Source of the DNA: Halosegnis marinus
Lineage (GTDB): Archaea > Halobacteriota > Halobacteria > Halobacteriales > Haloarculaceae
Assembly (NCBI RefSeq): GCF_029338355.1
Contig: NZ_CP119802.1
Span: 372,001 to 436,000, forward strand
Length of the DNA: 64,000 nucleotides
Direction: 5' to 3'
Positions 1 through 64,000 of this stretch are shown in pieces (position 1 is the stretch's first letter; each line of letters begins with the position of its first letter). The translations under genes were made by a program, and so were the position numbers. Under the pieces are notes generated by a model. That model had not been told where the DNA came from. It worked only from the letters and a program-made list of their open reading frames with translations, and ran no database searches.

Positions 1-288
1 CTGCTCGATGTTGCGCGGGTAGCCGTCGAGGACGAAGCCGTCCGCGTCGGCGAGCGCCGTGACGACGATCTCGTTGACGACCTCGTCGGGGACGAGTTCG
101 CCGGCGTCCATGAAGCCGCCCGGCGTGTCGTGCTCGAAGCCCAGCTCGGAGATGTCCATCCCCTTGTTGGCCCGGAGCGCGTCGCCGGTCGTGATGTGGT
201 CGACGCCGAACCGCTCGGCGATGCGCTTGCTCTGCGTTCCCTTCCCGGCGCCGGGCGCGCCCAACAGCAGCACGTGTGGCTCCGTCAT
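1..288 (-). CDS. adk: Adenylate kinase, N-terminal part (cut by window edge)
   Basis: Adenylate kinase interconverts ATP, AMP and two ADP in the cytoplasm. The first 96 residues are visible and the rest lies left of the window. The P-loop GAPGAGKGT is at residues 10-18, followed by the AMP-binding segment (TTGD, then LR), and the visible part ends in the family's LDGYPRN stretch. The ATG at 286-288 puts the P-loop at the normal distance from the N-terminus. In many archaea adk lies just downstream of secY. Here both are on the minus strand but at opposite ends of the window. Confidence 0.95.
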
Positions 289-387
289 ACCCGCGCTTCT
301 CGCGGCGGGGGTAAAACGTTGAAGAAAGGCGCCGATGTCGCGGGCCGGTTCCCGGACGTTCATGTCCCCCGGCGGCGACCCTCGGGT

Positions 388-735
388 ATGGACCCCGCGA
401 CGGACCCGACCGGCCGCCGACGGACGCTCGTCCGTTCACTGATGGCGCGGCGCGGCCAGGGGGACACGACCACCGTCCTCGCGGGCGAGCGCACCCTCCG
501 GTACGCCGACCGCGTCCTCGAACTGTTCGTCGAGGACGACGAGCGGGACGCGCTCGACGAGCTACTCTCGGAGTACCCCGTGTTCAAGCTCGAGCAGCCG
601 GAGACGCGGAAGGCTCGCGACGGGACGGTGTACGTCTCCGCGGTCGCGGACCCGAAACACCTCGCGGACTTCGTGGAGGACTGCTGTCGCCGGGTGTACG
701 GCCTCCCCGAGGCGTACCCGCTCCGCGTCGAGTGA
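388..735 (+). CDS. Conserved haloarchaeal hypothetical protein, 115 aa
   Basis: An acidic cytoplasmic protein with no signal peptide or membrane segment. The middle (about residues 40-75) is a Leu/Glu/Asp-rich helical stretch, and the C-terminus contains a Cys-Cys pair near a DFVEDCC motif. I do not recognise the family. The reading frame stays open upstream to 130, but the ATG at 388 is preferred because the upstream part overlaps adk on the other strand and has an Arg-rich shadow composition. It stands alone between adk and the aldo/keto reductase. Confidence 0.7.
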
Positions 736-769
736 AACGCCTATTCGGGCCGGCCCCGTAGTCGGGGAC

Positions 770-1594
770 ATGACACGCGAGTACGTCACGGTGCAGGGGA
801 CGGAGGTGCCGGCCGTCGGGCTGGGGACGTGGCGACTGACCGGCGAGGACTGCTACGACGCGGTGCGGACCGCCCTCGACCTCGGCTACCGCCACATCGA
901 CACCGCGCAGGCGTACGGCAACGAGCGACAGGTCGGCGCGGCCATCCGCGACAGCGACGTGGCCCGCGAGGACGTGTTCCTCGCGACGAAGCTGAACGTC
1001 GGCAACCGCGGGCGCGACGCCGTCCTCCGGAGCACGGAGGAGTCGCTGGCGAAACTCGACACCGCGTACGCGGACCTCCTCCTGATTCACAACACGGCCC
1101 AGCGGACCCCGCTCGGGGAGACGCTGGACGCGATGAACGACCTCCGCGACCGCGACAAGGTGCGCCACCTCGGGGTCTCGAACTTCGACGTGGAGAAGCT
1201 CCACCGCGCTCGGGAGCTGTCGGACGCGCCGATACTCACGAACCAGGTGCAGTACAACCCCTACTGGCTCCAGACGGGGCTGCTCGACTACTGTTCGATT
1301 CACGACGTGCTGCTGACGGCGTACTCGCCGCTGGCCCACGGCGCGGTGCTCGACGACCCCGTGCTCGACGACATCGGCGCGCGCTACGACAAGTCCGCGG
1401 CGCAGGTCGCCATCCGGTGGCTCGTCCAGCAGGACGGCGTCGCGACGGTCCCCAAAGCCACCTCGACGGGGCACCTGCGCGCGAACCTCGACGTGTTCGA
1501 CTTCGAACTCACGGACGCGGAGATGGAGGCCGTCCGCCGGCCGTCGAAGCGGCGCGCCCTGTCGGGGTTCGTCCGCGGTCGCCTCCCGGTCTGA
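770..1594 (+). CDS. Aldo/keto reductase
   Basis: A 274-residue NADP-dependent aldo/keto reductase with a TIM-barrel fold; substrate unknown. The catalytic tetrad is complete: D44 and Y49 in the HIDTAQAYGNE segment, K74 in ATKLN, and H107 in LLLIHN. The GVSNF motif lies downstream, and the C-terminal cofactor segment (VPKATS) is present. The length is normal for the 2,5-diketogluconate reductase-like branch. The ATG start is 34 nt after the previous gene. No neighbour points to a pathway. Confidence 0.93.
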   Translation: MTREYVTVQGTEVPAVGLGTWRLTGEDCYDAVRTALDLGYRHIDTAQAYGNERQVGAAIRDSDVAREDVFLATKLNVGNRGRDAVLRSTEESLAKLDTAYADLLLIHNTAQRTPLGETLDAMNDLRDRDKVRHLGVSNFDVEKLHRARELSDAPILTNQVQYNPYWLQTGLLDYCSIHDVLLTAYSPLAHGAVLDDPVLDDIGARYDKSAAQVAIRWLVQQDGVATVPKATSTGHLRANLDVFDFELTDAEMEAVRRPSKRRALSGFVRGRLPV

Positions 1595-1645
1595 GCCGGC
1601 GCGAGCCGGCGGTGTCATTAACCCGTCGGGCGTTGTACAGGTATC

Positions 1646-2353
1646 ATGGTCACACAGCTCCGGGACGGAGTGTGGCGTATCGAGTGTCGGGGCGTGAACG
1701 CGTACCTCGCCGACGACCGCGACCACGACGAGGGCGCGCTCACGCTCGTCGACACCGGGACGCCGATGGACGCGGCGCGGATACGCGACGGCGTCCGCGA
1801 CGCCGGCTTCTCGCTCGACGACGTGGGACGGGTGCTCATCACCCACTTCGACGTGGACCACGTCGGCGGGTTGGCGGAACTCGACCTCGACGCCGAGGTG
1901 TACATGGGCGCGGGTGACACGGGCTTCTTCGTCGGCGACGAGAAGCCGCCGGCCGGCAACCGGAAGGGGGCGTTCCAGCGGCTCGCCGGCCTGTTCGTAG
2001 CCGCGCCGGACGTCGAGGTGACGCGCGTCGCGGACGGCGACACCGTCGGCTCCTTCACCGTCTTCCACACGCCGGGCCACACCCCCGGCCACGTCGCGTA
2101 CGTGAGCGAGGCGCTCTCCGTGGCGTTCGTCGGCGACCTCGTGACGGAGTCGGGCGGCCGGCTGGCGCCGTCGCCGTGGTACCTCAGCTACGACACCGAC
2201 CGCGTCCGCGACTCCATCCACTACCTCGCCGACGCCGAACCGGCCGTCGAGGTCATCGCGATGGGCCACGGCGTCCCCTTCCTCCGCGACGGCGCCGTCC
2301 GACTCGCCGAACTCGGCGAGCGCATCGAGGCGCCCGACCGGGCGACGCCGTAG
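1646..2353 (+). CDS. MBL-fold metallo-hydrolase
   Basis: A 235-residue metallo-beta-lactamase-fold hydrolase. The first metal motif reads H67-F-D69-V-D71-H72, so the second His of the usual HxHxDH is Asp. The remaining ligands look intact: the HTPGHTPGH segment, the GDLV aspartate and a GHG motif near the C-terminus. These suggest a glyoxalase II-like or lactonase-like hydrolase. There is no signal peptide, so it is probably cytoplasmic. The ATG follows a likely independent promoter region at about 1615-1640. Confidence 0.9.
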   Translation: MVTQLRDGVWRIECRGVNAYLADDRDHDEGALTLVDTGTPMDAARIRDGVRDAGFSLDDVGRVLITHFDVDHVGGLAELDLDAEVYMGAGDTGFFVGDEKPPAGNRKGAFQRLAGLFVAAPDVEVTRVADGDTVGSFTVFHTPGHTPGHVAYVSEALSVAFVGDLVTESGGRLAPSPWYLSYDTDRVRDSIHYLADAEPAVEVIAMGHGVPFLRDGAVRLAELGERIEAPDRATP

Positions 2354-2397
2354 CCACGCCCCCGTCGCTTTTGCGCGTGGCCGGCGTAGTTCGAGGC

Positions 2398-2769
2398 GTG
2401 AGCCGGAGCCATCCCGCTCCCGACGGCTGGGCGGAGATAGAGCGACCCCCCGAGATCGTCGAGAAGTACAACCCCGAGGAGCCGACGCTGTTCGAACACG
2501 ACGAGGCGCCCGTCGCGGTCCACGTGCTCCCCGCGACGACGAACATCCACGACCGCGGCGTCTCGTGGCGCGTCGGCGTCGTCCACGGCGGCAAGACGAG
2601 CTTCGACGGGACGGAACCGGTCCGGACGGGCATCGACGGTCGCCCGGCGGCGCTGGCGCTCGCCGAGGAACTGATGGAGAGCTACGAGCGGGAGGTACGC
2701 GGCGGCGGCCGGGAACTGACCGACGTGATAGCCGACCGCCTCGTGCCCGCGGTTCGCCGGGTCGACTAG
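2398..2769 (+). CDS. Conserved haloarchaeal hypothetical protein, 123 aa
   Basis: A small acidic protein with a GTG start. The GTG at 2398 is chosen because the longer open frame overlaps the upstream hydrolase and has an Arg-rich shadow composition there. Visible features are an IVEKYNPEE segment, a beta-rich middle (VAVHVLP, WRVGVVHGG) and a helical C-terminal half. I do not recognise a catalytic motif. Its stop codon shares the palindrome CTAG (2766-2769) with the convergent gene on the other strand. Confidence 0.7.
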   Translation: MSRSHPAPDGWAEIERPPEIVEKYNPEEPTLFEHDEAPVAVHVLPATTNIHDRGVSWRVGVVHGGKTSFDGTEPVRTGIDGRPAALALAEELMESYEREVRGGGRELTDVIADRLVPAVRRVD

Positions 2770-3095
2770 GCCGCCGTTCCCGCCACTTCCTCCGCGACGA
2801 ACGCCGGGTCGAGCAGTTCCGGGTCCAGGATGTGGCCCGCCTGTCCCTTCGCGAACTCCGGGAGCGAGCCGTGTGCGTACACGACGACGCGCACCTCGGG
2901 GTTGAGGTCCTTGGCGACGGGAATCGAGGTGGCGAGGTGCATCTCGGTGAGGACGAGCACGTCCGCGTCCACGATGCCGGCCTCCTCCAGGTCGGGGCGG
3001 GCCCCCGTCCCCTCGGCCCGGGTGACCTCGACACCCTCCGCGGCGAGCGCGTCGCCGAGTCCGTCGCCGTCGCCGCCGGCGAGTACTGCACGCAT
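2766..3095 (-). CDS. Haloarchaeal Rossmann-like small protein, 109 aa
   Basis: A short alpha/beta protein starting MRAVLAGGDGDG, like the nucleotide-binding beta-alpha-beta start of a Rossmann fold, then alternating strands (VTRAEG, VLVLTEM, VRVVVYA) and helices. Orthologues in haloarchaea are often labelled 'CTP synthetase', but it lacks every CTP-synthase motif. The true pyrG is at 4502-6151. A TATA box at 3121-3127 lies 27-29 nt ahead of the ATG, so the mRNA is probably leaderless. Function unknown. Confidence 0.75.
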   Translation of the reverse strand: MRAVLAGGDGDGLGDALAAEGVEVTRAEGTGARPDLEEAGIVDADVLVLTEMHLATSIPVAKDLNPEVRVVVYAHGSLPEFAKGQAGHILDPELLDPAFVAEEVAGTAA

Positions 3096-3120
3096 GATAC
3101 CCGACGGTTCGCCGGGTCGG

Positions 3121-3127
3121 ATATAAG
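3121..3127 (-). promoter_or_regulatory. TATA box for the 2766-3095 gene
   Basis: On the minus strand this reads CTTATAT and is centred 29 nt upstream of the ATG at 3095, the spacing of a leaderless haloarchaeal promoter. Confidence 0.65.
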
Positions 3128-3156
3128 GGTTGGCACACCGCCCGCGGCGACGCGCA

Positions 3157-3163
3157 CTTTTAT
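3157..3163 (+). promoter_or_regulatory. TATA box for the 3189-3584 gene
   Basis: CTTTTAT centred 29 nt upstream of the ATG at 3189. It forms a divergent promoter pair with the TATA box at 3121-3127. Confidence 0.6.
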
Positions 3164-3188
3164 CCCGTGGCTCGGCGTGTCACGGTGC

Positions 3189-3584
3189 ATGGTCAGGTCG
3201 GCCGTCCGCGAGGACGCGCGCCGCGTCGCCGCGTTCGTCAATCACCGGGCGCCCGGCGGCTTCCTCGGCGCGGCGGCCTACGACGCGGACGGATACGAGG
3301 TGTTCGGGGTGCGCGACGAGGTCCGCCCGGTGGTGGAGGCCGACTCCTTCGACGCCCTCATCGAGAACGCCCGTGGCGTCCAGCGGAACGTCTTCTCCGC
3401 GGACGACGCCGGCGAGATACTCGGGACCCCGGAGGCGACGACGCTCTCCTTCGCCGACCTGCTCGTCGTCCAGCTTCCCGTGAGCCGCACGGAGGCGGTG
3501 CTCATCGCGCTGGACCCGTCGGTCGGCTCGAAGTTCACGGAGTTCGTCGACAGCTGCCGCGAACAGCTCGAATCCGGCGAGTGA
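3189..3584 (+). CDS. Conserved haloarchaeal hypothetical protein, 131 aa
   Basis: A soluble acidic protein with no recognised domain. Visible segments are an N-terminal helix (RSAVREDARRVAAF), a beta-rich middle, and a LLVVQLPVSRTEAVLIAL hydrophobic strand pair that may sense or bind a partner. The ATG at 3189 is supported by the TATA box 29 nt upstream; the longer open frame runs back through genes on both strands. Its TGA abuts the guaAb stop on the other strand with zero spacing (TGACTA at 3582-3587). Confidence 0.7.
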   Translation: MVRSAVREDARRVAAFVNHRAPGGFLGAAAYDADGYEVFGVRDEVRPVVEADSFDALIENARGVQRNVFSADDAGEILGTPEATTLSFADLLVVQLPVSRTEAVLIALDPSVGSKFTEFVDSCREQLESGE

Positions 3585-4502
3585 CTACTCGTACTCGATG
3601 GTCGCCGGCGGCTTGTGCGTCACGTCGTAGACGACCCGCGAGACGTTGTCGAGCGTCCCGGTGATGCGCGACTGGATGCGCTGGAGCGTCTCCCAGTCGA
3701 GCTGTTGGGCGCGGGCGGTCATCCCGTCGCGCGACTCGACGGAGCGGACCGCGACGACCCAGCCGTGGACGCGGTTGTCGCCCTTCACGCCCGTCGCCTT
3801 CCCGATGACCGCGGCGAACGCCTGCCACGGCTCGTGTTCGGCCGTCTCCTCCTCGACGACGTGACACGACTCGCGGGCCACCTCCACCTTCTCGCGGGTG
3901 ACCTCGCCGACGATGCGGACCGCGAGGCCGGGGCCGGGGAACGGCATCCGCTCGGAGATGACCTCCTCCAGCCCGAGCGCGCGCGCCACCTCGCGCACCT
4001 CGTCCTTGTAGAGGTCGCGGCACGGCTCGACGATGCCGTCGAAGTCCACCGCCTCGGGAAGCCCGCCGACGTTGTGGTGGGACTTGATGTTCCCCTCCGA
4101 CTCGATGCGGTCGGGGTAGATGGTCCCCTGCACGAGGTAGCGGGCGTCCGCCTCCCTCGCCTCGCGCTCGAACTCCCGGATGAACTGCTCGCCGATGGCG
4201 TGGCGCTTCTCCTCGGGGTCGGTCACGCCCGCGAGCGCGTCGAGGAAGCGGTCCTGCGCCTCCACGACGGTCAGCCCGTCCATGAAGTCGAACGTCTCGC
4301 GGATGCCCTCGGTCTCGCCCTTCCGCATCAGGCCGGTGTCCACGTAGACGGCCGTGAGGTGGTCGCCGATGGCCTCGTGGGTGAGCGCCGCGGCGACCGA
4401 CGAATCGACGCCGCCCGACAGCGCGATGACGGCCTCCTCGTCGCCGACCTCCTCGCGTATCTCGGCCTTCGCCTCCTCGATGAAGGAATCGACGTCCACC
4501 AT
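3585..4502 (-). CDS. guaAb: GMP synthase, ATP-pyrophosphatase subunit (subunit B)
   Basis: Converts XMP to GMP using ATP and ammonia from a separate glutaminase subunit. At 305 residues it contains only the ATP-pyrophosphatase and dimerisation domains, the archaeal two-subunit form; the glutaminase subunit is not in this window. The PP-motif SGGVDSS is at residues 29-35, and the XMP-binding C-terminus (RDGMTAR, then KPPATIEYE at the end) is present. The start overlaps the pyrG stop by one base (TGATG), so it is translationally coupled to pyrG and links GTP and CTP synthesis. Confidence 0.97.
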
Positions 4503-6151
4503 CAGAGGCTCACCTCCCCTTCCGCGGTCTCGGTTCGGTCCGCCACCGCCTCCAGCAGGCCGACGAACGGGGGCGAGGCCCGGCCGGGCCGCGACCGGAA
4601 CTCGGGGTGGAACTGCGTCCCGACGAAGTACGGGTGGTCGTCTATCTCGAGTATCTCCATGCGGTTGCCGGCGCGCCCGGAGAACGTCATCCCTTCGGCC
4701 TCCAGTTCCTCGATGTACTCGGGGTTGACCTCGTAGCGGTGGCGGTGGCGCTCGGTACACGACTCGGCGCCGTAGATGTCGTGTGCGAGCGTCCCCGGCT
4801 GTATCTCCGTCTCGTGGGCGCCGAGCCGCATCGTTCCGCCCATGTCCTCCACCTCGTACTGCTCGGGGAGGATGGCGATGACGGGGTGGGGCGTCTCCTC
4901 CTCGAACTCCGTCGAGTCGGCGTGGTCGAGGCCGCACACGTCGCGGGCGAACTCGATGACGGCCATCTGGAAGCCGAGACAGAGACCGAGGAACGGCACG
5001 TCGTGTTCGCGGGCGTACCGGACCGCGGCTATCTTCCCGTCCGTGCCGCGCGCGCCGAAGCCGCCCGGGACCACGAGGCCGTCGGCGCGTTCGAGTCGCT
5101 CGCGGTGGGTGTCGTTCATCTCCTCGGCGTCCACCCACAGCACGTTCACGTCGACGCCGCGTTCGAGGCCCGCGTGTTTCAGCGCCTCGTGGACGGAGAG
5201 GTAGGCGTCCTCCAGGTCGTACTTCCCGACCAGCGCGATGTCCACCTCGCCGGTCGTCTCGCGGGTGACGAGTTCGCGCCACTCGTTGTCCCGCTCGTCG
5301 GCGGGGACGGCCTCGTCGGCCAGCCCCAGCCGCTCCATAACGTAGCGGTCGAGCCCCTCGTCCTCCACCATCAGGGGGACGTGGTAGATGTCCGCCACGT
5401 CGGGGTTCGAGAACACGGCGTCGGTCGGCACGTCGCAGAACAGGGCGATCTTCTCCTTCGTCTCGGGGTCGAGGCGGTCCTCCGCGCGCCCGACGAGGAT
5501 GTCCGGCTGGAGGCCGATGGAGCGCAGTTCCTTCACGGAGTGTTGCGTGGGCTTGGTCTTCTGCTCGCCGTTCTTCGAGTAGGGGACGAGCGTGACGTGG
5601 GTGAAGAGGATGTCGTCGTCGTCCTCCTCGTGGGCGAACTGGCGGAGCGCCTCCAGGTAGGGCATCCCCTCGATGTCGCCCACCGTGCCGCCCACCTCGA
5701 CGATACACACGTCGTGGCCCTCGGCCGCCTCCCGGATGCGGCGCTTGATGTCGTCGGTGATGTGCGGGATTATCTGGACCGTCTTCCCGAGGTAGTCGCC
5801 CGCGCGCTCCTTCTCGATGACGTGCTGGTACGTCTTCCCCGTGGTGACGTTGTGGTCGAACGTCATGTCGATGTCGAGGAAGCGCTCGTAGTTGCCGAGG
5901 TCGAGGTCGACCTCGCCCCCGTCCTTCAGCACGTACACCTCGCCGTGCTGGTAGGGATTCATCGTACCCGCGTCCACGTTGAGGTACGGGTCTATCTTGA
6001 CGGCGGTCACGTCGAAGCCGGCGTTCGCGAGGAGCCGGCCGGTGCTGGCGGCGGTGATGCCCTTGCCGAGCCCCGACATGACGCCGCCGGTAACGAAGAC
6101 GAACTTCCGACCCAGCGAGGGGTCGTACTCCGTGACGGGTTCCGTCGGCAT
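4502..6151 (-). CDS. pyrG: CTP synthase
   Basis: Aminates UTP to CTP with glutamine and ATP. The 549 residues give a full-length enzyme: the synthetase domain starts with [10 protein letters not shown] (residues 22-31), then the KIDPYLN and [10 protein letters not shown] motifs. The C-terminal class I glutaminase domain has nucleophile C391 in LGLCLGFQM and the terminal His/Glu pair in TQFHPEF. The frame is open another 51 codons upstream, but the ATG at 6151 fits the family N-terminus. It is first in an operon with guaAb. Confidence 0.97.
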
Positions 6152-6270
6152 ACTGACCGTGTGAAGGGGTGCGTCAAAACCGTTGCGAACACCCACCCGT
6201 CGGGCGTCCGACACCCGCGGCGCGACGGGGCCCGGTGAACGGACGTGGGGGCCGCTCGGCCCGTGGTCAA

Positions 6271-6279
6271 CGCTTATGC
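6271..6279 (+). promoter_or_regulatory. TATA-like box ahead of the uspA-permease operon
   Basis: CGCTTATGC, centred 27-28 nt before the ATG of the short reading frame at 6303. The transcript would therefore begin almost exactly at that ATG rather than at the uspA ATG at 6370. Confidence 0.5.
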
Positions 6280-6302
6280 GGCGTCCCCACAACGGCCCGG
6301 GC

Positions 6303-6377
6303 ATGAACGGACACCGGCGTCGGCGGCCGCTCGCGGAACCGGCCGGCGACCCCGCGGAGGCACCCGACGATGGGTAA
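6303..6377 (+). CDS. Possible 24-aa leader peptide overlapping uspA
   Basis: A short frame ([13 protein letters not shown]..., 24 residues) whose ATG sits where a leaderless transcript from the TATA box at 6271-6279 would start. Its TAA (6375-6377) lies 5 nt inside the uspA gene, giving an 8-nt overlap in another frame. It could couple or attenuate translation of uspA. Composition is Arg/Pro-rich and coding is unproven, so it may simply be untranslated leader. Confidence 0.3.
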
Positions 6378-6804
6378 GGGCCGCTTCGACCACGTGCTCG
6401 TCGCGGTCGCCGGGGAGGACGACGCGACGGCGACCGCCGCCGCGCTCGCCCGGAACCTCGACGCCGACCGCGTCACCGTCGTCCACGTCGTCGAGAAGGC
6501 CGGCGGCGCCCCCGACAAGGCCGGCGTCGAACAGAGCGAGACGGCCGCCGAGGCGTCGTTCGCCGCCTTCCGCGAGGGGTACCACGGCGGAGAGGTGACG
6601 ACCCGGGTCGTCTTCGACACCGACGTGGCCGACGGCCTCGTGCGGGCGGCCCGCGAGGCCGACGCTGACGCCGTCGTGTTCACGCCGCGGGGCGGGAGCT
6701 GGTTCGAGCGCGCGCTCACCGGCAACGTCGCCCGAGACCTGATGGACGCCGCCGACCGTCCCGTCGTCGCGATTCCCGACGCCGGAACGGGGGCGGACGC
6801 ATGA
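6370..6804 (+). CDS. Universal stress protein (UspA family)
   Basis: A 144-residue single UspA domain with the Rossmann-like fold: an N-terminal strand ([12 protein letters not shown]), a middle [10 protein letters not shown] strand, then [10 protein letters not shown]. The usual ATP-binding GxxGxxxxGS tail is only loosely matched ([16 protein letters not shown]), so nucleotide binding is uncertain. The last codons overlap the permease start (ATGA at 6801-6804), so it is co-translated with a transporter that itself carries two UspA domains and may act on that transporter. Confidence 0.9.
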
Positions 6805-9059
6805 GCGACCAGGAACTCGCCAAGGACCTCGGGCTGCTGTCGGCGCTGACCATCGGCGTCGGGACGATGATCGGCGCGGGCATCTTCGTGTTGCCCGGCG
6901 AGGCCGCCGCGGCCGCCGGACCGGCGGTCGCGCTCTCGTTCGTGGTCGGCGGCGTCATCTCGCTTTTCACGGCGCTGTCGGCGTCGGAACTCGGGACGGC
7001 GATGCCGAAAGCCGGCGGGAGCTACTACTACGTCAACCACGCGCTCGGACCGCTGTTCGGCTCCGTCGCCGGCTGGGGAAACTGGATGGGGCTCGCGTTC
7101 GCCTCGGCGTTCTACATGCTCGGCTTCGGGGAGTACCTCGCGACCCTGCTCCCCATCCCGACCCTCGCGCTCGGGGCCGTCGTGCTCGAACCCCTGCAGG
7201 TCGGCGCGCTGGTCGCCGGCGCGCTGTTCGTCCTCATCAACTACGTCGGAGCCAAGGAGACCGGGCGGCTCCAGGTGCTCATCGTCGTGACGCTCGTCAC
7301 CGTCCTGACCGTCTTCTCCGTGCTCGGCTTCCTACAGGCCGACCTCTCGACGCTGCGGCCGTTCTTCCCGGCGGAGACCGGCGGCGCGGCCGCAGTGCTC
7401 CCAGCGACCGGCCTCGTGTTCGTCTCCTTCCTCGGGTTCGCGAAGATAACGACCGTCGCGGAGGAGCTGAAGAACCCCGGCCGGAACCTCCCGCTCGCCG
7501 TCGTCGGGAGCGTCGTCATCGTGACGGTGATGTACGGCATCATCATGGTCGTCCTGATGGGGGTCATCAACTGGAAACAGCTCGCCCCGGCGTTCACCGA
7601 CACGCCGGTGCTCGACGTGGCCGAGATATCCTTCGGCGCGTTCGGGTTCGCGGCCGTCGGCGTCGGGCTGCTCACCTTCGCCGGCCTGCTCGCGACCGCC
7701 TCGTCGGCGAACGCGTCCATCCTCGCGTCCTCGCGCATCAACTTCGCGATGGGGCGCGACAAGCTCGTCAGCACCGCGCTGAACGAGATACACCCGCGCT
7801 TCGCGACCCCGTACCGGAGTATCGCGATCACCGGCGCGCTCATCCTGCTGTTCATCGCTGTCGGGAACGTCAAGGTGCTCGCGAAGGCCGGCAGCGTCCT
7901 CCACCTCATCGTCTACGGACTGCTCAACATCGCGCTCATCGTGATGCGCGAGGCCGACACGCCGGAGTACGACCCCGACTTCCGGGTGCCGCTGTATCCG
8001 GCCGTGCCGATACTCGGCGCCGTCTCGTCGTTCGGCCTCATCTACTTCCTCGACGCCGTCGAGATAGCGCTGGCCGGCGGCTTCGTGCTGGTGGGGCTCG
8101 TCTGGTATCTCGTGTACGCGCGGAGCCGGACGGAGAAGCGGGGCGTCCTCACGCAGTACGTTCTCTCGCGCTCGAACGAGATGCCCGACGCCGCGGTGTC
8201 GGCCGCGACGGCCGCACAGCCGGAGGGCGGCGACTACCGCGTGATGGTACCCGTCGCCAACCCCGAGAACGAGGAGGACCTGCTCCGCCTGGGCGCGGCG
8301 GTCGCCAAACACCACGGCGGGAGCCTCGACGTGGTCCACATCGTCCAGGTGCCGGACCAGACCTCGCTGCAGTACGCCGGCGAGCACGTCGACCAGTTCG
8401 ACGACTACGCGGGCGAACTGCTGGAGAAGGCCCGCATCGACGCCGAGGAGCTCGGCGTCCCGGTCGAGACCCACACCGTCATCTCCCACGAGGCGTTCGC
8501 GGAGGTGTTCGACGCCGCGGAGAGCCACGAGGCCGACACCGTCGTCATGGGCTGGGGTCCGGACTCGCACGGGTCGCCCGGCCGCGTGGAGTCGGCGTAC
8601 GACGACCTCACCGAGAACCTCCCCTGCGACTTCCTCGTGATGAAGGACCGCGGCTTCGACCCCGAGCGCGTGCTCGTCCCGACCGCGGGCGGCCCCGACT
8701 CGGAGCTGTCGGCCGAGATAGCCGGCGTCCTCCGCGACGCGTACGGCGCCGAGGTGACCCTCCTCCACGTCGCCGACGACGAGGCGGCCGGCGAGGAGTT
8801 CCTCGAGAACTGGGCCGATGCCAACGGCCTCGGCGACGCGACGCTCCGCGTGGAGACGGGCGACGTGGAAGAGGCCATCGAGCGCGCCGCGGCCGACGCC
8901 ACGATGGTCTCCATCGGTGCGACGGAGCGCGGCCTGCTGTCGCGCCTGCTCCGCGGGTCGCTCGCGCTCGACGTGGTGGACGACATCGACTGCACCGTCC
9001 TGCTCGCGGAGAAGGCCCGCCGGCGCTCGCTGACGGAGCGGCTGTTCGGCAATCAGTAG
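6801..9059 (+). CDS. APC-family amino acid permease fused to two UspA domains
   Basis: A 752-residue membrane protein. Residues about 1-435 form an APC-superfamily transporter with about 12 helices; helix 1 carries the unwound GTMIGAGIFVLPG motif typical of amino-acid permeases. The cytoplasmic C-terminal part holds two UspA-like domains (about 475-600 and 610-745). The second contains the clearer binding tail (IGATERGLLSRLLRGS). UspA tails on APC and Cl-/cation transporters are thought to sense nucleotides. Substrate unknown. The ATGA overlap with uspA indicates one operon. Confidence 0.93.
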   Translation: MSDQELAKDLGLLSALTIGVGTMIGAGIFVLPGEAAAAAGPAVALSFVVGGVISLFTALSASELGTAMPKAGGSYYYVNHALGPLFGSVAGWGNWMGLAFASAFYMLGFGEYLATLLPIPTLALGAVVLEPLQVGALVAGALFVLINYVGAKETGRLQVLIVVTLVTVLTVFSVLGFLQADLSTLRPFFPAETGGAAAVLPATGLVFVSFLGFAKITTVAEELKNPGRNLPLAVVGSVVIVTVMYGIIMVVLMGVINWKQLAPAFTDTPVLDVAEISFGAFGFAAVGVGLLTFAGLLATASSANASILASSRINFAMGRDKLVSTALNEIHPRFATPYRSIAITGALILLFIAVGNVKVLAKAGSVLHLIVYGLLNIALIVMREADTPEYDPDFRVPLYPAVPILGAVSSFGLIYFLDAVEIALAGGFVLVGLVWYLVYARSRTEKRGVLTQYVLSRSNEMPDAAVSAATAAQPEGGDYRVMVPVANPENEEDLLRLGAAVAKHHGGSLDVVHIVQVPDQTSLQYAGEHVDQFDDYAGELLEKARIDAEELGVPVETHTVISHEAFAEVFDAAESHEADTVVMGWGPDSHGSPGRVESAYDDLTENLPCDFLVMKDRGFDPERVLVPTAGGPDSELSAEIAGVLRDAYGAEVTLLHVADDEAAGEEFLENWADANGLGDATLRVETGDVEEAIERAAADATMVSIGATERGLLSRLLRGSLALDVVDDIDCTVLLAEKARRRSLTERLFGNQ

Positions 9060-9664
9060 CCGAGTTCCGCCGCGAGGAACGCCGCCGCACTCCCGCCGAC
9101 CGTCCCCGCCTGCCCGACGAAGTGGTGGTCCGCGCTCGCCTCCTCGACCGTCCAGCCCAGTTCCCGCGCGCGCTCGACGACCGGCTCCCACTCGGCCGTC
9201 GTGTCGCGCGCGCCGTACAGCACGTAGCCCGGACACGTCACCGAACCGAGCGCCGCGGCCGCGTCGAGTCCCTCACCGAGCCGCGAGGCGGGCGCGAGCG
9301 CGGCGACGGCGGCCGGCGGCGTCCCGTCCTCGCACTCGCGGGCGGCCGCGAGCAGGGCGATGCACCCGCCGAAGGAGTAGCCGAACAGCGCGACCGCGTC
9401 GAACCGAGCGCGCGCCCACCCGAGGGCGTTGCGCGCGTCCGCGAGTTCCCCGCGCCCCTCGTCCCACGCGCCGTAGTCGAACCGGAGGGTCGCGACATCG
9501 GGCGCGAGCGCGTCCGCGACGGCCGCGAGTCGCGTATCGGTCCGCTTGCCGCCCATCCGCGGGTGCGGCGGGCAGGCGACGACGCAGGCGTCGGCGTCGG
9601 GGGCGTCGAGCGTCGCACGCACGTCCCGGCCGCCCGGCACGAGGACGGTCTCGCTGTCGGTCAT
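9053..9664 (-). CDS. Alpha/beta hydrolase
   Basis: A 203-residue soluble hydrolase of the dienelactone-hydrolase/YqiA-like type. The catalytic triad can be placed: nucleophile S97 in GYSFGG, acid D154 in YGARDTT, and base H180 or H181 in ADHHF. The substrate is probably an ester or thioester, which cannot be predicted. The ATG at 9664 is preferred over a longer in-frame start because the alpha/beta fold begins at VLVPGG. The 3' end overlaps the permease end by 7 nt on the opposite strand. Confidence 0.88.
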   Translation of the reverse strand: MTDSETVLVPGGRDVRATLDAPDADACVVACPPHPRMGGKRTDTRLAAVADALAPDVATLRFDYGAWDEGRGELADARNALGWARARFDAVALFGYSFGGCIALLAAARECEDGTPPAAVAALAPASRLGEGLDAAAALGSVTCPGYVLYGARDTTAEWEPVVERARELGWTVEEASADHHFVGQAGTVGGSAAAFLAAELGY

Positions 9665-9741
9665 ACCGGGGCGAGGGCGCGGGCGCACTTCGCGTCTTCG
9701 TCCGGCGACGGAGCCAAGTCCCGGGCGCGCCCACGTCCGAT

Positions 9742-10059
9742 ATGGACCGTTATCCGGACCTCGACCCCGACGCGGGGGAACTGCTCACGGCCGAAGTCGT
9801 GGTGACCGACGACGTCCTCGTCAAGGCGTTCGCGCTCGGTCCCGGCGCGGAGATGACGCCCCACGACCACCCCGACGCGACGAACGTGTTCCACGTCGTC
9901 GAGGGCGAGGTCGTCGTGATACGCGACGGCGAGGAGGAGGAGATAACGGCACCCGGCGTCGTCCTCCACGAGCGCGGCGTCGAGCACGGCGCGCGCAACG
10001 ACTCGGACGCGACCGCGGTGCTCACGGCGTCGCTGTGCCCCCTCCCCGGCGGCGACTGA
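9742..10059 (+). CDS. Single-domain cupin protein
   Basis: A 105-residue beta-barrel cupin. Motif 1 contributes H41, H43 and probably H51 (HDHPDATNVFH), followed by the GEVVV turn. Motif 2 gives the last His in RGVEHGARN. This is a complete metal site for a small metallo-cupin, acting as an isomerase, oxygenase or binding protein. Nothing nearby fixes the substrate. Its TGA abuts the moaB stop on the other strand with no gap (TGACTA at 10057-10062). Confidence 0.88.
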   Translation: MDRYPDLDPDAGELLTAEVVVTDDVLVKAFALGPGAEMTPHDHPDATNVFHVVEGEVVVIRDGEEEEITAPGVVLHERGVEHGARNDSDATAVLTASLCPLPGGD

Positions 10060-10656
10060 CTACTCCTCGCGGCGCGCCAGCCCCGCGAGATGGGGAGCCT
10101 CGGGGACGATGATCTCTTCCGCGCCCAGCGTCGCGGCGTTCTCCGACCCCGGCAGACAGAACACCGGAACGCCCCGCGAGACGCCCGCGACGGCGCGCGT
10201 CCCGACGACGCGCGTCCCGATCTCCTCGGACGACAGGTCGCGGAACAGTTCGCCGAACCCCGGCAGTTCCTTGTCGAACAGCGGCCGGACGGCCTCCACC
10301 GTCACGTCGTCGGGCGTGACGCCCGTCCCGCCGGTGGTGACCACCACGTCCGTGTCCGCGCGCTCGACCAGCCGCTTCACCGTCCCCTGGACGCCGTCGA
10401 AGTCGTCGGGGACGAGTTCGCGGTGGGCGACCTCGTGGCCCTCGACCTCGAACGCCGCCGCGATAGCGTCGCCCGCCGGGTCGTCGTCCAGCGAGCGCGA
10501 CGACGACACCGTGACGACGCTCGCCCCGAGCGCGTCGAGGTCGTGGTGGTGATGGCCGTGGTCGTGGTCGTCGTGCCCGTGGCCGTCGCTCTCTTCGTGG
10601 TCGTGGCCGTGGTCGTCGTGGTGTCCCCCCTCGTCGCCGTCGTGACCCTCGCTCAT
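10060..10656 (-). CDS. moaB: MoaB/MogA-type molybdopterin protein with His-rich N-terminus
   Basis: The domain from about residue 40 binds molybdopterin and belongs to the adenylyltransferase family: it has VVVTTGGTGVTPDD, then a DKELPGFGELFR segment and FCLPGSENA. The first 39 residues are an extra tail made almost entirely of His, Asp, Glu and Gly, which could bind Ni, Zn or Mo-chaperone metals. The core is 160 residues, the normal family length. The ATG at 10656 includes the tail; the next in-frame starts would cut the domain. Confidence 0.9.
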   Translation of the reverse strand: MSEGHDGDEGGHHDDHGHDHEESDGHGHDDHDHGHHHHDLDALGASVVTVSSSRSLDDDPAGDAIAAAFEVEGHEVAHRELVPDDFDGVQGTVKRLVERADTDVVVTTGGTGVTPDDVTVEAVRPLFDKELPGFGELFRDLSSEEIGTRVVGTRAVAGVSRGVPVFCLPGSENAATLGAEEIIVPEAPHLAGLARREE

Positions 10657-10694
10657 ACCCCCGTCTCCGCGGGCGAGCGACGAAAGCCCGGCGG

Positions 10695-11120
10695 TCAGGG
10701 GTCGAGCCCGCGCGTCAGGCCGAGGCCGACGACGACGCCCCCGAGTCCCGCGGCGAGCGGCGTCACGACCCGCTCGCGGTCCCACGGGGTACACCCGGAC
10801 TCCGCGCTGTACCGGACGACGTACGAGTCGTTCCCGTACGCGACCACGGCCTCGGGGAGCGACCCCTTCGCCGCGAGCGCCTGCCCGCCCGCGTCGCGCA
10901 CCTCGCGGAAGGTGCGCCGCTCCGCGGTCGAGAGGTTCCCGTACGCCACGCGGTCGTACCCGTCGAGCGACCCGTTCACCGCGTCGGTATCGAGTACCTG
11001 AACGAACGCGGCCGTCTCGCACCGCTTCTCCTCCAGATGGGTCGCCGCGCCGACCCCCGACGCGACGAGGCCGACGGCGAGCAGGGCGAGGCCGACGTAG
11101 GTCCACGGCGTCCGCGACAC
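10695..11120 (-). CDS. Small membrane protein with extracellular central domain
   Basis: A 141-residue protein from a GTG start (MSRTPWTYVG...). A first membrane helix lies at about residues 5-25, then a soluble loop with a Cys pair (ETAAF preceded by Cys; SGCTPW) that would face outside and could form a disulfide, then a C-terminal helix (VVTPLAAGLGGVVVGLGL). The longer open frame adds 36 low-quality residues translated from a repeat region (11188-11271), so I reject it. I recognise no family. Confidence 0.65.
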   Translation of the reverse strand: MSRTPWTYVGLALLAVGLVASGVGAATHLEEKRCETAAFVQVLDTDAVNGSLDGYDRVAYGNLSTAERRTFREVRDAGGQALAAKGSLPEAVVAYGNDSYVVRYSAESGCTPWDRERVVTPLAAGLGGVVVGLGLTRGLDP

Positions 11121-11187
11121 GCCCGTGGGTTCGCGCCGACCGGCATGGGCCTTTCGCGTCCCCGTCCGTTCACGGCCCCGCGGGTCG

Positions 11188-11271
11188 CTCGTTCGAAGAC
11201 GCTCGCTGCTCACGGCTTCGCCGTTCACTCGTTCGGAGACGCTCGCTCTCTGCTCACGGTTTCACCGTTCG
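11188..11271. repeat. Near-tandem duplication in spacer
   Basis: Two adjacent similar copies, 11188-11227 (40 nt) and 11228-11271 (44 nt), each starting CTCGTTCG and ending near CCGTTC. They differ by a few substitutions and a 4-nt CTCT insertion in copy 2. GCTCGC and GTTC words recur, as in other spacers of this window. Confidence 0.75.
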
Positions 11272-11354
11272 CACGGCCCGTGGCGACTCCGTCGCAACGC
11301 TGTTCGCGTCTCCCTATCGGCACGTCTTTGTGCGACCGAATCACAGGGGCGCGC

Positions 11355-12392
11355 ATGGAAGGTGTATTCTACGAGGAGCACGGCGACACCGACGTACTCC
11401 AGTACGGCGAACTGCCGGACCCGGAAATCGGCCGCGACGACGTGCTCGTGGACGTGAAGGCGGGGGCGCTGAACCACCTCGACGTGTGGACGCGCAAGGG
11501 AATGCCCTCCCCCGGCGAGTTCCCGCACATCCCCGGCTCCGACGCGGCGGGCGTCGTCGCCGAGGTCGGCCCCGACGTGACCCGCTTCGAGGAGGGCGAC
11601 CACGTCGCGGTCGCCTCCGGGTCGTACTGCGGCGAGTGCGAACACTGCCGCGCCGGCGAGCACTCCGAGTGCGTCCGTTACACCATCATCGGCGAGCACT
11701 CGACGGGCGTCCACTCCGAGTACGCGTCGCTCCCGGAGGAGAACCTCGTCGCGGTACCGGACCACGTGGACTTCGAGACGGCCGCGGCCGCGCCGCTCGT
11801 CTTCCAGACGGCGTGGCGGATGCTCCACTCGCGCGCCGAGATAGAGGCCGGCGAGTCCGTGCTCGTGCTCGGCGCGTCGGGCGGCGTCGGCCACGCGGCG
11901 GTCCAGATAGCCGACCACGCCGGCTGTGAGGTGTACGCCACCGGCTCGACGGAGGCGAAACTGGAGGCCGCGACGGAGCTCGGCGCTGACCACGTCGTCA
12001 ACTACGAGGAGGAGGCGTTCGACGAGTTCGTCGAGGAACACACCGGCGGACGGGGCGTCGATATCGTCGTGGACCACATCGGCGGCCCGACGTGGGAGAA
12101 GTCGATGAACTCGCTGGCGAAGGGCGGCCGTATCGTCACCTGCGGCGCGACCGCCGGCCCGAAGGTCGAGGTGAACATCTCCGAGCTGTTCTGGAACCAG
12201 TACGACATCCTCGGCTCCACGATGGGCGCGAACTCGGACATCGACGAGGTGCTCGACCTCGTGTGGGACGGCACGTTCGAGCCGCGTATCCGCGACGTGC
12301 TGCCGATGAGCGAGGCGGCGACCGCCCACGGGCTGCTGGAGGACCGCGAGGGCTTCGGCAAGGTCGTGGTCGTCCCCGACAGCGAGCTGTGA
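11355..12392 (+). CDS. Zinc-lobe medium-chain dehydrogenase, quinone reductase-like
   Basis: A 345-residue MDR-family oxidoreductase. The structural zinc lobe is intact (C92, C95, C98, C106). The catalytic zinc site is missing: the usual Cys is N40 (ALNHLD) and the usual GHE is GSD at residues 61-63. NAD(P) binding uses GASGGVGHAA. It therefore probably acts as a zinc-independent NADPH:quinone or enoyl reductase rather than an alcohol dehydrogenase. The ATG at 11355 gives the standard N-terminus. The stop overlaps the next gene's GTG (GTGA). Confidence 0.9.
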   Translation: MEGVFYEEHGDTDVLQYGELPDPEIGRDDVLVDVKAGALNHLDVWTRKGMPSPGEFPHIPGSDAAGVVAEVGPDVTRFEEGDHVAVASGSYCGECEHCRAGEHSECVRYTIIGEHSTGVHSEYASLPEENLVAVPDHVDFETAAAAPLVFQTAWRMLHSRAEIEAGESVLVLGASGGVGHAAVQIADHAGCEVYATGSTEAKLEAATELGADHVVNYEEEAFDEFVEEHTGGRGVDIVVDHIGGPTWEKSMNSLAKGGRIVTCGATAGPKVEVNISELFWNQYDILGSTMGANSDIDEVLDLVWDGTFEPRIRDVLPMSEAATAHGLLEDREGFGKVVVVPDSEL

Positions 12393-12682
12393 GCGCCACC
12401 GACGACGGGGGCGACGACGGCTACGTCCACACGCCCGACGGGGACAGCCACGGCGCCAAGCCCCGCGGGCAGGAACGCGAGTTCGGCCTCCGCGGCTGGA
12501 TACTCGTCGGGTGGCTCGTCGTCTCCATCGTCGTCATCCCCGCCGTCCTCTTCTACATCCCGCAGGCGGGCGCGTTCACGAAGTCGCTCGGACTGGGCTA
12601 CCGGGACGCGTTCCTCGTCCTGCCGCTGCTGCCCGCGCTCGGTCTCGGCGCGCTCGCGGTGTGGGCGACGACGCGGCCCTGA
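12389..12682 (+). CDS. Small two-helix membrane protein, 97 aa
   Basis: Starts with GTG at 12389, overlapping the dehydrogenase stop (GTGA), so the two are co-translated. Residues 1-30 are hydrophilic and acidic, helix 1 is about 35-55 (WILVGWLVVSIVVIPAV) and helix 2 about 73-93. A PDGDSHGAKPRGQERE motif precedes the first helix. No known family is recognised. Its partner gene suggests a membrane role linked to quinone or redox metabolism, which is inference only. Confidence 0.72.
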   Translation: MSATDDGGDDGYVHTPDGDSHGAKPRGQEREFGLRGWILVGWLVVSIVVIPAVLFYIPQAGAFTKSLGLGYRDAFLVLPLLPALGLGALAVWATTRP

Positions 12683-12683
12683 G

Positions 12684-13130
12684 CTACCCGCGGGCCATCA
12701 GTATCGCCACGGTCCACGAGCAGACGACCTCCTCGTCGCCGTCCTCGCCCCGGAACACCTCGATGTCGCGCACGACGACGCCGCGGTCGGGGTTCGACTC
12801 CGAGACGCGCGTCGAAACCACCTCGTGACGGACGGAGAGTTCGTCGCCCGGATAGACGGGCGCGTGCCACGACAGCTCCTCGATGCCGAGGCCGCCGAGG
12901 TTCGTGGAGTCGTTGAGGAAATTCTCCACGAGCAGGCGCGTCCCGACGCCGACGGTGTGGAGGCCGCTCGCGAACACGTCCTCGTACCCCTTCTCGCGGG
13001 CCGCCTCGGCGTCCAGATGCATCGGCTGGGGGTCGAACCCCGCGGCGAACTCCGTCATCGCCGTCCGCTCCATCGTGTGCGGGCCGTACGTCTCCGTCCA
13101 CCCCGGCTCCAGGTCGTCGAAGGTGCGCAT
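12684..13130 (-). CDS. MaoC-like hydratase
   Basis: A 148-residue hot-dog-fold protein of the (R)-specific enoyl-CoA hydratase family. The catalytic Asp/His pair is visible as D33 and H38 in GFDPQPMHLD, and the GLHTVGVG helix follows. The family hydrates 2-enoyl-CoA in fatty-acid oxidation or polyhydroxyalkanoate synthesis; no pha genes are here. The ATG at 13130 (MRTFDDLEPG) is preferred over one 27 nt upstream because it matches the usual MaoC N-terminus. Confidence 0.9.
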   Translation of the reverse strand: MRTFDDLEPGWTETYGPHTMERTAMTEFAAGFDPQPMHLDAEAAREKGYEDVFASGLHTVGVGTRLLVENFLNDSTNLGGLGIEELSWHAPVYPGDELSVRHEVVSTRVSESNPDRGVVVRDIEVFRGEDGDEEVVCSWTVAILMARG

Positions 13131-13201
13131 CGCCCGGAGTTGACCGGGCGGCGACAAAACCCCGCCGACGGCGTTATGCTTTCGTGGGTCGTGGTAACAA
13201 C

Positions 13202-13315
13202 ATGCAGTATCTTCGCTGTGCCGACTGCGGGACGCGCTACCTCGCGGTGACCGCCGACGGGGCGTGCGGGCGCTGTGGCGGCGCGCTCCGGCGTATCGTG
13301 AGCGAGACGGCCTGA
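13202..13315 (+). CDS. 37-aa zinc-ribbon mini-protein
   Basis: A very short protein with two CxxC knuckles: C6-ADC9 and C22-GRC25. It begins MQYLRCADCG and has a basic C-terminal half (GALRRIVSE). It would fold as a single zinc ribbon and could bind nucleic acid or a protein partner. The ATG at 13202 is the only sensible start. Its TGA abuts the aldehyde dehydrogenase stop on the other strand exactly (TGACTA). Such mini-proteins are abundant in Halobacteria and mostly uncharacterised. Confidence 0.7.
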   Translation: MQYLRCADCGTRYLAVTADGACGRCGGALRRIVSETA

Positions 13316-14695
13316 CTACGGCTGGTCGTCCGTGTCCTGTACCCAGACGGTCTTCTCGTTGAGGAACGCGCGGATGCCCTGCCGGGCGAGTTCCCGGCCG
13401 TAGCCGGAGTCCTTGATGCCGCCGAACGGGAGCCGCGGATCCGACTTGGTGAGTTCGTTCACGAAGACGCCCCCCGACTCGATGCGGCGGGCGACCCGTT
13501 CGCCGCGTTCGAGGTCCTCGGTCCAGACGCTGGCGCCGAGGCCGAGGTCGGAGTCGTTGGCGAGTTCGACGGCGGCGGCCTCGCTCTCCACCTCGAAGAC
13601 GGCCGCGGCGGGGCCGAACACCTCCTCACAGCCGAGCGGGGCGTCCCGGGGCACGTCGGTCAGCACCGTCGGCGGGTAGAAGAAGCCGTCCCGGTCGAGC
13701 GGTTCCCCGCCCGTCTCGACGGTCGCACCCGCCTCGACGGACGCGGTCACCTGCTCGTGTACCTCCGCCATCAGGTCCTCGCGGGCCTGCGGTCCCACGT
13801 CCGTCCCCTCGTCGGTCGGGTCGCCGACGACGAGCGACTCCATCTCCGCGACGAACCGCTCCAGGAACTCGTCGTACACGTCCGTGTGGACGACGAACCG
13901 CTTGGCCGCGATACACGACTGCCCGGAGTTGAGCGTGCGCGCGCTCGCGCCCACGCTCGCGGCGGCGGCGAGGTCCGCGTCGTCCAGCACGACGAACGGG
14001 TCCGAGCCGCCGAGTTCCAGCACCGAGGGCTTGAGTTCCTCGCCGGCCGCGCCGCCGACCGCCCGGCCCGCCGGCTCCGACCCGGTGAGCGTCACCGCGC
14101 GCACGCGGTCGTCGCGAATCACCTCCTCGGCCCGCTCCGAGCCGACGACGAGCGTGCGGAACACGCCCTCGGGGAAGCCCGCCTCCTCGAAGACGGACTC
14201 GATGGCGAGCGCACACTCCGGCACGTTCGAGGCGTGCTTCAGGAGGCCGACGTTGCCCGCCACGAGGTTCGGCGCGGCGAAGCGGAACACCTGCCAGAAC
14301 GGGTAGTTCCACGGCATCACGGCCAGCACGGGCCCCAGCGGCTCGTAGGAGACGAACGACTTCGTCCCGGCCTCGGTGCCGATGTGCTCGTCCGCGAGGT
14401 ACTCCGGCGCGTGCTCGGCGTAGTGGTCGAGTCCCCACGCCGACTTCTCCACCTCGGCGCGCGCGCCCTCGATCGGTTTCCCCATCTCGCGGGTCATCAG
14501 CCGCGCGAACTCCTCCGTGCGGTCGCGGAGCACGTCGGCCGCCTCCGTCAGCAGGCGCCGCCGCTCCTCCAGGCGCGTGTCGGACCACGACTCGAAGGCC
14601 GCCGTCGCCTCGTCCAGCGCCGCGTCCACGTCCTCCGCGTCGTGTTCCGCGACCGGTTCGAGCGCGTCCCCGGTGGCGGGGTCGATGCGGTGCAT
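13316..14695 (-). CDS. NAD(P)-dependent aldehyde dehydrogenase (succinate-semialdehyde type)
   Basis: Oxidises an aldehyde to the acid. Catalytic residues: N130 (MPWNYPFWQ), E227 (LELGGSDP) and nucleophile C261 (GQSCIAAKR). At 459 residues it has the compact length and the SGQSCIAAKRF signature of the succinate-semialdehyde dehydrogenase branch. Substrate assignment is by family only. An in-frame ATG exists 27 nt upstream at 14722; MHRIDPATGD at 14695 is the usual start of the family. Confidence 0.93.
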   Translation of the reverse strand: MHRIDPATGDALEPVAEHDAEDVDAALDEATAAFESWSDTRLEERRRLLTEAADVLRDRTEEFARLMTREMGKPIEGARAEVEKSAWGLDHYAEHAPEYLADEHIGTEAGTKSFVSYEPLGPVLAVMPWNYPFWQVFRFAAPNLVAGNVGLLKHASNVPECALAIESVFEEAGFPEGVFRTLVVGSERAEEVIRDDRVRAVTLTGSEPAGRAVGGAAGEELKPSVLELGGSDPFVVLDDADLAAAASVGASARTLNSGQSCIAAKRFVVHTDVYDEFLERFVAEMESLVVGDPTDEGTDVGPQAREDLMAEVHEQVTASVEAGATVETGGEPLDRDGFFYPPTVLTDVPRDAPLGCEEVFGPAAAVFEVESEAAAVELANDSDLGLGASVWTEDLERGERVARRIESGGVFVNELTKSDPRLPFGGIKDSGYGRELARQGIRAFLNEKTVWVQDTDDQP

Positions 14696-14781
14696 GCCAC
14701 GGCGTTCGACACCGACCCACATAGCCGTCGGGGTCGCCGCGGAGCGCGCCGTATTTGTAGGAGGCGGTCACAACCCCGAGT

Positions 14782-15003
14782 ATGGCAAGCGCGCTCGCCG
14801 GCCTCATGGGCCTGCCCGAACGCACGAAGGTCGTCGTCGGTGCCGTCGGCATCCTCGCCGGCTCCGGCCTCATCGCCGCGATGACCTTCGCCGGCATCGA
14901 GTCGGCCGTCGCACAGATACTCCTCGGCGTCGTCGGCGTCGTGGCCGCCGTCGTCGGCACGCTGCTGCTCGGCACCTCCGAGGACCGCGACCAGATCGTC
15001 TGA
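14782..15003 (+). CDS. Two-helix small membrane protein, 73 aa
   Basis: Two hydrophobic segments (about residues 17-38 and 43-64) separated by FAGIESAV, with short hydrophilic ends. No motif is recognised. It lies between the divergent aldehyde dehydrogenase and the convergent SDR gene, 8 nt from the SDR stop. An AT-rich GTATTTG element about 30 nt upstream of the ATG could be its TATA box. Confidence 0.65.
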   Translation: MASALAGLMGLPERTKVVVGAVGILAGSGLIAAMTFAGIESAVAQILLGVVGVVAAVVGTLLLGTSEDRDQIV

Positions 15004-15010
15004 CGACCGG

Positions 15011-15700
15011 TTACCAGTCGATACGCTCCCGGTCGCGCCAGAACCGACCCGACTCGCTTCCCGGCGCGAACCGACACAGCCACGTCGGCGTCTCGGCACC
15101 CTTCTCCACCGGCCGGTCCGCCTCGCTCCCCCCCATGTCGGTGCGGACCCAGCCCGGACAGACGGCGTTCGCGATGAGCCCCTGCTCGTTGTACTGCGCG
15201 TGGAGGTACCGCGTCAGCCCGTTGAGCCCCGTCTTCGAGACGCGGTAGGCGGGCGAGCCGTCGCCCATGTCGGCGAGCGCGCCCATCCCCGAGGAGACGT
15301 TCACGACCCGGCCGCCCTCGCGCTGGACGAGCAGGGGGACGAGGTGTTTACACAGGAGCATCGGTCCGCGGAGGTTCGTCGCCAGCGTCCGGTCGATGCG
15401 CTCCGCGGGCTCGGCGACGATGTCGTCGCCGAACTCCCCGATGCCGGCGTTGTTGACGAGGATGTCGAGCCGGCCGACCTCGCCGAACACGCCGTCGGCG
15501 ATGGCGTCGATGTCGCCCTCCTGTGTCACGTCGAGCAGCACCTGTTCGCAGCCGTCGGGCACGTCGCTGTTCATCGAGCGCGTCCCGGCGTAGACGGTCG
15601 CGCCGAGGTCGTCGAGGTTCCGGGCTATCTCCGCGCCGATACCGCGGTTCGCCCCGGTGACGAGCGCGACCTGCCCGGAGAGGTCGTCGTGGAGTTCCAT
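15011..15700 (-). CDS. Short-chain dehydrogenase/reductase
   Basis: A 229-residue classical SDR. The cofactor motif TGANRGIG is at residues 15-22 and NNAG at 83-86. The catalytic Ser (136/137), Y152 and K156 are present. R41 after the second strand (AGTRS) suggests NADP preference. The post-catalytic PGWVRTDMGG loop is typical of carbonyl-reductase-like SDRs. The substrate is unknown and there is no operon partner. Confidence 0.92.
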   Translation of the reverse strand: MELHDDLSGQVALVTGANRGIGAEIARNLDDLGATVYAGTRSMNSDVPDGCEQVLLDVTQEGDIDAIADGVFGEVGRLDILVNNAGIGEFGDDIVAEPAERIDRTLATNLRGPMLLCKHLVPLLVQREGGRVVNVSSGMGALADMGDGSPAYRVSKTGLNGLTRYLHAQYNEQGLIANAVCPGWVRTDMGGSEADRPVEKGAETPTWLCRFAPGSESGRFWRDRERIDW

Positions 15701-15775
15701 ACGGCGGGGCGAGGAGCGCGCGCCGCAAGTGCGTAGCGGTCGCTCGCCGGCGGGGAGAACGGAGGACGGAACCGC

Positions 15776-16063
15776 TCAGTGGTCGTGGCCGGTCATCTCG
15801 CCGAACGTCTGCCCGAAGCGGTCTTCGAACAGGTCCATGAGCTGTGCCTCGACGGTCTTCAGCTCCTCCGAGGGCTCGCCGTGGCCGTGGGCCGTCGCGG
15901 CGTGTATCTGCTGGGCGGCGTTGATCATCGCGAGGTCGCCGACGACCGTCGCGGCGGACTCGTCGTTCTCCGCGAACAGGTCGACCAGCGCGGCCGGGAC
16001 GGTCAGCGTGTCCTCGCCGTCGGGGCCGTCGATACCGAGCTCTATCGTCGTGTCGTCGGACAT
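15776..16063 (-). CDS. Conserved haloarchaeal hypothetical protein, 95 aa
   Basis: Soluble and very acidic. The N-terminal half is beta-rich (TIELGIDGPDGEDTLTVP), and the C-terminal half is helical with a His-rich centre (HAATAHGHGE) and a GHDH tail, a possible metal site. I recognise no named family. It is monocistronic, with the UPF0058 gene 88 nt upstream in the same direction. Confidence 0.68.
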   Translation of the reverse strand: MSDDTTIELGIDGPDGEDTLTVPAALVDLFAENDESAATVVGDLAMINAAQQIHAATAHGHGEPSEELKTVEAQLMDLFEDRFGQTFGEMTGHDH

Positions 16064-16151
16064 ACCCGCGAGAGGCGGCCCCGACTCTTGTGTCTGTGGG
16101 TACGCACCCGCGGCTGGGGAGGGTAGCTGTCGCAGAACCGCGTGTGAAGTC

Positions 16152-16388
16152 TCAGTCGGCGGCCGCGGAGACGGGCTCTTTGACCTCTGCGGTCATCTCC
16201 TCGGTGATGCCGTCGGCGAGCGCGAAGACCGCAGCCTTGTGGTCGGTCTTCGACTTGTGGATGGATGTCGGGCGAACGCCCAGAGAAACGTATTCGTCGT
16301 GTTCGACGTCGGTGTCCGCGAGTTCCTCGTAGTGTTCTCGTACCTCTGCGAGAAGCCCGTGAAGGTGAATCAGCTCCTGCTTTTTCAT
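16152..16388 (-). CDS. UPF0058 family protein, 78 aa
   Basis: Begins MKKQELIHLHGLL and contains GVRPTSIHKSKTDH, the signature of the UPF0058 family, known only from euryarchaea. The helical protein has several conserved His and Asp residues that could bind metal; its function is unknown. The ATG at 16388 is chosen over one 9 nt upstream because it matches the family start and fits the TATA element at 16416-16424. Multiple family copies per genome are common. Confidence 0.88.
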   Translation of the reverse strand: MKKQELIHLHGLLAEVREHYEELADTDVEHDEYVSLGVRPTSIHKSKTDHKAAVFALADGITEEMTAEVKEPVSAAAD

Positions 16389-16415
16389 GGTCAACACCGG
16401 CTTACGCTCGGAGGG

Positions 16416-16424
16416 TTATATTAT
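16416..16424 (-). promoter_or_regulatory. TATA box for the UPF0058 gene
   Basis: An AT-only run in very GC-rich sequence, centred about 32 nt upstream of the ATG at 16388. Confidence 0.55.
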
Positions 16425-16555
16425 TATCCTGAGGAACGTTAACATACTACCCCGCGAGACGGCCCGATTCCGGCAATACGAGCCGTCTCGCCTCGTGACA
16501 GGTTCACACACTCCGTGGCGAACGCCTTTTCCGCGCGCCGTCCCGACGCCGGCGT

Positions 16556-16951
16556 ATGAGCTACGACGAACACCTCGACCGGGCGATGTCGGAATCGGAT
16601 TCGAGCGGCAGCGCGGGTCGCTTCTCCGTCCCCGACCCCGAACTGCGGGCCGACGGGAGCTTCACCGTGTTCGAGAACTTCGCGTCCGTCGCCGAGCGGC
16701 TCGGCCGCGCCCCCGACCACGTGATGCAGTACCTCCAGTCGGAGCTCGGCACGGCCGCGAGCCGCGACGACGCGGACCGCCTGCGGCTCACCGGCTCGTT
16801 CAAGCAGCGCCGGGTGGTCGCGGCCCTGGAGGAGTACGCCGACGGCTACGTGCTCTGTCCGGAGTGCGGCCTCCCGGACACGAAGCTCGTCGAGGAGGGG
16901 GAGTTCCGGCAGTGCGAGGCGTGCGGCGAGCGCACGCGCGTCGGCGCCTAG
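16556..16951 (+). CDS. Translation initiation factor aIF2-beta, short form
   Basis: A 131-residue aIF2-beta: a short N-terminal extension, the alpha/beta core (DHVMQYLQSELGT, then LTGSFKQRRV), and a C-terminal zinc ribbon with CPEC and CEAC. The family is part of the aIF2 GTPase that brings initiator tRNA to the small subunit. A second copy at 46267-46878 carries an added TRAM domain, so one of the two may be specialised. Its stop and the stop of the opposite gene share CTAG (16948-16951). Confidence 0.9.
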   Translation: MSYDEHLDRAMSESDSSGSAGRFSVPDPELRADGSFTVFENFASVAERLGRAPDHVMQYLQSELGTAASRDDADRLRLTGSFKQRRVVAALEEYADGYVLCPECGLPDTKLVEEGEFRQCEACGERTRVGA

Positions 16952-17124
16952 AAGGTCTTCAGGGTCTCCAGGTCCCGTTCCGTCCGCGCGAACTCGGAGA
17001 GCCGCCGGCTCGCGTGACAGTTGGGACAGTGGAACGTCCGGGCCGGTTCGGGGAGGTCGTTCGGCGACGCCTCCCAGTGCTTCCCGCATTCCGGACACAG
17101 CAGTCGGACGTACGTTTCGACCAT
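16948..17124 (-). CDS. 58-aa zinc-ribbon protein
   Basis: A mini-protein (MVETYVRLLCPECGKH...) with knuckles C10-PEC13 and C33-PNC36 and a charged helical tail (RRLSEFARTERDLETLKTF). A single zinc ribbon is expected, and nucleic-acid binding is likely but unproven. The ATG at 17124 is the natural start. It lies between aIF2-beta (convergent, 4-nt overlap through CTAG) and the TFB gene upstream in the same direction. Confidence 0.75.
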   Translation of the reverse strand: MVETYVRLLCPECGKHWEASPNDLPEPARTFHCPNCHASRRLSEFARTERDLETLKTF

Positions 17125-17203
17125 GGCTCCGAGGTGCGGCGGGAGCGGGCAAAAAGGTTGGTGCGGAAGTCGGTCCCGGCGAGCCGGTCCCCACGCGAGC
17201 GGC

Positions 17204-18172
17204 TCAGGCGGTGACGACGCCTTCCGCTTCGAGCAGCTCCTTGTACCGGTTACGGATGGTGACCTCGGAGATGTTGGCGACCTCGCTCACGTCCGACTGG
17301 GTCACCTTCTCGTTGCACAGCAGCGCGGCGGCGTAGACGGCCGCGGCCGCGAGGCCGACTGGGGACTTCCCGGAGAGGAGACCGTCCTCGCGGGCCGCCT
17401 TGATCAGCTTGCGCGCGCGGTTCTCGGCCTCGTCGGAGAGGTCGAGGTCGGAGGCGAACCGCGGGATGTAGCTCTCGGGGTCGGCCGGCGCGACCTCCAG
17501 GTTGAGCTCGCGGACGACGTAGCGGTACGTCCGGGTCAGCTCCATCTTGTCGATGCGCGACACCGTGTGGACCTCGTCGAGGCTCCGGGGGACGCCGGCC
17601 TGTCGCGCGGCGGCGTACACCGCCGCGGTGGCGACGCCCTCGATGGAGCGCCCGGGCAGGAGGTTCTCGTTGAGCGCACGGCGGTAGATGACGGAGGCCG
17701 TCTCGCGGACGTTCTCCGGCAGGCCGAGCGCGGAGCTCATGCGGTCGATCTCGCCGAGCGCCTGCTTGAGGTTGCGCTCCTTCGAGTCGCGGGTGCGGAA
17801 CCGCTCGTTCCAGGTGCGGAGCCGCTGCATCTTCTGGCGCTGCCGCGAGGACAGCGACTTGCCGTAGGCGTCCTTGTCCTGCCAGCCGATGTTCGTCGAG
17901 AGCCCCTTGTCGTGCATCATCTTCGTGGTCGGGGCGCCGACGCGGGACTTGTTGTCGCGGTCGGCGGCGTCGAACGCGCGCCACTCCGGCCCGCGGTCGA
18001 TGCTGTCCTCCTCGACGACGAGGCCGCACTCGCTGCAGACGGTCTCGCCGTGTTCGGTGTCGTTCTCGAGGCGGCCGCCGCACTCGGGGCAGACGTTCAC
18101 GTCCTCGCTCTCGCTCTCGCGGGACTGTTCCGTCTCGGGTCGCTCGTGGGTTCGGATGTCTGTTTCGCTCAT
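17204..18172 (-). CDS. tfb: Transcription initiation factor TFB, canonical
   Basis: A TFIIB orthologue of 322 residues that binds TBP-TATA and recruits RNA polymerase. The N-terminal zinc ribbon has all four ligands (C28, C31, C46, C49). The B-finger/linker region (RGPEWRAF, SRVGAPTT, then STNIGWQDKDAYG) follows, then two cyclin-like repeats (about 125-215 and 220-315) ending in the recognition helix of a helix-turn-helix (DVSEVANISEVTIRNRYKEL). The ATG at 18172 is followed by the usual acidic leader. Compare the zinc-less paralogue at 62091. Confidence 0.96.
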   Translation of the reverse strand: MSETDIRTHERPETEQSRESESEDVNVCPECGGRLENDTEHGETVCSECGLVVEEDSIDRGPEWRAFDAADRDNKSRVGAPTTKMMHDKGLSTNIGWQDKDAYGKSLSSRQRQKMQRLRTWNERFRTRDSKERNLKQALGEIDRMSSALGLPENVRETASVIYRRALNENLLPGRSIEGVATAAVYAAARQAGVPRSLDEVHTVSRIDKMELTRTYRYVVRELNLEVAPADPESYIPRFASDLDLSDEAENRARKLIKAAREDGLLSGKSPVGLAAAAVYAAALLCNEKVTQSDVSEVANISEVTIRNRYKELLEAEGVVTA

Positions 18173-18261
18173 GGTGGGGACGGGATGCAACGGGCTACCG
18201 GGGGTCGGCTGGACGAAGAAAGCCGGCAGCGCGCTTGCTAACTCTCTGTAAGTGCGACAAC

Positions 18262-18270
18262 TATTTAAAC
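18262..18270 (-). promoter_or_regulatory. TATA box for tfb
   Basis: TATTTAAA-type box in GC-rich sequence, about 94 nt upstream of the tfb ATG. This implies an untranslated leader of roughly 65 nt, longer than for most genes here. Confidence 0.6.
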
Positions 18271-18401
18271 CTATCGCGGGCGTGCATCGCTCTAGCCCGC
18301 ACAGACGGCGGTTTCGGCCGATTTTACACGGATGTGCATATCCCGGCTCGTCGTCATCGGCTGTGATGAACAATAATAAAGGTTCCTTCGGAAACGCCCG
18401 C

Positions 18402-19691
18402 CTACTCCTCGACGATGAACCCGGCGGCCACCTCCCGGACCTCGCTCATCGACATCGGCTCGTCGACGCCGTCCGGGAACGGCGACCCCTCGTTGAGTTC
18501 GTTGAGGAAGGCGGCGTGGCGCGCCTCGACGCTGTGGATGCCGATGGCCGCGGAGAACACCGCGTCGGCCGACACCGTCGGCGCGGCACCCTTGTACGCC
18601 GCGACCCCCGTGTTCTCCAGGGCCCGCGCGACCCCGAGGAACTCGCTCGGCGTCTCGTACCCGAAGTCGTAGGTCGCCTCCTCGACGGGCGTGCCGCCGA
18701 GGTCCTGGACCGTCGCCGTGATGGCGTCCACGTGCGCCCGCTCGTGGGCGCCCACCGTCCGTAGGTGGTCGGGGACGGCCTCGCGCACCGAGGCGTCGAG
18801 GGAGGCCAACACGTCGGCGTTCGCCACCTCCTCGTCGGTGAAGCCGGCGAGGCCGTCGCGGTAGAAGGCGTTCTCCAGGTGTTCGAGCGTCAGCGCGTAG
18901 TTCAGGACGTCCACGTCGCTCGTGTCGTTGTCGGCCTTGCGCGCCTGCTCGGGGCGGTCCTCGCCCGTCTCGTAGGCGCTCGGGTCCACCTCCGACGTGA
19001 CGAACTCCCCGGCGACCTCCAGCACCTCGCTCACGGACTGCGCCTCGTCCACCGCGTTCGGGTACGGCGAGGCGTCGTTCACGAGGTTCAGGAAGGCGGC
19101 GTGGCGCGCCTCCACGCTGTGAATGCCCGCCGCGGCGGCGAGCACGTCGTTGTTCACGACCTTCGGGGCGGCCCCCGCGTAGGCCGCGACCCCCGTGTTC
19201 TCCAGCGCGCGGGCCACGGCGAGGAACTCGCTCGGCGTCTCGTAGCCGAACTCGTACTCCCCCTCCTCGATGGGCGTGCCGCCGAGGTCCTCGACCGTCG
19301 CGGCGATAGCGTCCACGTGCGCCTGCTCGTGGGCACCGACTGTCCGCAGGTACTCGGGCACCTCGCGGCGGACCCGGTCGCCGAACCGGGAGAGCGTCTC
19401 CGCGCCGGCGATCTCGTCGTCGGAGAACTCCGCGAGCCCTTCCCGGTAGAAGGCGTTCTCCAGGTGTTCGAGCGTCAGCGCGTAGTTCAGGACGGGCACG
19501 TCGGGGGCGGCCATCGACGCCATGCCCTCCTCCGTCGGGGTGGCCGTCGCGTCCGTCCCGTCCGACCCGTTCATGCCGCTCATCCCCTCGGTGGGCGTGC
19601 CGTCGCCGCTCGAACAGCCGGCCAGTCCCGTCGCGCCGAGCGCCGCCGCCGCGGCGATGAACCGTCGTCGGCTCGTGTCGTCGGATGTCAT
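18402..19691 (-). CDS. Tat lipoprotein with two tandem ferritin-like domains
   Basis: A 429-residue secreted protein. The N-terminus has a twin-arginine motif (SRRRFI) and lipobox LAGC with C26, so it is a Tat-exported lipoprotein. After a Ser/Thr/Met-rich linker come two closely similar ferritin-like domains (about 70-215 and 262-405), each with LNYALTLEHLENAFY, GAHE.AHVDAI, FGYETPSEFL and IHSVEARHAAF. The Glu/His residues could form di-iron sites in both. Related bacterial and archaeal proteins are called ferritin-like domain or dessication-related proteins. Function unproven. Confidence 0.88.
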   Translation of the reverse strand: MTSDDTSRRRFIAAAAALGATGLAGCSSGDGTPTEGMSGMNGSDGTDATATPTEEGMASMAAPDVPVLNYALTLEHLENAFYREGLAEFSDDEIAGAETLSRFGDRVRREVPEYLRTVGAHEQAHVDAIAATVEDLGGTPIEEGEYEFGYETPSEFLAVARALENTGVAAYAGAAPKVVNNDVLAAAAGIHSVEARHAAFLNLVNDASPYPNAVDEAQSVSEVLEVAGEFVTSEVDPSAYETGEDRPEQARKADNDTSDVDVLNYALTLEHLENAFYRDGLAGFTDEEVANADVLASLDASVREAVPDHLRTVGAHERAHVDAITATVQDLGGTPVEEATYDFGYETPSEFLGVARALENTGVAAYKGAAPTVSADAVFSAAIGIHSVEARHAAFLNELNEGSPFPDGVDEPMSMSEVREVAAGFIVEE

Positions 19692-19861
19692 TCCACTCGG
19701 TCGAACCGCGAACGGACGTATAGCCATACGCCGAGTTCCGGCCGGCGTGGGGCCCGCTCCCGGGCCGGATGTGCCCCGAGGCTCACCCAAATCGGGGGCC
19801 GAGCCGCCGCTCCGGAAGCGAGAGAAGAGAAGTGCGCGCGGCTATCGGGTCGGCGACCGGG

Positions 19862-20173
19862 TCAGTCCCACGTGACCCACGTCAGGAACGCGAGGCCGCC
19901 GAACTGCGCCACCCGGAGCGCCGCCATCGCGAGCTGTGCCGGCGGGGGCACCTGCTGGGCGTTCGATATCCACCCGCTCAACTGCGGGTCGACGAGGAAG
20001 AAATACGCGGCCATCCCGTTCTCGCCGAGGAGGAACAGCGCGAACAGCAGGAGACCGAGCGTGTGTTTCGACCGCATGTCGGCGTAGTTCCGGCCCCAGA
20101 CGTACGCGAGCCCCGTCAGCAGTACGAGGTTCGCGAGGGTGAGTACCTGGAACAGCGTCACGAGCGCGGTCAT
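19862..20173 (-). CDS. Three-helix membrane protein, 103 aa
   Basis: Hydrophobic segments at about residues 3-25, 38-60 and 80-100, with a WGRNYADMRSKHTLG loop between the first two. No named family is recognised. It lies 65 nt downstream of a winged-helix regulator in the same direction, an arrangement that suggests joint control. A TATA-like GGTATAT sequence on the minus strand (about 20199-20207) sits 29 nt before the ATG. Confidence 0.75.
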   Translation of the reverse strand: MTALVTLFQVLTLANLVLLTGLAYVWGRNYADMRSKHTLGLLLFALFLLGENGMAAYFFLVDPQLSGWISNAQQVPPPAQLAMAALRVAQFGGLAFLTWVTWD

Positions 20174-20238
20174 CTACGGCCCCTTCCCCCCTCTCCCGGA
20201 TATACCCTTTCCCAAATCCGGCCGGAGTCGTCCGTCGG

Positions 20239-20511
20239 TCATACCTCCTCCATGATGGTCTCGATGGTGTCCCAGTGGGTGCGCGCGGCGTCCGTGACGA
20301 GGTACACCGCCCCGTAGTCGTCGCCCGAGTCGCGCACGATGTTGTTGTCCGCGAGCACGTCGAGGTGGTGGCGGACCGTCTTGTAGTCCAGGTCGAGGGC
20401 CTCCGCCAGCCTGTTGGCGTTGCGCGGCCGCTCGTCGAGCGCCCGGAGGATGCGAACGCGGTTCTTCCCCCCGCGCGTCCCCGTGAGTACGTACCAGAGG
20501 GACGCCTCCAT
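20239..20511 (-). CDS. Winged-helix transcriptional regulator (ArsR-like), 90 aa
   Basis: A single winged helix-turn-helix: KNRVRILRAL is helix 1, RPRNANRLAEAL helix 2, DLDYKTVRHHLDVL the recognition helix, and the wing is IVRDSGDDYGAVYLVTD. The C-terminal tail is acidic. There are no Cys ligands, so metal sensing is unlikely. It resembles the haloarchaeal ArsR-type regulators that sit beside small membrane proteins, here 19862-20173. Confidence 0.88.
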   Translation of the reverse strand: MEASLWYVLTGTRGGKNRVRILRALDERPRNANRLAEALDLDYKTVRHHLDVLADNNIVRDSGDDYGAVYLVTDAARTHWDTIETIMEEV

Positions 20512-20564
20512 TACCCGGGTATCTCACCCCGCCACCGTAAGCACACCGACGGACGCCGCGTCGG

Positions 20565-20795
20565 TCAGGCGGCGTCGCGGCGGTAGGTGACGGCGCTGTA
20601 GAGGATTATCCCGAGCGTCGTCACGCCGAACACCGCGGCGTCGATTGACCAGCCCTGTTCGAGCCCGTACAGCGCGTACGTCGCCGCGCCGAGCACGAAC
20701 GCGATTGCCCCGTGTTTCCACCGCAGCTGGACGGCTCGAACGACCGGGTTCGTGTCCGCGCCGAACTCCGAGCTTCCCGTGGTACTGTTGGACAT
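20565..20795 (-). CDS. Two-helix small membrane protein, 76 aa
   Basis: A hydrophilic N-terminus of about 25 residues is followed by a WKHGAIAFVLGAATYALYG helix and a second helix (DAAVFGVTTLGIILYSAV), then a basic tail (TYRRDAA), which predicts both ends in the cytoplasm. The family is not recognised. It is divergent from the RDD gene at 20868. Confidence 0.7.
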   Translation of the reverse strand: MSNSTTGSSEFGADTNPVVRAVQLRWKHGAIAFVLGAATYALYGLEQGWSIDAAVFGVTTLGIILYSAVTYRRDAA

Positions 20796-20867
20796 ACCGG
20801 GCCCTTCGCGGCCGGGGACGTAACTGTTGGGGACAGCCTCAAGGTCGCCCCCGTCGTCCGGTTCGCC

Positions 20868-21362
20868 ATGACGTGGGCGAGCCGTCTGCTCTCGGTGTAC
20901 CCGTCCCGGCCGGCCCCGGAGCCGGCGCTCGACAGCGTCGGCTCGCGAGCCGTGCTCGCGGACCGGGTCGCCGCGGCCGCGTTCGACCTGCTCGCCTGTC
21001 TCGTCGTCGTGGAGGCGCCGCTGTTGTGGATGGCCGACACCCTCACCGCGGGCGCGGTCGGCGACTCGCCGCTGTTCCTCCCGGTCGCGCTCGCCGCGGC
21101 CGCGCCGCTCGTCGTCACCTACTCGTTCGCCTTCGAGTGGCGGTACGCCCGCACCCCGGGGAAGGTGTGGCGCCGGCTGGTCGTCGTGGACGACGACGGC
21201 GACCCCTGCTCGCTGCGCGCGAGCGCGGTCCGGAACCTCCTGCGGTACGTGGACTACCTCGGCGTCCCGCCGGTCGTCGTGGGCACGCTCGCGGCGCTCA
21301 CGGGCGGCGGAAAGCGCGTCGGAGACAGGGCCGCGGGGACGGTCGTGGCGCGGTCGCGTTAG
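20868..21362 (+). CDS. RDD family membrane protein
   Basis: A 164-residue RDD-domain protein: the motif reads ADRVAAAAFDLLACL at the start, a second helix sits at about 60-85, TPGKVWRRLVVVDDDG is the conserved cytoplasmic loop, and a C-terminal helix ends in GDRAAGTVVARSR, the typical RDD tail. Some RDD proteins are Na+/H+ antiporters; most are unassigned. The ATG at 20868 is used because the longer frame overlaps the divergent gene. The end overlaps the ABC ATPase gene by 4 nt. Confidence 0.85.
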   Translation: MTWASRLLSVYPSRPAPEPALDSVGSRAVLADRVAAAAFDLLACLVVVEAPLLWMADTLTAGAVGDSPLFLPVALAAAAPLVVTYSFAFEWRYARTPGKVWRRLVVVDDDGDPCSLRASAVRNLLRYVDYLGVPPVVVGTLAALTGGGKRVGDRAAGTVVARSR

Positions 21363-22492
21363 GCCTTCGGCGTCCCCTTGCGGTTCTCGCGGACCGAGGT
21401 CGAGGAGCCGACCTGCTCGCCCGTCTCCGCGTCGAACACCATCACGTGCTCGGGGTCGAGCGCCAGCCCGTAGGTGTTCTTCCCGCCCACGAAGTCCGGG
21501 TGGGTGACGACCGTTATCTCGCCGAACGGCGTGTCGAAGAAGCTGTGCGTCGAGTCGCCGAGCGGCTCGTCGAGCAGGTGCTCGCCCTGGATGCCGTCGC
21601 CGCCCTCCGTCACCTCGATGTACTGCGGACGGATGCCGATACGCACCGACCGCCCGACGTAGGGGTCGAGCTCGCCGGTCGGTCGCGACAGCTCGTACTG
21701 GTGGTCGCCGACCGCGACCGTGACGCGACCCCCGTCGGCGGCGACGACCTCGCCGTCGAAGAACTGCGCGGTCGGCTGGCCGATGAAGCCGGCGACGAAC
21801 TCCGAGGCGGGGTCGTCGTACACCTCCTTCGGCGGGCCGACCTGTTCGAGTTCGCCGTCGTTCATCACCGCGACGCGGTCGGAGAGCGTCATCGCCTCCT
21901 CCTGGTCGTGGGTGACGTAGAGGACGGGACAGCCGATGCGTTCGGTGACCTGCTCGACGATGGGTCGGAGCTCGCGCTTCAGCTTCGCGTCGAGGTCGCT
22001 CATCGGCTCGTCGAACAGGAAGACGGTCGGGTCGCGCACGAGCGAGCGGCCGAGCGCGACGCGCTGCTGCTGACCGCCCGAGAGGCTCGCGGGCGACTTG
22101 TCCAGCTGGTCGGTTATCTGGAGCAGCTCCGCGGCCTCGTCGACCTTGGCGTACCGCTGCTCCTTCGACTCGCCGGCGATCTTCAGCCCGTAGGCCATGT
22201 TGTCCCGGACCGTCATGTGCGGGTACAGCGCGATGTCCTGGAACAGCAGGGCGATGTCGCGCTGCTGGGGCGGCAGGTCCGTCACGTCACGGTTGCCGAA
22301 CGTGATGGTACCGCCCGTCGGGGTGTCGAGCCCGGAAACGCACCGGAGCGTCGTCGTCTTGCCACAGCCGGAGGGACCGACGAGGGTGACGAACTCCCCG
22401 TCGGCGATGGTGAGGTCGATACCGTCCACGGCGACGACGGCGTCGCTGCCGTCGCCGAACACGCGGCTTACGTTGTCGAGGGTGACTGTCAT
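21359..22492 (-). CDS. ABC transporter ATP-binding protein (MalK/UgpC type)
   Basis: A 377-residue ATPase of a CUT1-type importer. Walker A GPSGCGKTT is at 39-47, signature LSGGQQQ at 137-143, Walker B LFDEP at 159-163, and the H-loop is in VTHDQEEA. The last ~140 residues form the OB-fold/TOBE domain typical of MalK, UgpC and MsmK. The ATG overlaps the permease stop (ATGA). It powers the two permeases encoded just upstream. Substrate class is probably a sugar, sugar-alcohol or glycerol-phosphate; there are no catabolic genes nearby to decide. Confidence 0.95.
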   Translation of the reverse strand: MTVTLDNVSRVFGDGSDAVVAVDGIDLTIADGEFVTLVGPSGCGKTTTLRCVSGLDTPTGGTITFGNRDVTDLPPQQRDIALLFQDIALYPHMTVRDNMAYGLKIAGESKEQRYAKVDEAAELLQITDQLDKSPASLSGGQQQRVALGRSLVRDPTVFLFDEPMSDLDAKLKRELRPIVEQVTERIGCPVLYVTHDQEEAMTLSDRVAVMNDGELEQVGPPKEVYDDPASEFVAGFIGQPTAQFFDGEVVAADGGRVTVAVGDHQYELSRPTGELDPYVGRSVRIGIRPQYIEVTEGGDGIQGEHLLDEPLGDSTHSFFDTPFGEITVVTHPDFVGGKNTYGLALDPEHVMVFDAETGEQVGSSTSVRENRKGTPKA

Positions 22493-23364
22493 AGTGAACG
22501 TATCTGGAAGCCTTTCAGCAGGTAGCTCTGTAGGAAGTACGCGAACAGCAGCGGCGGAATCGTCGTGAGCATCGACGCGGCCATCGCGTCGCCCCACGGC
22601 GCGCCGTACCCCTGATTGATGAGCCGGAAGATGCCGGGCGCGAACGTCGTCGCCTGGTTGTCCGGCAGCAGGATGTCCGCGAAGGTGAAGTCGTTCCACG
22701 CCAGCGCGAACGCGAACAGCGCCGACGCGATGATGGCCGGCTGGGTCTGCGGAACGATGACGTCGCGGAACCCCTCCCACCGGCTCGCGCCGGCGACCCA
22801 CGCCGACTCCTCCATCGCCTCCGGGATGGTCTGGATGTACTTCCACATCAGCCACACGGAGAACGGCATGGAGATAGCCGTCAGCGTGATGATGAGCCCG
22901 ACCCGCGTGTTGAGCAGGCCGATCCGCGAGTAGATGAGGTACAGCGGCAGCCCCAGCACGATGGGGCTGAACATGTACCCGAACAGCAGGAACCGCGCGA
23001 AGTTCTCCTTGTGGCCGAACTCGACGCGCGCCAGCCCGTAGCCGGCGATGAGCGAGACGACGACCACGAGGACGATGGTCCCGAGCGTGACGATGGCGCT
23101 GTTGAACAGGTACAGCGCCACCTCGCCGGTGAGCACCGTTCCCCAGTGCTCCAGCGAGAAGTACTCGAAGGGGAGCCACGTGATCTGTGACCGCCCCTCG
23201 ACCGTCTTCAGCGACGACTGGAGCATCCAGTAGACGGGGAACATGATCAGCACGAAGAACAGCGCCGCGCTGACCGACAACAGCCCCTGGTAGAGCCGGT
23301 CCGCCGTGCGGAAGTCGAGCCCGAACACGCCGCGGATGTCGTCGTGGTCCGTGTCGGTGCTCAT
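22489..23364 (-). CDS. ABC transporter permease (MalG/UgpE type)
   Basis: A 291-residue inner-membrane subunit with six helices. The EAA coupling loop reads EESAWVAGASRWEGFRDVIVP, which contacts the ATPase. The N-terminal helix and RVEFGHKENFARFLLFGYM segment fit binding-protein-dependent sugar permeases. It overlaps its neighbours by 4 nt on both sides (ATGA junctions), so it is tightly coupled with the MalF-type permease and the ATPase. Confidence 0.95.
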   Translation of the reverse strand: MSTDTDHDDIRGVFGLDFRTADRLYQGLLSVSAALFFVLIMFPVYWMLQSSLKTVEGRSQITWLPFEYFSLEHWGTVLTGEVALYLFNSAIVTLGTIVLVVVVSLIAGYGLARVEFGHKENFARFLLFGYMFSPIVLGLPLYLIYSRIGLLNTRVGLIITLTAISMPFSVWLMWKYIQTIPEAMEESAWVAGASRWEGFRDVIVPQTQPAIIASALFAFALAWNDFTFADILLPDNQATTFAPGIFRLINQGYGAPWGDAMAASMLTTIPPLLFAYFLQSYLLKGFQIRSL

Positions 23365-24302
23365 GTGTCCACCTCGTCGCTGGGGTTGAACACCTGGAAG
23401 TACGCGATGCCCCCGACCACGAGGAACAGGAACATCACGACCGCCATCGCGTTGGCGAGTCCGAAGTTCTGTGCGTTGTACGCCTCGCGGTAGGCGAGCA
23501 CCGGCAGGGTCGTCGTCGCGTAGCCGGGGCCGCCCTCGGTGAGCGTCCAGATGAGGTCGAACTTGTTGAACATGAAGATGGAGCGGAGCAGGACCGCGAC
23601 GAGGATGACGCCCTGTATCCGGGGGAGCGTCACGTCGCGGAACATCTCCCACTTGTTCGCGCCGCACACCTTCGCGGCCTCGTAGAACCGCTGCGGAATC
23701 GAGCGGAGCTGTGCGAGCGTGAAGATGGTGATGAACACCGAGAACTTCCACGTCCCCACGAGGACGACGATGGGCATCGCGAGGTCGTTCTGGCCGAGCG
23801 CGAACTCGGTCGGCTCCCAGATGCCGAGCCACTCGGAGCCGATCATGTGGAGGACGCCGTACTGCGTGTTGAGCATGAACAGCGTCATCAGCGTCACCAC
23901 GATGGTCGGGATGAGGTACGCCGTGAACACGACCGCCGTGATGATCTTCTGACCGCGCCGGATGCGGTTGAGCGTCATCGCCATCCACAGGCCGACGACG
24001 AGCTGGAGCACCGTCGAGCCGACCATGAAGATGACGCCGCGGCCGAGCGAGCCCCAGAAGCGGTCGACCTCGAACACGCGCCCGTAGTTCTCCAGGCCGA
24101 TCCACGTCCAGTTGGGGTTGAGCAGCGGTATCTCGTGGAGCGAGGCGTACACCGCGAAGCCGACCGGGATGATGGAGACGACGAGGTACAACAGGATGAC
24201 GGGCAGCACGGAGCCGATGCCCAGAAGCGTCTCCGAGTCCACCGGCAGCCGGTCGAGCGACAGCCCGGGTGCCCGGTCCCCCTCGACCGTCTCGCCCGCC
24301 AC
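23361..24302 (-). CDS. ABC transporter permease (MalF/UgpA type)
   Basis: A 313-residue permease with six to seven helices and the EAA loop YEAAKVCGANKWEMFRDVTLP. The WTWIGLENYGRVFEVDRFW segment is typical of CUT1 family partner permeases. It starts with GTG at 24302, 32 nt after the binding-protein stop, so it belongs to the same transcript. It pairs with the 22489-23364 subunit to form the channel. Confidence 0.95.
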   Translation of the reverse strand: MAGETVEGDRAPGLSLDRLPVDSETLLGIGSVLPVILLYLVVSIIPVGFAVYASLHEIPLLNPNWTWIGLENYGRVFEVDRFWGSLGRGVIFMVGSTVLQLVVGLWMAMTLNRIRRGQKIITAVVFTAYLIPTIVVTLMTLFMLNTQYGVLHMIGSEWLGIWEPTEFALGQNDLAMPIVVLVGTWKFSVFITIFTLAQLRSIPQRFYEAAKVCGANKWEMFRDVTLPRIQGVILVAVLLRSIFMFNKFDLIWTLTEGGPGYATTTLPVLAYREAYNAQNFGLANAMAVVMFLFLVVGGIAYFQVFNPSDEVDT

Positions 24303-24334
24303 TCAGACCACCTCCGCGGTCGGATAGCCCCGGT

Positions 24335-25840
24335 TCATCGCCCGAGCAGGTCCCGTGCCTCTTCGACGATCTCGTTCGCGCGCTCGCGACCGTACTCGAA
24401 CGCCTCCTGCGGCGTCGCCGTGTCCGTCACGACGCGGTTGACCATCTCCGCCTGGTGGAAGAAGCGGTAGTAGTAGACGCCGACCGGGCTGTTGGTGAGC
24501 GTCCCGGGGGTGTCGTTGTTGCCGTACCGCTCGGGGAGGATCTCGTTCGCGACGGTGTCGAGGTCCTCCAGCAGGTTCGGGTACTCCTGGAACAGCGGGT
24601 AGTTCCGGAACGCGTCGGAGTCGATGATGTTCTCGTAGGCGGGCAGGAACCGCGTCGGCTCCGTCTCGTACATGTTGGCGGCGCGCTGCTGGTCGCCGGC
24701 GTACAGGTACTCCAGCATCGCCTTCCCGCCCTGGACGTTCGCGTTGGAGAACACGTGGTGGCCGTCCATCGTCGGGTTCGCCAGTTCGGAGTCCTCGACG
24801 CCGATGCCGCCCTCCTCCCACAGCGGCATCGCGGCGACGCCGGTGTTCTCGGCGATGGCCCCGACGCCGGCGGCCGCGGCGACGCCGCCGGGCCACTGGT
24901 TCAGGTTGTACTGCTGGGCGAACTGGCCGCTTGCCCAGTTGCGCAGCGAGGTCCCCCAACCGATGCCGGTCGGGTCCGCGGAGTACTGCGACAGCTCGTT
25001 GAAGTACTCCAGCAGCGTGACGATCTCCTCCTCGTACTGGTCGTACAGCACCTCGACCTCGGCGGTCGAGAGGTCGTCCGCGTCGGGGTTCACGAAGCCG
25101 AGCTCCGAGGCCCCCATGTTCGCGAGGAACGTCTGGAACTCGTCGTGGGCCTTGCCGGTCTTCTGGCCCGCGAGCCCGTAGCCGCGGATGTCCATGTCGG
25201 ACTCGTCGATGATACGGGCGTTCTCCAGCAGCTCCTGGAACGAGGAGGGCACCTCCAGCCCGAGTTCGTCGTACACGTCCGTCCGGTAGACGAACGTCCC
25301 GACGTACGCGCCGTGGGGGAGCTCCCAGTAGTCCTCGCCCTCGTGGTACGGCGAGGAGACGAGTTCGCCGCTGGTCTCCTCGGCGGCCGAAACCACGTCG
25401 CCGACGTTGGCGAGGCCGCCGTTCGCGTACACGTCGCCGATCTGTTCGAACGTCGAGGAGTTCAGCTCCGGCGGGTCGCCCGACTGGATGAGGTTCGCGA
25501 GCCGACTCTCCTGGCCGCCCGAGAAGGAGGAGTACTCCATCCGGACGGAGTAGTTCGTCGAGTCCTCGAAGCCGGGGACGAGGGTGTCCTCCCACTTCGC
25601 CTGCCACGCCTCGTTGTTGTAGTCGGTGAGGAAGTGGACCTCGCCACCGGGGGTCTGCGTGCCGCCGCCGCCTCCGCCGCCTCCGCCGCCTCCGCCGCCG
25701 TCGTTGTTGTTGTCGCCGCCCGAGCAGCCGGCGAGGCCGGCGACGCCCATCGCGCCGGCGGCAGCCAGCGCCTGTCGCCTGCTGAGCGACCAGTCGTCGT
25801 CCACGTCGTTCGGGACCGCGTCCGAGTCATTATCTACCAT
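24335..25840 (-). CDS. ABC transporter substrate-binding lipoprotein
   Basis: A 501-residue family 1 extracellular binding protein. The Tat motif is LSRRQAL (R21-R22) with lipobox LAGC (C39), so it is exported folded and lipid-anchored. A 13-Gly linker (48-60) leads to the two-lobe binding domain. It is the first gene of the importer operon 25840 to 21359. The ATG at 25840 is preferred over one at 25867 because the TATA box at 25868-25876 would lie at the second site and gives a leaderless start at about 25840. Substrate unknown. Confidence 0.93.
   Translation of the reverse strand: MVDNDSDAVPNDVDDDWSLSRRQALAAAGAMGVAGLAGCSGGDNNNDGGGGGGGGGGGGGTQTPGGEVHFLTDYNNEAWQAKWEDTLVPGFEDSTNYSVRMEYSSFSGGQESRLANLIQSGDPPELNSSTFEQIGDVYANGGLANVGDVVSAAEETSGELVSSPYHEGEDYWELPHGAYVGTFVYRTDVYDELGLEVPSSFQELLENARIIDESDMDIRGYGLAGQKTGKAHDEFQTFLANMGASELGFVNPDADDLSTAEVEVLYDQYEEEIVTLLEYFNELSQYSADPTGIGWGTSLRNWASGQFAQQYNLNQWPGGVAAAAGVGAIAENTGVAAMPLWEEGGIGVEDSELANPTMDGHHVFSNANVQGGKAMLEYLYAGDQQRAANMYETEPTRFLPAYENIIDSDAFRNYPLFQEYPNLLEDLDTVANEILPERYGNNDTPGTLTNSPVGVYYYRFFHQAEMVNRVVTDTATPQEAFEYGRERANEIVEEARDLLGR
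25661..25699 (-). repeat. Glycine-codon run in the binding protein
   Basis: Thirteen consecutive Gly codons, mostly GGC/GGA in a period-6 pattern, between the lipobox and the ligand-binding domain. A low-complexity tether, prone to length change. Confidence 0.85.
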
Positions 25841-25867
25841 GGTCGTCCAGTCATGATTATTCGACAT

Positions 25868-25876
25868 TAATAAATC
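25868..25876 (-). promoter_or_regulatory. TATA box for the ABC importer operon
   Basis: On the minus strand this reads ATTTATTAA, about 31 nt upstream of the ATG at 25840. The region 25841-25973 is clearly AT-richer than the surroundings. Confidence 0.65.
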
Positions 25877-25973
25877 TATGGAGTATTGTTCGTGAAACGG
25901 CAGTTCTTCCTTACCAACGTAAACCCCAGATAGAATCCCGGCTACCGATGGTTCGTAGAAACCCGGGGTCAGT

Positions 25974-26258
25974 TTATACCGTGAAGAGATGTCCGTCGGT
26001 CGGCACGTCGAACAGGCCGATTCGCGCGCCCGCGTCCAGCCACGCGTGCCCGTACGAGAACGCGGCCAGCGCGTTCACGGGGTCGTCGTGCTCGCGGAAG
26101 TGCCGGCCGTCGTCGAGATACGAGCGGGCCATCTCCTCGCACTCCGCGGCGGCCTCGCCGAGCGGCGAGTCCGGCGGCGGCGCGACCGTCGCTGCCTCCA
26201 GCGCCTCGGCGAGCAGGTCGCCGTAGCGGTCCGTCTTCTCCTCCAGGTCGGCCGGCAT
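25974..26258 (-). CDS. DUF357 family protein, 94 aa
   Basis: An archaeal helical-bundle protein: YGDLLAEALEAA, then a helix with EEMARSYLDDGRHF and AFSYGHAWLDAGARIGLF, matching the DUF357 domain. Function unknown. It is soluble, and the ATG at 26258 gives the normal family length. It is followed by the ABC importer operon 133 nt downstream, but that operon has its own promoter. Confidence 0.85.
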   Translation of the reverse strand: MPADLEEKTDRYGDLLAEALEAATVAPPPDSPLGEAAAECEEMARSYLDDGRHFREHDDPVNALAAFSYGHAWLDAGARIGLFDVPTDGHLFTV

Positions 26259-26332
26259 GGGCGCGCTTGTCCGCCCCGCCGCTTCACGGTTCCGGCGCGC
26301 GGTCGGTCGTCTCCCCCGCCCGGGGGCGCAAG

Positions 26333-26340
26333 CTAATTAG
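26333..26340 (+). promoter_or_regulatory. TATA box for trxB
   Basis: CTAATTAG, centred 27 nt upstream of the ATG at 26364. It supports that ATG over the in-frame GTG at 26358. Confidence 0.6.
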
Positions 26341-26363
26341 GCGCCGACCGGCTACCCGTGGCT

Positions 26364-27452
26364 ATGACGGAGGACGCCGAACACCGACGGCTCATCGTGG
26401 CCGGCTCGGGCATCGCCGGGCTGAGCGCGGCCATCTACGCCGCGCGCTCGAACAACGACCCGCTCGTCCTGGAGGGGGTCGAGCCGGGCGGACAGCTCAC
26501 CCTGACGACCGACGTGGCGAACTACCCCGGCTTCCCGGAGGGCATCTCCGGGCCGCAGCTCGTGAACGACATGAAGGAGCAGGCGACGCAGTTCGGCGCC
26601 GAGATAGACCACGGCGTCGTCGTCGACGTCGACAGAGCCGAGCGAAGCTCGGCAGGCAGTCGGGGCGGAAGCCCCGACGACGACTCCGAACGGCCGTTCC
26701 GCGTCGAGCTCCGCGACGGCACCGTGTACACCTGCGACGCCTTCATCGCCGCCTCGGGGGCCAGCGCCCGCACCCTCGGCGTCCCCGGCGAGGACGAACT
26801 GATGGGCTACGGCCTCTCGACGTGTGCGACCTGCGACGGCGCGTTCTTCCGCGACGAGGAGATGCTCGTCGTCGGCGGGGGCGACGCGGCGATGGAGGAG
26901 GCCAGCTTCCTCACGAAGTTCGCCTCCACCGTCCACATCGTCCACCGGCGCGAGGAGTTCCGCGCCGAGGACTACTGGATCGACCGCGTGAACGAGCAGG
27001 TCGAGGAGGGGAAGATAGAGATCCACCGCAACACCGAGCTGCTGGAGATACACGGCTCGCAGGCCGAGGGCGTGGACCACGTCACCCTCGCGGAGCACCC
27101 CGAGGGCCACCCCTCCGAGAAGCTCGACGACCCCGACACCCGCACCTACGACTTCGACGTGGGCGCGGTGTTCCTCGCCATCGGCCACACGCCGAACACC
27201 GACTACCTCGAAGGGACGGGCGTCCGGACGGACGACGAGGGCTACCTCATCACGAAGGGCGGCCGCGGCGGCGGTCAGACGCGGACGGACGTGGAGGGGC
27301 TGTTCGGGGCCGGCGACGTGGTGGACTTCCACTACCAGCAGGCCGTGACGGCCGGCGGGATGGGCGCGAAGGCGGCCATCGACGCCGACGAGTACCTGGA
27401 GGACGTGAGCCGCGCCGAGCGCGCGGAGGCGGAAGCCGCGGCGGACGACTAG
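26364..27452 (+). CDS. trxB: Thioredoxin reductase, with a palindrome-encoded insertion
   Basis: An FAD/NAD(P)H-dependent disulfide reductase of 362 residues. FAD binding: AGSGIAGLSAAIYAARS at residues 13-29. Redox centre: CATC with C154 and C157. NADPH domain: GGGDAAMEEA, with HRR for the 2'-phosphate. C-terminal FAD motif: GAGDVVD. Residues 91-110 are an Arg/Ser/Gly-rich insertion encoded by two perfect hairpins (26637-26678) at a surface loop; family members lack it. A basic loop in such an acidic proteome stands out. The enzyme keeps cytoplasmic thioredoxin reduced. Confidence 0.93.
   Translation: MTEDAEHRRLIVAGSGIAGLSAAIYAARSNNDPLVLEGVEPGGQLTLTTDVANYPGFPEGISGPQLVNDMKEQATQFGAEIDHGVVVDVDRAERSSAGSRGGSPDDDSERPFRVELRDGTVYTCDAFIAASGASARTLGVPGEDELMGYGLSTCATCDGAFFRDEEMLVVGGGDAAMEEASFLTKFASTVHIVHRREEFRAEDYWIDRVNEQVEEGKIEIHRNTELLEIHGSQAEGVDHVTLAEHPEGHPSEKLDDPDTRTYDFDVGAVFLAIGHTPNTDYLEGTGVRTDDEGYLITKGGRGGGQTRTDVEGLFGAGDVVDFHYQQAVTAGGMGAKAAIDADEYLEDVSRAERAEAEAAADD
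26637..26678. repeat. Double-hairpin palindromic element inside trxB
   Basis: Hairpin 1: GCCGAGC (26637-26643), loop GAA, GCTCGGC (26647-26653). Hairpin 2: GTCGGGGC (26659-26666), loop GGAA, GCCCCGAC (26671-26678). Both stems are perfect. The element sits in frame within the coding region and accounts for the extra residues. Confidence 0.8.
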
Positions 27453-27454
27453 CG

Positions 27455-27554
27455 GGCGGACGAGCGGAGCGAGTCCGCCGAACGAGCGAACGGGGAGCGA
27501 AGCGACCCGTGAGCGGGCGAACGGGGAGCGAAGCGACCCGTGAGCGGGCGAACG
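27455..27554. repeat. Hairpin plus 31-bp tandem repeat after trxB
   Basis: A 7-bp inverted repeat (27455-27461 with 27473-27479) directly after the trxB stop is followed by a 31-bp unit starting GCGAACGGGG, present as 27486-27516 and 27517-27547, with a partial third copy to 27554. The AGCGAAGCGA core resembles the hairpin loops seen in trxB. It may also serve as the trxB terminator. Confidence 0.8.
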
Positions 27555-27577
27555 TACGAACCGATGACACGCACACC

Positions 27578-27766
27578 GTGACCGACGACGACCGGAACCG
27601 ACGCCTCCAGGCCCTGCTGTTCCTCCCGGTCGTCGTCGCCGCGGCGTGGACGGTGTACGCGAGCTACGACCCCGGCGAGGTGCGCTCGGGGACCGTTCTG
27701 CCAGCGTTCCTCCTGATGGCGGTCGGCTACGTCGTCACGGCGCGGCTGGCGGCGCGATTCGGATAG
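27578..27766 (+). CDS. Small two-helix membrane protein, 62 aa
   Basis: Starts at GTG 27578 (TDDDRNRRLQALLF...). Helix 1 is about residues 10-28 and helix 2 about 40-56, with a charged YDPGEVRSG loop between and a basic end (ARLAARFG). The long frame upstream is a shadow of trxB. The family is unknown, and the role cannot be inferred from the neighbours. Confidence 0.6.
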   Translation: MTDDDRNRRLQALLFLPVVVAAAWTVYASYDPGEVRSGTVLPAFLLMAVGYVVTARLAARFG

Positions 27767-27804
27767 ACCGAAACCCGAAAACGCGCGTCGGCCGAACCGG
27801 GCGT

Positions 27805-28722
27805 ATGCACGAGGGAGCCATCCCGGTCACCGACCTGTCGGGCGGGTTCGACATGCAGGCGACCGTCGAGTCCGGGCAGACGTACCTCTGGGACCGGGCG
27901 GACGGCCGGATGTTCGAGGACGAGCACGCGTGGGGGAGCGACGCGTGGTACCACACCGTCCTGCCGGCGACGTTCACCCCCTCGGGCGAATCCGAGGTCG
28001 TCCGTGCGCGCCAGCACGACGGCGCGATAGAGTGGGAGGCCTCGACCCCGAACGCGCCGGAGCTGCTCACCCACCTCCTGCGGCTGGACGACGACCTCGA
28101 CGCCATCGTGGACGCGTGCCCCGACCTCCCGATGCTGGCGCGCGCGTTCGACGCCTACCGCGGGATGCGACTGGTGCGCGACCCGGCGTTTCCCTGCCTG
28201 ATCTCGTTCATCTGCTCGGCACAGATGCGCGTCGAGCGCATCCACGGGATGCAGACGCGGCTGGCGCGCGAGTACGGCGACCCCGTCGAGTTCGACGGCG
28301 ACACCTACCACGCGTTCCCGACGCCCGGCCGGCTTGCCGCGGCGACGGAGGCCGACCTGCGCGACCTCTCGCTCGGCTACCGCGCGCCGTACGTGCAGCG
28401 GACGGCCGAGATGGTCGCCTCGGGCGAGGCCGACCCCGAGGCCGCGCTCGACATGGCGTACGAGGACGCCCGCGAGTACCTGACGCGGTTCGTCGGCGTC
28501 GGCGAGAAGGTGGCCGACTGCGTTCTCCTCTTCTCGCTCGACTTCCTCGAAGCCGTCCCGCTGGACACGTGGATACGCACCGCCATCGCCGACTACTACC
28601 CCGACTGCGAGCGCGGGAACTACACGGAGACCTCGCGGGCCATCCGCGAGCGGTTCGGCGGCGAGTACGCCGGCTACGCACAGACGTACGTCTTCTTCTA
28701 CCTCCGCACCGGCGGGGAGTAG
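27805..28722 (+). CDS. ogg: OGG1-like 8-oxoguanine DNA glycosylase
   Basis: Base-excision repair glycosylase/AP lyase of 305 residues. The helix-hairpin-helix-GPD region reads FVGVGEKVADC with catalytic K235, and the conserved Asp is D254 in AVPLDTW; together they match eukaryotic OGG1 and its archaeal OGG1/AlkA-like homologues. The N-terminal ~115 residues form the anti-parallel beta domain. The FICSAQMRVERI segment is the family's central helix. The ATG at 27805 gives full length. It probably removes oxidised guanine. Confidence 0.92.
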   Translation: MHEGAIPVTDLSGGFDMQATVESGQTYLWDRADGRMFEDEHAWGSDAWYHTVLPATFTPSGESEVVRARQHDGAIEWEASTPNAPELLTHLLRLDDDLDAIVDACPDLPMLARAFDAYRGMRLVRDPAFPCLISFICSAQMRVERIHGMQTRLAREYGDPVEFDGDTYHAFPTPGRLAAATEADLRDLSLGYRAPYVQRTAEMVASGEADPEAALDMAYEDAREYLTRFVGVGEKVADCVLLFSLDFLEAVPLDTWIRTAIADYYPDCERGNYTETSRAIRERFGGEYAGYAQTYVFFYLRTGGE

Positions 28723-28740
28723 GCGTCGGCTTCCGGCAGG

Positions 28741-28746
28741 TATATC
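28741..28746 (+). promoter_or_regulatory. TATA box for the 28770 membrane protein
   Basis: TATATC, centred 27 nt upstream of the ATG at 28770, immediately followed by an operator-like site. Confidence 0.6.
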
Positions 28747-28764
28747 TGAGCGTTCTCTCAATCG
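28747..28764 (+). promoter_or_regulatory. Putative ArsR operator, site 1
   Basis: The sequence fits TGAG-N7-TCAATCG, the same half-palindrome (TGA-N8-TCA) found at 29792-29809. Both sites begin exactly 23 nt before their gene's ATG, between TATA box and start. Confidence 0.55.
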
Positions 28765-28769
28765 GAGGT

Positions 28770-29777
28770 ATGCCGACAGCCGCGCTCGCCGACGCGCTCG
28801 CGCTCGCCGTCGTCGCCTTCGCGGGCGGCGCCTTCGGGGCGGCGCTCGGCGCGCTCCCCTCGTTCACCTTCTGTGGCTTCCTCGTCGTCGCCGGCGAGAC
28901 GTACAAGCTCGCCGGGCGAAACATCGCCGACGGCGCCGTCGAGAGCGTCGGGTTCGTCGACGCGCTCGCCTTCGGGCCGCTGTTCGGCCCCCACGTCGCC
29001 TTCGGCGGCGGCGCGGCCGCCGCGGCGTACCTCGCGACGCGCGACGAGATGCCCGTCGAGGGGTTCGCCTACGCCCCGGCGAAGCGAGTCACGACCGGCC
29101 TCGGCACCCGACCGGACGCGCTCGCCGTCGGCGGGGCGTTCGGCGTCCTCGGCCACCTCGTTGCCACGGGCTCGGCGGCGCTGTCGCTCCCCTACGACCC
29201 GGTGGCGATGGGCGTCGTCGTCTCGGCGCTGGCCCACCGCGCCGTCTTCGGTTACGCGCTCGTCGGAGCGCGCGACGGGCTGTTCGACATGAATCGACCG
29301 GGTGCGGAACCGTGGCTCCCGTACATGACCCGCTGGCCGAACGTCGTCGCCGTGGGCCTCGCCGGCGGCGCGCTCGGCGGCTACGTCGCCCACCGCACCG
29401 GGAGCGTCTTCCTCGCGTTCGGCCTCTCGGTCGCGATCCTCGTCTTCGTCAACGCCGGCGTCGCCCGGATTCCCGTCACCCACCACATCACGCTCCCCGC
29501 GAGTACCGCGGTCCTGGCGGCGATTCCGGGCCCGCTCTCGTCGCTGTCGCCGGCCGATATCGCCGCGACGATGCCGCTGTGGGAGGCGGTCGCGCTCGGG
29601 GCCGTGTTCGGCCTGCTCGGGGCCGTGTTCGGCGAACTCTCCCAGCGCGTCCTCTACGCGCACGCGGACACCCACCTCGACCCGCCGGCCGCGAGCATCG
29701 TCGTCACCTCCTTCGTCGTCGCGATGCTCGCGCTGGCCGGCGTCCTTCCCGGGTCGGTGTGGGTCCCGGTCCCCTGA
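28770..29777 (+). CDS. Polytopic membrane protein, candidate metalloid-module component
   Basis: A 335-residue, about 9-10 helix protein rich in Gly and Ala, with no ATPase or known transporter motif I can name. Conserved-looking loops are SFTFCGFLVVAGETYKL near the N-terminus (a Cys in a membrane segment) and GPLFGPHVAFGG. A GGAGG ribosome-binding site lies 2-6 nt before the ATG. It is followed by arsR and arsC and shares their operator-like site, so a role as a metal or metalloid transporter is a reasonable inference, not shown. Confidence 0.75.
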   Translation: MPTAALADALALAVVAFAGGAFGAALGALPSFTFCGFLVVAGETYKLAGRNIADGAVESVGFVDALAFGPLFGPHVAFGGGAAAAAYLATRDEMPVEGFAYAPAKRVTTGLGTRPDALAVGGAFGVLGHLVATGSAALSLPYDPVAMGVVVSALAHRAVFGYALVGARDGLFDMNRPGAEPWLPYMTRWPNVVAVGLAGGALGGYVAHRTGSVFLAFGLSVAILVFVNAGVARIPVTHHITLPASTAVLAAIPGPLSSLSPADIAATMPLWEAVALGAVFGLLGAVFGELSQRVLYAHADTHLDPPAASIVVTSFVVAMLALAGVLPGSVWVPVP

Positions 29778-29784
29778 GCGACAG

Positions 29785-29792
29785 AACTAATT
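29785..29792 (+). promoter_or_regulatory. TATA-like box for arsR
   Basis: AACTAATT, centred 26 nt before the arsR ATG at 29815. Confidence 0.5.
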
Positions 29793-29809
29793 GAGTAGCT
29801 CTTCAATCG
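29792..29809 (+). promoter_or_regulatory. Putative ArsR operator, site 2
   Basis: TGAG-N7-TCAATCG. The flank makes it an imperfect palindrome TTGA-N8-TCAA. It overlaps the expected transcription start of arsR, which would give autorepression. Confidence 0.55.
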
Positions 29810-29814
29810 TTTTT

Positions 29815-30198
29815 ATGGCTGTTTCAACGGACCGGCTCGAACGGCTCGTCGCTGACGGGGCGAGCTGCTGCGGCTCGACCGTCGAGGAGTGCGAGACCCG
29901 GCTGTCGGCCGTCGCCGAGGCGGCGACCCGCGACACCGACGGCGACGTGGCCGCGCTCTCCGCGCTGGCGAACGAGACCCGCTACGGGCTGGTACGGCTG
30001 CTCCACGCGGCCGAGGGGGAGCTGTGCGTCTGTGAGCTGGACGCCGTCACCGACGTGAGCGACTCCGCCGTGAGCCACGCGCTCAGACAGCTCCGCGAGG
30101 CCGGGCTCGTGGAGGCGCGCAAGGAGGGCCGCTGGAAGTACTACCGGACGACCGACCGGGCGACGGCGCTCCTCGTGGCGCTGGAGGGGACGCGATGA
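29815..30198 (+). CDS. arsR: ArsR-family metal(loid)-responsive repressor
   Basis: A 127-residue winged-helix repressor. The ELCVCEL motif (C71, C73) lies in the alpha-3 helix, where SmtB/ArsR proteins bind As(III), Sb(III) or heavy metals; additional Cys at 18, 19 and 26 could complete the site. The recognition helix is DSAVSHALRQL and the wing is VEARKEGRWKYY. The ATG overlaps a TATA/operator region, and the stop overlaps arsC (ATGA). It is likely to repress itself with arsC and the 28770 membrane protein. Confidence 0.9.
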   Translation: MAVSTDRLERLVADGASCCGSTVEECETRLSAVAEAATRDTDGDVAALSALANETRYGLVRLLHAAEGELCVCELDAVTDVSDSAVSHALRQLREAGLVEARKEGRWKYYRTTDRATALLVALEGTR

Positions 30199-30596
30199 GG
30201 CTCGCCTTCGTCTGCGTCCAGAACGCCGGGCGCTCACAGATGGCGACGGCGTTCGCGGAGCGCGAGCGCGAGGCCCGCGGCCTCGACTGGGAGATACTGA
30301 CCGGGGGGACGTTCCCGGCCGACGAGGTCCACGCCGAGGTGGTCGCGTCGATGCGCGACGTCGGCGTCGACCTCGCCGACCGGACGCCCCGCGAGATAGA
30401 CGAGGACGAACTCGCCGACTGTGACTACGTGGCGACGATGGGCTGTTCGACCCTCACGCTGCCCGACGGCGTCGAGGCGCGCGACTGGGCGCTCGACGAC
30501 CCCGACGGGCAGTCCCCCGAGGCGGTGGCGCGCATCCGCGACGACATACGCGACCGGGTCGCGGCGCTGTTCGACGAGGCCGAGCGCGCGGCCTGA
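30195..30596 (+). CDS. arsC: Arsenate reductase / low-molecular-weight phosphatase
   Basis: A 133-residue protein of the LMW protein-tyrosine-phosphatase fold. The P-loop reads C7-VQNAG-R13-S14. A second Cys occurs in MGC and the general acid Asp in the ALDDPDG segment. It is probably a thioredoxin- or glutaredoxin-linked arsenate reductase, since it is translationally coupled to arsR; a phosphatase role remains possible. It reduces As(V) to As(III) for export. Confidence 0.88.
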   Translation: MRLAFVCVQNAGRSQMATAFAEREREARGLDWEILTGGTFPADEVHAEVVASMRDVGVDLADRTPREIDEDELADCDYVATMGCSTLTLPDGVEARDWALDDPDGQSPEAVARIRDDIRDRVAALFDEAERAA

Positions 30597-30628
30597 CCTT
30601 CTTGCCGCGCGACGCCGTCGGTGGGGGC

Positions 30629-30910
30629 ATGAGCGACGACCGCGTCCGCGCACACGTCCTCGTCTCGGGGCGGGTACAGGGCGTCTACTACCGCGCGAAC
30701 ACCCGCGACGCGGCCCGCGAGCGCGGGGTCGCGGGGTGGGTCCGCAACCTCGACGACGGGCGCGTGGAGGCCGTCTTCGAGGGACCGCGCGCCGACGTGG
30801 AGGCGACGGTCGAGTGGTGTCACACCGGGAGTCCCGCCGCCCGGGTCGAGGACGTGACCGCCGAGTACGGCGACCCCGAGGGGCTCGACGGGTTCGAGAT
30901 ACGCCGGTAG
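30629..30910 (+). CDS. acyP: Acylphosphatase
   Basis: Hydrolyses acyl-phosphates. A 93-residue protein with the two catalytic residues R22 (GRVQGVYYR) and N40 (GWVRNLDDG) in their standard contexts. Length and fold are normal for the family. The ATG at 30629 is used; the frame opens 27 nt earlier without a better start. It lies alone, 32 nt after arsC. Confidence 0.93.
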   Translation: MSDDRVRAHVLVSGRVQGVYYRANTRDAARERGVAGWVRNLDDGRVEAVFEGPRADVEATVEWCHTGSPAARVEDVTAEYGDPEGLDGFEIRR

Positions 30911-30949
30911 CGCCGCAAAGCCCATACCGACGGCCGCGGGAGTCCGGGT

Positions 30950-31351
30950 ATGAGCGAGTCCTCCGAGTCACGCGAGCGCGGTCCCGACGAGGTGTTCTGC
31001 CGCAACTGCGGGAGCGTCATCGCCGCCGAGGCGGAGATATGCCCGGACTGTGGCGTCCGCCAGCGCGACCCGCCCTCCTCGGGCGTGGACCGCGCCGTCG
31101 AGGACCTGACCGGGGGCGGCAACCCCTTCGTCGCCGCCCTGCTGTCGGCCGTCTTCCCCGGCCTCGGACAGCTGTACAACCGCGAGCTGGAGAAGGGGCT
31201 GCTGGTCATCGTCGCCTCCTTCCTCGCGGGGCTGTCGGTGCTGGTGTTCGTCGGCCTCCTGCTGTTCCCGCTGGTGTGGATATACGCCGTCTGGGACGCC
31301 TACACCGTCGCGGACCGGCAGTCCCGCGAGCGCGAGGAATCCGAGGACTGA
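30950..31351 (+). CDS. Zinc-ribbon and TM2-like membrane protein
   Basis: A 133-residue protein. An N-terminal zinc ribbon (FCRNCGSV and CPDCGV) is followed by a TM2/YqjK-like hydrophobic region: FVAALLSAVFPGLGQLYNRE is the TM2-type signature, and two helices cover about 75-115. A basic, charged tail (REREESED) follows. Similar zinc-ribbon/TM2 proteins are widespread in archaea; their function is unknown. Confidence 0.85.
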   Translation: MSESSESRERGPDEVFCRNCGSVIAAEAEICPDCGVRQRDPPSSGVDRAVEDLTGGGNPFVAALLSAVFPGLGQLYNRELEKGLLVIVASFLAGLSVLVFVGLLLFPLVWIYAVWDAYTVADRQSREREESED

Positions 31352-31383
31352 CCTTTTAGCCGCCGGCCCGCGAACCGACCGGC

Positions 31384-32814
31384 ATGATAACCGCCGGCGA
31401 GATGGCCGTGGTGGACGCCAACAGCGAGGCGCTCGGCGTCCCCCGCAAACAGCTGATGGAGTCGAGCGGCAACGCCGTCGCCCGCGCCGCCCGCGGGATG
31501 ACGAGTCCCGGGGACGCCGTCGCGCTCGTCTGCGGGCGGGGGAACAACGGCGGCGACGCGCTCGTCGCCGCGCGCTTCCTGCGCGACCGCGAGGTGACCG
31601 TCCACCTGCTCGGCCGCCCGGAAACCATCGCGACCGACATCGCCCGCGAGAACTGGGACGCGCTCGCGGGGACGGAACTCGACGCGCGGGTCGTCCGCGA
31701 TTCGGCCGAGTTCGCGCTCGGCGACCCGGACCTCGTCGTGGACGCGATGCTCGGGACGGGCGTGACGGGCGCGCTCCGCGAGCCCGAGGCCACCGCGGCC
31801 GCGGCCGTCAACGACTGCGACGCGACCGTCCTCTCCGTGGACGTGCCCTCCGGCGTCGACTCCGACACCGGGGAAGCGGCGGGCGGGGCAGTCACCGCAG
31901 ACGCCGTCGTTACCTTCCACGACGAGAAGCCCGGCCTCGCGGCGCTCGACGCCGACGTGACCGTCGCGGACATCGGCATCCCGGAGGCCGCGGAGACGTT
32001 CGTCGGCCCCGGCGACCTGCTCCGGCTCTCGCGCGCGAGCGACTCGCACAAGGGCGACCACGGGGAGGTGCTCGTCGTCGGCGGCGGCCCCTACACGGGT
32101 GCCCCGGCGCTCGCGGCACAGGCCGCCCTGCGGGCGGGCGCGGACCTCGTCCGGGTCGCCGCGCCCGAATCGGTCGCCCGCGAGATACAGGGGTACAGCG
32201 AGGACCTCATCGTCCGGGGGTTCGAGGGCGACCGCCTCGCCCCCAAGCACGTCGAGGACCTGCTCGCGCGCGCCGAGGGACAGGACGTCGTCGTGTTCGG
32301 GCCGGGCCTCGGGAGCGCCGGGGAGACGCTCGATGCCGTCGCCGACTTCCTCGGCGCGTACGAGGGCACCGCGGTCGTGGACGCCGACGCCCTGCAAGTC
32401 GTTCCCGAGGTCGAGACGGACGCGACGCTCGTGTGTACGCCCCATCAGGGCGAACTCCGGAAGATGGGCGGCGAGACGGCCGACGACCCCGCGGAACGCG
32501 CCGCGCTCGTGGAGTCGTTCGCCGCGGAGGTGGGCCACACGCTGCTCGTGAAGGGGGCACAGGACGTGATATCCGACGGCGAGCGCACCCGGCGCAATCG
32601 AACCGGAAACCCCGGGATGACCGTGGGGGGGACGGGCGACGTGCTGGCGGGCGCGACGGGCGCGCTCGCGTGCGTCCTCGACCCGCCCGAGGCCGCGGCC
32701 GTGGCGGCGTGGGCGAACGGCACCGCCGGGGACCGCGTCGCGGAACGACAGGGGAACGGCCTCACGGCGACGGACCTCGTCGCCGAGCTGCCGGGGGCGC
32801 TCCGGCGCGGGTGA
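31384..32814 (+). CDS. nnr: Bifunctional NAD(P)H-hydrate repair enzyme
   Basis: Repairs hydrated NAD(P)H. The N-terminal epimerase domain (about 1-210) has the NGGDALVAARFL motif and Asp in DAMLGTGVTG. The C-terminal dehydratase domain (about 215-470) has the ribokinase-like fold, with GGGPYTGAPAL and the GGTGDVLAG nucleotide motif. At 476 residues it is the usual fused archaeal/bacterial form. The ATG at 31384 lies 32 nt after the previous gene. Confidence 0.95.
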   Translation: MITAGEMAVVDANSEALGVPRKQLMESSGNAVARAARGMTSPGDAVALVCGRGNNGGDALVAARFLRDREVTVHLLGRPETIATDIARENWDALAGTELDARVVRDSAEFALGDPDLVVDAMLGTGVTGALREPEATAAAAVNDCDATVLSVDVPSGVDSDTGEAAGGAVTADAVVTFHDEKPGLAALDADVTVADIGIPEAAETFVGPGDLLRLSRASDSHKGDHGEVLVVGGGPYTGAPALAAQAALRAGADLVRVAAPESVAREIQGYSEDLIVRGFEGDRLAPKHVEDLLARAEGQDVVVFGPGLGSAGETLDAVADFLGAYEGTAVVDADALQVVPEVETDATLVCTPHQGELRKMGGETADDPAERAALVESFAAEVGHTLLVKGAQDVISDGERTRRNRTGNPGMTVGGTGDVLAGATGALACVLDPPEAAAVAAWANGTAGDRVAERQGNGLTATDLVAELPGALRRG

Positions 32815-32857
32815 CGCGCGTGGCAATATTTGTCACGAGTCGTCGTGAGTAACACGG

Positions 32858-32867
32858 CTTAAATAAG
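32858..32867 (+). promoter_or_regulatory. TATA box for gdhA
   Basis: CTTAAATAAG, centred 25 nt upstream of the gdhA ATG at 32887; a leaderless mRNA is expected. Confidence 0.65.
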
Positions 32868-32886
32868 CGGCCTCCGAGCGGGGGAC

Positions 32887-34155
32887 ATGGCCGAGGACGC
32901 GCTGGGCAACATGCTCGCCCAGATGGAGAACGCGGAGCCGTACGCCGACGTGGACGCCGGCGTCTTCGAGCGACTCAAGCACCCCGAGCGGACGCTGAAG
33001 GTGACTCTGCCCGTCGAGCGCGACGACGGGAGCGTGGACGTGTTCGAGGGGTTCCGCTGCCAGTTCGACTCCGCGCGCGGCCCGTTCAAGGGCGGCATCC
33101 GCTACCACCCGACCGTCTCGCAGGACGAGGTGACGGCGCTCGCGGGGTGGATGACGTGGAAGACGGCGCTCGTCGACCTCCCCTACGGCGGCGCGAAGGG
33201 CGGCGTCGTCTGCGACCCGACGACCATGTCCGACCGCGAGGTGGAGAAGTTGACGCGGCGCTACACCGAGGGCGTCCGCCGGATGATCGGTCCGGATATG
33301 GACGTGCCCGCGCCGGACATCAACACCGGCGGCCGCGAGATGGCGTGGATAATGGACACCTACTCGATGTACGGCGGCTACGTCATCCCGGACGTGGTGA
33401 CGGGCAAGCCCATCGAGGTCGGCGGCACCGCGGGCCGCGTCGAGGCGACGGGCCGCGGCGTCGCCATCACCACGCGGCGCACCTTCGACTACCTCGACCG
33501 CGACCTCGACGGCGCGACCGTCGCCGTCCAGGGGTTCGGCAACGTCGGCTCCGTCACCGCGCGCCTGCTCTCCTCGATGGGCGCGAACGTCGTCGCCGTC
33601 TCGGACGTCTCGGGCGCGCTCCACGACGAGTCGGGGCTGGACGTGATGGCTATCGAGCGCCACGTCGCGGAGAAGGGCGTGATGGCGGGCTACGCCGACA
33701 CCGACGACGGCTACGACCACGCCGACGCGATATCGAACGACGACCTCCTCCGGCTGGACGTGGACGCGCTGATTCCCGCGGCCATCGAGAACGTCATCAC
33801 CGAGGACGTGGCCGAGGAGCTCCGCGCCGACGTGGTCGTGGAGGCCGCGAACGGTCCCACCACGGTCGCCGCGGACGTTGTCCTCCGCGAGCGCGACGTG
33901 CAGGTCGTCCCCGACATCCTCGCCAACGCCGGCGGCGTCATCGTCTCGTACCTCGAATGGGTCCAGAACTCCCAGCAGTACTCGTGGGACCTCGAACAGG
34001 TGAACGACGACCTGGAGACGCGGCTGGCGCGCGCCTTCGACGAGATGCTCGACGCCTACACCGCCCGCGAGACGCCGGACCTGCGGACCGCGGCCTACGT
34101 GGTCGCGCTCGAACGGGTGGGCAAGGCCCACGAGATGCGCGGGCTCTTCCCCTGA
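32887..34155 (+). CDS. gdhA: Glutamate dehydrogenase
   Basis: A 422-residue hexameric-type Glu/Leu/Phe/Val dehydrogenase converting glutamate and 2-oxoglutarate plus ammonia. The substrate-binding KGGIRYHP and the catalytic-Lys/GGAKGG segment (LPYGGAKGGV) are intact, and the NAD(P) motif GFGNVGS lies near residue 217. NAD versus NADP preference cannot be fixed. The hairpin and T-tract after the gene (34159-34190) may terminate it. Confidence 0.95.
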   Translation: MAEDALGNMLAQMENAEPYADVDAGVFERLKHPERTLKVTLPVERDDGSVDVFEGFRCQFDSARGPFKGGIRYHPTVSQDEVTALAGWMTWKTALVDLPYGGAKGGVVCDPTTMSDREVEKLTRRYTEGVRRMIGPDMDVPAPDINTGGREMAWIMDTYSMYGGYVIPDVVTGKPIEVGGTAGRVEATGRGVAITTRRTFDYLDRDLDGATVAVQGFGNVGSVTARLLSSMGANVVAVSDVSGALHDESGLDVMAIERHVAEKGVMAGYADTDDGYDHADAISNDDLLRLDVDALIPAAIENVITEDVAEELRADVVVEAANGPTTVAADVVLRERDVQVVPDILANAGGVIVSYLEWVQNSQQYSWDLEQVNDDLETRLARAFDEMLDAYTARETPDLRTAAYVVALERVGKAHEMRGLFP

Positions 34156-34158
34156 ACC

Positions 34159-34190
34159 TTTTTACACGCTCGCAGCCGCGAAGCGGCTGC
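34159..34190 (+). terminator. Probable gdhA terminator with hairpin
   Basis: Five T's (34159-34163) just after the gdhA stop, then an 8-bp perfect hairpin (GCAGCCGC / GCGGCTGC, loop GAA; 34172-34190). Archaeal termination uses T-runs; the hairpin looks like the GAA-loop elements seen elsewhere in this window. Confidence 0.5.
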
Positions 34191-34361
34191 TCGCGGCAAA
34201 AACGTTCATGAAAAAGACACGTCGCCCCTCCCGTCGCGCCCTGCGGGCGCGGTGGTCGGGGCTCGGTCCCGCGGCTCCCTCCGGTCGCCACGGGGAACCG
34301 CTCGGTCGCGTCGCTCCCTCGCGGACGCTGTAAAGCACTGCCGAAGGGACGACCCCCGACC

Positions 34362-34685
34362 CTACGAGTACTCCCGCCAGCGGTGCCCGCACTCGGTACA
34401 CTTGAAGAAGCGCGTCGGGGGCTCGTCGGCGCTCCCGGTCTGTTTGATGGTGTACCACGCCTTCCGGGTGCCGCACTCGTCGCACTTCACGTCCTCGGCC
34501 GTGGGTTTCCCCTCGAAGTTCGCGTCCTCCGTCGTCTCTATCACGTCGCTGTCGTCCTGCGCCTCGGTAGAGGTGTACTGCTCCGCGAGGTCGGTGTCCT
34601 TCGCGACGGTCGCACCGCACGACGAACAGACCATCTCCTCGCCGTCCGCGTGCATCATCGAGCCGCACTCGTCGCAGAACTGCAT
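34362..34685 (-). CDS. tfs: Transcription elongation/cleavage factor TFS
   Basis: Restarts backtracked RNA polymerase by stimulating transcript cleavage (archaeal TFIIS). A 107-residue protein: N-terminal ribbon CDECG and CSSCG; C-terminal ribbon CDECGTRKAWYTIKQTGSADEP then CTECGHRW. The expected acidic cleavage pair (usually DE) is present as SADEPPTRFFKC. It is encoded alone, convergent with gdhA across a 206-nt spacer. Confidence 0.93.
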   Translation of the reverse strand: MQFCDECGSMMHADGEEMVCSSCGATVAKDTDLAEQYTSTEAQDDSDVIETTEDANFEGKPTAEDVKCDECGTRKAWYTIKQTGSADEPPTRFFKCTECGHRWREYS

Positions 34686-34747
34686 GGTCGCACTCGCGTC
34701 CGCGCGGACAAAAGACCGGCTACTCGCCGCTCGCTGCTCGTTGCCCG

Positions 34748-35230
34748 TTACTCGTTGGGCGCGCCGACGCCGCGGTCGGCGACGACCGGGCAGTTCGACA
34801 CGCGGAAGTGCGTCACGTCGGTGAGTTCGTGGATGGTCGTGCCGGGGTTCTCACACGCGACGTCCGGCGGGTCCGTGAAGTACTGACACCGCTCGCAGTA
34901 GCTCCGTTTCGGGACGACGACGCCCTCCGCGGCGCGTTCGATTTCGGGGTCGCTCTCCACGTCGAGGTCCGTCGCCTCGGTCGTGTCCTCGTCGCCGCCG
35001 AGCGTCTCGAACACGTCGTCGTCGAGCGCCGCGAGGTCCGCGTCCATCTCGACGAAGGGGTCGTCGTCGCCGGCGTCGGGAAGGGAGTCGAACGGGTCGT
35101 CCGGGTCCGCGGGCGTGCCGGGGCTCCCGGAGCCGTACGGCTCCGTCTCGATGGATACCTCCGGCGCGTCGTCGTCGACCTCGTCGACGGCCGACTCGAC
35201 GTCGTCCGGCGTGTCCTCGCGGTCGGTCAC
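34748..35230 (-). CDS. Very acidic protein with C-terminal Cys cluster, 160 aa
   Basis: Residues 1-100 are dominated by Asp, Glu, Pro and Gly (low-complexity, probably disordered). The C-terminal part has four Cys (YCERCQYF, VACENPG, SNCPVV) that could hold a zinc ion or Fe-S cluster. It starts with GTG at 35230, overlapping the upstream stop (GTGA), and is co-translated with the coiled-coil protein. No named family. Confidence 0.72.
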   Translation of the reverse strand: MTDREDTPDDVESAVDEVDDDAPEVSIETEPYGSGSPGTPADPDDPFDSLPDAGDDDPFVEMDADLAALDDDVFETLGGDEDTTEATDLDVESDPEIERAAEGVVVPKRSYCERCQYFTDPPDVACENPGTTIHELTDVTHFRVSNCPVVADRGVGAPNE

Positions 35231-35931
35231 TGCCCCTCCTCCCCGACGAGCGAGGGGGTCGAGAAGAAGCCGCTGCGGCCGGTCACGTCGTGGAACGCCG
35301 CGTCGCAGTGGGGACACGTCGCCTCGGAGAGCAGGCCGATATCGACCGACTCGCCGCAGGCGGCGCAGTTCGCCTCGCGGAAGCCGCGGGTGACGGCGAC
35401 CCGCCGGAGCTCCTCCAGCCGGGCGTCGTCGCCGTCGTCGTCGCCCGCGGCGCGCTGGATGCGGACGACCGCGGCGGCGACCTGCCGGACGCGGCCCTGC
35501 ACGCGCTCGACGGCCTCGCCGTTCCCCTCCACCTCGGTTTCGAGCCCCTCCACATCGGCCTGGAGGTCCGAGAGGGTGGTTGCGAGCCCGGCGATCTCGT
35601 CCTCCAGCGCGTCGAGCCGGTCGAGTTCGGCGTGGCCGTGGTCGGCGGGCGCCTTCCGGTCCGTCTCCTTCTTGACCTGGATGACGCGGTCGCGCACGTC
35701 GTCGACCTTCTCGTCGAGGTCCGACTCCAACGCATCGACGCGCGCGGCGAGCTCGTCGACGCCGCCGACCTCCTCGTCCGCCGCCAGCGCGAGCCGCGCC
35801 GCTTCGAGCAGGCGCTGGAGCAGTTGTTCGCGGCCGAGCCCCTGTTCCGTCGCCTGCTCCGACAGCCACGCGTCGAGGTCGGGCGGCAGGTCCACGGACA
35901 GCGGCTCCCCCTCCGACTGTTCGGTGGCCAT
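35227..35931 (-). CDS. Coiled-coil protein with C-terminal zinc ribbon, 234 aa
   Basis: After a short N-terminal segment resembling a ribbon-helix-helix (VDLPPDLDAWLSEQ), residues about 55-165 form a long heptad coiled coil (ALESDLDEKVDDV..., LETEVEGNGEAVERV), and the end is a zinc ribbon (CAACGE, CPHCDA). It may form a scaffold or DNA-bound structural protein. The gene has a TATA box at 35956-35964, 29 nt from its ATG, and is followed by an acidic Cys protein in the same operon. Function unknown. Confidence 0.75.
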   Translation of the reverse strand: MATEQSEGEPLSVDLPPDLDAWLSEQATEQGLGREQLLQRLLEAARLALAADEEVGGVDELAARVDALESDLDEKVDDVRDRVIQVKKETDRKAPADHGHAELDRLDALEDEIAGLATTLSDLQADVEGLETEVEGNGEAVERVQGRVRQVAAAVVRIQRAAGDDDGDDARLEELRRVAVTRGFREANCAACGESVDIGLLSEATCPHCDAAFHDVTGRSGFFSTPSLVGEEGQ

Positions 35932-35955
35932 TATGCACTACTTACCGACGGAGAT

Positions 35956-35964
35956 TCTATAAAC
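35956..35964 (-). promoter_or_regulatory. TATA box for the 35931-34748 operon
   Basis: On the minus strand this reads GTTTATAGA, centred 29 nt upstream of the ATG at 35931; predicted leaderless. Confidence 0.65.
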
Positions 35965-35980
35965 GTTGGCCCCAGGGCGC

Positions 35981-36817
35981 TCAGCGTATCTTCCGCACGT
36001 CGCTGATGTCGAAGCCGGCCTCGCCGATCTCCGTCTCGAACTGGACGATGTCCTCGTCCTCTATCTGCGAGAGGACGCCGCGGAACTCCCGGACGACGAG
36101 CGTCCGGGCGCGCGTCGAGCCGCCCGACTCCCACTCGAACAGGAAGGTGCCGTCGCACGCGTCGATGAGCTGGCCGTGGCGCTCGTCCGTCAGCGTCTCG
36201 TGGTTCAACAGCACGAGCAGCAGCCCGCCCCACTCGTGGGCGGCGCGCGCCATCCCCTTCAGGAGCTTCGGGATGTCCGACCACGCGAGGTCCTCGCCCG
36301 AGGCGCTGATGAGGTCGGTGAGCGAGTCGATGACGACGAGGCTGTCGGCGGCGTGCGCCGAGAGCACGTCGCCGAGGGCCTCGGGAACGCTGGTGCGGTC
36401 CTCCTGGCCCCCGAGGTCGGCGATGGTCGTCGTCCGCGCGGAGTACCAGTCGCGCGGCACCGGCGAGATGCGGAAGTACTCCGGCGAGAGGTCGTGAAAG
36501 GTCATCGCGTCGGCGACGGCGTCGGCCATCTCCTCGTCCATCACGAGCTCTATCTCGCGGCGCAGTCGCTCCCCCTCGGCGGTGAAGGAGACGTAGTGGA
36601 CGTCCGGGGCGGTGGCCGCGCCCTCCGGCACGGCGCCGTAGTAGAGGTCAAACAGGTCAGGCTCGGCGTCCGCGAGCGCGTTCATCACCGCGGACGTGTA
36701 CATGAACTCCCGCGCGCCGGCACCCGCCTCGCCCGAGAGCAGGACGAGGCTCCCCGGCGGGGCACCACCGTCGATGGTCGTGTCCAGCCGCCGGATGCCG
36801 AACGGGATTCGCTCCAT
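35981..36817 (-). CDS. RecA/KaiC-like protein with degenerate Walker A
   Basis: A 278-residue RecA-superfamily protein of the haloarchaeal 'HTR-like' type. The start (RIPFGIRRLDTTIDGGAPPGS) fits KaiC/RadA-like folds, but the P-loop is GEAGAGAR (29-36): the essential Lys is A35 and the Thr/Ser is R36. Walker B is LVVIDSLTDL. It probably binds nucleotide weakly or not at all, and may act as a regulatory or scaffold KaiC. It is transcribed in the same direction as the 35931 operon, 49 nt upstream of it. Confidence 0.85.
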   Translation of the reverse strand: MERIPFGIRRLDTTIDGGAPPGSLVLLSGEAGAGAREFMYTSAVMNALADAEPDLFDLYYGAVPEGAATAPDVHYVSFTAEGERLRREIELVMDEEMADAVADAMTFHDLSPEYFRISPVPRDWYSARTTTIADLGGQEDRTSVPEALGDVLSAHAADSLVVIDSLTDLISASGEDLAWSDIPKLLKGMARAAHEWGGLLLVLLNHETLTDERHGQLIDACDGTFLFEWESGGSTRARTLVVREFRGVLSQIEDEDIVQFETEIGEAGFDISDVRKIR

Positions 36818-36864
36818 ACGCTCCCGTGTGCCGCACCGGACTTAAAACACACCCGGCGGCGGAC

Positions 36865-37827
36865 TCACTCGACTCGCGCGCCCGCCGACGCCAGCGGGAC
36901 GACCCGGACCTCCCCGCCCACGCCGGCGACGTCAAGGGCGGCCTCCCCCGCCTCGCGCGCAGCACCGGCGCGGTCGGCGCTCGTCAGCCCGTACACGGCC
37001 GGGCCCCACGACGACTGCCCGACGCCGACGACGCCCGGTTCGCCCCCGAGCGCCTCCACGAGTTCGCCCGCCGGCGGCCGATAGACGCCGCCCTGCGCGT
37101 CCGCGTACCACGCGCCGTTGAGCCGGCCGAACTCCCCGACCGCCCGCCCGAACGCGTCGAGGTCGCCCGTCGCCGCCGCGGGGAGCAGCCGTCGCGCGAG
37201 GATGCCCGCCGCCTCGTCGGCGACGGTCGGGTCGGCCCGCTCCACGACCGCGCGCATCGACGCGTCCTCCTGCTCGCCGGAGCGCCCGGTCGGAGCCTCG
37301 GGGAGAACGAGCAGCGCGCGCCACTCCTCGGGCAGGTCGTGGCGCGCGGTCACCGGCGGCACCGTCCACTCGCCGTCCGCGGGCGCGGCCGTCGTGAACC
37401 GCTCCGTCGGGTGGCCGGCGTCCACGACGAAGCCGCCGCCCTCGAACGTCGCCACGCCCACGCCCGAGCGACCACCGCGACCGAGCGCCGGGGCGCGCTC
37501 GCGGACCCGCGGCGCCCGGTCGTAGGCCCCGGCTACCGCCGCGAGCGTCGCGAGCGCGACCTGTGTCCCCGACCCGAGGCCGACGTGGCGCGGCAGGGTC
37601 TCCTCGACCGCGATTCGCGCCCCGGGCACGTCCAGCAGGTCGCAGACCCGCGACGCGTAGTCGGCGACGAGCGGGTCGTCGCAGACGACGGCGTCGGCTC
37701 GCTCGGCGTCGAGCGTCACCCGCGGCGCCGCGAGGCCGACCCCGACCCCGCCGTAGAGGCGCTCGCGCGCCAGCGAGAGGTTCAGGAAGCCGACGTGGAG
37801 CCGGCCCCCCGCGGAGACGCGTGTCAT
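36865..37827 (-). CDS. Beta-ribofuranosylaminobenzene 5'-phosphate synthase-like protein
   Basis: A 320-residue GHMP-kinase-fold protein related to beta-RFAP synthase, the first dedicated step of tetrahydromethanopterin biosynthesis. Visible motifs are GGRLHVGFLNLS, the GHMP motif VGLGSGTQVALATLAA and the QSSWGPAVYGLT segment. Haloarchaea use folate-type cofactors, so its true substrate is open. The ATG at 37827 gives the standard start. The upstream 483-nt spacer separates it from deoxyhypusine synthase. Confidence 0.85.
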   Translation of the reverse strand: MTRVSAGGRLHVGFLNLSLARERLYGGVGVGLAAPRVTLDAERADAVVCDDPLVADYASRVCDLLDVPGARIAVEETLPRHVGLGSGTQVALATLAAVAGAYDRAPRVRERAPALGRGGRSGVGVATFEGGGFVVDAGHPTERFTTAAPADGEWTVPPVTARHDLPEEWRALLVLPEAPTGRSGEQEDASMRAVVERADPTVADEAAGILARRLLPAAATGDLDAFGRAVGEFGRLNGAWYADAQGGVYRPPAGELVEALGGEPGVVGVGQSSWGPAVYGLTSADRAGAAREAGEAALDVAGVGGEVRVVPLASAGARVE

Positions 37828-38310
37828 TACGTCCCCTTCCTCCCGTGCCCGGTTCGGGGTTTCGACCCCGGTAAGACGTGGCGTCGTTCCTCGTCCGCAA
37901 GAACCACCCCGGGAACGCCCTGCTCGCGCGGTTCTATGAGAAACCGCCCCGCGGCCGCACCGCCCACGCGCCTCCCCAGCCGACTCGTTCGCGTCGCTCA
38001 CTCCTCCACCGGAAGACTCGCTCCGCTCGCCTTCCGAGCGTTCGTTCGCGGCGCTCACGAACACCTCGAACGCTTACTGACTCGCGACGAGGGGCGAGTC
38101 AGCGCGCGCCACGGCCGACAGGGGCGGACTCGTCGCGAGCACCGCGAGCGTGCGAGTCGAGGGGAAGGGTTGGTGCTGTGCTGTTCCTGGTGGACTCCCG
38201 AAGGGCGAGGGCTTCGGCGGTGTCACACACCGATTCCCCAGTCGCAACACGGACACATCGGAACGACGGCAATCACGACGTTCAAACCCCCGCGCCGGGA
38301 ACGGGGACCA
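37828..38310. other. 483-nt spacer with hairpin, no gene seen
   Basis: Lies between the divergent RFAP-synthase-like and deoxyhypusine-synthase genes. Both strands give only Arg/Ser-rich frames without a plausible start. It contains a 9-bp inverted repeat (38077-38085 with 38094-38102) and GCGAGC-type words. The part at 38100-38260 looks like a dispersed haloarchaeal repeat or gene remnant, which I cannot confirm here. Confidence 0.6.
38077..38102. repeat. 9-bp inverted repeat in the 483-nt spacer
   Basis: CTGACTCGC and GCGAGTCAG flank an 8-nt loop (GACGAGGG); the stem is perfect. Confidence 0.75.
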
Positions 38311-39327
38311 ATGACCGAGGACGCATGGGAGGAGCCCGAGCGCGAGGAGTTCAGCCACGACCCGCTCGGCCACACGCACGTCTGGTCGGGGATGACCGTC
38401 GGCGAACTCGTGGAGGGGTACGGCGAGGCCGGCATCGGCGCGGCGGACGTCCACGAGGCCGCGGACATCTACACCGAGATGCTGGCCGACGACGACTGCA
38501 CCGTGTTCATGTCGCTCGCGGGCGCGATGGTCCCGACGGGGATGCGGAAGGTGGTCTCCGACCTCATCCGCGACGGCTACGTGGACGCGCTGGTGACGAC
38601 GGGCGCGAACCTCACCCACGACGCCATCGAGGCCGTCGGGGGGAAACACCACCACGGCGCGCCCGAGGCCGAGGGGAAGACGGCCCGGGAACACGACGAG
38701 ACGCTCCGCGACGAGGAGGTCGACCGCGTCTACAACGTCTACCTCCCGCAGGAACACTTCGCGCTGTTCGAGTCGCACCTCCGCGAGGAGGTGTTCCCGC
38801 CGCTGGAGAAGGAGGGAACGGTGAGCATCGAGCGGTTCACGCGCGAACTCGGCCGGGCGAACGCCGCGGTGAACGAGCGCGAGGGCGTCGAGGAGGACCC
38901 CGGGGTCGCGGCCGCGGCCTACGAGTCCGACGTGCCCATCTACTGCCCGGCGGTCTCCGATTCCGTGCTCGGCCTCCAGGCGTGGATGTACTCGCAGACC
39001 TCCGACTTCGCGCTCGACGCGCTGGCCGACATGACGCCGCTGACGGACCTCGCGTACGACGCCGAGCGGGCCGGGTGCCTGCTCGTCGGCGGGGGCGTCC
39101 CGAAGAACTTCACCCTCCAGACGATGCTCGTCACGCCGAACGCCTACGACTACGCGGTGCAGGTGACGACCGACCCCGACCACACCGGGGGGCTGTCGGG
39201 CGCGACGCTCGACGAGGCCCGCTCGTGGGGAAAACTGGAGAAGGGCGCGCGCAACGCGACCGTCGTCGGCGACGCGACCGTCTTCCTCCCCCTGCTGGTG
39301 GCGACGGCGCGCGAGCGGCTGGCGTGA
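38311..39327 (+). CDS. dhs: Deoxyhypusine synthase
   Basis: Transfers the aminobutyl group of a polyamine onto aIF5A. Homology is clear across 338 residues. The active-site Lys is K308 in SWGK, NAD-binding segments SLAGAMVPTGMR and TTGANLTHD match the family, and GGGVPKNF is present. The ATG at 38311 is chosen because it matches the family N-terminus and follows an ACGGGGACC segment. In haloarchaea, whose usual polyamine is agmatine, dhs may use agmatine (family knowledge). Confidence 0.95.
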   Translation: MTEDAWEEPEREEFSHDPLGHTHVWSGMTVGELVEGYGEAGIGAADVHEAADIYTEMLADDDCTVFMSLAGAMVPTGMRKVVSDLIRDGYVDALVTTGANLTHDAIEAVGGKHHHGAPEAEGKTAREHDETLRDEEVDRVYNVYLPQEHFALFESHLREEVFPPLEKEGTVSIERFTRELGRANAAVNEREGVEEDPGVAAAAYESDVPIYCPAVSDSVLGLQAWMYSQTSDFALDALADMTPLTDLAYDAERAGCLLVGGGVPKNFTLQTMLVTPNAYDYAVQVTTDPDHTGGLSGATLDEARSWGKLEKGARNATVVGDATVFLPLLVATARERLA

Positions 39328-40452
39328 CTACTCCTCTCTGAGCAGCGCGGCGTCCCCGTGGCGCTCGCGCAGGTCCCGCAGGTACTCGCGCTGCTCGACC
39401 ATCCGCGGGGTCGGCTCCGCGAACACGTCCGCGAACATCTCGTCCGGGTCGGCCTCGACCTCGGCGAGGTCGTCCACCGCGGCGGCCATCCGGTCGGCGT
39501 TCTCGGACTCGATGCGCTCGACCTCGTCGTCGTCCAGCAGACCCTCGCGCCGGAGGTACGCCTCCAGCCTGTCGATGGGGTCCACGCGCCGCCACTGCTC
39601 GACCTCGTCGTCGTCGCGGTAGGCCGACGGGTCGTCCGCGGTCGTGTGCGCCCCGTAGCGGTACTCGACGGCCTCGACGAGCGTGGGCCGGGCCTCGCCC
39701 TCGCGCGGATCGAGCGCCTTCTCGCGGGCCGCCCGCGTCACCTCGTAGACGGCGAGCGGGTCCATGCCGTCCACCTGCACGCCCTCGAAGCCGTAGGCGT
39801 CTGCCTTCTGCGCGATGGTCCGCGAGCGCGTCTGCTCCTCGCGCGGCACGGAGATGGCCCACCCGTTGTTGTGACACAGGAACACCGTCGGGGTGTCGTA
39901 CACCCCGGCGAAGTTCAGCCCCTCGTGGAAGTCCCCCTCCGAGGTGGCGCCGTCGCCGAAGTGGGCGACGAAGGCCTCGTCGTCGTTCCCTTGCAGGCGC
40001 GCGGCCATCCCCATCCCGGTGACGTGCGGGATGTGGTCCCCGATGCAGATGTTCAGGGGGAACACGTTCGCGTCCGCGAGCGCCGCGGTCCCGGACTCGT
40101 GGCCGGACCAGTAGTGGAGGTACCCCGGCGGGAAGCCGCGCACGAGCGGCGCGGCGTGCTCGCGGTACTGGTAGAACACCCAGTCGTCCTCGGCGAGCGC
40201 GTACATCGACCCGAAGCCGGACCCCTCCTGGCCGGCCATCGGCGAGTACGTCCCGATTCGGCCCTGCCGCTGGAGGCTCACCATCCGGTCGTCGAAGTGC
40301 CGCCCGAGCTTCATGTCCGCGTACAGCGCGACGAGACGGTCCGGCGGGAGGGAGGGCTCGTACCCCTCGCGGAGCGTCCCGTCCGGCGCGAGGAAGCCGA
40401 TGCGGTCGTCGTGGTCCCGGTCGAGCAGGGCGCGGCGCTCGGCTTCGTCCAT
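39328..40452 (-). CDS. 2-oxo acid dehydrogenase E1 component, alpha subunit
   Basis: A 374-residue ThDP-dependent E1-alpha (pyruvate or branched-chain 2-oxoacid type). The ThDP motif runs from GDG at 166-168 to NN at 195-196 (AHFGDGATSEGDFHEG..., LCHNN), and the phosphorylation-loop region R-x-Y-Gx-H (RYGAHTTADD) is visible. No beta subunit, E2 or E3 is adjacent, so its partner must be encoded elsewhere. The ATG at 40452 gives the family start. The stop abuts dhs without a gap (TGACTA). Confidence 0.9.
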   Translation of the reverse strand: MDEAERRALLDRDHDDRIGFLAPDGTLREGYEPSLPPDRLVALYADMKLGRHFDDRMVSLQRQGRIGTYSPMAGQEGSGFGSMYALAEDDWVFYQYREHAAPLVRGFPPGYLHYWSGHESGTAALADANVFPLNICIGDHIPHVTGMGMAARLQGNDDEAFVAHFGDGATSEGDFHEGLNFAGVYDTPTVFLCHNNGWAISVPREEQTRSRTIAQKADAYGFEGVQVDGMDPLAVYEVTRAAREKALDPREGEARPTLVEAVEYRYGAHTTADDPSAYRDDDEVEQWRRVDPIDRLEAYLRREGLLDDDEVERIESENADRMAAAVDDLAEVEADPDEMFADVFAEPTPRMVEQREYLRDLRERHGDAALLREE

Positions 40453-40736
40453 ACCCCGTGTGGCGCCGCCCCCGACATAGCTCTGCCCCGAGCGGCAACG
40501 CTCTTGCCCGCCCGTCGGGTAGCCCCGACCGGCCGATGACGAGCGCGCGGGCCGAGCCGGCGTAGGCACCCGGCCGTGACGAGCCCTATGAGTGCCGAGG
40601 CCAGCCTTCCGTTCATCCGTCCCGGGAGAACGAACGTCGAGGGCCGCGTTCGCCACCCCCTCGGAGCGGACAGTCGTCGAGACGAGGGGCGAGAAGCCGG
40701 CACAACGGTGAAATCCTCGCTTCGCGTTGTCTCCGC

Positions 40737-41420
40737 GTGAACGGCTCCGACTTCGTCCCACCGCGACTCGTCGCGGGTGCGGCCTCCCTCCTCGTCGCCA
40801 ACACCGTTCCGCTCGTCGGGCTGGCCGTCTGGGGTTGGTCGGCCTTCGACGTGCTCGTCCTCTACTGGCTCGAATCCGCCGTCATCGGACTGCTCACGCT
40901 GCCGCGGATCCTCCTCGCACGCGGGGTCGGCGAGTCGGTCGTCGCGTCGGTGTTGTTCGGCGTCAGCGCGTATCAGGGGCCGGGTGCGGGCGGCCCGGGC
41001 GAGCGAATCGGCCTCACGCTGGGGTTCGTCGTCATGTACGGCTTCCTCTGGCTCGCCCACGGCGTCTTCTTGTTCGTGTTCCCGACGATGTCGTTCGGCG
41101 ATGCCGCGTGGTTTCCGGGTGTGTCCGTGGCGACGTTCGCCCTCCTCGTGCCGGCCGCGGGCGCGATGGTGCTGAGCCACGGCGTCTCCTTCGTCGTGAA
41201 CTACCTCGCCGGCGGGGAGTTCAGACGTCGCTCCCCGATGCAGGCCACGTTCACGCCGCTGACGCGGGCGGTCGTCCTCCACTACGCCGTCCTCGTCGGC
41301 GGTATCGCGATGGTCGTCTACGACACGCCGCTCTGGAGCGTCGTCCTCCTGGTCGTGGGCAAGACGGTTCTCGACCTCGTGGCCCATCTCGCGGAGCACG
41401 TCCCGCTCGCGTACCGCTGA
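40737..41420 (+). CDS. DUF6498-type membrane protein, 227 aa
   Basis: About six membrane helices. The LVLYWLESAVIGLLTLPRILLA segment and HGVSFVVNYLAGGEF match the DUF6498 pattern. It starts with GTG at 40737, the first start after the divergent spacer. No ligand residues or channel motif are recognised. There is no operon partner. Confidence 0.75.
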   Translation: MNGSDFVPPRLVAGAASLLVANTVPLVGLAVWGWSAFDVLVLYWLESAVIGLLTLPRILLARGVGESVVASVLFGVSAYQGPGAGGPGERIGLTLGFVVMYGFLWLAHGVFLFVFPTMSFGDAAWFPGVSVATFALLVPAAGAMVLSHGVSFVVNYLAGGEFRRRSPMQATFTPLTRAVVLHYAVLVGGIAMVVYDTPLWSVVLLVVGKTVLDLVAHLAEHVPLAYR

Positions 41421-41501
41421 CTCGCCGGACGGCCCCCACCACGTCCACGACGGGTGGGTCGTGAGCCGTGAGTGCCGAGGCCGTTCCGTTCCCGGTCCGC
41501 C

Positions 41502-42797
41502 TCAGGTCGCCGCCTCGATGGCCGCTTCGAGGTCGGCGATTATCTCCGCGGGGTCCTCGATGCCGACCGAGAGCCGCACGAGTTCGTCCGTCACGCCAGA
41601 CGCTTCCTTCTCCTCGTCGGTGAGCTGCTGATGGGTCGTACTCGCCGGGTGGATGATGAGCGTCTTCGCGTCGCCGACGTTGGCGAGCAGGCTGGCGAGG
41701 TCCGTCGATTCGACCGTCTTCCGGGCCGCCTCGTAGCCGCCCGCGACGCCGAAGGTTATCATCCCGCCGTACCCCCCGTCGAGGTACTTCGTGGCGTTCT
41801 CGTGGGTCGGGTGGGACTCGAGGCCGGGGTAGTTCACCCATTCGACGTCCGGGTGGGCCTCCAGCCGTTCGGCGACGAGCATCGCGTTCTCGCAGTGGCG
41901 CTCCATCCGGAGCGGGAGCGTCTCGATGCCCTGTATCGTCTGCCACGCGTCGAAGGGCGACTGTTGGTTGCCGAGGTCGCGCAGGCCGCGGGCGATGGCC
42001 GCGTAGGTGAACGCCGCCTCGCCGAACGTCTCGACGAAGTTCACGCCGTGGTAGGCGGGGTTGTCCTGTGCGAGTTCGGGGTACTTCTCGGGGTGGTCGC
42101 CCCACGGGAAGGAGCCGCCGTCGACGACGACGCCGCCCACGGTGGTGCCGGAGCCGTGGAGCCACTTCGTCGTGGAGTTCCACACGAGGTCCGCGCCGTG
42201 GTCGAGCGGCTTGCAGAGCGCGGGCGTCGCGAAGGTGTTGTCCACGAACAGCGGCGTGTCGTTCTCGTGGGCGATGTCGGCGATGCGCTCGATGTCGGGG
42301 GTGTCGAGCGCGGGGTTCCCGACGGTTTCGAGGTGGACGTACGCCGTGTCCTCGTCGATGGCCTCCTCGTAGGCGTCGTAGTCGAGGGTGTCCACGAACC
42401 GCGTGGTCACGCCCCGGCGCTCGACGGTGTGGGTGAGGTAGGTGTAGGTCCCCCCGTACAGCGAGGTCGAACTGACGACGTTGTCGCCCGCCTCGGCGAG
42501 GATGAAGTTCGTGAGGTCGAACGCGGCCATCCCGGAGGAGGTGACGGCCGCGCCGACGCCGCCTTCGAGGGCGGCCAGCCGCTCCTGGAGCGTCTCCAGC
42601 GTCGGGTTCATCAGCCGCGAGTAGATGTACCCCGGCTTCTCCAGGGCGAACTGCTCGGCCGCGTCCTCGGCGTCGTCGAAGACGAACGAGGTCGTCTGGT
42701 ACAGCGGGGGCGCGCGAGCGCCCGTCGCGGGGTCCGGCTCCTGGCCGGCGTGCAGCGAGTCGGTCGCTATCGAACGCGAGTCTGGGTCGTCGCTCAT
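41502..42797 (-). CDS. metY: O-acetylhomoserine aminocarboxypropyltransferase / Cys-Met PLP enzyme
   Basis: A PLP enzyme of the Cys/Met metabolism family, 431 residues, the longer O-acetylhomoserine sulfhydrylase size. K211 in WNSTTKWLHG binds PLP; the YSRLMNPT, SSGMAA and HPASTTHQ motifs are family hallmarks. It forms homocysteine from O-acetylhomoserine and sulfide. The acetyltransferase (metX) is not in this window. The start is ATG at 42797 in an AT-poor spacer; no regulatory element is obvious. Confidence 0.95.
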   Translation of the reverse strand: MSDDPDSRSIATDSLHAGQEPDPATGARAPPLYQTTSFVFDDAEDAAEQFALEKPGYIYSRLMNPTLETLQERLAALEGGVGAAVTSSGMAAFDLTNFILAEAGDNVVSSTSLYGGTYTYLTHTVERRGVTTRFVDTLDYDAYEEAIDEDTAYVHLETVGNPALDTPDIERIADIAHENDTPLFVDNTFATPALCKPLDHGADLVWNSTTKWLHGSGTTVGGVVVDGGSFPWGDHPEKYPELAQDNPAYHGVNFVETFGEAAFTYAAIARGLRDLGNQQSPFDAWQTIQGIETLPLRMERHCENAMLVAERLEAHPDVEWVNYPGLESHPTHENATKYLDGGYGGMITFGVAGGYEAARKTVESTDLASLLANVGDAKTLIIHPASTTHQQLTDEEKEASGVTDELVRLSVGIEDPAEIIADLEAAIEAAT

Positions 42798-42891
42798 ACA
42801 CCGTTCCCGACGCCGAGTCGTTTACTGTTACCGTTCGTCGCAAGACTCACTCGTTCGTCCCGACGACCCGCCGCTTACCCCGTGGCCCGCC

Positions 42892-43620
42892 CTACACGCC
42901 GTCCGTGCGCGCGACGGCTTCCGCCAGCGTGTCGAGGAAGGCCGGGTCGTACGACTCGTCGGTGTGGTCGACGTTCCACAGGCCCGACGCACGAATGGCG
43001 GGGCTTCGGCTGTCCCGGCCGAGCCACACGTCGCGCCGGGGGTCGACGGCCGGGCGGTCGCGGTTCGACAGCAGGGCGATGGCGTTGCGCTCCACGAACG
43101 CGCGGTCGCTGTCCGGCCCCGGCTCGTCGTCGATACCGACCCACAGGAACGGCTGGTCTCGGAGGTAGGTGCTCACCCGGCGTTCGAGCGGGTACTCCCC
43201 GTCGCGGACGGCGTCACGCTCGCGCTCGACCCCCGACCACCGCGTCCCCCAGTCCGGGTACTCGCCGCGGAGGTCGTACCGCTCGGCGAGCGCCTCCCCG
43301 ACCCGGAGCCGGTAGACGGAGCCGCGGTGGTTCCCGCCGTGGGGGTGGTCGCTGCTCCCGTCGCCGGTCCCGTAGTGCTGTTTCAGCCGGTCCCACAGCG
43401 ATGTGCCGCTCCCGGCCGAGACGGCGTGGGTGCCGACCCGGGTGACGCGCGGCTCGTTCGAGTCGGCGCGCGTCTCGCCGGGCGCGAGAAAGACGTAGAC
43501 GCCCCGGTCGGGCCAGTCCATGTAGCCGGTACAGTCCTTCAGCCGGCGCGCGCCGCCGACCCGGTCGGAGAGGTCGGCGAGCAGGTCGTAGAACCGGTCG
43601 AGGTCGGCGGCACGGCTCAT
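42892..43620 (-). CDS. GIY-YIG-like nuclease-superfamily protein, 242 aa
   Basis: The order of elements fits a divergent GIY-YIG fold: GVYVF at residues 40-44 (GIY position), RVGTH from 61 (YIG position), R78 in LWDRLKQH, a central segment with GSVYRLRVG, and E177 in FVERNAIALL as a possible metal ligand. A conserved LWNVDHT follows near the end. The GGNHRGS motif is characteristic. It lies 51 nt downstream of a HalX response regulator in the same direction, possibly on one transcript. Substrate and activity are unknown. Confidence 0.7.
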   Translation of the reverse strand: MSRAADLDRFYDLLADLSDRVGGARRLKDCTGYMDWPDRGVYVFLAPGETRADSNEPRVTRVGTHAVSAGSGTSLWDRLKQHYGTGDGSSDHPHGGNHRGSVYRLRVGEALAERYDLRGEYPDWGTRWSGVERERDAVRDGEYPLERRVSTYLRDQPFLWVGIDDEPGPDSDRAFVERNAIALLSNRDRPAVDPRRDVWLGRDSRSPAIRASGLWNVDHTDESYDPAFLDTLAEAVARTDGV

Positions 43621-43671
43621 GGTCGGGCGTCGTCCTCCGGTACGAAGAGCGTCCCGCTCGGCGGCGGGTGG

Positions 43672-44241
43672 CTACCGGCCGGCGATGGCGGCCCGGATGT
43701 CCTCGGGGGAGGAGTCCGAGAGCCGCGCGGAGAGGTCCACGTCGAGCGCCTCGAACTCGGCTTTGAGTTCGGCGTACGCCTCCGACTCCGCGAGCTCGCG
43801 GGCCGGCAGGTGCGTCTCCAGCAGGCCGATCTTGCGGGCGAGCGCGAAGTGGCGCCGCGCGTCGGCGTCGTACTCGGCCCGGCGGACGAGCGTCGCGACG
43901 AGCGCGAGCAGGTCGCCGCGGCCCGCGGGCTTGCACAGGTAGTCGTCGAAGCCGAGGTCGACGGCGTCCTCGTCGGGCTCGACCGCGGTAACCATCGCGA
44001 CCCGGGCGGTCGCGTCCGTCTCGCGGATGACGGACAACACCTCGTCGCCGGGCATCCCCGGCATCCGCCGGTCGAGCAGCACCACGTCCACGCTCGCGTC
44101 GAACGCCTCCAGCGCGGTCGGGCCGTCCCCGGCCGTCGTCACCTCGTACTCGGCCGAGAGCCACGTCTCGTACAGGTCGGCCAGCTCCGGCTCGTCCTCG
44201 ACGAGCAGGACGTGGGGCCGACCGTCGGTGGCGTCGGTCAT
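43672..44241 (-). CDS. Response regulator with HalX domain
   Basis: A 189-residue regulator. The receiver domain has E15-D16 as the acidic pair, phosphoacceptor D57 (VVLLDRRMPG), and the KPAG lysine. The C-terminal HalX domain, a helical output module found in haloarchaea, covers about 125-185 (RRHFALARKIGLLE, ELAESEAYAEL). It has no DNA-binding motif. A TATA box at 44265-44273 is 27 nt from the ATG. No sensor kinase is adjacent. A paralogue is at 52788. Confidence 0.9.
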   Translation of the reverse strand: MTDATDGRPHVLLVEDEPELADLYETWLSAEYEVTTAGDGPTALEAFDASVDVVLLDRRMPGMPGDEVLSVIRETDATARVAMVTAVEPDEDAVDLGFDDYLCKPAGRGDLLALVATLVRRAEYDADARRHFALARKIGLLETHLPARELAESEAYAELKAEFEALDVDLSARLSDSSPEDIRAAIAGR

Positions 44242-44264
44242 GTGTACGACGATACGGACACATC

Positions 44265-44273
44265 GATATAAAC
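44265..44273 (-). promoter_or_regulatory. TATA box for the HalX regulator at 44241
   Basis: On the minus strand this reads GTTTATATC, about 27 nt upstream of the ATG; predicted leaderless. Confidence 0.65.
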
Positions 44274-44345
44274 CGTGCATCGCGTTATCACGCTCTGAGA
44301 ACGCGCCGCCGTGTCGTATTTCTCGCCGCGTCCCTTCCCGGACGT

Positions 44346-44783
44346 ATGGACCTCGACCGGTTCGGCGACGCGCCCGACGACGACGCCCCGGCGGACGCGA
44401 CGGCGTGTCTCGTCGCCGTGCGGTCGGAGACGTTCGAGCGGTGTCGCGCCGGCTTCTACCCCGCGCCGCGTTCCTACGAGCGGACGCGCCGCGCGTTCGA
44501 CTACATGGCCTTCTACCGGACCGCGCCCGTCTCCGCCGTCACCCACTACGCGCCCGTCACGGACCGGGTCGAGCAGACGCGCGGCGAGGCCGGGCCGATG
44601 GACGAGGCCGACTGGGCGGCGCTCATCGACCCGTTCTCCGAGGAGCGCGTCGTCGTCGTGTTCGAACTGGGCGGGCTGGTGCCGCTCGACTCCCCCGTCC
44701 CCAACGGCGCGAACGGCGTGCGCGGCGCGTGGTACCCCACCGTCGGGGAGCTTCGCGCGGCGGACGCGCTCTCGGCGCTCTAG
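44346..44783 (+). CDS. Conserved haloarchaeal hypothetical protein, 145 aa
   Basis: A soluble alpha/beta protein. Distinctive pieces are CRAGFYPAPRSYERTRRAFDY, MAFYRTAPVSAVTHYAPV and a final GAWYPTVGELRAA. It resembles a small single-domain nucleotide- or ligand-binding module, but I cannot name a family. Its stop shares CTAG (44780-44783) with the stop of the GH10 gene on the other strand. Confidence 0.7.
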   Translation: MDLDRFGDAPDDDAPADATACLVAVRSETFERCRAGFYPAPRSYERTRRAFDYMAFYRTAPVSAVTHYAPVTDRVEQTRGEAGPMDEADWAALIDPFSEERVVVVFELGGLVPLDSPVPNGANGVRGAWYPTVGELRAADALSAL

Positions 44784-46147
44784 AGCCGTACCCGGGCGAC
44801 GGTTCCCTCGGGGTCCGTCGCGGCGGCCGTCCCCGTCCGCACCCCGCCGTCGGCGGCGACGGCGACCCGGTAGCGCCCGAGGTCGGCCCCCTCGACGCGG
44901 AACCGCCCGTCGGCGTCCGTCCGCCCGCGCTCGTGGGTGTACCACTGGTCGAACAGCAGGTCGGCGTAGGCGTCGAAGCCCGGCTTCCGCGACCAGTCGG
45001 CGAAGAACAGCGGCGCCTCCCCGGCCCAGTGCTGGTCGTCCCAGAACCCCCACAGCCGGAACGCCGACAGCGCCGGGTGGGAGTAGCAGGTCTTCAGCAC
45101 CCGGTAGAGGTAGTCGCCCGCGCGCTCGGGGTCGCCGATGCCGACGGTGTCGAACTCCGTCACCGCGAGCGCGTGGTCGCCGAGGCCCGCGAACCGCTCC
45201 AGCCGGCGGTACAGCTCCGCGGGCGGGACGGTCCCCTCGGGGTCGGTGTAGTGGGCCTGAAAGCCCACCTCGTGGAGCGGCCCCTCCGAGAGAAAGGAGA
45301 CGAGGTCGGCGTAGCGGTCGCGATGAGCGGGGCGGTCCCGCGAGAGCACGTCGTACTCGTTCACGGAGAGGACGGCCGAGGGTGCGGCCTCGGCGGCGAC
45401 GCGGAACCACTCGCGCAGCGCCGGCACCCGCGTCGGCGGGGCGTCGGAGAGCGCGTCCGTCACGGCGTGGGCGTCGAGCTGTTCGTTCAGGAGGACCCAG
45501 CGCCGGATGTCGTGGTCGGCGGCGTTGTGGCCGACGAGCGTGCGGACGTGGTCGCGGACGAGCGCGCGGAGCCGGTCGGTGTCGTCGGCGTCCATCGCCG
45601 CGAACACCGCGTCCGGGAGCACGTCCTCCCCCTCGCGCTGCCAGACGACGGGCGCGCCGTCGACCGCGATTCCCCGCGAGCGCAGGAACTCGATGACGGG
45701 GTGGGTGCGCGCGTGGCCGTCGGGCATGGTCCACTGTCGCCACTTGTGGGCGTTCTCCAGCACGGTCTCGCCGAACAGCCGGCCGACCCACGTCCGGTAG
45801 GGGTGGTCGGCGTCGAGCCCCCGGAACCGCGAGACGTTGTACGCGGTGCCGAACTGCACCGCGTGCTCGCGGAGGACGAGGTCGACCGGCGCGTCCGCGA
45901 CGGGGTCGCCGTCGCGCGTCACCCGGAGTTCGAGCGGGCCCCGCCGGTGGTCGGCGATGCGCTCGTCGGCGCGGGCCTCCCACGCCTCGCCCGTGGCGTC
46001 CCACTCCCCGTCGGGACGCTCGGGTGGGTCGGGCAGGGCCGCCTCGCTCGTCGCGCCGGTCGTCCCCGTCGGTGTCCGCGACCCCGGCGCGGTACAGCCG
46101 GCGACCCCGGCCGTCGCCGCGGCGGCGAGGAAGGCGCGTCTGTCCAT
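44780..46147 (-). CDS. GH10-like glycoside hydrolase, Tat lipoprotein
   Basis: A 455-residue secreted enzyme of the endo-beta-1,4-xylanase-like GH10 clan. MDRRAFL plus lipobox VAGC (C18) indicates Tat export and lipid anchoring. The catalytic acid/base is E222 (LLNEQ) and the nucleophile E331 (VTEFD), in the barrel order expected. The ENAHKW motif matches the GH10 substrate site. N-terminal and C-terminal small beta domains flank the barrel. It likely acts on xylan or another beta-glycan outside the cell. It is an orphan without a polysaccharide cluster. Confidence 0.85.
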   Translation of the reverse strand: MDRRAFLAAAATAGVAGCTAPGSRTPTGTTGATSEAALPDPPERPDGEWDATGEAWEARADERIADHRRGPLELRVTRDGDPVADAPVDLVLREHAVQFGTAYNVSRFRGLDADHPYRTWVGRLFGETVLENAHKWRQWTMPDGHARTHPVIEFLRSRGIAVDGAPVVWQREGEDVLPDAVFAAMDADDTDRLRALVRDHVRTLVGHNAADHDIRRWVLLNEQLDAHAVTDALSDAPPTRVPALREWFRVAAEAAPSAVLSVNEYDVLSRDRPAHRDRYADLVSFLSEGPLHEVGFQAHYTDPEGTVPPAELYRRLERFAGLGDHALAVTEFDTVGIGDPERAGDYLYRVLKTCYSHPALSAFRLWGFWDDQHWAGEAPLFFADWSRKPGFDAYADLLFDQWYTHERGRTDADGRFRVEGADLGRYRVAVAADGGVRTGTAAATDPEGTVARVRL

Positions 46148-46237
46148 TCGCCCGGACGTACGCTCGCCGGACGCAAAAGCGGCGGGTCGGCGGCCCCGCC
46201 GCCCGTCGTGCGGCGCGGTGCCAGCCCTCTCGGAGGA

Positions 46238-46246
46238 CATTTAGGT
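46238..46246 (+). promoter_or_regulatory. TATA box for the aIF2-beta/TRAM gene
   Basis: CATTTAGGT, centred 26 nt before the ATG at 46267. Confidence 0.55.
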
Positions 46247-46266
46247 CGGAATCGCTTCACTAGCCT

Positions 46267-46878
46267 ATGGACTACGATTCTCTGCTCGACCGGGCACACG
46301 AGTCGATGCCCGACGGGCCGAACGAAGGGGGCGACCGCCTGCAGGTCCCCGACCCCGAGGGGGAGACTGACGGCGCGTTCACCCGACTGACGAACCTCGA
46401 CCGCATCGCCGACGCGCTGGCGCGCGACCCGGAACACCTCCACCGCTTCATCCAGCGCGAGTTCGGGACGAACGGGCAGTACGAGGACGGCCGCGGCCGC
46501 TACAACGGGTCGTTCACGCTCGCCGACTTCGAGAACGCCGTCGACGCGTACAGCGACGAGTACGTCCTCTGTTCGGAGTGCGGCCTCCCCGACACGCGGC
46601 TCGTCCGCGAGGACGGCGTCCAGATGCTCCGGTGTACCGCCTGTGGCGCGTTCCGCCCCGTCCAGAAGCGCCGCTCGACCACCTCCCGGAGCCGACCGAC
46701 CGTCGAGACCGGCGGCACCTACGAGGTGGAGATAACGGGGACCGGCCGGAAGGGCGACGGCGTCGCCAACAAGGGGAAGTACACCATCTTCGTCCCGGGC
46801 GCGAGCGAGGGCCAGACGGTCCGCGTCCGCATCGACAACACCAGCGGCGACCTCGCGTTCGCGTCGCTCGTCAACTGA
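46267..46878 (+). CDS. Translation initiation factor aIF2-beta with TRAM domain
   Basis: A 203-residue aIF2-beta: core (about 10-90, including EHLHRFIQREFGT), zinc ribbon CSECG/CTACG, then a C-terminal TRAM RNA-binding domain (from about 143, GGTYEVEITG, ending DLAFASLVN). The TRAM addition separates it from the 131-residue copy at 16556. It is probably the main or an RNA-specialised aIF2-beta. The 3' end overlaps the next gene by 8 nt on the other strand. Confidence 0.9.
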   Translation: MDYDSLLDRAHESMPDGPNEGGDRLQVPDPEGETDGAFTRLTNLDRIADALARDPEHLHRFIQREFGTNGQYEDGRGRYNGSFTLADFENAVDAYSDEYVLCSECGLPDTRLVREDGVQMLRCTACGAFRPVQKRRSTTSRSRPTVETGGTYEVEITGTGRKGDGVANKGKYTIFVPGASEGQTVRVRIDNTSGDLAFASLVN

Positions 46879-47608
46879 CCCGCTCCGTTCTCGCGTCACA
46901 GCGCAGACACAGCACCGTCCCCGCGACGTGGTTGATGTCGTTCGACCCGCATTCGGGACACTCGTACGAGCCGTTTCCGTACTCCGTCGAGCCGCGGGGC
47001 GCGTGGAGGTGGCCCGCCTCGACGCGCGCCGCCACGTACTCCCCAAGCCGCGCCCGGGCGAATCGCACCCGCCGCGCGAGCGCCGTGCTCCCGTCCCCGT
47101 GGATGTCGTCCCACGCCGCGTCCTCCGGGCGCGAGAGCTGCGTGAGCAGGTCCGTCCCCGCCTGCAGGAGCGGCCGCGTCGTCGCGCCCGCGGGGTCGTC
47201 CGGGTCGGCCGACTCGTAGCCCGCGGCGGCGCGGTCGTAGGCGTCCGACGCCTTCTCGGCGTTCCCGGCGAGCGTCCGCAGGTGACCGACCCACTCGTCG
47301 CAGGCCGCGGCGTCGACCCCAGCGACGCGCTCGCGGTGGTCCGTCGCCACGAGGACGCCCTGGAGCGCCCGGTTCCGGGCGCGGGCGTCGTCGCCGGCCA
47401 GCCGCGCCGCGACCCCCGCGAGGAACAGGTGGCGGAGGCCGTCGCCGACGCTCGACCGCTCGGCCGTCATGTCGCGCCCGAACCCCTCGTAGCCCGCGAG
47501 GTGGCCGTACGCGCCCATCGTGTAGGCGTCCGCTATCGCGGGCCACCGCTCCGTCCCGAGCAGGTGGACCGCGCGCTCCCCGTGGTCGGCGTCGCCGTCG
47601 TCGTCCAT
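46871..47608 (-). CDS. TPR-like helical protein with zinc ribbon, 245 aa
   Basis: About 190 residues of helical, Ala-rich sequence with spaced aromatic residues (AYGHLAGYEGF, LFLAGVAARLAGDDARARN) suggest a TPR-like or HEAT-like repeat. A C-terminal ribbon (CPECGSNDINHVAGTVLC and CDA) follows. No catalytic site. It is convergent with aIF2-beta/TRAM and divergent from the Vms1-like gene; a role in translation or RNA contact is possible but unproven. Confidence 0.72.
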   Translation of the reverse strand: MDDDGDADHGERAVHLLGTERWPAIADAYTMGAYGHLAGYEGFGRDMTAERSSVGDGLRHLFLAGVAARLAGDDARARNRALQGVLVATDHRERVAGVDAAACDEWVGHLRTLAGNAEKASDAYDRAAAGYESADPDDPAGATTRPLLQAGTDLLTQLSRPEDAAWDDIHGDGSTALARRVRFARARLGEYVAARVEAGHLHAPRGSTEYGNGSYECPECGSNDINHVAGTVLCLRCDARTERVS

Positions 47609-47699
47609 ACCCCACCGTGGCGCGCCACGGACATGGCTCGTCGGGTCCCGGAAGCCGCGCGGAGGTGGGTTTTTGCCGCGCCGCCCCGTCGCTCCGGCG

Positions 47700-48581
47700 A
47701 TGCTCGACGACCTGCTCGGCCGCACCGAACTGAAGGAGCGCATCGAGGAACTGGAGGAGGAGGTCCGCCACCTCGAACGCGAGCGCGACGCCGAGAGCGA
47801 GCGCCGGCGCGAGGCCGTCGCCGCGCGACAGGAGGCCGAGGAGGAACTGAACCGGCTGGAGGACCGCATCGCCGACCTCGAGGGGCGGGTCGAGGAGGAC
47901 GAGGATGGGAGCGTCGGGCCGCGGCGGCGCGAGCGACTGGCCGGGGGGCGCCGCGACGAGGTGCTCGCGCGCCTGCGGAGCCTCGAAACGGGCCCCGAGG
48001 GCGCGCTCACCGCCGTCGTTCCCGACGGCCACGACCTGCCCGAGGCGGTCCGCGAGGCGTTCGGCGACCGCGCGCCCGCCGTGGCGAGCGCCGCGCCGTG
48101 TGTCGCCTACGCCGACGACGCGGGCCTCGTGAGCGCGACGCTCCGGCCCGCCCTGCTCCCCGACGAGCGCGTCGAGTGGGCCGACGGCTTCGCCGCGCCC
48201 GACGAGTGGTACCGGCCCACCGGCCGGTTCGCCTTCGCGCTGGTGCGCTCGGACACCTTCGCGCTCGGCGTGTACGAGGGGGCCGACCGCGAGTCGCTGA
48301 CCGGCTTCACGACCGACGTGATGGACAACCACTCGAAGGGCGGCTTCTCGCAGGGGCGCTTCGAGCGGCTCCGCGACGGACAGATACGCGACCACCTGAA
48401 GCGGTGCCGCGCGGCCGTCGCCGAGGCGGACGCCGACCGCCTCTACGTCGCCGGCGAGTCCACCCTGCTCGGGGAGTTCGACGCCGACGCGACGGCGAGC
48501 GTGGACGCGACGGGCGACCCCGACGAGGCCATCGACGCCGCCTTCCGCGACTTCTGGTCGGCGCGGCTCGTCGCGGTCTGA
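47700..48581 (+). CDS. Vms1/ANKZF1-like peptidyl-tRNA hydrolase-type protein
   Basis: An N-terminal coiled coil (about 8-68) leads to a release-factor-like VLRF1 domain. The GGFSQGR motif (214-220, Q218) matches the catalytic GxxQ-type site of the Vms1/eRF1 family, in which a Gln cleaves peptidyl-tRNA on stalled 60S or 50S ribosomes. At 293 residues it is the short archaeal form. The ATG at 47700 is preferred over one 27 nt upstream because it begins the coiled coil. It probably rescues stalled translation. Confidence 0.85.
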   Translation: MLDDLLGRTELKERIEELEEEVRHLERERDAESERRREAVAARQEAEEELNRLEDRIADLEGRVEEDEDGSVGPRRRERLAGGRRDEVLARLRSLETGPEGALTAVVPDGHDLPEAVREAFGDRAPAVASAAPCVAYADDAGLVSATLRPALLPDERVEWADGFAAPDEWYRPTGRFAFALVRSDTFALGVYEGADRESLTGFTTDVMDNHSKGGFSQGRFERLRDGQIRDHLKRCRAAVAEADADRLYVAGESTLLGEFDADATASVDATGDPDEAIDAAFRDFWSARLVAV

Positions 48582-48645
48582 CCGGCCGACCCCCGAGAGC
48601 GACCGGCGACGACGGGTTTTAGACGCCGCCACCGCACCCCAGCGT

Positions 48646-49671
48646 ATGACACGACGCGTGGCCCTGTTGGCCCACGAGGGCTTTCCCGACCGGGCGAAGA
48701 CGGCGGTCGGGGTGCTCCGGTACGCCGACGACGAGCCGGTGGCCGTGGTGGACCGCGAGATAGCCGAGGCCGACCCGGACGCCCGCACGACCGACTACCT
48801 CGACGGCGTGCCGGACGCGCCGGTCGTCGGGCGGGTCGCGGACTGCCCCGACTTCGACGCGCTGATCATCGGGGTCGCGCCCATCGGCGGCGGCTTCAAC
48901 GAGTCGTGGCGGCCGGACGTGCGCGCCGCGCTCGAAGCGGGCGCGGACGTGGTCGCGGGACTCCACTACTTCCTGAACGACGACGAGGAGTTCGCGGCCC
49001 TCGCCGCGGAGCACGGCGGTGAGCTGTGGGACGTGCGAAAGCCCCCGGACGACCTCGGAGTGGCGGAGGGCGTGGCACGCGACCTCGACACGGAGGTCGT
49101 CCTCACCGTCGGCACCGACTGCTCGACGGGGAAGATGACGACGACGCGGGAGCTGTACGAGGCCGCCGTGGACCGGGGGGTGGACGCCGCGTTCGTCCCG
49201 ACGGGCCAGACCGGCATCGTCATCGAGGACTGGGGCATCCCCGTGGACCGCGTGGTGAGCGACTTCGCGGCGGGCGCGGTCGAGCGGATGGTCCGCGAGC
49301 GCGCCGACCACGACTACCTGTTCGTCGAGGGGCAGGGAAGCATCGTCCACCCGGCGTACTCGGCGGTGACCACGGCCATCCTCCACGGGGCGATGCCGGA
49401 CGCGCTGGTGTTGTGCCACGAGGCCGGCCGCGAGGCGATTCACGGCTACGAGTCGTTCGAGATACCGAACCCCGGCTACGTCGGGGGGCTGTACGAGTCG
49501 CTGGCCGAGCCGGTCGCCCCGACCGAGGTCGTCGCGGGCGCGCTCAACACGAAGCACCTCTCCGACGGCGACGCGACGGACGCGCTCGACCGCTACCGCT
49601 CGCAGGTGGGCGCGCCCGTCGCCGACCCGGTTCGCGACGGCCCCGGCGCGCTGCTGGAGGCGATCCTGTGA
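48646..49671 (+). CDS. DUF1611 family P-loop protein
   Basis: A 341-residue protein: an N-terminal Rossmann-like half (VALLAHEGFPDRAKTAVGVLRY) is followed by a P-loop domain, VGTDCSTGKMTT at about 155-166. DUF1611 proteins are often encoded beside dipeptide or D-amino-acid racemases, and some are linked to D-glutamate use (DgcN). The next gene, a dipeptide epimerase, overlaps its stop by GTGA, so the two act together. The specific reaction here is inferred. Confidence 0.85.
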   Translation: MTRRVALLAHEGFPDRAKTAVGVLRYADDEPVAVVDREIAEADPDARTTDYLDGVPDAPVVGRVADCPDFDALIIGVAPIGGGFNESWRPDVRAALEAGADVVAGLHYFLNDDEEFAALAAEHGGELWDVRKPPDDLGVAEGVARDLDTEVVLTVGTDCSTGKMTTTRELYEAAVDRGVDAAFVPTGQTGIVIEDWGIPVDRVVSDFAAGAVERMVRERADHDYLFVEGQGSIVHPAYSAVTTAILHGAMPDALVLCHEAGREAIHGYESFEIPNPGYVGGLYESLAEPVAPTEVVAGALNTKHLSDGDATDALDRYRSQVGAPVADPVRDGPGALLEAIL

Positions 49672-50687
49672 ACGCCGCCGTCGAGCGGGTGACGCTCGAC
49701 CTCGCGGAGCCGTTCGGCATCGCCCGCGGGACACAGACGACCGCCGAGAACGTCGTCGTCGAACTGACCCACGAGGGGCTGACGGGGGTGGGCGCGGCCG
49801 CGCCGTCCGCCCACTACGGCGAGACCCCCGACACCGTCGAGGCCGTCCTCCCCGACCTGCTCGACGCCCTGCCCGAGGACCCCCACGACCTCGACGCGGC
49901 CCACGCCGCGATGGACGAGGTCGTCGCGGGCAACGCGGCGGCGAAGGCGGCGGTCGATATCGCGCTCCACGACCTCGTCTCCGAACTGCACGGCCTTCCC
50001 CTGTATCGCTACCTCGGCCTCGACGCGAGCGAGACGCCCGTCTCGTCGTTCACCGTCGGCCTGGCCGACACCGACGAGATGGCGCGGAAGGCCCGGGAGG
50101 CGGCCGCCGCCGGCCACTCCGTGCTGAAGGTGAAGCTCGGGACGGACCGCGACCTCGACATCGTCGAGGCGGTGACCGACGCCGCGCCCGACGCGCGCCT
50201 GCGCGTCGACGCGAACGAGGCGTGGACGCCCGCCGAGGCGATACGGAAGTGCGAGGCGCTCGCGGGGCGCGTCGAGTTCGTCGAACAGCCGGTGGCGGCG
50301 TCGAACCCGGCGGGCGCCCGGCGCGCCTTCGAGGCCTCGCCCGTCCCCATCGCCGCGGACGAGTCGCTGGTGACCGCGAGCGACGTGCCCGGGGCCGCCC
50401 GCGTCGCCGACATCGCCAACGTGAAACTGATGAAGTGCGGCGGCGTCCGGCCCGCGGTCGAGGCGTTCCACGCGGCGCGCGCCCACGGGATGGAGACGAT
50501 GCTCGGCTGCATGGTCGAGTCGAACGCCGCCATCGCCGCGGGCGTCCACCTCGCGCCGCTGCTCGACTACGCGGACCTCGACGGCTCGCTCCTGCTCGCG
50601 GAGGGGTCGGACCCCTTCGCCGGGCCGCCCGTCCCCGAACTCGACCCGACGGACACGGCGACCGGCACCGGGGCGCACCGCCGATGA
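49668..50687 (+). CDS. Dipeptide epimerase (enolase superfamily)
   Basis: A 339-residue enzyme of the muconate-lactonizing/L-Ala-D/L-Glu epimerase branch. Catalytic Lys is in KVK (K154/K156) and KLMK (K253/K256). Metal ligands D181, E206 and D231 sit in DANEAW, VEQP and ADES. It epimerises the chiral centre of a dipeptide such as L-Ala-L-Glu. It starts with GTG at 49668, overlapping the DUF1611 stop. A small membrane protein is coupled downstream (ATGA). The system may recycle or convert peptide ligands; no peptidoglycan exists in archaea. Confidence 0.9.
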   Translation: MNAAVERVTLDLAEPFGIARGTQTTAENVVVELTHEGLTGVGAAAPSAHYGETPDTVEAVLPDLLDALPEDPHDLDAAHAAMDEVVAGNAAAKAAVDIALHDLVSELHGLPLYRYLGLDASETPVSSFTVGLADTDEMARKAREAAAAGHSVLKVKLGTDRDLDIVEAVTDAAPDARLRVDANEAWTPAEAIRKCEALAGRVEFVEQPVAASNPAGARRAFEASPVPIAADESLVTASDVPGAARVADIANVKLMKCGGVRPAVEAFHAARAHGMETMLGCMVESNAAIAAGVHLAPLLDYADLDGSLLLAEGSDPFAGPPVPELDPTDTATGTGAHRR

Positions 50688-51211
50688 GGGTCACCCGGAC
50701 GAGCGCCCTGCTCTCGGCGGCGCTCGCGGCCGTCGGCGCGGCGCTGCTCGCCGTCCCGTTCCTCGCGGCGCTGTTCGGCGTCGCGCGGCCGCCGTGGGCG
50801 GCGACCGCGAGCGGGAGCGGCCGCGTGCTTGCGGGCGCGAGCCTCGCCGTCGTCGCCGCGTGGTTCGCGCGCGAGCGGGACGGCCCGGCCGGCTTCACGG
50901 CCCTGCTCGGCGCGCTCCTCGGCGCGGTCGCCGGCGTCGCGGCGGCCGTCCTCTCGCCGGCCGCGCTCGACGGCGTCGCCCGCATCGCCGCCGCGATGAT
51001 GCAGTTCACGGCGACGGGCGTGTTCTTCCTCGCCGTCGGTCTCGCCGCGAACGACGACCGCCTGACGACGGGCGCGGAGAACGCGGCGGCCGTCGTCGGC
51101 CTGCTCTGCGTGGCGGCGGCGCTGTTCCCGTTCGTCCGTCCGCTCGCGCTCCTCGGCTGGTGCGGCTGGTGCGGCTGGCTCGCGGCGCGGCTGGCCCGCA
51201 CGCGCAACTGA
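50684..51211 (+). CDS. Membrane protein of the DUF1611/epimerase operon, 175 aa
   Basis: Five to six hydrophobic segments rich in Ala and Leu (for example ALLSAALAAVGAALLAVPF). It ends in a Trp/Cys-rich GWCGWCGW motif, possibly redox or metal active. The ATG overlaps the epimerase TGA (ATGA). No known family. A role in transporting the dipeptide or its product is inference from coupling only. Confidence 0.7.
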   Translation: MRVTRTSALLSAALAAVGAALLAVPFLAALFGVARPPWAATASGSGRVLAGASLAVVAAWFARERDGPAGFTALLGALLGAVAGVAAAVLSPAALDGVARIAAAMMQFTATGVFFLAVGLAANDDRLTTGAENAAAVVGLLCVAAALFPFVRPLALLGWCGWCGWLAARLARTRN

Positions 51212-51238
51212 TTTGCCCGACCTCGGCGAGGCTCCGGC

Positions 51239-51670
51239 GTGCACGACAGCCACTACGCGAAGCTCGAACGGATGTACCTCGACTCCCCCATGAGCGAGGA
51301 CTACGACGCCGACATCTCCATCGGCGAGGGCGAGGCCGAGGTCCGCCTCCCCGTCAAGGAGAAGCAGTTCCACGCCGCCGGCGCGGTCCACGGCTCGGTG
51401 TACTTCAAGGCGCTCGACGACGCCGCCTTCTTCGCCGCGAACTCGCTGGTCGAGGACGTCTTCGTGTTGACGACGAACTTCAACATCCACCTCACCCGGC
51501 CCGTCTCCGAGGGGACGGTTCGCGCCGAGGGCCGGGTCGTCAACGACCACCCGCGCCAGCGCATCGCCGAGGCCGTCGCGTACGACGACGACGGGAACCA
51601 GCTGGCCCGCGGCTCGGGCACCTTCGTGGAGTCGAGCGTCGAGCTGACGCCCGACATCGGCTACGAGTAG
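51239..51670 (+). CDS. PaaI-type acyl-CoA thioesterase
   Basis: A 143-residue hot-dog thioesterase. The core segment AAGAVHGSVYFKALDDAAFFAANS is the PaaI-like active helix, with the catalytic Asp in KALDDAAF, and LTTNFNIHLTRPVSEGTV is the following strand. It starts with GTG at 51239. Its substrate (phenylacetyl-CoA or another) is unknown; there is no paa operon here. Confidence 0.88.
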   Translation: MHDSHYAKLERMYLDSPMSEDYDADISIGEGEAEVRLPVKEKQFHAAGAVHGSVYFKALDDAAFFAANSLVEDVFVLTTNFNIHLTRPVSEGTVRAEGRVVNDHPRQRIAEAVAYDDDGNQLARGSGTFVESSVELTPDIGYE

Positions 51671-52291
51671 CTACCGGGTCATCGCCGCGCCGAGCCCGAG
51701 CGTCCCGAGGAACAGCGCCCCCGTCGCGGCGAGCAGGCCGCGGGCGAGCGCGTCCGAGGCGAGCGGCCCGACCGCGCCCGCGCCGACGGCGACCGTGGCG
51801 GCGCACAACAGCGCCGTCGCCCCGGCTCCGGCCGCGAGCGCCACCGGCCCGGCGAGCGACCGCCCCTCGGTCGTCGCGGACGCCGGCGCGGGCCGCGAGA
51901 CGTACGCCAGCCCCGAGAGCCCCAGTTCGTTCGCGGAGTGGTAGCGCTCGACCGTGCGGCGGGCGTCGGCGCCCGCGGGGTCGGTCGCCCACCAGTAGAC
52001 GACGAGGTACTCGAAGTGGTCGGCGAGCACGCCCAGCCGCGCGGTCACCGAGGGGACGTGTGCGGCGTCGAGCAGGACGACCCCGACCGCGCCGTCCACG
52101 ACCACGTCGCCGACGAGCGAGCCGCGGGTGCGCTCGACGACGGCCCGCTCCCACGGCGTCCCCGCGTCGGCGTTCAGGTCGGCGTCCAGCCGGGCACGGA
52201 CCGCGCGGGCACCGCCCGTCGTCCCGGGGGACGGCTCCCACGCCCGCAGCGAGGCGACGACCCGTTCGAACGTCTCGCCGCCGGCGCTCAC
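51671..52291 (-). CDS. Unknown membrane-anchored protein in a response-regulator operon
   Basis: A 206-residue protein: about 150 soluble residues (an LRAWEPSPGTTGG start, a V-rich core, and a YWWATDPAG segment), then two hydrophobic C-terminal helices (VALAAGAGATALLCAATVAV, LLAATGALFLGTLGLG). It starts with GTG at 52291, overlapping the upstream stop (GTGA). Encoded with the HalX regulator (52788) and the 52288 protein in one coupled operon. I recognise no family; it may be a membrane output or sensor partner. Confidence 0.7.
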   Translation of the reverse strand: MSAGGETFERVVASLRAWEPSPGTTGGARAVRARLDADLNADAGTPWERAVVERTRGSLVGDVVVDGAVGVVLLDAAHVPSVTARLGVLADHFEYLVVYWWATDPAGADARRTVERYHSANELGLSGLAYVSRPAPASATTEGRSLAGPVALAAGAGATALLCAATVAVGAGAVGPLASDALARGLLAATGALFLGTLGLGAAMTR

Positions 52292-52791
52292 GCTCCCTCG
52301 ACCGCCCGTGTCCCGACGGTCGGCTCCTCGCCGTCGGGGGTCACGACGTCGTCGACCGCGCGGCCGAGGATGCGCCGCGTGCGGGCGTCGGCGTCGGGGC
52401 CGAGCGAGAACCACGCCCTCGCCCCGCGCTCGCGGACCCGCTGTGTGAGGACGTACAGCAGGCGATAGGCGCCCTGAACGTCGCCGGCGAGCGCCGTGGC
52501 GGGCGCGGCGAGCCACAGCCGGTCGGCGCCCTCGGCGAGCGCCGCGAGGCCGGCCTCCCCGACGGCCGGCACCGTCCGCTCGGCCACGGTTCGCGCCTCG
52601 ATGCCGTCCGGCACCGGGCCGTCCGCGGCGACGACGAGCGGCTTCGGCCCGTCGAGCGCGGCGTACTCGGCCGCGAGCGTTCCCGGGTCGTCGGGCAGCA
52701 GGACGGCCGGTCGGTCCCCCTCGGCGAGCCGCGGGAGCACGTACTCGCGGCGGCGGTCGGGGGGACCGACGACGAGCGCGACCCGGCTCAC
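52288..52791 (-). CDS. Unknown soluble protein in a response-regulator operon, 167 aa
   Basis: Starts with GTG at 52791 (SRVALVVGPPDRRREYV), a beta strand plus a glycine loop resembling a P-loop NTPase start but without GKT. Alternating VLLP, VVAADG and LWLAAPAT strands give an alpha/beta fold like a RecA/KaiC-type remnant, similar to haloarchaeal HTR-like proteins. GTGA overlap joins it to the HalX regulator. Function unknown. Confidence 0.68.
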   Translation of the reverse strand: MSRVALVVGPPDRRREYVLPRLAEGDRPAVLLPDDPGTLAAEYAALDGPKPLVVAADGPVPDGIEARTVAERTVPAVGEAGLAALAEGADRLWLAAPATALAGDVQGAYRLLYVLTQRVRERGARAWFSLGPDADARTRRILGRAVDDVVTPDGEEPTVGTRAVEGA

Positions 52792-53357
52792 GCGTCGCCA
52801 CCCCGGAGGACGGCGGCGAGGTCGTCGTCGTCGAGGTCGCCGCCCGCGTCGAACAGGTCGGCGTCGAGCGCCGCGAACTCGGCTTCGAGTTCGGCGTACG
52901 CCTCGGAGCCGGCCAGTTCGCTCGCGGGAACGTGTTCCTCCAGGGTCGCGAGCTTCGCCGCGAGCGCGTAGTGGCGGCGGAGGCGGTCGTCGTACGCGCC
53001 GCGGGCCGCGAGCCGCGAGACGGCCTCGCGGAGGTCCGCGCGCGGCACGGGCTTGTAGAGGTACTCGTCGAACGGCATCCCGGCGAGGTCGAGGTCGGGT
53101 TCCACCGCCGTGACCATCGCCACCGGCACGTCGATTCCGCGGTCGCGGAGCGCGCCGAGCGTCTCCCCGCCGCTCAGCTCCGGCATCATCCGGTCGAGCA
53201 ACACGACGTCGTGGCCGTCGTAGGCCTCCAGCGCCGCGGTCCCGTCGGCGACGACGGTCACCTCGTGGTGCTCGCGGAGCCACGAGGCGTACAGCGTCGC
53301 CAGCCCCTCCTCGTCCTCGGCGAGCAACACCCGGGCTCCGGGGCCGTTCGTGGACAT
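52788..53357 (-). CDS. Response regulator with HalX domain, operon copy
   Basis: A 189-residue paralogue of the 43672 regulator, with receiver acids E14-D15-E16, phosphoacceptor D55 (VVLLDRMMPE), the KPVPR lysine and a C-terminal HalX domain (RRHYALAAKLATLEEH, ELAGSEAYAEL). A leaderless start is supported by a TATA box at 53381-53388. First gene of a coupled operon with two proteins of unknown function, divergent from thrS. No kinase is adjacent. Confidence 0.9.
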   Translation of the reverse strand: MSTNGPGARVLLAEDEEGLATLYASWLREHHEVTVVADGTAALEAYDGHDVVLLDRMMPELSGGETLGALRDRGIDVPVAMVTAVEPDLDLAGMPFDEYLYKPVPRADLREAVSRLAARGAYDDRLRRHYALAAKLATLEEHVPASELAGSEAYAELEAEFAALDADLFDAGGDLDDDDLAAVLRGGDA

Positions 53358-53380
53358 GGTTCGGCGTTGTCATGCGGGGA

Positions 53381-53388
53381 GTATAAAC
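53381..53388 (-). promoter_or_regulatory. TATA box for the HalX operon
   Basis: On the minus strand this reads GTTTATAC, about 27 nt upstream of the ATG at 53357. Confidence 0.65.
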
Positions 53389-53398
53389 ACGGGCGGGC

Positions 53399-53417
53399 GT
53401 TCTCTCGCGGGGAGAAC
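53399..53417. repeat. Inverted repeat in the divergent HalX-thrS promoter
   Basis: GTTCTC (53399-53404) and GAGAAC (53412-53417) flank a 7-nt centre. Its placement upstream of the HalX TATA box suits a regulator site. Confidence 0.5.
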
Positions 53418-53458
53418 GGGTCGTGCCATTTACTACCACACGCCGCGGTCTCTAAACG

Positions 53459-53464
53459 CTTATA
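53459..53464 (+). promoter_or_regulatory. TATA box for thrS
   Basis: CTTATA, centred 27 nt before the ATG at 53489. A 6-bp inverted repeat (TCTCCG/CGGAGA, 53470-53487) lies between it and the ATG. Confidence 0.65.
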
Positions 53465-53488
53465 CGGCGTCTCCGGCTTCACGGAGAT

Positions 53489-55414
53489 ATGAGCGAGGTC
53501 ACGGTCACGCTGCCCGACGGCTCCGAACTCTCCGTCCCGGAGGGGTCGTCCGTCGAGGACGTGGCCTACGAGATCGGTCCCGGACTCGGGGCCGACACGG
53601 TCGCGGGCGTCGTCAACGGCGAACTCGTGGACAAGGTCGACCCGGTCGCGGACGGCGACCGCGTCGTCATCGTCACCGACCAGTCCGACGAGTACCTGCA
53701 GGTGCTGCGCCACTCCGCGGCCCACGTGTTCGCACAGGCGCTCCAGCGCCTCTTCCCCGAGGCGAAGCTCACCATCGGCCCGCCGACGGACGACGGCTTC
53801 TACTACGACGTGACCGAGGTCGACCTCGACGAGAGCGACCTCGACGAGATAGAGTCGGAGATGGAGTCGATACTCGACGCCGACTACGCCATCGAGCGGG
53901 TCGAGCGCTCCCGCGAGGCGGCGCTCGACCTGTACGCGGACAACGAGTACAAGCGGGACATCCTGAACACGGAGGCAGCCGACGAGGACACGGTCTCCTT
54001 CTACGTGCAGGACGACTGGCAGGACCTCTGTCAGGGCCCGCACGTCGACTCGACGGGGGAGATCGGCGCGGTGAAGCTGCTCAACATCTCGGCGTCGTAC
54101 TGGCGCGGCGACGAGGAGAACGACACGCTGACGCGGGTGTACGGGACGGCCTTCGGGTCGGAGTCGGCCCTGGAGGAGTTCCTGGACATGCGCGAGGAGG
54201 CGAAGGAGCGCGACCACCGGAAGCTCGGACAGGAGATGGACCTCTTCTCCATCGACGAGACGACCGGCCCGGGGCTCCCGCTGTACCACCCGGCCGGCAA
54301 GACGGTGCTCCGCGAGCTCTCCGAGTTCGCCGGCCGGCTCAACCGGGAGGCGGGCTACGAGGAGGTCGAGACCCCGCACCTGTTCCGCACGGAGCTGTGG
54401 AAGAAGTCCGGCCACTACGATAACTACGTCGACGACATGTTCCTCCTCGACGTGAACGACGAGGAGTACGGGCTGAAACCGATGAACTGCCCGGGCCACG
54501 CGACCATCTTCGACCAGTCGAACTGGTCGTACCGCGACTTCCCGGTTCGCTACTTCGAGAACGGGAAGGTGTACCGGAAGGAACAGCGGGGGGAGCTCTC
54601 GGGGCTCTCCCGCGTCTGGTCGTTCACCATCGACGACGGCCACCTGTTCGTCCGGCCGGACCAGATCCGTGCGGAGATCGAGCAGGTCATCGAACTCATC
54701 TTCGAGGTGGTGGAGACGCTGGGACTCGACGTGGAGGTCGCGCTCGCCACCCGGCCCGAGAAGTCCGTCGGCTCCGACGAGATATGGGAGCAGGCGGAGT
54801 CGCAGCTGCGCGACGTCCTCGACTCGGGCGGCTACGAGTACGACATCGAGGACGGCGACGGCGCGTTCTACGGGCCGAAGATCGACTTCGGGTTCGAGGA
54901 CGCGCTCGGCCGGGTCTGGGACGGGCCGACCGTCCAGCTCGACTTCAACATGCCCGAGCGGTTCGACCTCTCGTACACCGGCGAGGACAACGAGGAACAC
55001 CGTCCGGTCATGATACACCGCGCGCTGTACGGCTCCTACGAGCGCTTCTTCATGGTTCTCATCGAGCACTTCGACGGGAACTTCCCGACGTGGCTCGCGC
55101 CCGAGCAGGTGCGTATCCTCCCCATCTCGGACGACCAACTCGGCTACGCCCACCGCGTGAAGAACGAACTCGGCGACCACCGCATCGAGGTGGACGACCG
55201 GGACTGGACCATCGGACGGAAGATACGCGCCGGCCACGACGACCGCGTCCCGTACATGCTCGTCGTCGGCGGGAACGAGGCGGAGGCGGGCACCGTCTCC
55301 GTGCGCGACCGCTTCGAGAACGAGGCGAACGACGTCGACCCCGAGGCGTTCCGCGACCACCTCGACGAGGAAATCGCCGAACGGACCATCGAACCGGACT
55401 TCCTCGCCGAGTAA
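53489..55414 (+). CDS. thrS: Threonyl-tRNA synthetase
   Basis: Charges tRNA-Thr. A 641-residue protein of the bacterial-type architecture with an N-terminal TGS domain (1-60), the editing-like N2 domain with [11 protein letters not shown] and DDGFYYD, the class II catalytic domain (motif 1 around NREAGYEEV, zinc-binding NCPGH, motif 3 GSYERF), and the anticodon-binding C-terminus ([15 protein letters not shown]). The bacterial-style N2 domain is a mark of lateral acquisition common in haloarchaea. Leaderless promoter. Confidence 0.96.
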
Positions 55415-55423
55415 GGGGCCGCG

Positions 55424-56449
55424 CTACTCCGTGTCCCACTCCACCTCGGTCGCCCCCTCCGTCTCGCGGAGGATGAACGGGCCGATGGAGAGGGTGTGTT
55501 TCGTCACCGTCGCGATGCGGAGCACGTAGGCGAGCAGGATGACGAACGGCGCGACGGCGACCACGACGCCGACGAGCACCGCCGCCACCACGAGGTCGAC
55601 GCCCGCGACGACGCCGTACGCCGTGCGGTCGAAGAAGCCGACCATGAACACGGAGACGACGAGCGCCGGGAGCGCGGCCGTGAGGATTGCCCGCGAGAGG
55701 TTGATGAGCTCCCACTGGAAGTAGAGCGTCTTGAAGTGCTCGCGGGCGGGGCCGAACAGCCGCAGCACGTCGGTGAGGCGGTCCAGCGCCGCGCGCCCCT
55801 CGTCGGTGAGGTCGTCGCCGTACTCGGCGTCGATGCGCCGCGCCGCGAACACCTTCCACGAGTAGTTGAAGTCGAGCGCGGCGGCCACCACGTCGAACTC
55901 GCCGAAGGTGGCGCCGTCGAGCGAGTCGGCCACCCGGTCGGCGTTGCCGACGAGGCTGTCGGTGAGGTCCGCGACCGCCCGCCCCGCGTCGGAGCCGTCG
56001 CCGACGGTCGCCCGGAGGTCGCGGGCCCGCTCGCCCGCCACCTGGACGAACGCGCGGAGGAACTGCGCGGGGCGGGCCGGCGCGACCGGGGCTTCGAGCA
56101 GGTCCGCGGCGTCGTCGCGAAAGGACATCGCCCCCTCCATGCGCTCGCGCTGGTCGCCGACGGCGCCCAGTTCCTGCGAGAGGACGAGCTGGTTCAGCGT
56201 CAGGACGAGCGTGACGCCGGTGATGGTGGCCGTGAGCAGGCCCTGGAACACCGTGTCCACGGAGTCGGAGTTACGGAGCGTGTCGGCGACGCCGGGGGCG
56301 AGGGCGGCGGCGACGCCGAGCGAGAGGAACACCGCGAGCAACAACACCCCGGCGACCACCCGCCGGTCGGCGTTCATCAGGAGCCACAGCTTCCAGCGGC
56401 TCTCGTCGGCGCGCTCGCGCAAGGTGTCGCTCGGCGCGTCGTCGGTCAT
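55424..56449 (-). CDS. Conserved membrane protein, 341 aa
   Basis: Four helices: two near the N-terminus (VAGVLLLAVFLSLGVAAAL; VFQGLLTATITGVTLVLTL) and two in the C-terminal third (AALPALVVSVFMVGFF; VVAAVLVGVVVAVAPFVILLAYVL). A long soluble middle part has NYSWKVFAARRID and a LFGPAREHFKTLYFQWEL segment. The topology resembles bestrophin or stress-sensing channels only loosely. Encoded 40 nt downstream of pspA in the same direction. Function unknown; membrane stress is a guess from the neighbour. Confidence 0.8.
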   Translation of the reverse strand: MTDDAPSDTLRERADESRWKLWLLMNADRRVVAGVLLLAVFLSLGVAAALAPGVADTLRNSDSVDTVFQGLLTATITGVTLVLTLNQLVLSQELGAVGDQRERMEGAMSFRDDAADLLEAPVAPARPAQFLRAFVQVAGERARDLRATVGDGSDAGRAVADLTDSLVGNADRVADSLDGATFGEFDVVAAALDFNYSWKVFAARRIDAEYGDDLTDEGRAALDRLTDVLRLFGPAREHFKTLYFQWELINLSRAILTAALPALVVSVFMVGFFDRTAYGVVAGVDLVVAAVLVGVVVAVAPFVILLAYVLRIATVTKHTLSIGPFILRETEGATEVEWDTE

Positions 56450-56489
56450 GGCTCCCGTTCACGAGCGCGGGACAAAAAGACGCGGCCGG

Positions 56490-57299
56490 TCAGCTCTCCG
56501 TCTCCTCCTCCTCCTTCAGCTCCGCGAGTTCGGACTCGACCTCGGGGTCCGCGGCCTCCGGCTCCGGCTCGCTCTCCGCGTCCGCCTCGGCCTCGGGCGC
56601 CGACTTCCCCTCCTGCTGGCGGAGCGTCTCCAGTTCGGCCTCTATCTCGGTGTCGCGCCGGCCCTGCCCGAGCGCCTTGTCTATCTCGTCCTCGTCGTCG
56701 AAGGCGTTGTCGAACGCGCCGGTCGATTCGAGCTCGTCCATCGCGGCGGCGCGCGCCTCCATGTCCTCGGTCCGGTCGCGCGCGCGCTCGATGGAGCGGC
56801 TCACGTCCTCCATCTCGTCGCCCGCGCCGGTCATCGCCTCGGAGACGCGCGCGCTGGCCTCCGCGGCCTCGTAGCGCGCCTTCATCGTCTCCTTCTCGGT
56901 GCGGAACCGCTCGATCTGGCTCTGGAGCTCGTCCTTCTTCTCGACGAGGTTGTCCTGCGTGTTCTGGAGGTCCGCGATCTGCGTCTCCAGCTCCTCTATC
57001 TGGGACATCTTCTGTTTCTTCTTCTCCAGCGCCTGTCGCGCGAGGTCCTCGCGGTCCTGGCGGACGGCCTCGCGGGCCTGCTCGTTGTGCTTCTCGACGT
57101 TCTCCTCCAGCCGGCGCTTCTGTATCTCCAGGCGTTTCTTCTGGGTGGTGAGGTCGGCGATACCCCGTTTCACGTTCTGGAGTTCGTCGCGCATCTGCTC
57201 GTAGGAGTAGTCGAGCTGCTCGTTCGGGTCCTCCGCGCTGGAGATGAGCGCGTTGAGCTTCGAGCGGACCACGTACGAGGCGCGAGAGAGGATTCCCAT
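56490..57299 (-). CDS. pspA: PspA/IM30 family membrane-stress protein
   Basis: A 269-residue PspA-like protein: an amphipathic N-terminus (MGILSRASYVVRSKLNALI), the DPNEQLDYSYEQM motif of IM30/Vipp1, and a long coiled coil to about residue 190. The last ~80 residues are an acidic, low-complexity tail unlike bacterial PspA. It binds and shields damaged membranes. The TATA box at 57322-57330 lies about 28 nt ahead of the ATG. Confidence 0.92.
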   Translation of the reverse strand: MGILSRASYVVRSKLNALISSAEDPNEQLDYSYEQMRDELQNVKRGIADLTTQKKRLEIQKRRLEENVEKHNEQAREAVRQDREDLARQALEKKKQKMSQIEELETQIADLQNTQDNLVEKKDELQSQIERFRTEKETMKARYEAAEASARVSEAMTGAGDEMEDVSRSIERARDRTEDMEARAAAMDELESTGAFDNAFDDEDEIDKALGQGRRDTEIEAELETLRQQEGKSAPEAEADAESEPEPEAADPEVESELAELKEEEETES

Positions 57300-57321
57300 A
57301 CCTACTGATACGACGGCGCAC

Positions 57322-57330
57322 CCTTAAAAT
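57322..57330 (-). promoter_or_regulatory. TATA box for pspA
   Basis: On the minus strand this reads ATTTTAAGG, about 28 nt upstream of the pspA ATG. Confidence 0.6.
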
Positions 57331-57348
57331 CTGAGCCGTTCGTGCGCG

Positions 57349-58995
57349 TCAGCTCCGCCAGTACGACCGGGTGAGCAGGACGAGCACGGGGAGGATCTCC
57401 AGCCGGCCGATCCACATCAGGAACACCATCAGCAGCTTCGACGTGGCCGGGAAGTCCAGGTAGGAGTTCATCGGGCCGGCCACGCCGAATCCCGGCCCGA
57501 CGTTGCCGACCGTGGAGGCGGCGGCGGCCATCCCCTCGAACGCCGAGATGTCGTAGCCGACGCGCGCCGCGTCGAGCATGATGAGCGCCGCGCCGACGCC
57601 GAAGCACAGCATGTAGACGAGGGTGAACGCCTGAATCCCGCGGACTGCGTCCTCGTCGATGGGTTGGCCGCCGAGGCGGACCGGCGCGACCGCCTCGGGG
57701 TGGACCGAGGTGAACAGCTCCCGCTTGACGCTCTTGATTATCACCACCCAGCGGACGATCTTGATGCCCCCGCCCGTGGAGCCGGCCGAGCCGCCGACGA
57801 ACATGGCGAACAACAGGAGGTACTGGAGGGGCTGTGACCACGCGTTGAAGTCGATGCTGGCGTAGCCGGTGGTCGTTATCATCGCGAGCGCCTGGAAGAC
57901 GGCGTGGCGGAGTGACGCCTCGGCGTTGCCCGGGATAGCGCCGTAGGGCTCGCGGAACGCGGCGGAGGCGGGCTCGATGCCCCCGGTGAACAGCACGCCG
58001 GCGATGACGGCCGTGAACACGCCGATGACGCCCATGTACGCGCGGAACTCCGTGTCCCGAAGGAGGGCGCGGGGGTTGCCGCCCACGAACCGCCAGGTCA
58101 GCGCGAAGTTCACGCCGGCCGCGAACATGAACGGGACGATGAGCCACTGGACGGCCGCGGAGAACGCCTCGATGGAGCGGGCCTCGGGCGAGAAGCCGCC
58201 GGTCGGCATCGTCGTCAGCCCGTGGGCGATGGCGTTGTACGCCGCGGCGGCGTGGTCCGTGCCGGCCGCCAGCCCGTCCATGTTGGGCGCGAGGCCGCCG
58301 AGGTGGAAGCCGAACAGCAGCAGCATCTCCAGTAAGGTGATGGCGGCGTAGACGAGCCACAGCGCGCGCGCCGTCTCCGCGATGCGGGGCGTGAGCTTCT
58401 CGATGCCGGGCCCCGGCGCCTCGGCGTCCATCAGCTGTGCGCCGCCGACCGAGAGCTCCGGGAGGATGGCGACGGCGAGGACGACGATACCCATCCCGCC
58501 GAGCCACTGGCTGAGCTGTCGCCACATGAGGAGCGCGTGCGAGTGGCGCTCGAACGAGATGGAGCCCATCACCGTCGCGCCGGTCGTCGTGAAGCCGGAC
58601 ATCGACTCGAACAGCGCGTTCACCGGGTTCGCGAGGGTGCTCTCGGTCCCCATCCCCGCGAGCAGGTAGGGGAGGGTTCCGACGAGCGCGACGGTGAGCC
58701 AGGTCAGCGCGACCATCAGGAGCGCCTCGCGCGGGCCGAGGTCGGGGTCGGGGTCGATTCGCTCGACGGCGAAGCCGAACAGGAAGGTGGCGGCCCCGGC
58801 GACGGCGAAGACGGCCACGTCCTCGCCGTACAGCAGGGCGACGACGAGCGGGACGACCAGCGCGACGGAGAGGTACTTGACGACGCGGCCGGTCAGGGCG
58901 ACGCTGGTCCGCCAGTCGACGCGGAGCCGGGGGCCGCCGTCCCCGACGAGCGGTAGCTTCGACACGTCCGGCGACAGCCGTGGGTCGGCTATCAA
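57349..58995 (-). CDS. trkH: Trk potassium channel subunit TrkH, copy 1
   Basis: A K+ transporter of 548 residues with four pore-loop repeats: SGFTTTGATV (P1), TTMPTGGFSP (P2), MITTTGYASID (P3) and STVGNVGPGF (P4). The gating loop reads GSTGGGIK (405-412), as in canonical TrkH. The start is TTG at 58995, 14 nt after the trkH2 stop; a GTG at 58965 is an alternative. Third gene of trkA-trkH2-trkH1. It partners with TrkA in the cytoplasmic ring. Confidence 0.92.
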   Translation of the reverse strand: MIADPRLSPDVSKLPLVGDGGPRLRVDWRTSVALTGRVVKYLSVALVVPLVVALLYGEDVAVFAVAGAATFLFGFAVERIDPDPDLGPREALLMVALTWLTVALVGTLPYLLAGMGTESTLANPVNALFESMSGFTTTGATVMGSISFERHSHALLMWRQLSQWLGGMGIVVLAVAILPELSVGGAQLMDAEAPGPGIEKLTPRIAETARALWLVYAAITLLEMLLLFGFHLGGLAPNMDGLAAGTDHAAAAYNAIAHGLTTMPTGGFSPEARSIEAFSAAVQWLIVPFMFAAGVNFALTWRFVGGNPRALLRDTEFRAYMGVIGVFTAVIAGVLFTGGIEPASAAFREPYGAIPGNAEASLRHAVFQALAMITTTGYASIDFNAWSQPLQYLLLFAMFVGGSAGSTGGGIKIVRWVVIIKSVKRELFTSVHPEAVAPVRLGGQPIDEDAVRGIQAFTLVYMLCFGVGAALIMLDAARVGYDISAFEGMAAAASTVGNVGPGFGVAGPMNSYLDFPATSKLLMVFLMWIGRLEILPVLVLLTRSYWRS

Positions 58996-59008
58996 TCCAC
59001 CGTCTTCC

Positions 59009-60493
59009 CTACGACCGCCAGAAGTCCGGGGTCAGGAGGACGAGGACGGGGATTATCTCGATGCGACCCACCCACATCAGTACGACCATCGAGCCCTTCG
59101 TTATCGCCGGGAAGCCGGCGTAGCTCCCGTAAGGGCCGGCGTCGCCGAACGCCGGCCCGATGTTGAGGAAGGTGGAGGCGGCCGCGCCCATCGCCTCGAA
59201 CTCCCCGATACCCGTGCCGGCCCGCGAGGCGTCCACGACGACGAGGACGGTCAACAGCGTGAACACGACGATACCGAGCAGGACGTAGCCGTGGATGTCC
59301 CGGACGGTGGACTCGTCCACCACCTCGTCGCCGAGCCGCACCGGACGCACGGCCTCGGGGTGGAGTTCGACGAACAGCTCCCGGCGGAACGACTTCAGCA
59401 CGACGAGCCACCGAACCGTCTTTATCGAGCAGGTGGTGGAGCCGGCCATCCCCCCGACGAACATCGCGAGGAAGAGCAGGTGTTTGAGCGCGGGCGACCA
59501 GACGTTGAAGTCCGCGGAGGCGTAGCCGGTCGTCGTCAGTATCGAGACGACCTGGAAGAGGGCGTGGCGGAACGTCGATTCGACCGTGGGGAACGTGCCG
59601 TCGAGCGCGAGCACGACGGCGGCGACGGCGGTCGTCGCGGCGACGAGGCCGAGATAGACGCGGAACTCCTCGCTCCGCCGGAGCGGGCCCGCCCGGCCCT
59701 GCGTCAGCGCGTACAGCAGGACGAAGTTCGTCGCGCCGAGGAACATGAACAGGACGACGAGGTACTGGACGACCGGCTCGAACGCGCCGAGGCTCTCGGC
59801 CTCGGGGGAGAAGCCGGCCGTCGCCACCGTCGTCAGTGCGTGCGAGACGGCGTTGAACGGCCCCATGTTCGGCGCGAACCCGGCGTAGTGGAGCGCGAGC
59901 AGCAGGACCGTGAGCAGCACGGTGAGCCCGACGTACAGCGAGCCGAGGATGCGCGCCGTCTCCCCGATTCGGGGGGCGAGCTTCGTCACGTCCTCCGTGC
60001 GCGTCTCCGTCTCCATCAGGCGCGCGCCGCCGACCGAGAGCTGCGAGAGCAGGCCGACGGCGAGCACGAGGATACCGAGGCCGCCGAGCCACTGGAGGAG
60101 CTGGCGCCAGAACAGCAGCCCCTGCGGGTGGGCGTCGAAGTCCCCGATGACGGTCGCGCCGGTCGTCGTGATGCCCGACATCGACTCGAACAGCGCGTCG
60201 AGCGGCGAGGCGAACACGCCGGTCCCGACGAGCAGGAACGGGACGGTCCCGACGAGCGCGACGGCGAGCCACGTCGCCGAGACCATCAGGAACGCCTCGC
60301 GGGGGTAGAGGTCGTCGCGCGGCAGGCGTTCGAGCGCGACCCCGACGACGAGCGTGCCCGCCGCGGGCGCGAGGAAGGGGACGGGACTCTCGGCGTACAA
60401 CAGCGCGACGACGGCCGAGACCGCGAGCGGGGCGGCGAGCCCCTTCAGAACGGTTCCGGTGAGGCTGGCGCTGGTGCGCCAGTCGACTCTCAT
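59009..60493 (-). CDS. trkH: Trk potassium channel subunit TrkH, copy 2 (altered gating loop)
   Basis: A 494-residue TrkH paralogue: P1 SGITTTGATV, P2 TTVATAGFSP, P3 SILTTTGYASADF, P4 STFLNIGPAF. The gating loop is GSTTCSIK (351-358), with Thr-Cys-Ser in place of the usual Gly-Gly-Gly. The shorter N-terminus begins MRVDWRTSASL. The ATG overlaps the trkA stop (ATGA), so it is coupled to trkA. Confidence 0.93.
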   Translation of the reverse strand: MRVDWRTSASLTGTVLKGLAAPLAVSAVVALLYAESPVPFLAPAAGTLVVGVALERLPRDDLYPREAFLMVSATWLAVALVGTVPFLLVGTGVFASPLDALFESMSGITTTGATVIGDFDAHPQGLLFWRQLLQWLGGLGILVLAVGLLSQLSVGGARLMETETRTEDVTKLAPRIGETARILGSLYVGLTVLLTVLLLALHYAGFAPNMGPFNAVSHALTTVATAGFSPEAESLGAFEPVVQYLVVLFMFLGATNFVLLYALTQGRAGPLRRSEEFRVYLGLVAATTAVAAVVLALDGTFPTVESTFRHALFQVVSILTTTGYASADFNVWSPALKHLLFLAMFVGGMAGSTTCSIKTVRWLVVLKSFRRELFVELHPEAVRPVRLGDEVVDESTVRDIHGYVLLGIVVFTLLTVLVVVDASRAGTGIGEFEAMGAAASTFLNIGPAFGDAGPYGSYAGFPAITKGSMVVLMWVGRIEIIPVLVLLTPDFWRS

Positions 60494-61821
60494 AGCGCGG
60501 CGGTGACGTCCTCGACGGCGTCGGCGTCGGCGAAGACGACGACGTGGTCGCCGGCCTCGATGACGGTGTCGCCGCGCGGCGTGGTGAGTTCGCCGTCGCG
60601 GGTGATGGCGCCGAAGACGACGCCGTCGGGGAGCGTCTCCGCGACCTCCTGGATGGTACAGCCGACCGCGTCGCCGTCGGCGTCCACCTCGAACTCCATA
60701 ACCTCGGCGCGGTCGCCCTCGATGAGCGAGACGTTCTCCGCGCGCCGGCCGCGCGTGAATCGCGTTATCTCCTCGGCGGTCGCCTCGCGCGGCGAGACGG
60801 CCACGTCGATGCCGACGGCCTCGAACAGGTCCGCGAACTCCACGGTGTCGACGACGGCGACCGTCCGTTTCGTGCCGAGCCGGTCGGCGAGCAGCCCCGC
60901 GAGGAGGTTCTTCTGGTCGTTCTCCAGCGCCGCGATGAGCGCGTCGGCGTCGCCGACGTTCTCGCGTTCGAGGAACTCGCGGTCGGTCGCGTCGCTCTGC
61001 ATCACCGTCGTGCCGGGGAGCTTCTCGGCGAGCCAGCGCGCGCGGTCGGGGTCGTGTTCGATGAGCCGGGGGGAGAAACCGCGCGCCTCCAGCAGCCGGG
61101 TCGTCTGGTAGCCCACCTCGCTGCCGCCCACCACCACGATGTCGCGGGGGCCGGACTGCTCGGGGGCGATGGCCTCGCTGAACGACCGGACGGAGTCCGG
61201 GCTCCCGATGACGACCACGTCGTCGCCGCCGCGCAACACCGTGTCGCCGCGGGGGATGACGATGTCGTCGTCGCGGACGATGGCGGCGAAGGTGAGCGAG
61301 TCGAACCGGTCCGCCTCCTGGACCGTCTGGCCGACGACGGGGCTGTCCTCGGGGAGTTCGAACTCCGCCATCTGGACGAGTCCCTCGGCGAACGTGTCCA
61401 CGTCCTGGGCGGTCGGCAGGCCGATGACGCCCGTGATGGTCTCGGCGGCGAGCAGGTCGGTACACACCATGAAGTCCACGCCGAAGGTGCGGTCGCCCCG
61501 CTCCCACGTGCGGAGGAACTGCGGGCGCTTCACCCGCGCGATGGTGAACGTCTCGGGGAACACGCCGGCGGTGCCGCAGGTGACGATGTTCGTGCTGTCG
61601 TCGTCCGTCGAGGCGATGAGCATGTCCGCCTCGGCGATGCCGGCCTCCTCCAGCGTGTCCACGTCGCTGCCGTCGCCCTCGACGGTCAACACGTCGTGCG
61701 AGTAGCTCAACGCGTCGACGCGCTCGCCGTCGATATCGACGACGACCACGTCGTGGTCCGTCGCGAGGTCGCCCGCGATGTTCGACCCGACCTCGCCCGC
61801 GCCGACGACGATCACGCGCAC
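60490..61821 (-). CDS. trkA: Trk potassium uptake protein TrkA
   Basis: A cytoplasmic NAD(H)-binding gating subunit of 443 residues. Two RCK_N domains start VIVVGAGEVGSN (residue 3) and VVVGGSEVGY (about 225); each is followed by an RCK_C domain (for example VGQTVQEAD, and GCTIQEVAE near the end). It starts with GTG at 61821; the longer frame adds Arg-rich shadow sequence. First gene of the trkA-trkH2-trkH1 operon. Confidence 0.95.
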   Translation of the reverse strand: MRVIVVGAGEVGSNIAGDLATDHDVVVVDIDGERVDALSYSHDVLTVEGDGSDVDTLEEAGIAEADMLIASTDDDSTNIVTCGTAGVFPETFTIARVKRPQFLRTWERGDRTFGVDFMVCTDLLAAETITGVIGLPTAQDVDTFAEGLVQMAEFELPEDSPVVGQTVQEADRFDSLTFAAIVRDDDIVIPRGDTVLRGGDDVVVIGSPDSVRSFSEAIAPEQSGPRDIVVVGGSEVGYQTTRLLEARGFSPRLIEHDPDRARWLAEKLPGTTVMQSDATDREFLERENVGDADALIAALENDQKNLLAGLLADRLGTKRTVAVVDTVEFADLFEAVGIDVAVSPREATAEEITRFTRGRRAENVSLIEGDRAEVMEFEVDADGDAVGCTIQEVAETLPDGVVFGAITRDGELTTPRGDTVIEAGDHVVVFADADAVEDVTAAL

Positions 61822-62090
61822 CGGAACCCGCCTCTCATGCGCCGAGGGTCGGCCCGCCCCGGTAAGTGGGTTACTATCACCGAACGTGTCCGGCCTCCGA
61901 CGAATCACCTAAGTACGTGGAAACCTCGACTAAATACGAAGTCAGACAGTCAGGATTCGACGCGCGCAGGAGGTGCCCCCTGCCGTGTCACAGAGCCGCG
62001 AGCGGCTTCGACGCCCGGAATCAGGGTTTCGGGCTCCCCGTTCCCCCGCACGCGCGCTAGCAACAGCAGCCACACCCTCGACCGGACCAC

Positions 62091-63035
62091 ATGACACGCA
62101 TCTCACGACGGCAGGACGACCGCAACGTACAGAGCGACGACACCGAGGAGGAGGTCGACCCCGACAACCTCGTCCGCACCGCCAACGGCGAACTGATGGA
62201 CGAGGAGTCCGGGCTCATCGTCGACGAGGACAACATCGACCGCGGGCCGGAGTGGCGCGCGTTCAACCACCAGGAGCAGCAGGAGAAGTCCCGCGTCGGC
62301 GCGCCCACCACGCGCACGATGCACGACAAGGGCCTGACCACGAACATCGACTGGCAGGACAAGGACGCCTCCGGGCGCGCCATCTCCCAGGAGAAGCGCT
62401 CGCAGATGCAGCGGCTCCGCACCTGGCAGGAGCGCATCCGCACCCAGGAGAACGGCGAGCGGAACCTCCAGTTCGCCCTGAGCGAGATCGACCGGATGGC
62501 GAGCGCGCTGGGCGTACCCCGCTCCGTACGCGAGGTCGCCTCCGTCATCTACCGGCAGGCGCTCGACCGCGACCTGATTCGGGGGCGCTCCATCGAGGGC
62601 GTCGCCACGGCCTCGCTCCACGCGGCGTGCCGACAGGAACACATCCCCCGCAGCCTCGACGACGTGACCGCCGTGTCCCGCGTCGAGCGCCGCGAGATCG
62701 GCCGCACCTACCGCTACATCTCACAGCAGCTCCGACTCGCGCTCGAACCCGCGGACCCGAAGGAGTACATCCCCCAGCTCGCCTCCGAGCTGGAGGTGAG
62801 CGACGAGATACAACAGGAGTCCGTCCGCATCGTCGAGGAGACGACGGCGCTCGGCCTCCACTCCGGCAAGTCGCCGTCCGGGTACGCCGCCGCGGCCATC
62901 TACGCCGCCTCGCGCGTCGTCGGCCCGAAGCTCACGCAGCGGCGGGTCGCGGACGTGGCGGACGTCACCGTCGTCACCATCCGCAACCGCTACCAGGAGC
63001 AGATGGACGCGCTGGACGCCGAGATCGTCCACTGA
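62091..63035 (+). CDS. TFB paralogue lacking all zinc-ribbon cysteines
   Basis: A TFB of 314 residues. The B-finger/linker (RGPEWRAF, SRVGAPTT, TTNIDWQDKDASG) and both cyclin repeats are intact, including the HTH recognition part (DVTVVTIRNRYQEQ). The zinc ribbon region is present in length but the four Cys positions are D23, N26, D37 and S40. It should still bind TBP-TATA, but its contact to the RNA-polymerase dock is expected to change. The ATG at 62091 is the first in a 269-nt spacer that contains AT-rich candidate promoters (about 61925-61940). Confidence 0.93.
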   Translation: MTRISRRQDDRNVQSDDTEEEVDPDNLVRTANGELMDEESGLIVDEDNIDRGPEWRAFNHQEQQEKSRVGAPTTRTMHDKGLTTNIDWQDKDASGRAISQEKRSQMQRLRTWQERIRTQENGERNLQFALSEIDRMASALGVPRSVREVASVIYRQALDRDLIRGRSIEGVATASLHAACRQEHIPRSLDDVTAVSRVERREIGRTYRYISQQLRLALEPADPKEYIPQLASELEVSDEIQQESVRIVEETTALGLHSGKSPSGYAAAAIYAASRVVGPKLTQRRVADVADVTVVTIRNRYQEQMDALDAEIVH

Positions 63036-63601
63036 GCCGCCCCCCTATTTTCAAGTAGTCCCCCCTCGACCGAAGCAGTAGCCGGACGGCGGTCGGCGTT
63101 GCCGTGTCAGGGACGGCGACTGACGTGTCGTTTGGCCCACTTACGTGGCGGCCGCAGCCGCGTGCCGTGCGCCCCTCGGGCGCGCGACGCGGCCGGCCGG
63201 CGGTCGCGGGACGGCCGTCGGCGGCGGTCGATTTCGATACCCGACGAGCCGCCGCTTTCGCCGGCGCGAACCGTCCGCCGGCCGCCCCGTAGGGTCACCG
63301 GGCCGTCCGGTCATCGACCCATACTGAACACCCCGGCGGCCCAACGGTCGGTGCCGGGGGCTTCTCCCTCGGCAGGGACGCACGGCCGGTCGCGCCGGGA
63401 CGTACCCCCTTCTCGGCCGGCGACCTCGTGTAGGACACCTCGTCCCGTCCCTCTCCGGACGTCGGGGGCGTTCGGACGTGTCGCCCTCTCGCGCACAGTA
63501 ATATGGATATACGCTTATACGGCACGGCGTGCGTGCCGGCGGCTCGGGAGGGTGTGGGTGGCGGAGCGAAAGAAAGGAACCGTCGGAGAGGTACCGGGAC
63601 G
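63036..63601. other. 566-nt spacer between TFB paralogue and secY
   Basis: Open frames exist on both strands (for example 63099-63605 plus) but all are Arg/Pro/Ser/Gly-rich shadows without a convincing start. A short AT-rich patch with two TATA-like elements occurs at 63499-63520 and could drive a transcript either way. I see no SRP RNA, RNase P RNA or tRNA signature. A T-poor, very GC-rich stretch lies at 63180-63300. Confidence 0.6.
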
Positions 63602-64000
63602 CTAGCCGCCGAACATCTGGCGCATCATCGGGTGCATCTCCATCAGCTGCTCCTCCGCGATCTCCTCGTACAGCTTGTACGTGATGGAGACGGTCAGCAG
63701 CAGCCCCGTGCCGGAGACCTGCCCGATGGTGCCGAGCAGGTTCGCGAGGACGGCGAGCGCGCCGACCAGCGCGCCGCCGATGACGGTCACCTGCGGGATG
63801 TAGCGTTCGAGCACCTTCTCGATGACGCCCGGCGACTGCCGGAAGCCGGGTATCTGCATCCCGGAGTTCTGGATCTGCTTCGCCGTCGACTCCGGCCCCA
63901 TACCGGTCGTCTCGACCCAGAAGACGGCGAAGATGGCGCCGCCGATGATCATGAACGTCAGGTCGACGGAGAGGCGCGCGAGCACCTGATACCACTCGTT
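63602..64000 (-). CDS. secY: Protein translocase subunit SecY, C-terminal part (cut by window edge)
   Basis: The last 133 residues of the Sec translocon channel. Visible are part of a late loop (NEWYQVLARLS), the helix FMIIGGAIFAVFWVETTGM, the cytoplasmic STAKQIQNSGMQIPGFR segment that precedes the final helices, and YKLYEEIAEEQL near the end. The stop is at 63602. In archaea secY commonly ends the large ribosomal-protein operon, whose genes would lie to the right. adk, its frequent follower, is at the far left edge of the window. Confidence 0.96.
   Translation of the reverse strand, partial: NEWYQVLARLSVDLTFMIIGGAIFAVFWVETTGMGPESTAKQIQNSGMQIPGFRQSPGVIEKVLERYIPQVTVIGGALVGALAVLANLLGTIGQVSGTGLLLTVSITYKLYEEIAEEQLMEMHPMMRQMFGG

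Follow-up and report, generated by a model that had tools for sequence, protein, structure and literature searches.

The window analysed here comprises 64,000 nucleotides of Halosegnis marinus (contig NZ_CP119802.1, positions 372,001 to 436,000 of the forward strand), and all coordinates refer to it. On its minus strand lie, in the direction of transcription, a gene of the beta-RFAP synthase family (36865..37827; TIGR00144, 141.5 bits at a cut-off of 113.5), the gene of a P-loop-less KaiC-family protein of 278 aa, here called KAI (35981..36817, ATG start; recognised by open reading frame, profile and model), the genes of two proteins here called CC (35227..35931, ATG start, 234 aa) and CYS (34748..35230, GTG start, 160 aa), and that of transcription factor S (TFS, 34362..34685; TIGR01384, 74.5 bits at a cut-off of 64.75). 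CYS is acidic, carries a conserved C-terminal four-Cys domain (residues ~105-153, 34772..34918) and matches neither Pfam nor NCBIfam at E 1. CC had been described in an earlier note on this DNA as a coiled-coil zinc-ribbon protein; both parts are present, the zinc ribbon at 35305..35367 with Cys189, Cys192, Cys206 and Cys209 invariant in 15 aligned sequences, but CC is probably more than a mere coiled coil, with a putative ribbon-helix-helix-like N-terminus (residues 11-54, 35770..35901). The structural match of this part to CopG (1b01) has a probability of 0.94 and a TMt of 0.82 but an E of 1.0; all its ribbon-helix-helix matches have E of at least 0.7, and at E 0.001 no match is found.

CC and CYS overlap by GTGA (35227..35230) on the same strand as KAI, as the earlier note had observed; among 11 relatives the context is GTGA in seven and ATGA in two more, as read at the CC stop. 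KAI and CC, by comparison, are separated by 49 bp. Ahead of CC, a TATA-like TTTATA begins 32 bp before the start codon (35958..35963; found here and in relatives), and such an element occurs at -25..-36 of CC in 24 of 35 loci (shuffled mean 2.9). A further one, TTTTAA, recognised by eye in this sequence alone, precedes the start of KAI by 25-30 bp (36842..36847). Given the gap and the box belonging to CC itself, the three genes need not share one transcript. Concerning the 54 loci compared (each at least 7 kb, the window counted, one known duplicate excluded), CC is found just downstream of KAI in 41, CYS in 44, TFS in 41 and all three in 37, and the beta-RFAP synthase family gene lies upstream in 29, a gene order that is conserved without being invariable. 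The genes are thus neighbours in relatives, as had been supposed, whereas a single fixed operon does not hold: KAI and CC each possess a TATA-like box, and in six rearranged loci of four genera (G123 and G172 of f6; G276, G219 and G334 of g22; G074 of g35) the break falls between KAI and CC, CC-CYS-TFS remaining linked. In two other loci (L089, L097), CC and CYS lie beside KAI with TFS not nearby. Repeats at the locus are not notable, mostly GC-rich and ~70-85% alike.

In KAI, the Walker A motif GxxGxGKT is replaced by GEAGAGAR (residues 29-36, 36710..36733), with Ala for Lys and Arg for Thr/Ser, in agreement with the earlier description of a KaiC-like protein with a degenerate P-loop. In the profile alignment with the intact, CirB-type partner treated below, SFTA of KAI stands opposite SLEE, so that Thr79-Ala80 (36578..36583) occupy the site of the catalytic Glu pair, which is gone. 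The Walker B Asp164 (36326..36328) is retained as the only one of these three marks of an active KaiC-type ATPase, and KAI presumably does not hydrolyse ATP. Membership in the KaiC family is weak by sequence and clear by predicted fold: KAI reaches 29.7 bits against Pfam KaiC PF06745 (gathering cut-off 26.6), and its AlphaFold2 model (pLDDT 81) matches a designed KaiC with Z 23.1 (rmsd 2.5, 211 aligned) and FlaH/ArlH with Z 22.3. The best NCBIfam match is ArlH (NF052589, E 4e-10), at 39.7 bits well below the cut-off of 215; TIGR03880 (KaiC_arch_3, CirB; cut-off 249.45 bits) is absent among the NCBIfam matches at E 1 or better.

The survey of orthologues bears out the loss of the P-loop. The Walker A Lys occurs in none of the 82 distinct haloarchaeal orthologues covering the loop; all 82 have A, S or G at position 35 and 79 have R at position 36, which argues against a chance origin of this loop. 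The Lys is likewise absent from all 20 KAI loci read from classes other than haloarchaea, whereas position 36 is variable there (Arg in 7/20). Asp164 is conserved in 80/82 haloarchaeal orthologues and in 20/20 of the other-class loci. In a 48-row tree, in which long branches are flagged (ArlH), the P-loop-less sequences form a single clade with 100/99 support. With the Lys missing across both groups of orthologues and these in one clade, a loss confined to one lineage is ruled out, and the ATP-binding site of KAI was lost before the haloarchaeal class arose. The family as a product of decay or frameshift is likewise ruled out by open frames and strong conservation. Individual broken or deleted copies occur (G283, G340, G386).

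Across 391 haloarchaeal genomes, searched class-wide for KAI with one query sequence, 311 carry both KAI and CYS and 72 carry neither (KAI alone 5, CYS alone 3), while 307 carry both KAI and CC and 70 neither (KAI alone 9, CC alone 5), which confirms the expected co-occurrence of the three genes; a profile search of 10 of the 75 tested genomes lacking KAI found no orthologue. The control ArlH is correlated with KAI as well, but with an odds ratio of 9 versus 1493 for CYS. As KAI is found without ArlH in 49 genomes and ArlH without KAI in 28, a link of KAI to the archaellum is ruled out.

A role as hubs of archaeal signalling has been proposed for KaiC-like ATPases. One of them, matching TIGR03880, follows KAI closely: it exceeds the cut-off in 76 of 78 tested haloarchaeal genomes with KAI versus 4 of 75 without (Fisher p 6e-36, a value inflated by shared ancestry of the genomes, as the correlation of ArlH illustrates). 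This partner keeps GxxGxGKT in 20/20 haloarchaeal loci, and the alignment has its Glu pair intact. The two genes are mostly unlinked, being 232 kb apart in Halosegnis marinus; in 21 genomes compared the distance is 110 kb or more, or the two sit on separate contigs. They adjoin in two divergent haloarchaeal lineages (G021, G218), both of which lack CC and CYS. Both are absent in parallel inside five genera (g10, g19, g22, g40, g56), and in g46, where the partner is absent, KAI is divergent and bears an insertion. Of the four KAI-lacking genomes that retain the partner (G367, G382, G377, G121), two have a completeness of 88% (G367, G382) and three possess CYS (G367, G377, G121), such that KAI may be missing from the assemblies. 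Since a NAD kinase-like gene adjoins the partner divergently in 15/20 haloarchaeal loci, as described for cirB, and the published cirB primers match inside the gene with 0 and 1 mismatches, the partner is, judged from the sequence, cirB of Haloferax. Excerpts of two studies describe the H. volcanii cirB deletion as viable and as rendering the examined cir genes arrhythmic in light-dark cycles (PMC3941300), and the CirB level as raised in conditioned medium (PMC12240190).

Outside haloarchaea, in all 20 other-class loci, a second KaiC-like gene directly follows KAI in the same direction, with a stop-start overlap of 4 bp in eight. Its P-loop is intact in 19/20, and the one such protein scanned reaches 312.8 bits against TIGR03880. 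CC and CYS were not seen in these 20 loci, where the CC profile yields only two matches (E 0.009 and 0.024); they are haloarchaeal additions, KAI being older than both. Within haloarchaea, CC and CYS are missing in G021, G218 and g81, and CC also in G375, and are thus inessential to the pair. That KAI and CirB come and go together suggests a long-lived working pair, and since KAI tracks an intact CirB despite the genes being mostly unlinked, ATP turnover probably enters via CirB; the co-occurrence could also reflect a shared pathway instead of a complex.

The most serious alternative, a real possibility though short of probable, regards KAI and CirB as the cytoplasmic side of a type IV pilus machine, comparable to ArlH in the archaellum, acting on a VirB11-like ATPase and TadC (PilB3-PilC3 type). 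In 13 of the 20 other-class loci the pair is divergent from an operon of a T2SSE (type IV pilus-type) ATPase and a T2SSF (TadC) platform protein (assigned by Pfam for three proteins and by profile search for the rest), and an excerpt of PMC4858521 speaks of KaiC families in Methanomicrobia as possibly co-transcribed with VirB11/TadC. The rank of ArlH among the matches of KAI and the closeness of FlaH in fold agree with such a role, and among three sampled genomes lacking KAI, PilB3_N has no match in two and a marginal one in the third. In 147 haloarchaeal loci around KAI, CC-CYS or CirB, however, the ATPase and platform profiles find no match at E 1e-5, and the distribution of KAI does not track the archaellum.

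In the model of the earlier note, KAI, CC and CYS would by themselves make up a complex, structural or regulatory in role and independent of ATP hydrolysis. The loss of the P-loop and the co-occurrence on which this rested stand, and the conserved gene order and the CC-CYS overlap are in its favour; independence of ATP does not follow, as KAI also tracks intact CirB, and KAI predates CC and CYS and is parted from CC-CYS-TFS in the six rearranged loci, so that such a complex is improbable. To much the same degree it is unlikely that KAI binds nucleotide at an altered site, where Arg36 and the Walker B Asp164 would substitute for Lys and Thr, and works as a slow ATPase or a sensor of nucleotides. 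Haloarchaea conserve the glycines of the loop together with Arg36, Phe38 and Asp164 beyond the need of a relic, and Phe38 and Asp164 recur in 20/20 other-class loci, but KAI has lost Lys, Thr/Ser and the Glu pair, and position 36 varies outside haloarchaea. A salt bridge of Arg36 and Asp164 replacing Mg-ATP lacks support from co-variation, since Asp164 stays unchanged where position 36 differs, both in L085 and L086 and outside haloarchaea. That the neighbourhood serves transcription together with TFS, and not KaiC signalling, as the persistent linkage of CC, CYS and TFS in the rearranged loci might suggest, is very unlikely, since CC and CYS occur where KAI does, L089 and L097 have both beside KAI with no TFS near, and TFS is expected in all archaea.

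Among known systems, CirB is one of the nearest to KAI: both have the KaiC fold, are neighbours in other classes and share genomes in haloarchaea, whereas CirB retains GxxGxGKT and the Glu pair and KAI neither. ArlH/FlaH is likewise KaiC-like and single-domain, of the same fold and with a tie to a secretion ATPase, but it keeps its P-loop (GDYGAGKS, one sequence read), and KAI falls far below the ArlH cut-off and is not archaellum-linked. The cyanobacterial KaiC consists of two fused live domains; KAI shares the CI/CII fold as one dead domain. Elp4, Elp5 and Elp6 of Elongator are not known to have a working P-loop. They resemble KAI in their RecA/KaiC-like folds, assembled as a heterohexameric ring (PMC9634574), but Elongator is a eukaryotic tRNA-binding complex; an other-class KAI (L134) matches Pfam PAXNEB/Elp4 at E 2.5e-4, below the cut-off, and no orthology is claimed. 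The term and idea of iKaiC, KaiC homology combined with ruined ATPase motifs, have already been published for archaeal signalling (PMC5847659), and KAI answers to this description; in the passages drawn on, iKaiCs belong to multidomain response regulators and HalOD1 proteins, whereas KAI is single-domain and paired with CirB. Among the titles and abstract openings covered, none pairs CirB with a P-loop-less protein.

The explanation that we favour, and hold to be rather probable, is that KAI and CirB are the dead and the live half of an ancient KaiC pair, probably assembled together, with CC and CYS as haloarchaeal accessories. KAI would join CirB in a mixed ring, or form a face or cap upon a CirB ring; CirB would bind and hydrolyse ATP, and KAI would provide structure and contacts without ATP turnover. 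In haloarchaea, CC would relay the signal to DNA, and the acidic four-Cys protein CYS would work as an adaptor. On this reading KAI is a pseudo-ATPase that serves CirB as a subunit or regulator, the output being through DNA binding. The lack of ATP hydrolysis by KAI, the KAI-CirB contact, the form of the ring, the binding of DNA by CC, the direction of signalling and the links to pili, quorum sensing and a light-dark rhythm are what we infer from this arrangement. More tentatively, and as a rather doubtful proposition, the pair may be, in archaea of this phylum, a split, asymmetric KaiC of live CirB and obligately dead KAI, a two-chain counterpart of two-domain KaiC whose pairing dates back to the ancestor that haloarchaea share with their other-class relatives and which stands beside a type IV pilus operon in at least many of the latter. 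Haloarchaea would have rewired it through the ribbon-helix-helix/zinc and Cys proteins to a transcriptional output, and the responses to light-dark cycles and quorum reported for CirB may run through it.

CirB has so far been studied in H. volcanii as a lone gene, and KAI as its predicted dead partner, together with CC and CYS, now supplies it with a candidate complex. If true, this would illustrate how a pseudo-ATPase persists over very long times when paired with a live one.

The genes described in the earlier note were all confirmed in the window sequence, coordinates included: the P-loop-less KaiC-family gene KAI (35981-36817, minus strand, 278 aa), the coiled-coil gene CC (35227-35931, minus strand, 234 aa) and the cysteine-cluster gene CYS (34748-35230, minus strand, 160 aa). 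In reading direction, the order on this strand is a beta-RFAP synthase family gene, KAI, CC, CYS and the gene of transcription factor S (TFS). KAI is assigned to the KaiC family by profile (Pfam, 29.7 bits vs. a cut-off of 26.6), and its predicted structure (pLDDT 81) matches a designed KaiC (Z 23.1), PH0284 (Z 22.8) and FlaH (Z 22.3), an assignment also supported by a Foldseek search with the same model. Its loop (residues 29-36) reads GEAGAGAR.

A search with the window protein (E 1e-5) matched 318 of the 391 genomes of the class Halobacteria; the matches in G156 and G159 are a paralogue only (around 32% identical), such that KAI itself is counted in 316. The loss of the loop lysine, noted earlier for this one protein, extends to its orthologues: among 84 distinct class orthologues, drawn from part of the KAI-carrying genomes, 82 cover the loop and none has the lysine. 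In these 82, position 35 holds A (57), S (18) or G (7), and position 36 holds R in 79; of the two residues opposite the Glu pair of the live family, the first is mostly Thr and the second mostly Ala, Asp or Ser, and the Walker B Asp is retained in 80. Full-length class orthologues are around 51-79% identical to the window protein (76% in L031 of Halosegnis rubeus, the same genus) and 40% identical in the families f5 and f11. Conservation of KAI with a ruined loop implies that selection maintains a role in which no canonical ATPase site takes part.

A second P-loop-less KaiC-like family, around 30% identical to KAI and with the loop GAPDAG or GASDAG, was found at five loci (L079-L083 in G165, G159, G016, G288 and G041); it nests inside the KAI clade of the tree, and in G156 and G159 no other member was found. 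In the fragmented genome G283 (locus L116), KAI is without its middle part, and one ORF of 267 aa is matched by both the CC and the CYS profile and is without the CC zinc ribbon, a state that reflects either fusion, decay or an assembly fault.

In a phylum-wide sample of 196 genomes, the KAI profile (E 1e-8) matches 84, of which 28 belong to the class and 56 lie outside it. In the 20 non-class loci fetched from these 56, the lysine is replaced throughout (N 6, S 5, G 5, A 2, M 1, H 1) and the Walker B Asp is always kept. In a maximum-likelihood tree of 48 rows (midpoint-rooted, with ArlH flagged as a long branch), the P-loop-less sequences of haloarchaea and other classes form one clade (support 100/99), with the CirB-type proteins, ArlH and two additional KaiC-like proteins falling outside it. 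On sequence evidence, the P-loop loss in KAI is older than the haloarchaea.

In all 20 non-class loci, the next gene after KAI, in the same direction, encodes a second KaiC-like protein of around 230-240 aa (277-403 bits; 134.6 in L147), overlapping KAI by 4 bp in eight of them if the first ATG is taken as start. Its P-loop is intact in 19; at the exception, L147 (G527), both pair members are degenerate (KAI TEPGAGGPEF, partner GETGTGRT). The one non-class partner scanned with NCBIfam (L134) belongs to TIGR03880 (KaiC_arch_3; 312.8 bits vs. a cut-off of 249.45).

In most haloarchaea the partner is not linked to KAI: the distance in this genome is 232 kb (partner at G000:C1:641006-641677), and in 21 genomes with both places located it is at least 110 kb, unless the partner is on a different contig. 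A NAD kinase-like gene adjoins it on the opposite strand in 15 of 20 loci, in agreement with the neighbour described for H. volcanii cirB (PMC3941300); in this genome that gene scores 131.5 bits as its best NCBIfam NAD kinase match, under the cut-off of 326, and is followed by MptA (408.6 bits vs. a cut-off of 220). In a scan of 41 loci, the published cirB qPCR primers (PMC3941300) fit the TIGR03880 gene of three genomes of g34, a genus inferred to be Haloferax, at around 0.5 kb from each other, the forward primer without mismatch and the reverse primer with 1; in two more g34 genomes each primer has 1 mismatch. Taken singly, the forward primer fits genera other than g34 as well. Primer match and neighbouring gene therefore identify the haloarchaeal partner, at the level of sequence, as CirB. 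Its P-loop is intact in all 20 haloarchaeal loci read. At their N-termini, these proteins (L172-L191) seem, from predicted starts, to be extended by a long stretch of acidic, low-complexity sequence, absent from most non-class partners. Pterin-pathway genes stand beside both halves of the pair here, the beta-RFAP synthase family gene (36865-37827) by KAI, and the NAD kinase-like gene and GTP cyclohydrolase MptA (L172, 3777-5567) by CirB.

CirB exceeds its curated cut-off in 76 of 78 KAI-carrying genomes (out of 316) vs. 4 of all 75 genomes without KAI (Fisher p 6e-36, ancestry ignored). Both states of KAI and CirB occur inside each of five genera (g10, g19, g22, g40, g56); therefore, the two changed together several times, though they are not neighbours. 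The exceptions with KAI only (G066, G232) both belong to g46, where KAI is divergent, with an insertion of around 75 residues and no adjacent CC (L087, L088), which looks like drift after partner loss. Those with CirB only are G367, G382, G377 and G121, the first two 88% complete, and CYS is present in G367, G377 and G121. A profile search of 10 genomes without KAI found no orthologue, but one paralogue and two 40-residue matches (E 7e-4). In G021 (f5) and G218 (f11), KAI still stands directly beside CirB, and neither CC nor CYS was found, which looks like the ancestral state.

The neighbourhood described in the earlier note largely holds in relatives, CC standing beside KAI in 41 and CYS in 44 of 54 loci. 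Across the 391 genomes, KAI and CYS (E 1e-4) are both present in 311, KAI only in 5, CYS only in 3 and neither in 72; the corresponding numbers are 307, 9, 5 and 70 for CC (E 1e-6) and 267, 49, 28 and 47 for the control ArlH (E 1e-40). Co-occurrence persists despite separation in six rearranged loci (f6, g22, g35), where CC and CYS lie apart from KAI, together with TFS; the KAI-CYS distance is 37-83 kb in three g22 genomes, and three others (G014, G314, G317) have neither KAI nor CYS and retain a weak CC-like match. In CC, two helices resembling a monomer of the ribbon-helix-helix fold are combined with a long coiled coil and with a zinc ribbon; ribbon-helix-helix proteins (CopG, CdbA, AmrZ, MatP, Arc) account for many of the structural matches listed for it, but at E 0.7 or above. 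Between two long helices, its residues 78-100 (35632-35700) form a conserved motif, EDVRxRVxQVKRExDxKAPADHxH, with Arg82, His98 and His100 invariant in 15 aligned sequences. CYS, for which Pfam and NCBIfam gave no match, has four invariant Cys in its tail domain (16 aligned sequences).

The overlapping genes CC and CYS are probably co-translated. Of 35 loci, 24 have a TATA-like element at 30-33 bp before the CC start, vs. a mean of 2.9 (maximum 10) in shuffles and 1, 5 and 1 of 35 in neighbouring windows of the same width, a contrast somewhat flattered by choosing the pattern after inspection of 25 upstream sequences; one such element precedes KAI in the window. KAI and CC are therefore likely to have separate promoters, with leaderless transcripts, and co-transcription of the three genes, as considered previously, is not needed.

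A pilus role might be suggested by the non-class loci: in 13 of 20, genes for a type II/IV secretion ATPase and for a T2SSF/TadC platform lie divergently to the pair. Possible co-transcription with VirB11/TadC is described in Methanomicrobia for two KaiC families, arCOG01172 and arCOG01173 (PMC4858521). Pilus ATPase and TadC profiles found no match in 147 haloarchaeal loci around KAI, CC-CYS or CirB, such that this role is without gene-neighbourhood support in haloarchaea.

KaiC-like domains with a dead ATPase site already form a recognized class (PMC5847659); the portions of the literature examined did not show a P-loop-less KaiC protein paired with CirB, the age of this pair across the phylum, or the accessories CC and CYS. 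Given that KAI has kept its RecA/KaiC shape and Walker B, has lost the lysine and has long been paired with a live homologue, the best reading is that it serves in a mixed assembly as a putative regulator or subunit without catalysis of its own, for which the heterohexameric rings of RecA/KaiC-like chains in Elp4-Elp5-Elp6 (PMC9634574) offer a precedent. To this pair, haloarchaea would have added a predicted DNA-binding-type protein (CC) and a zinc adaptor (CYS). Since cirB is reported to be required for light-dark rhythmic expression of the cir genes (PMC3941300) and to rise in conditioned medium (PMC12240190), the role is likely regulatory.
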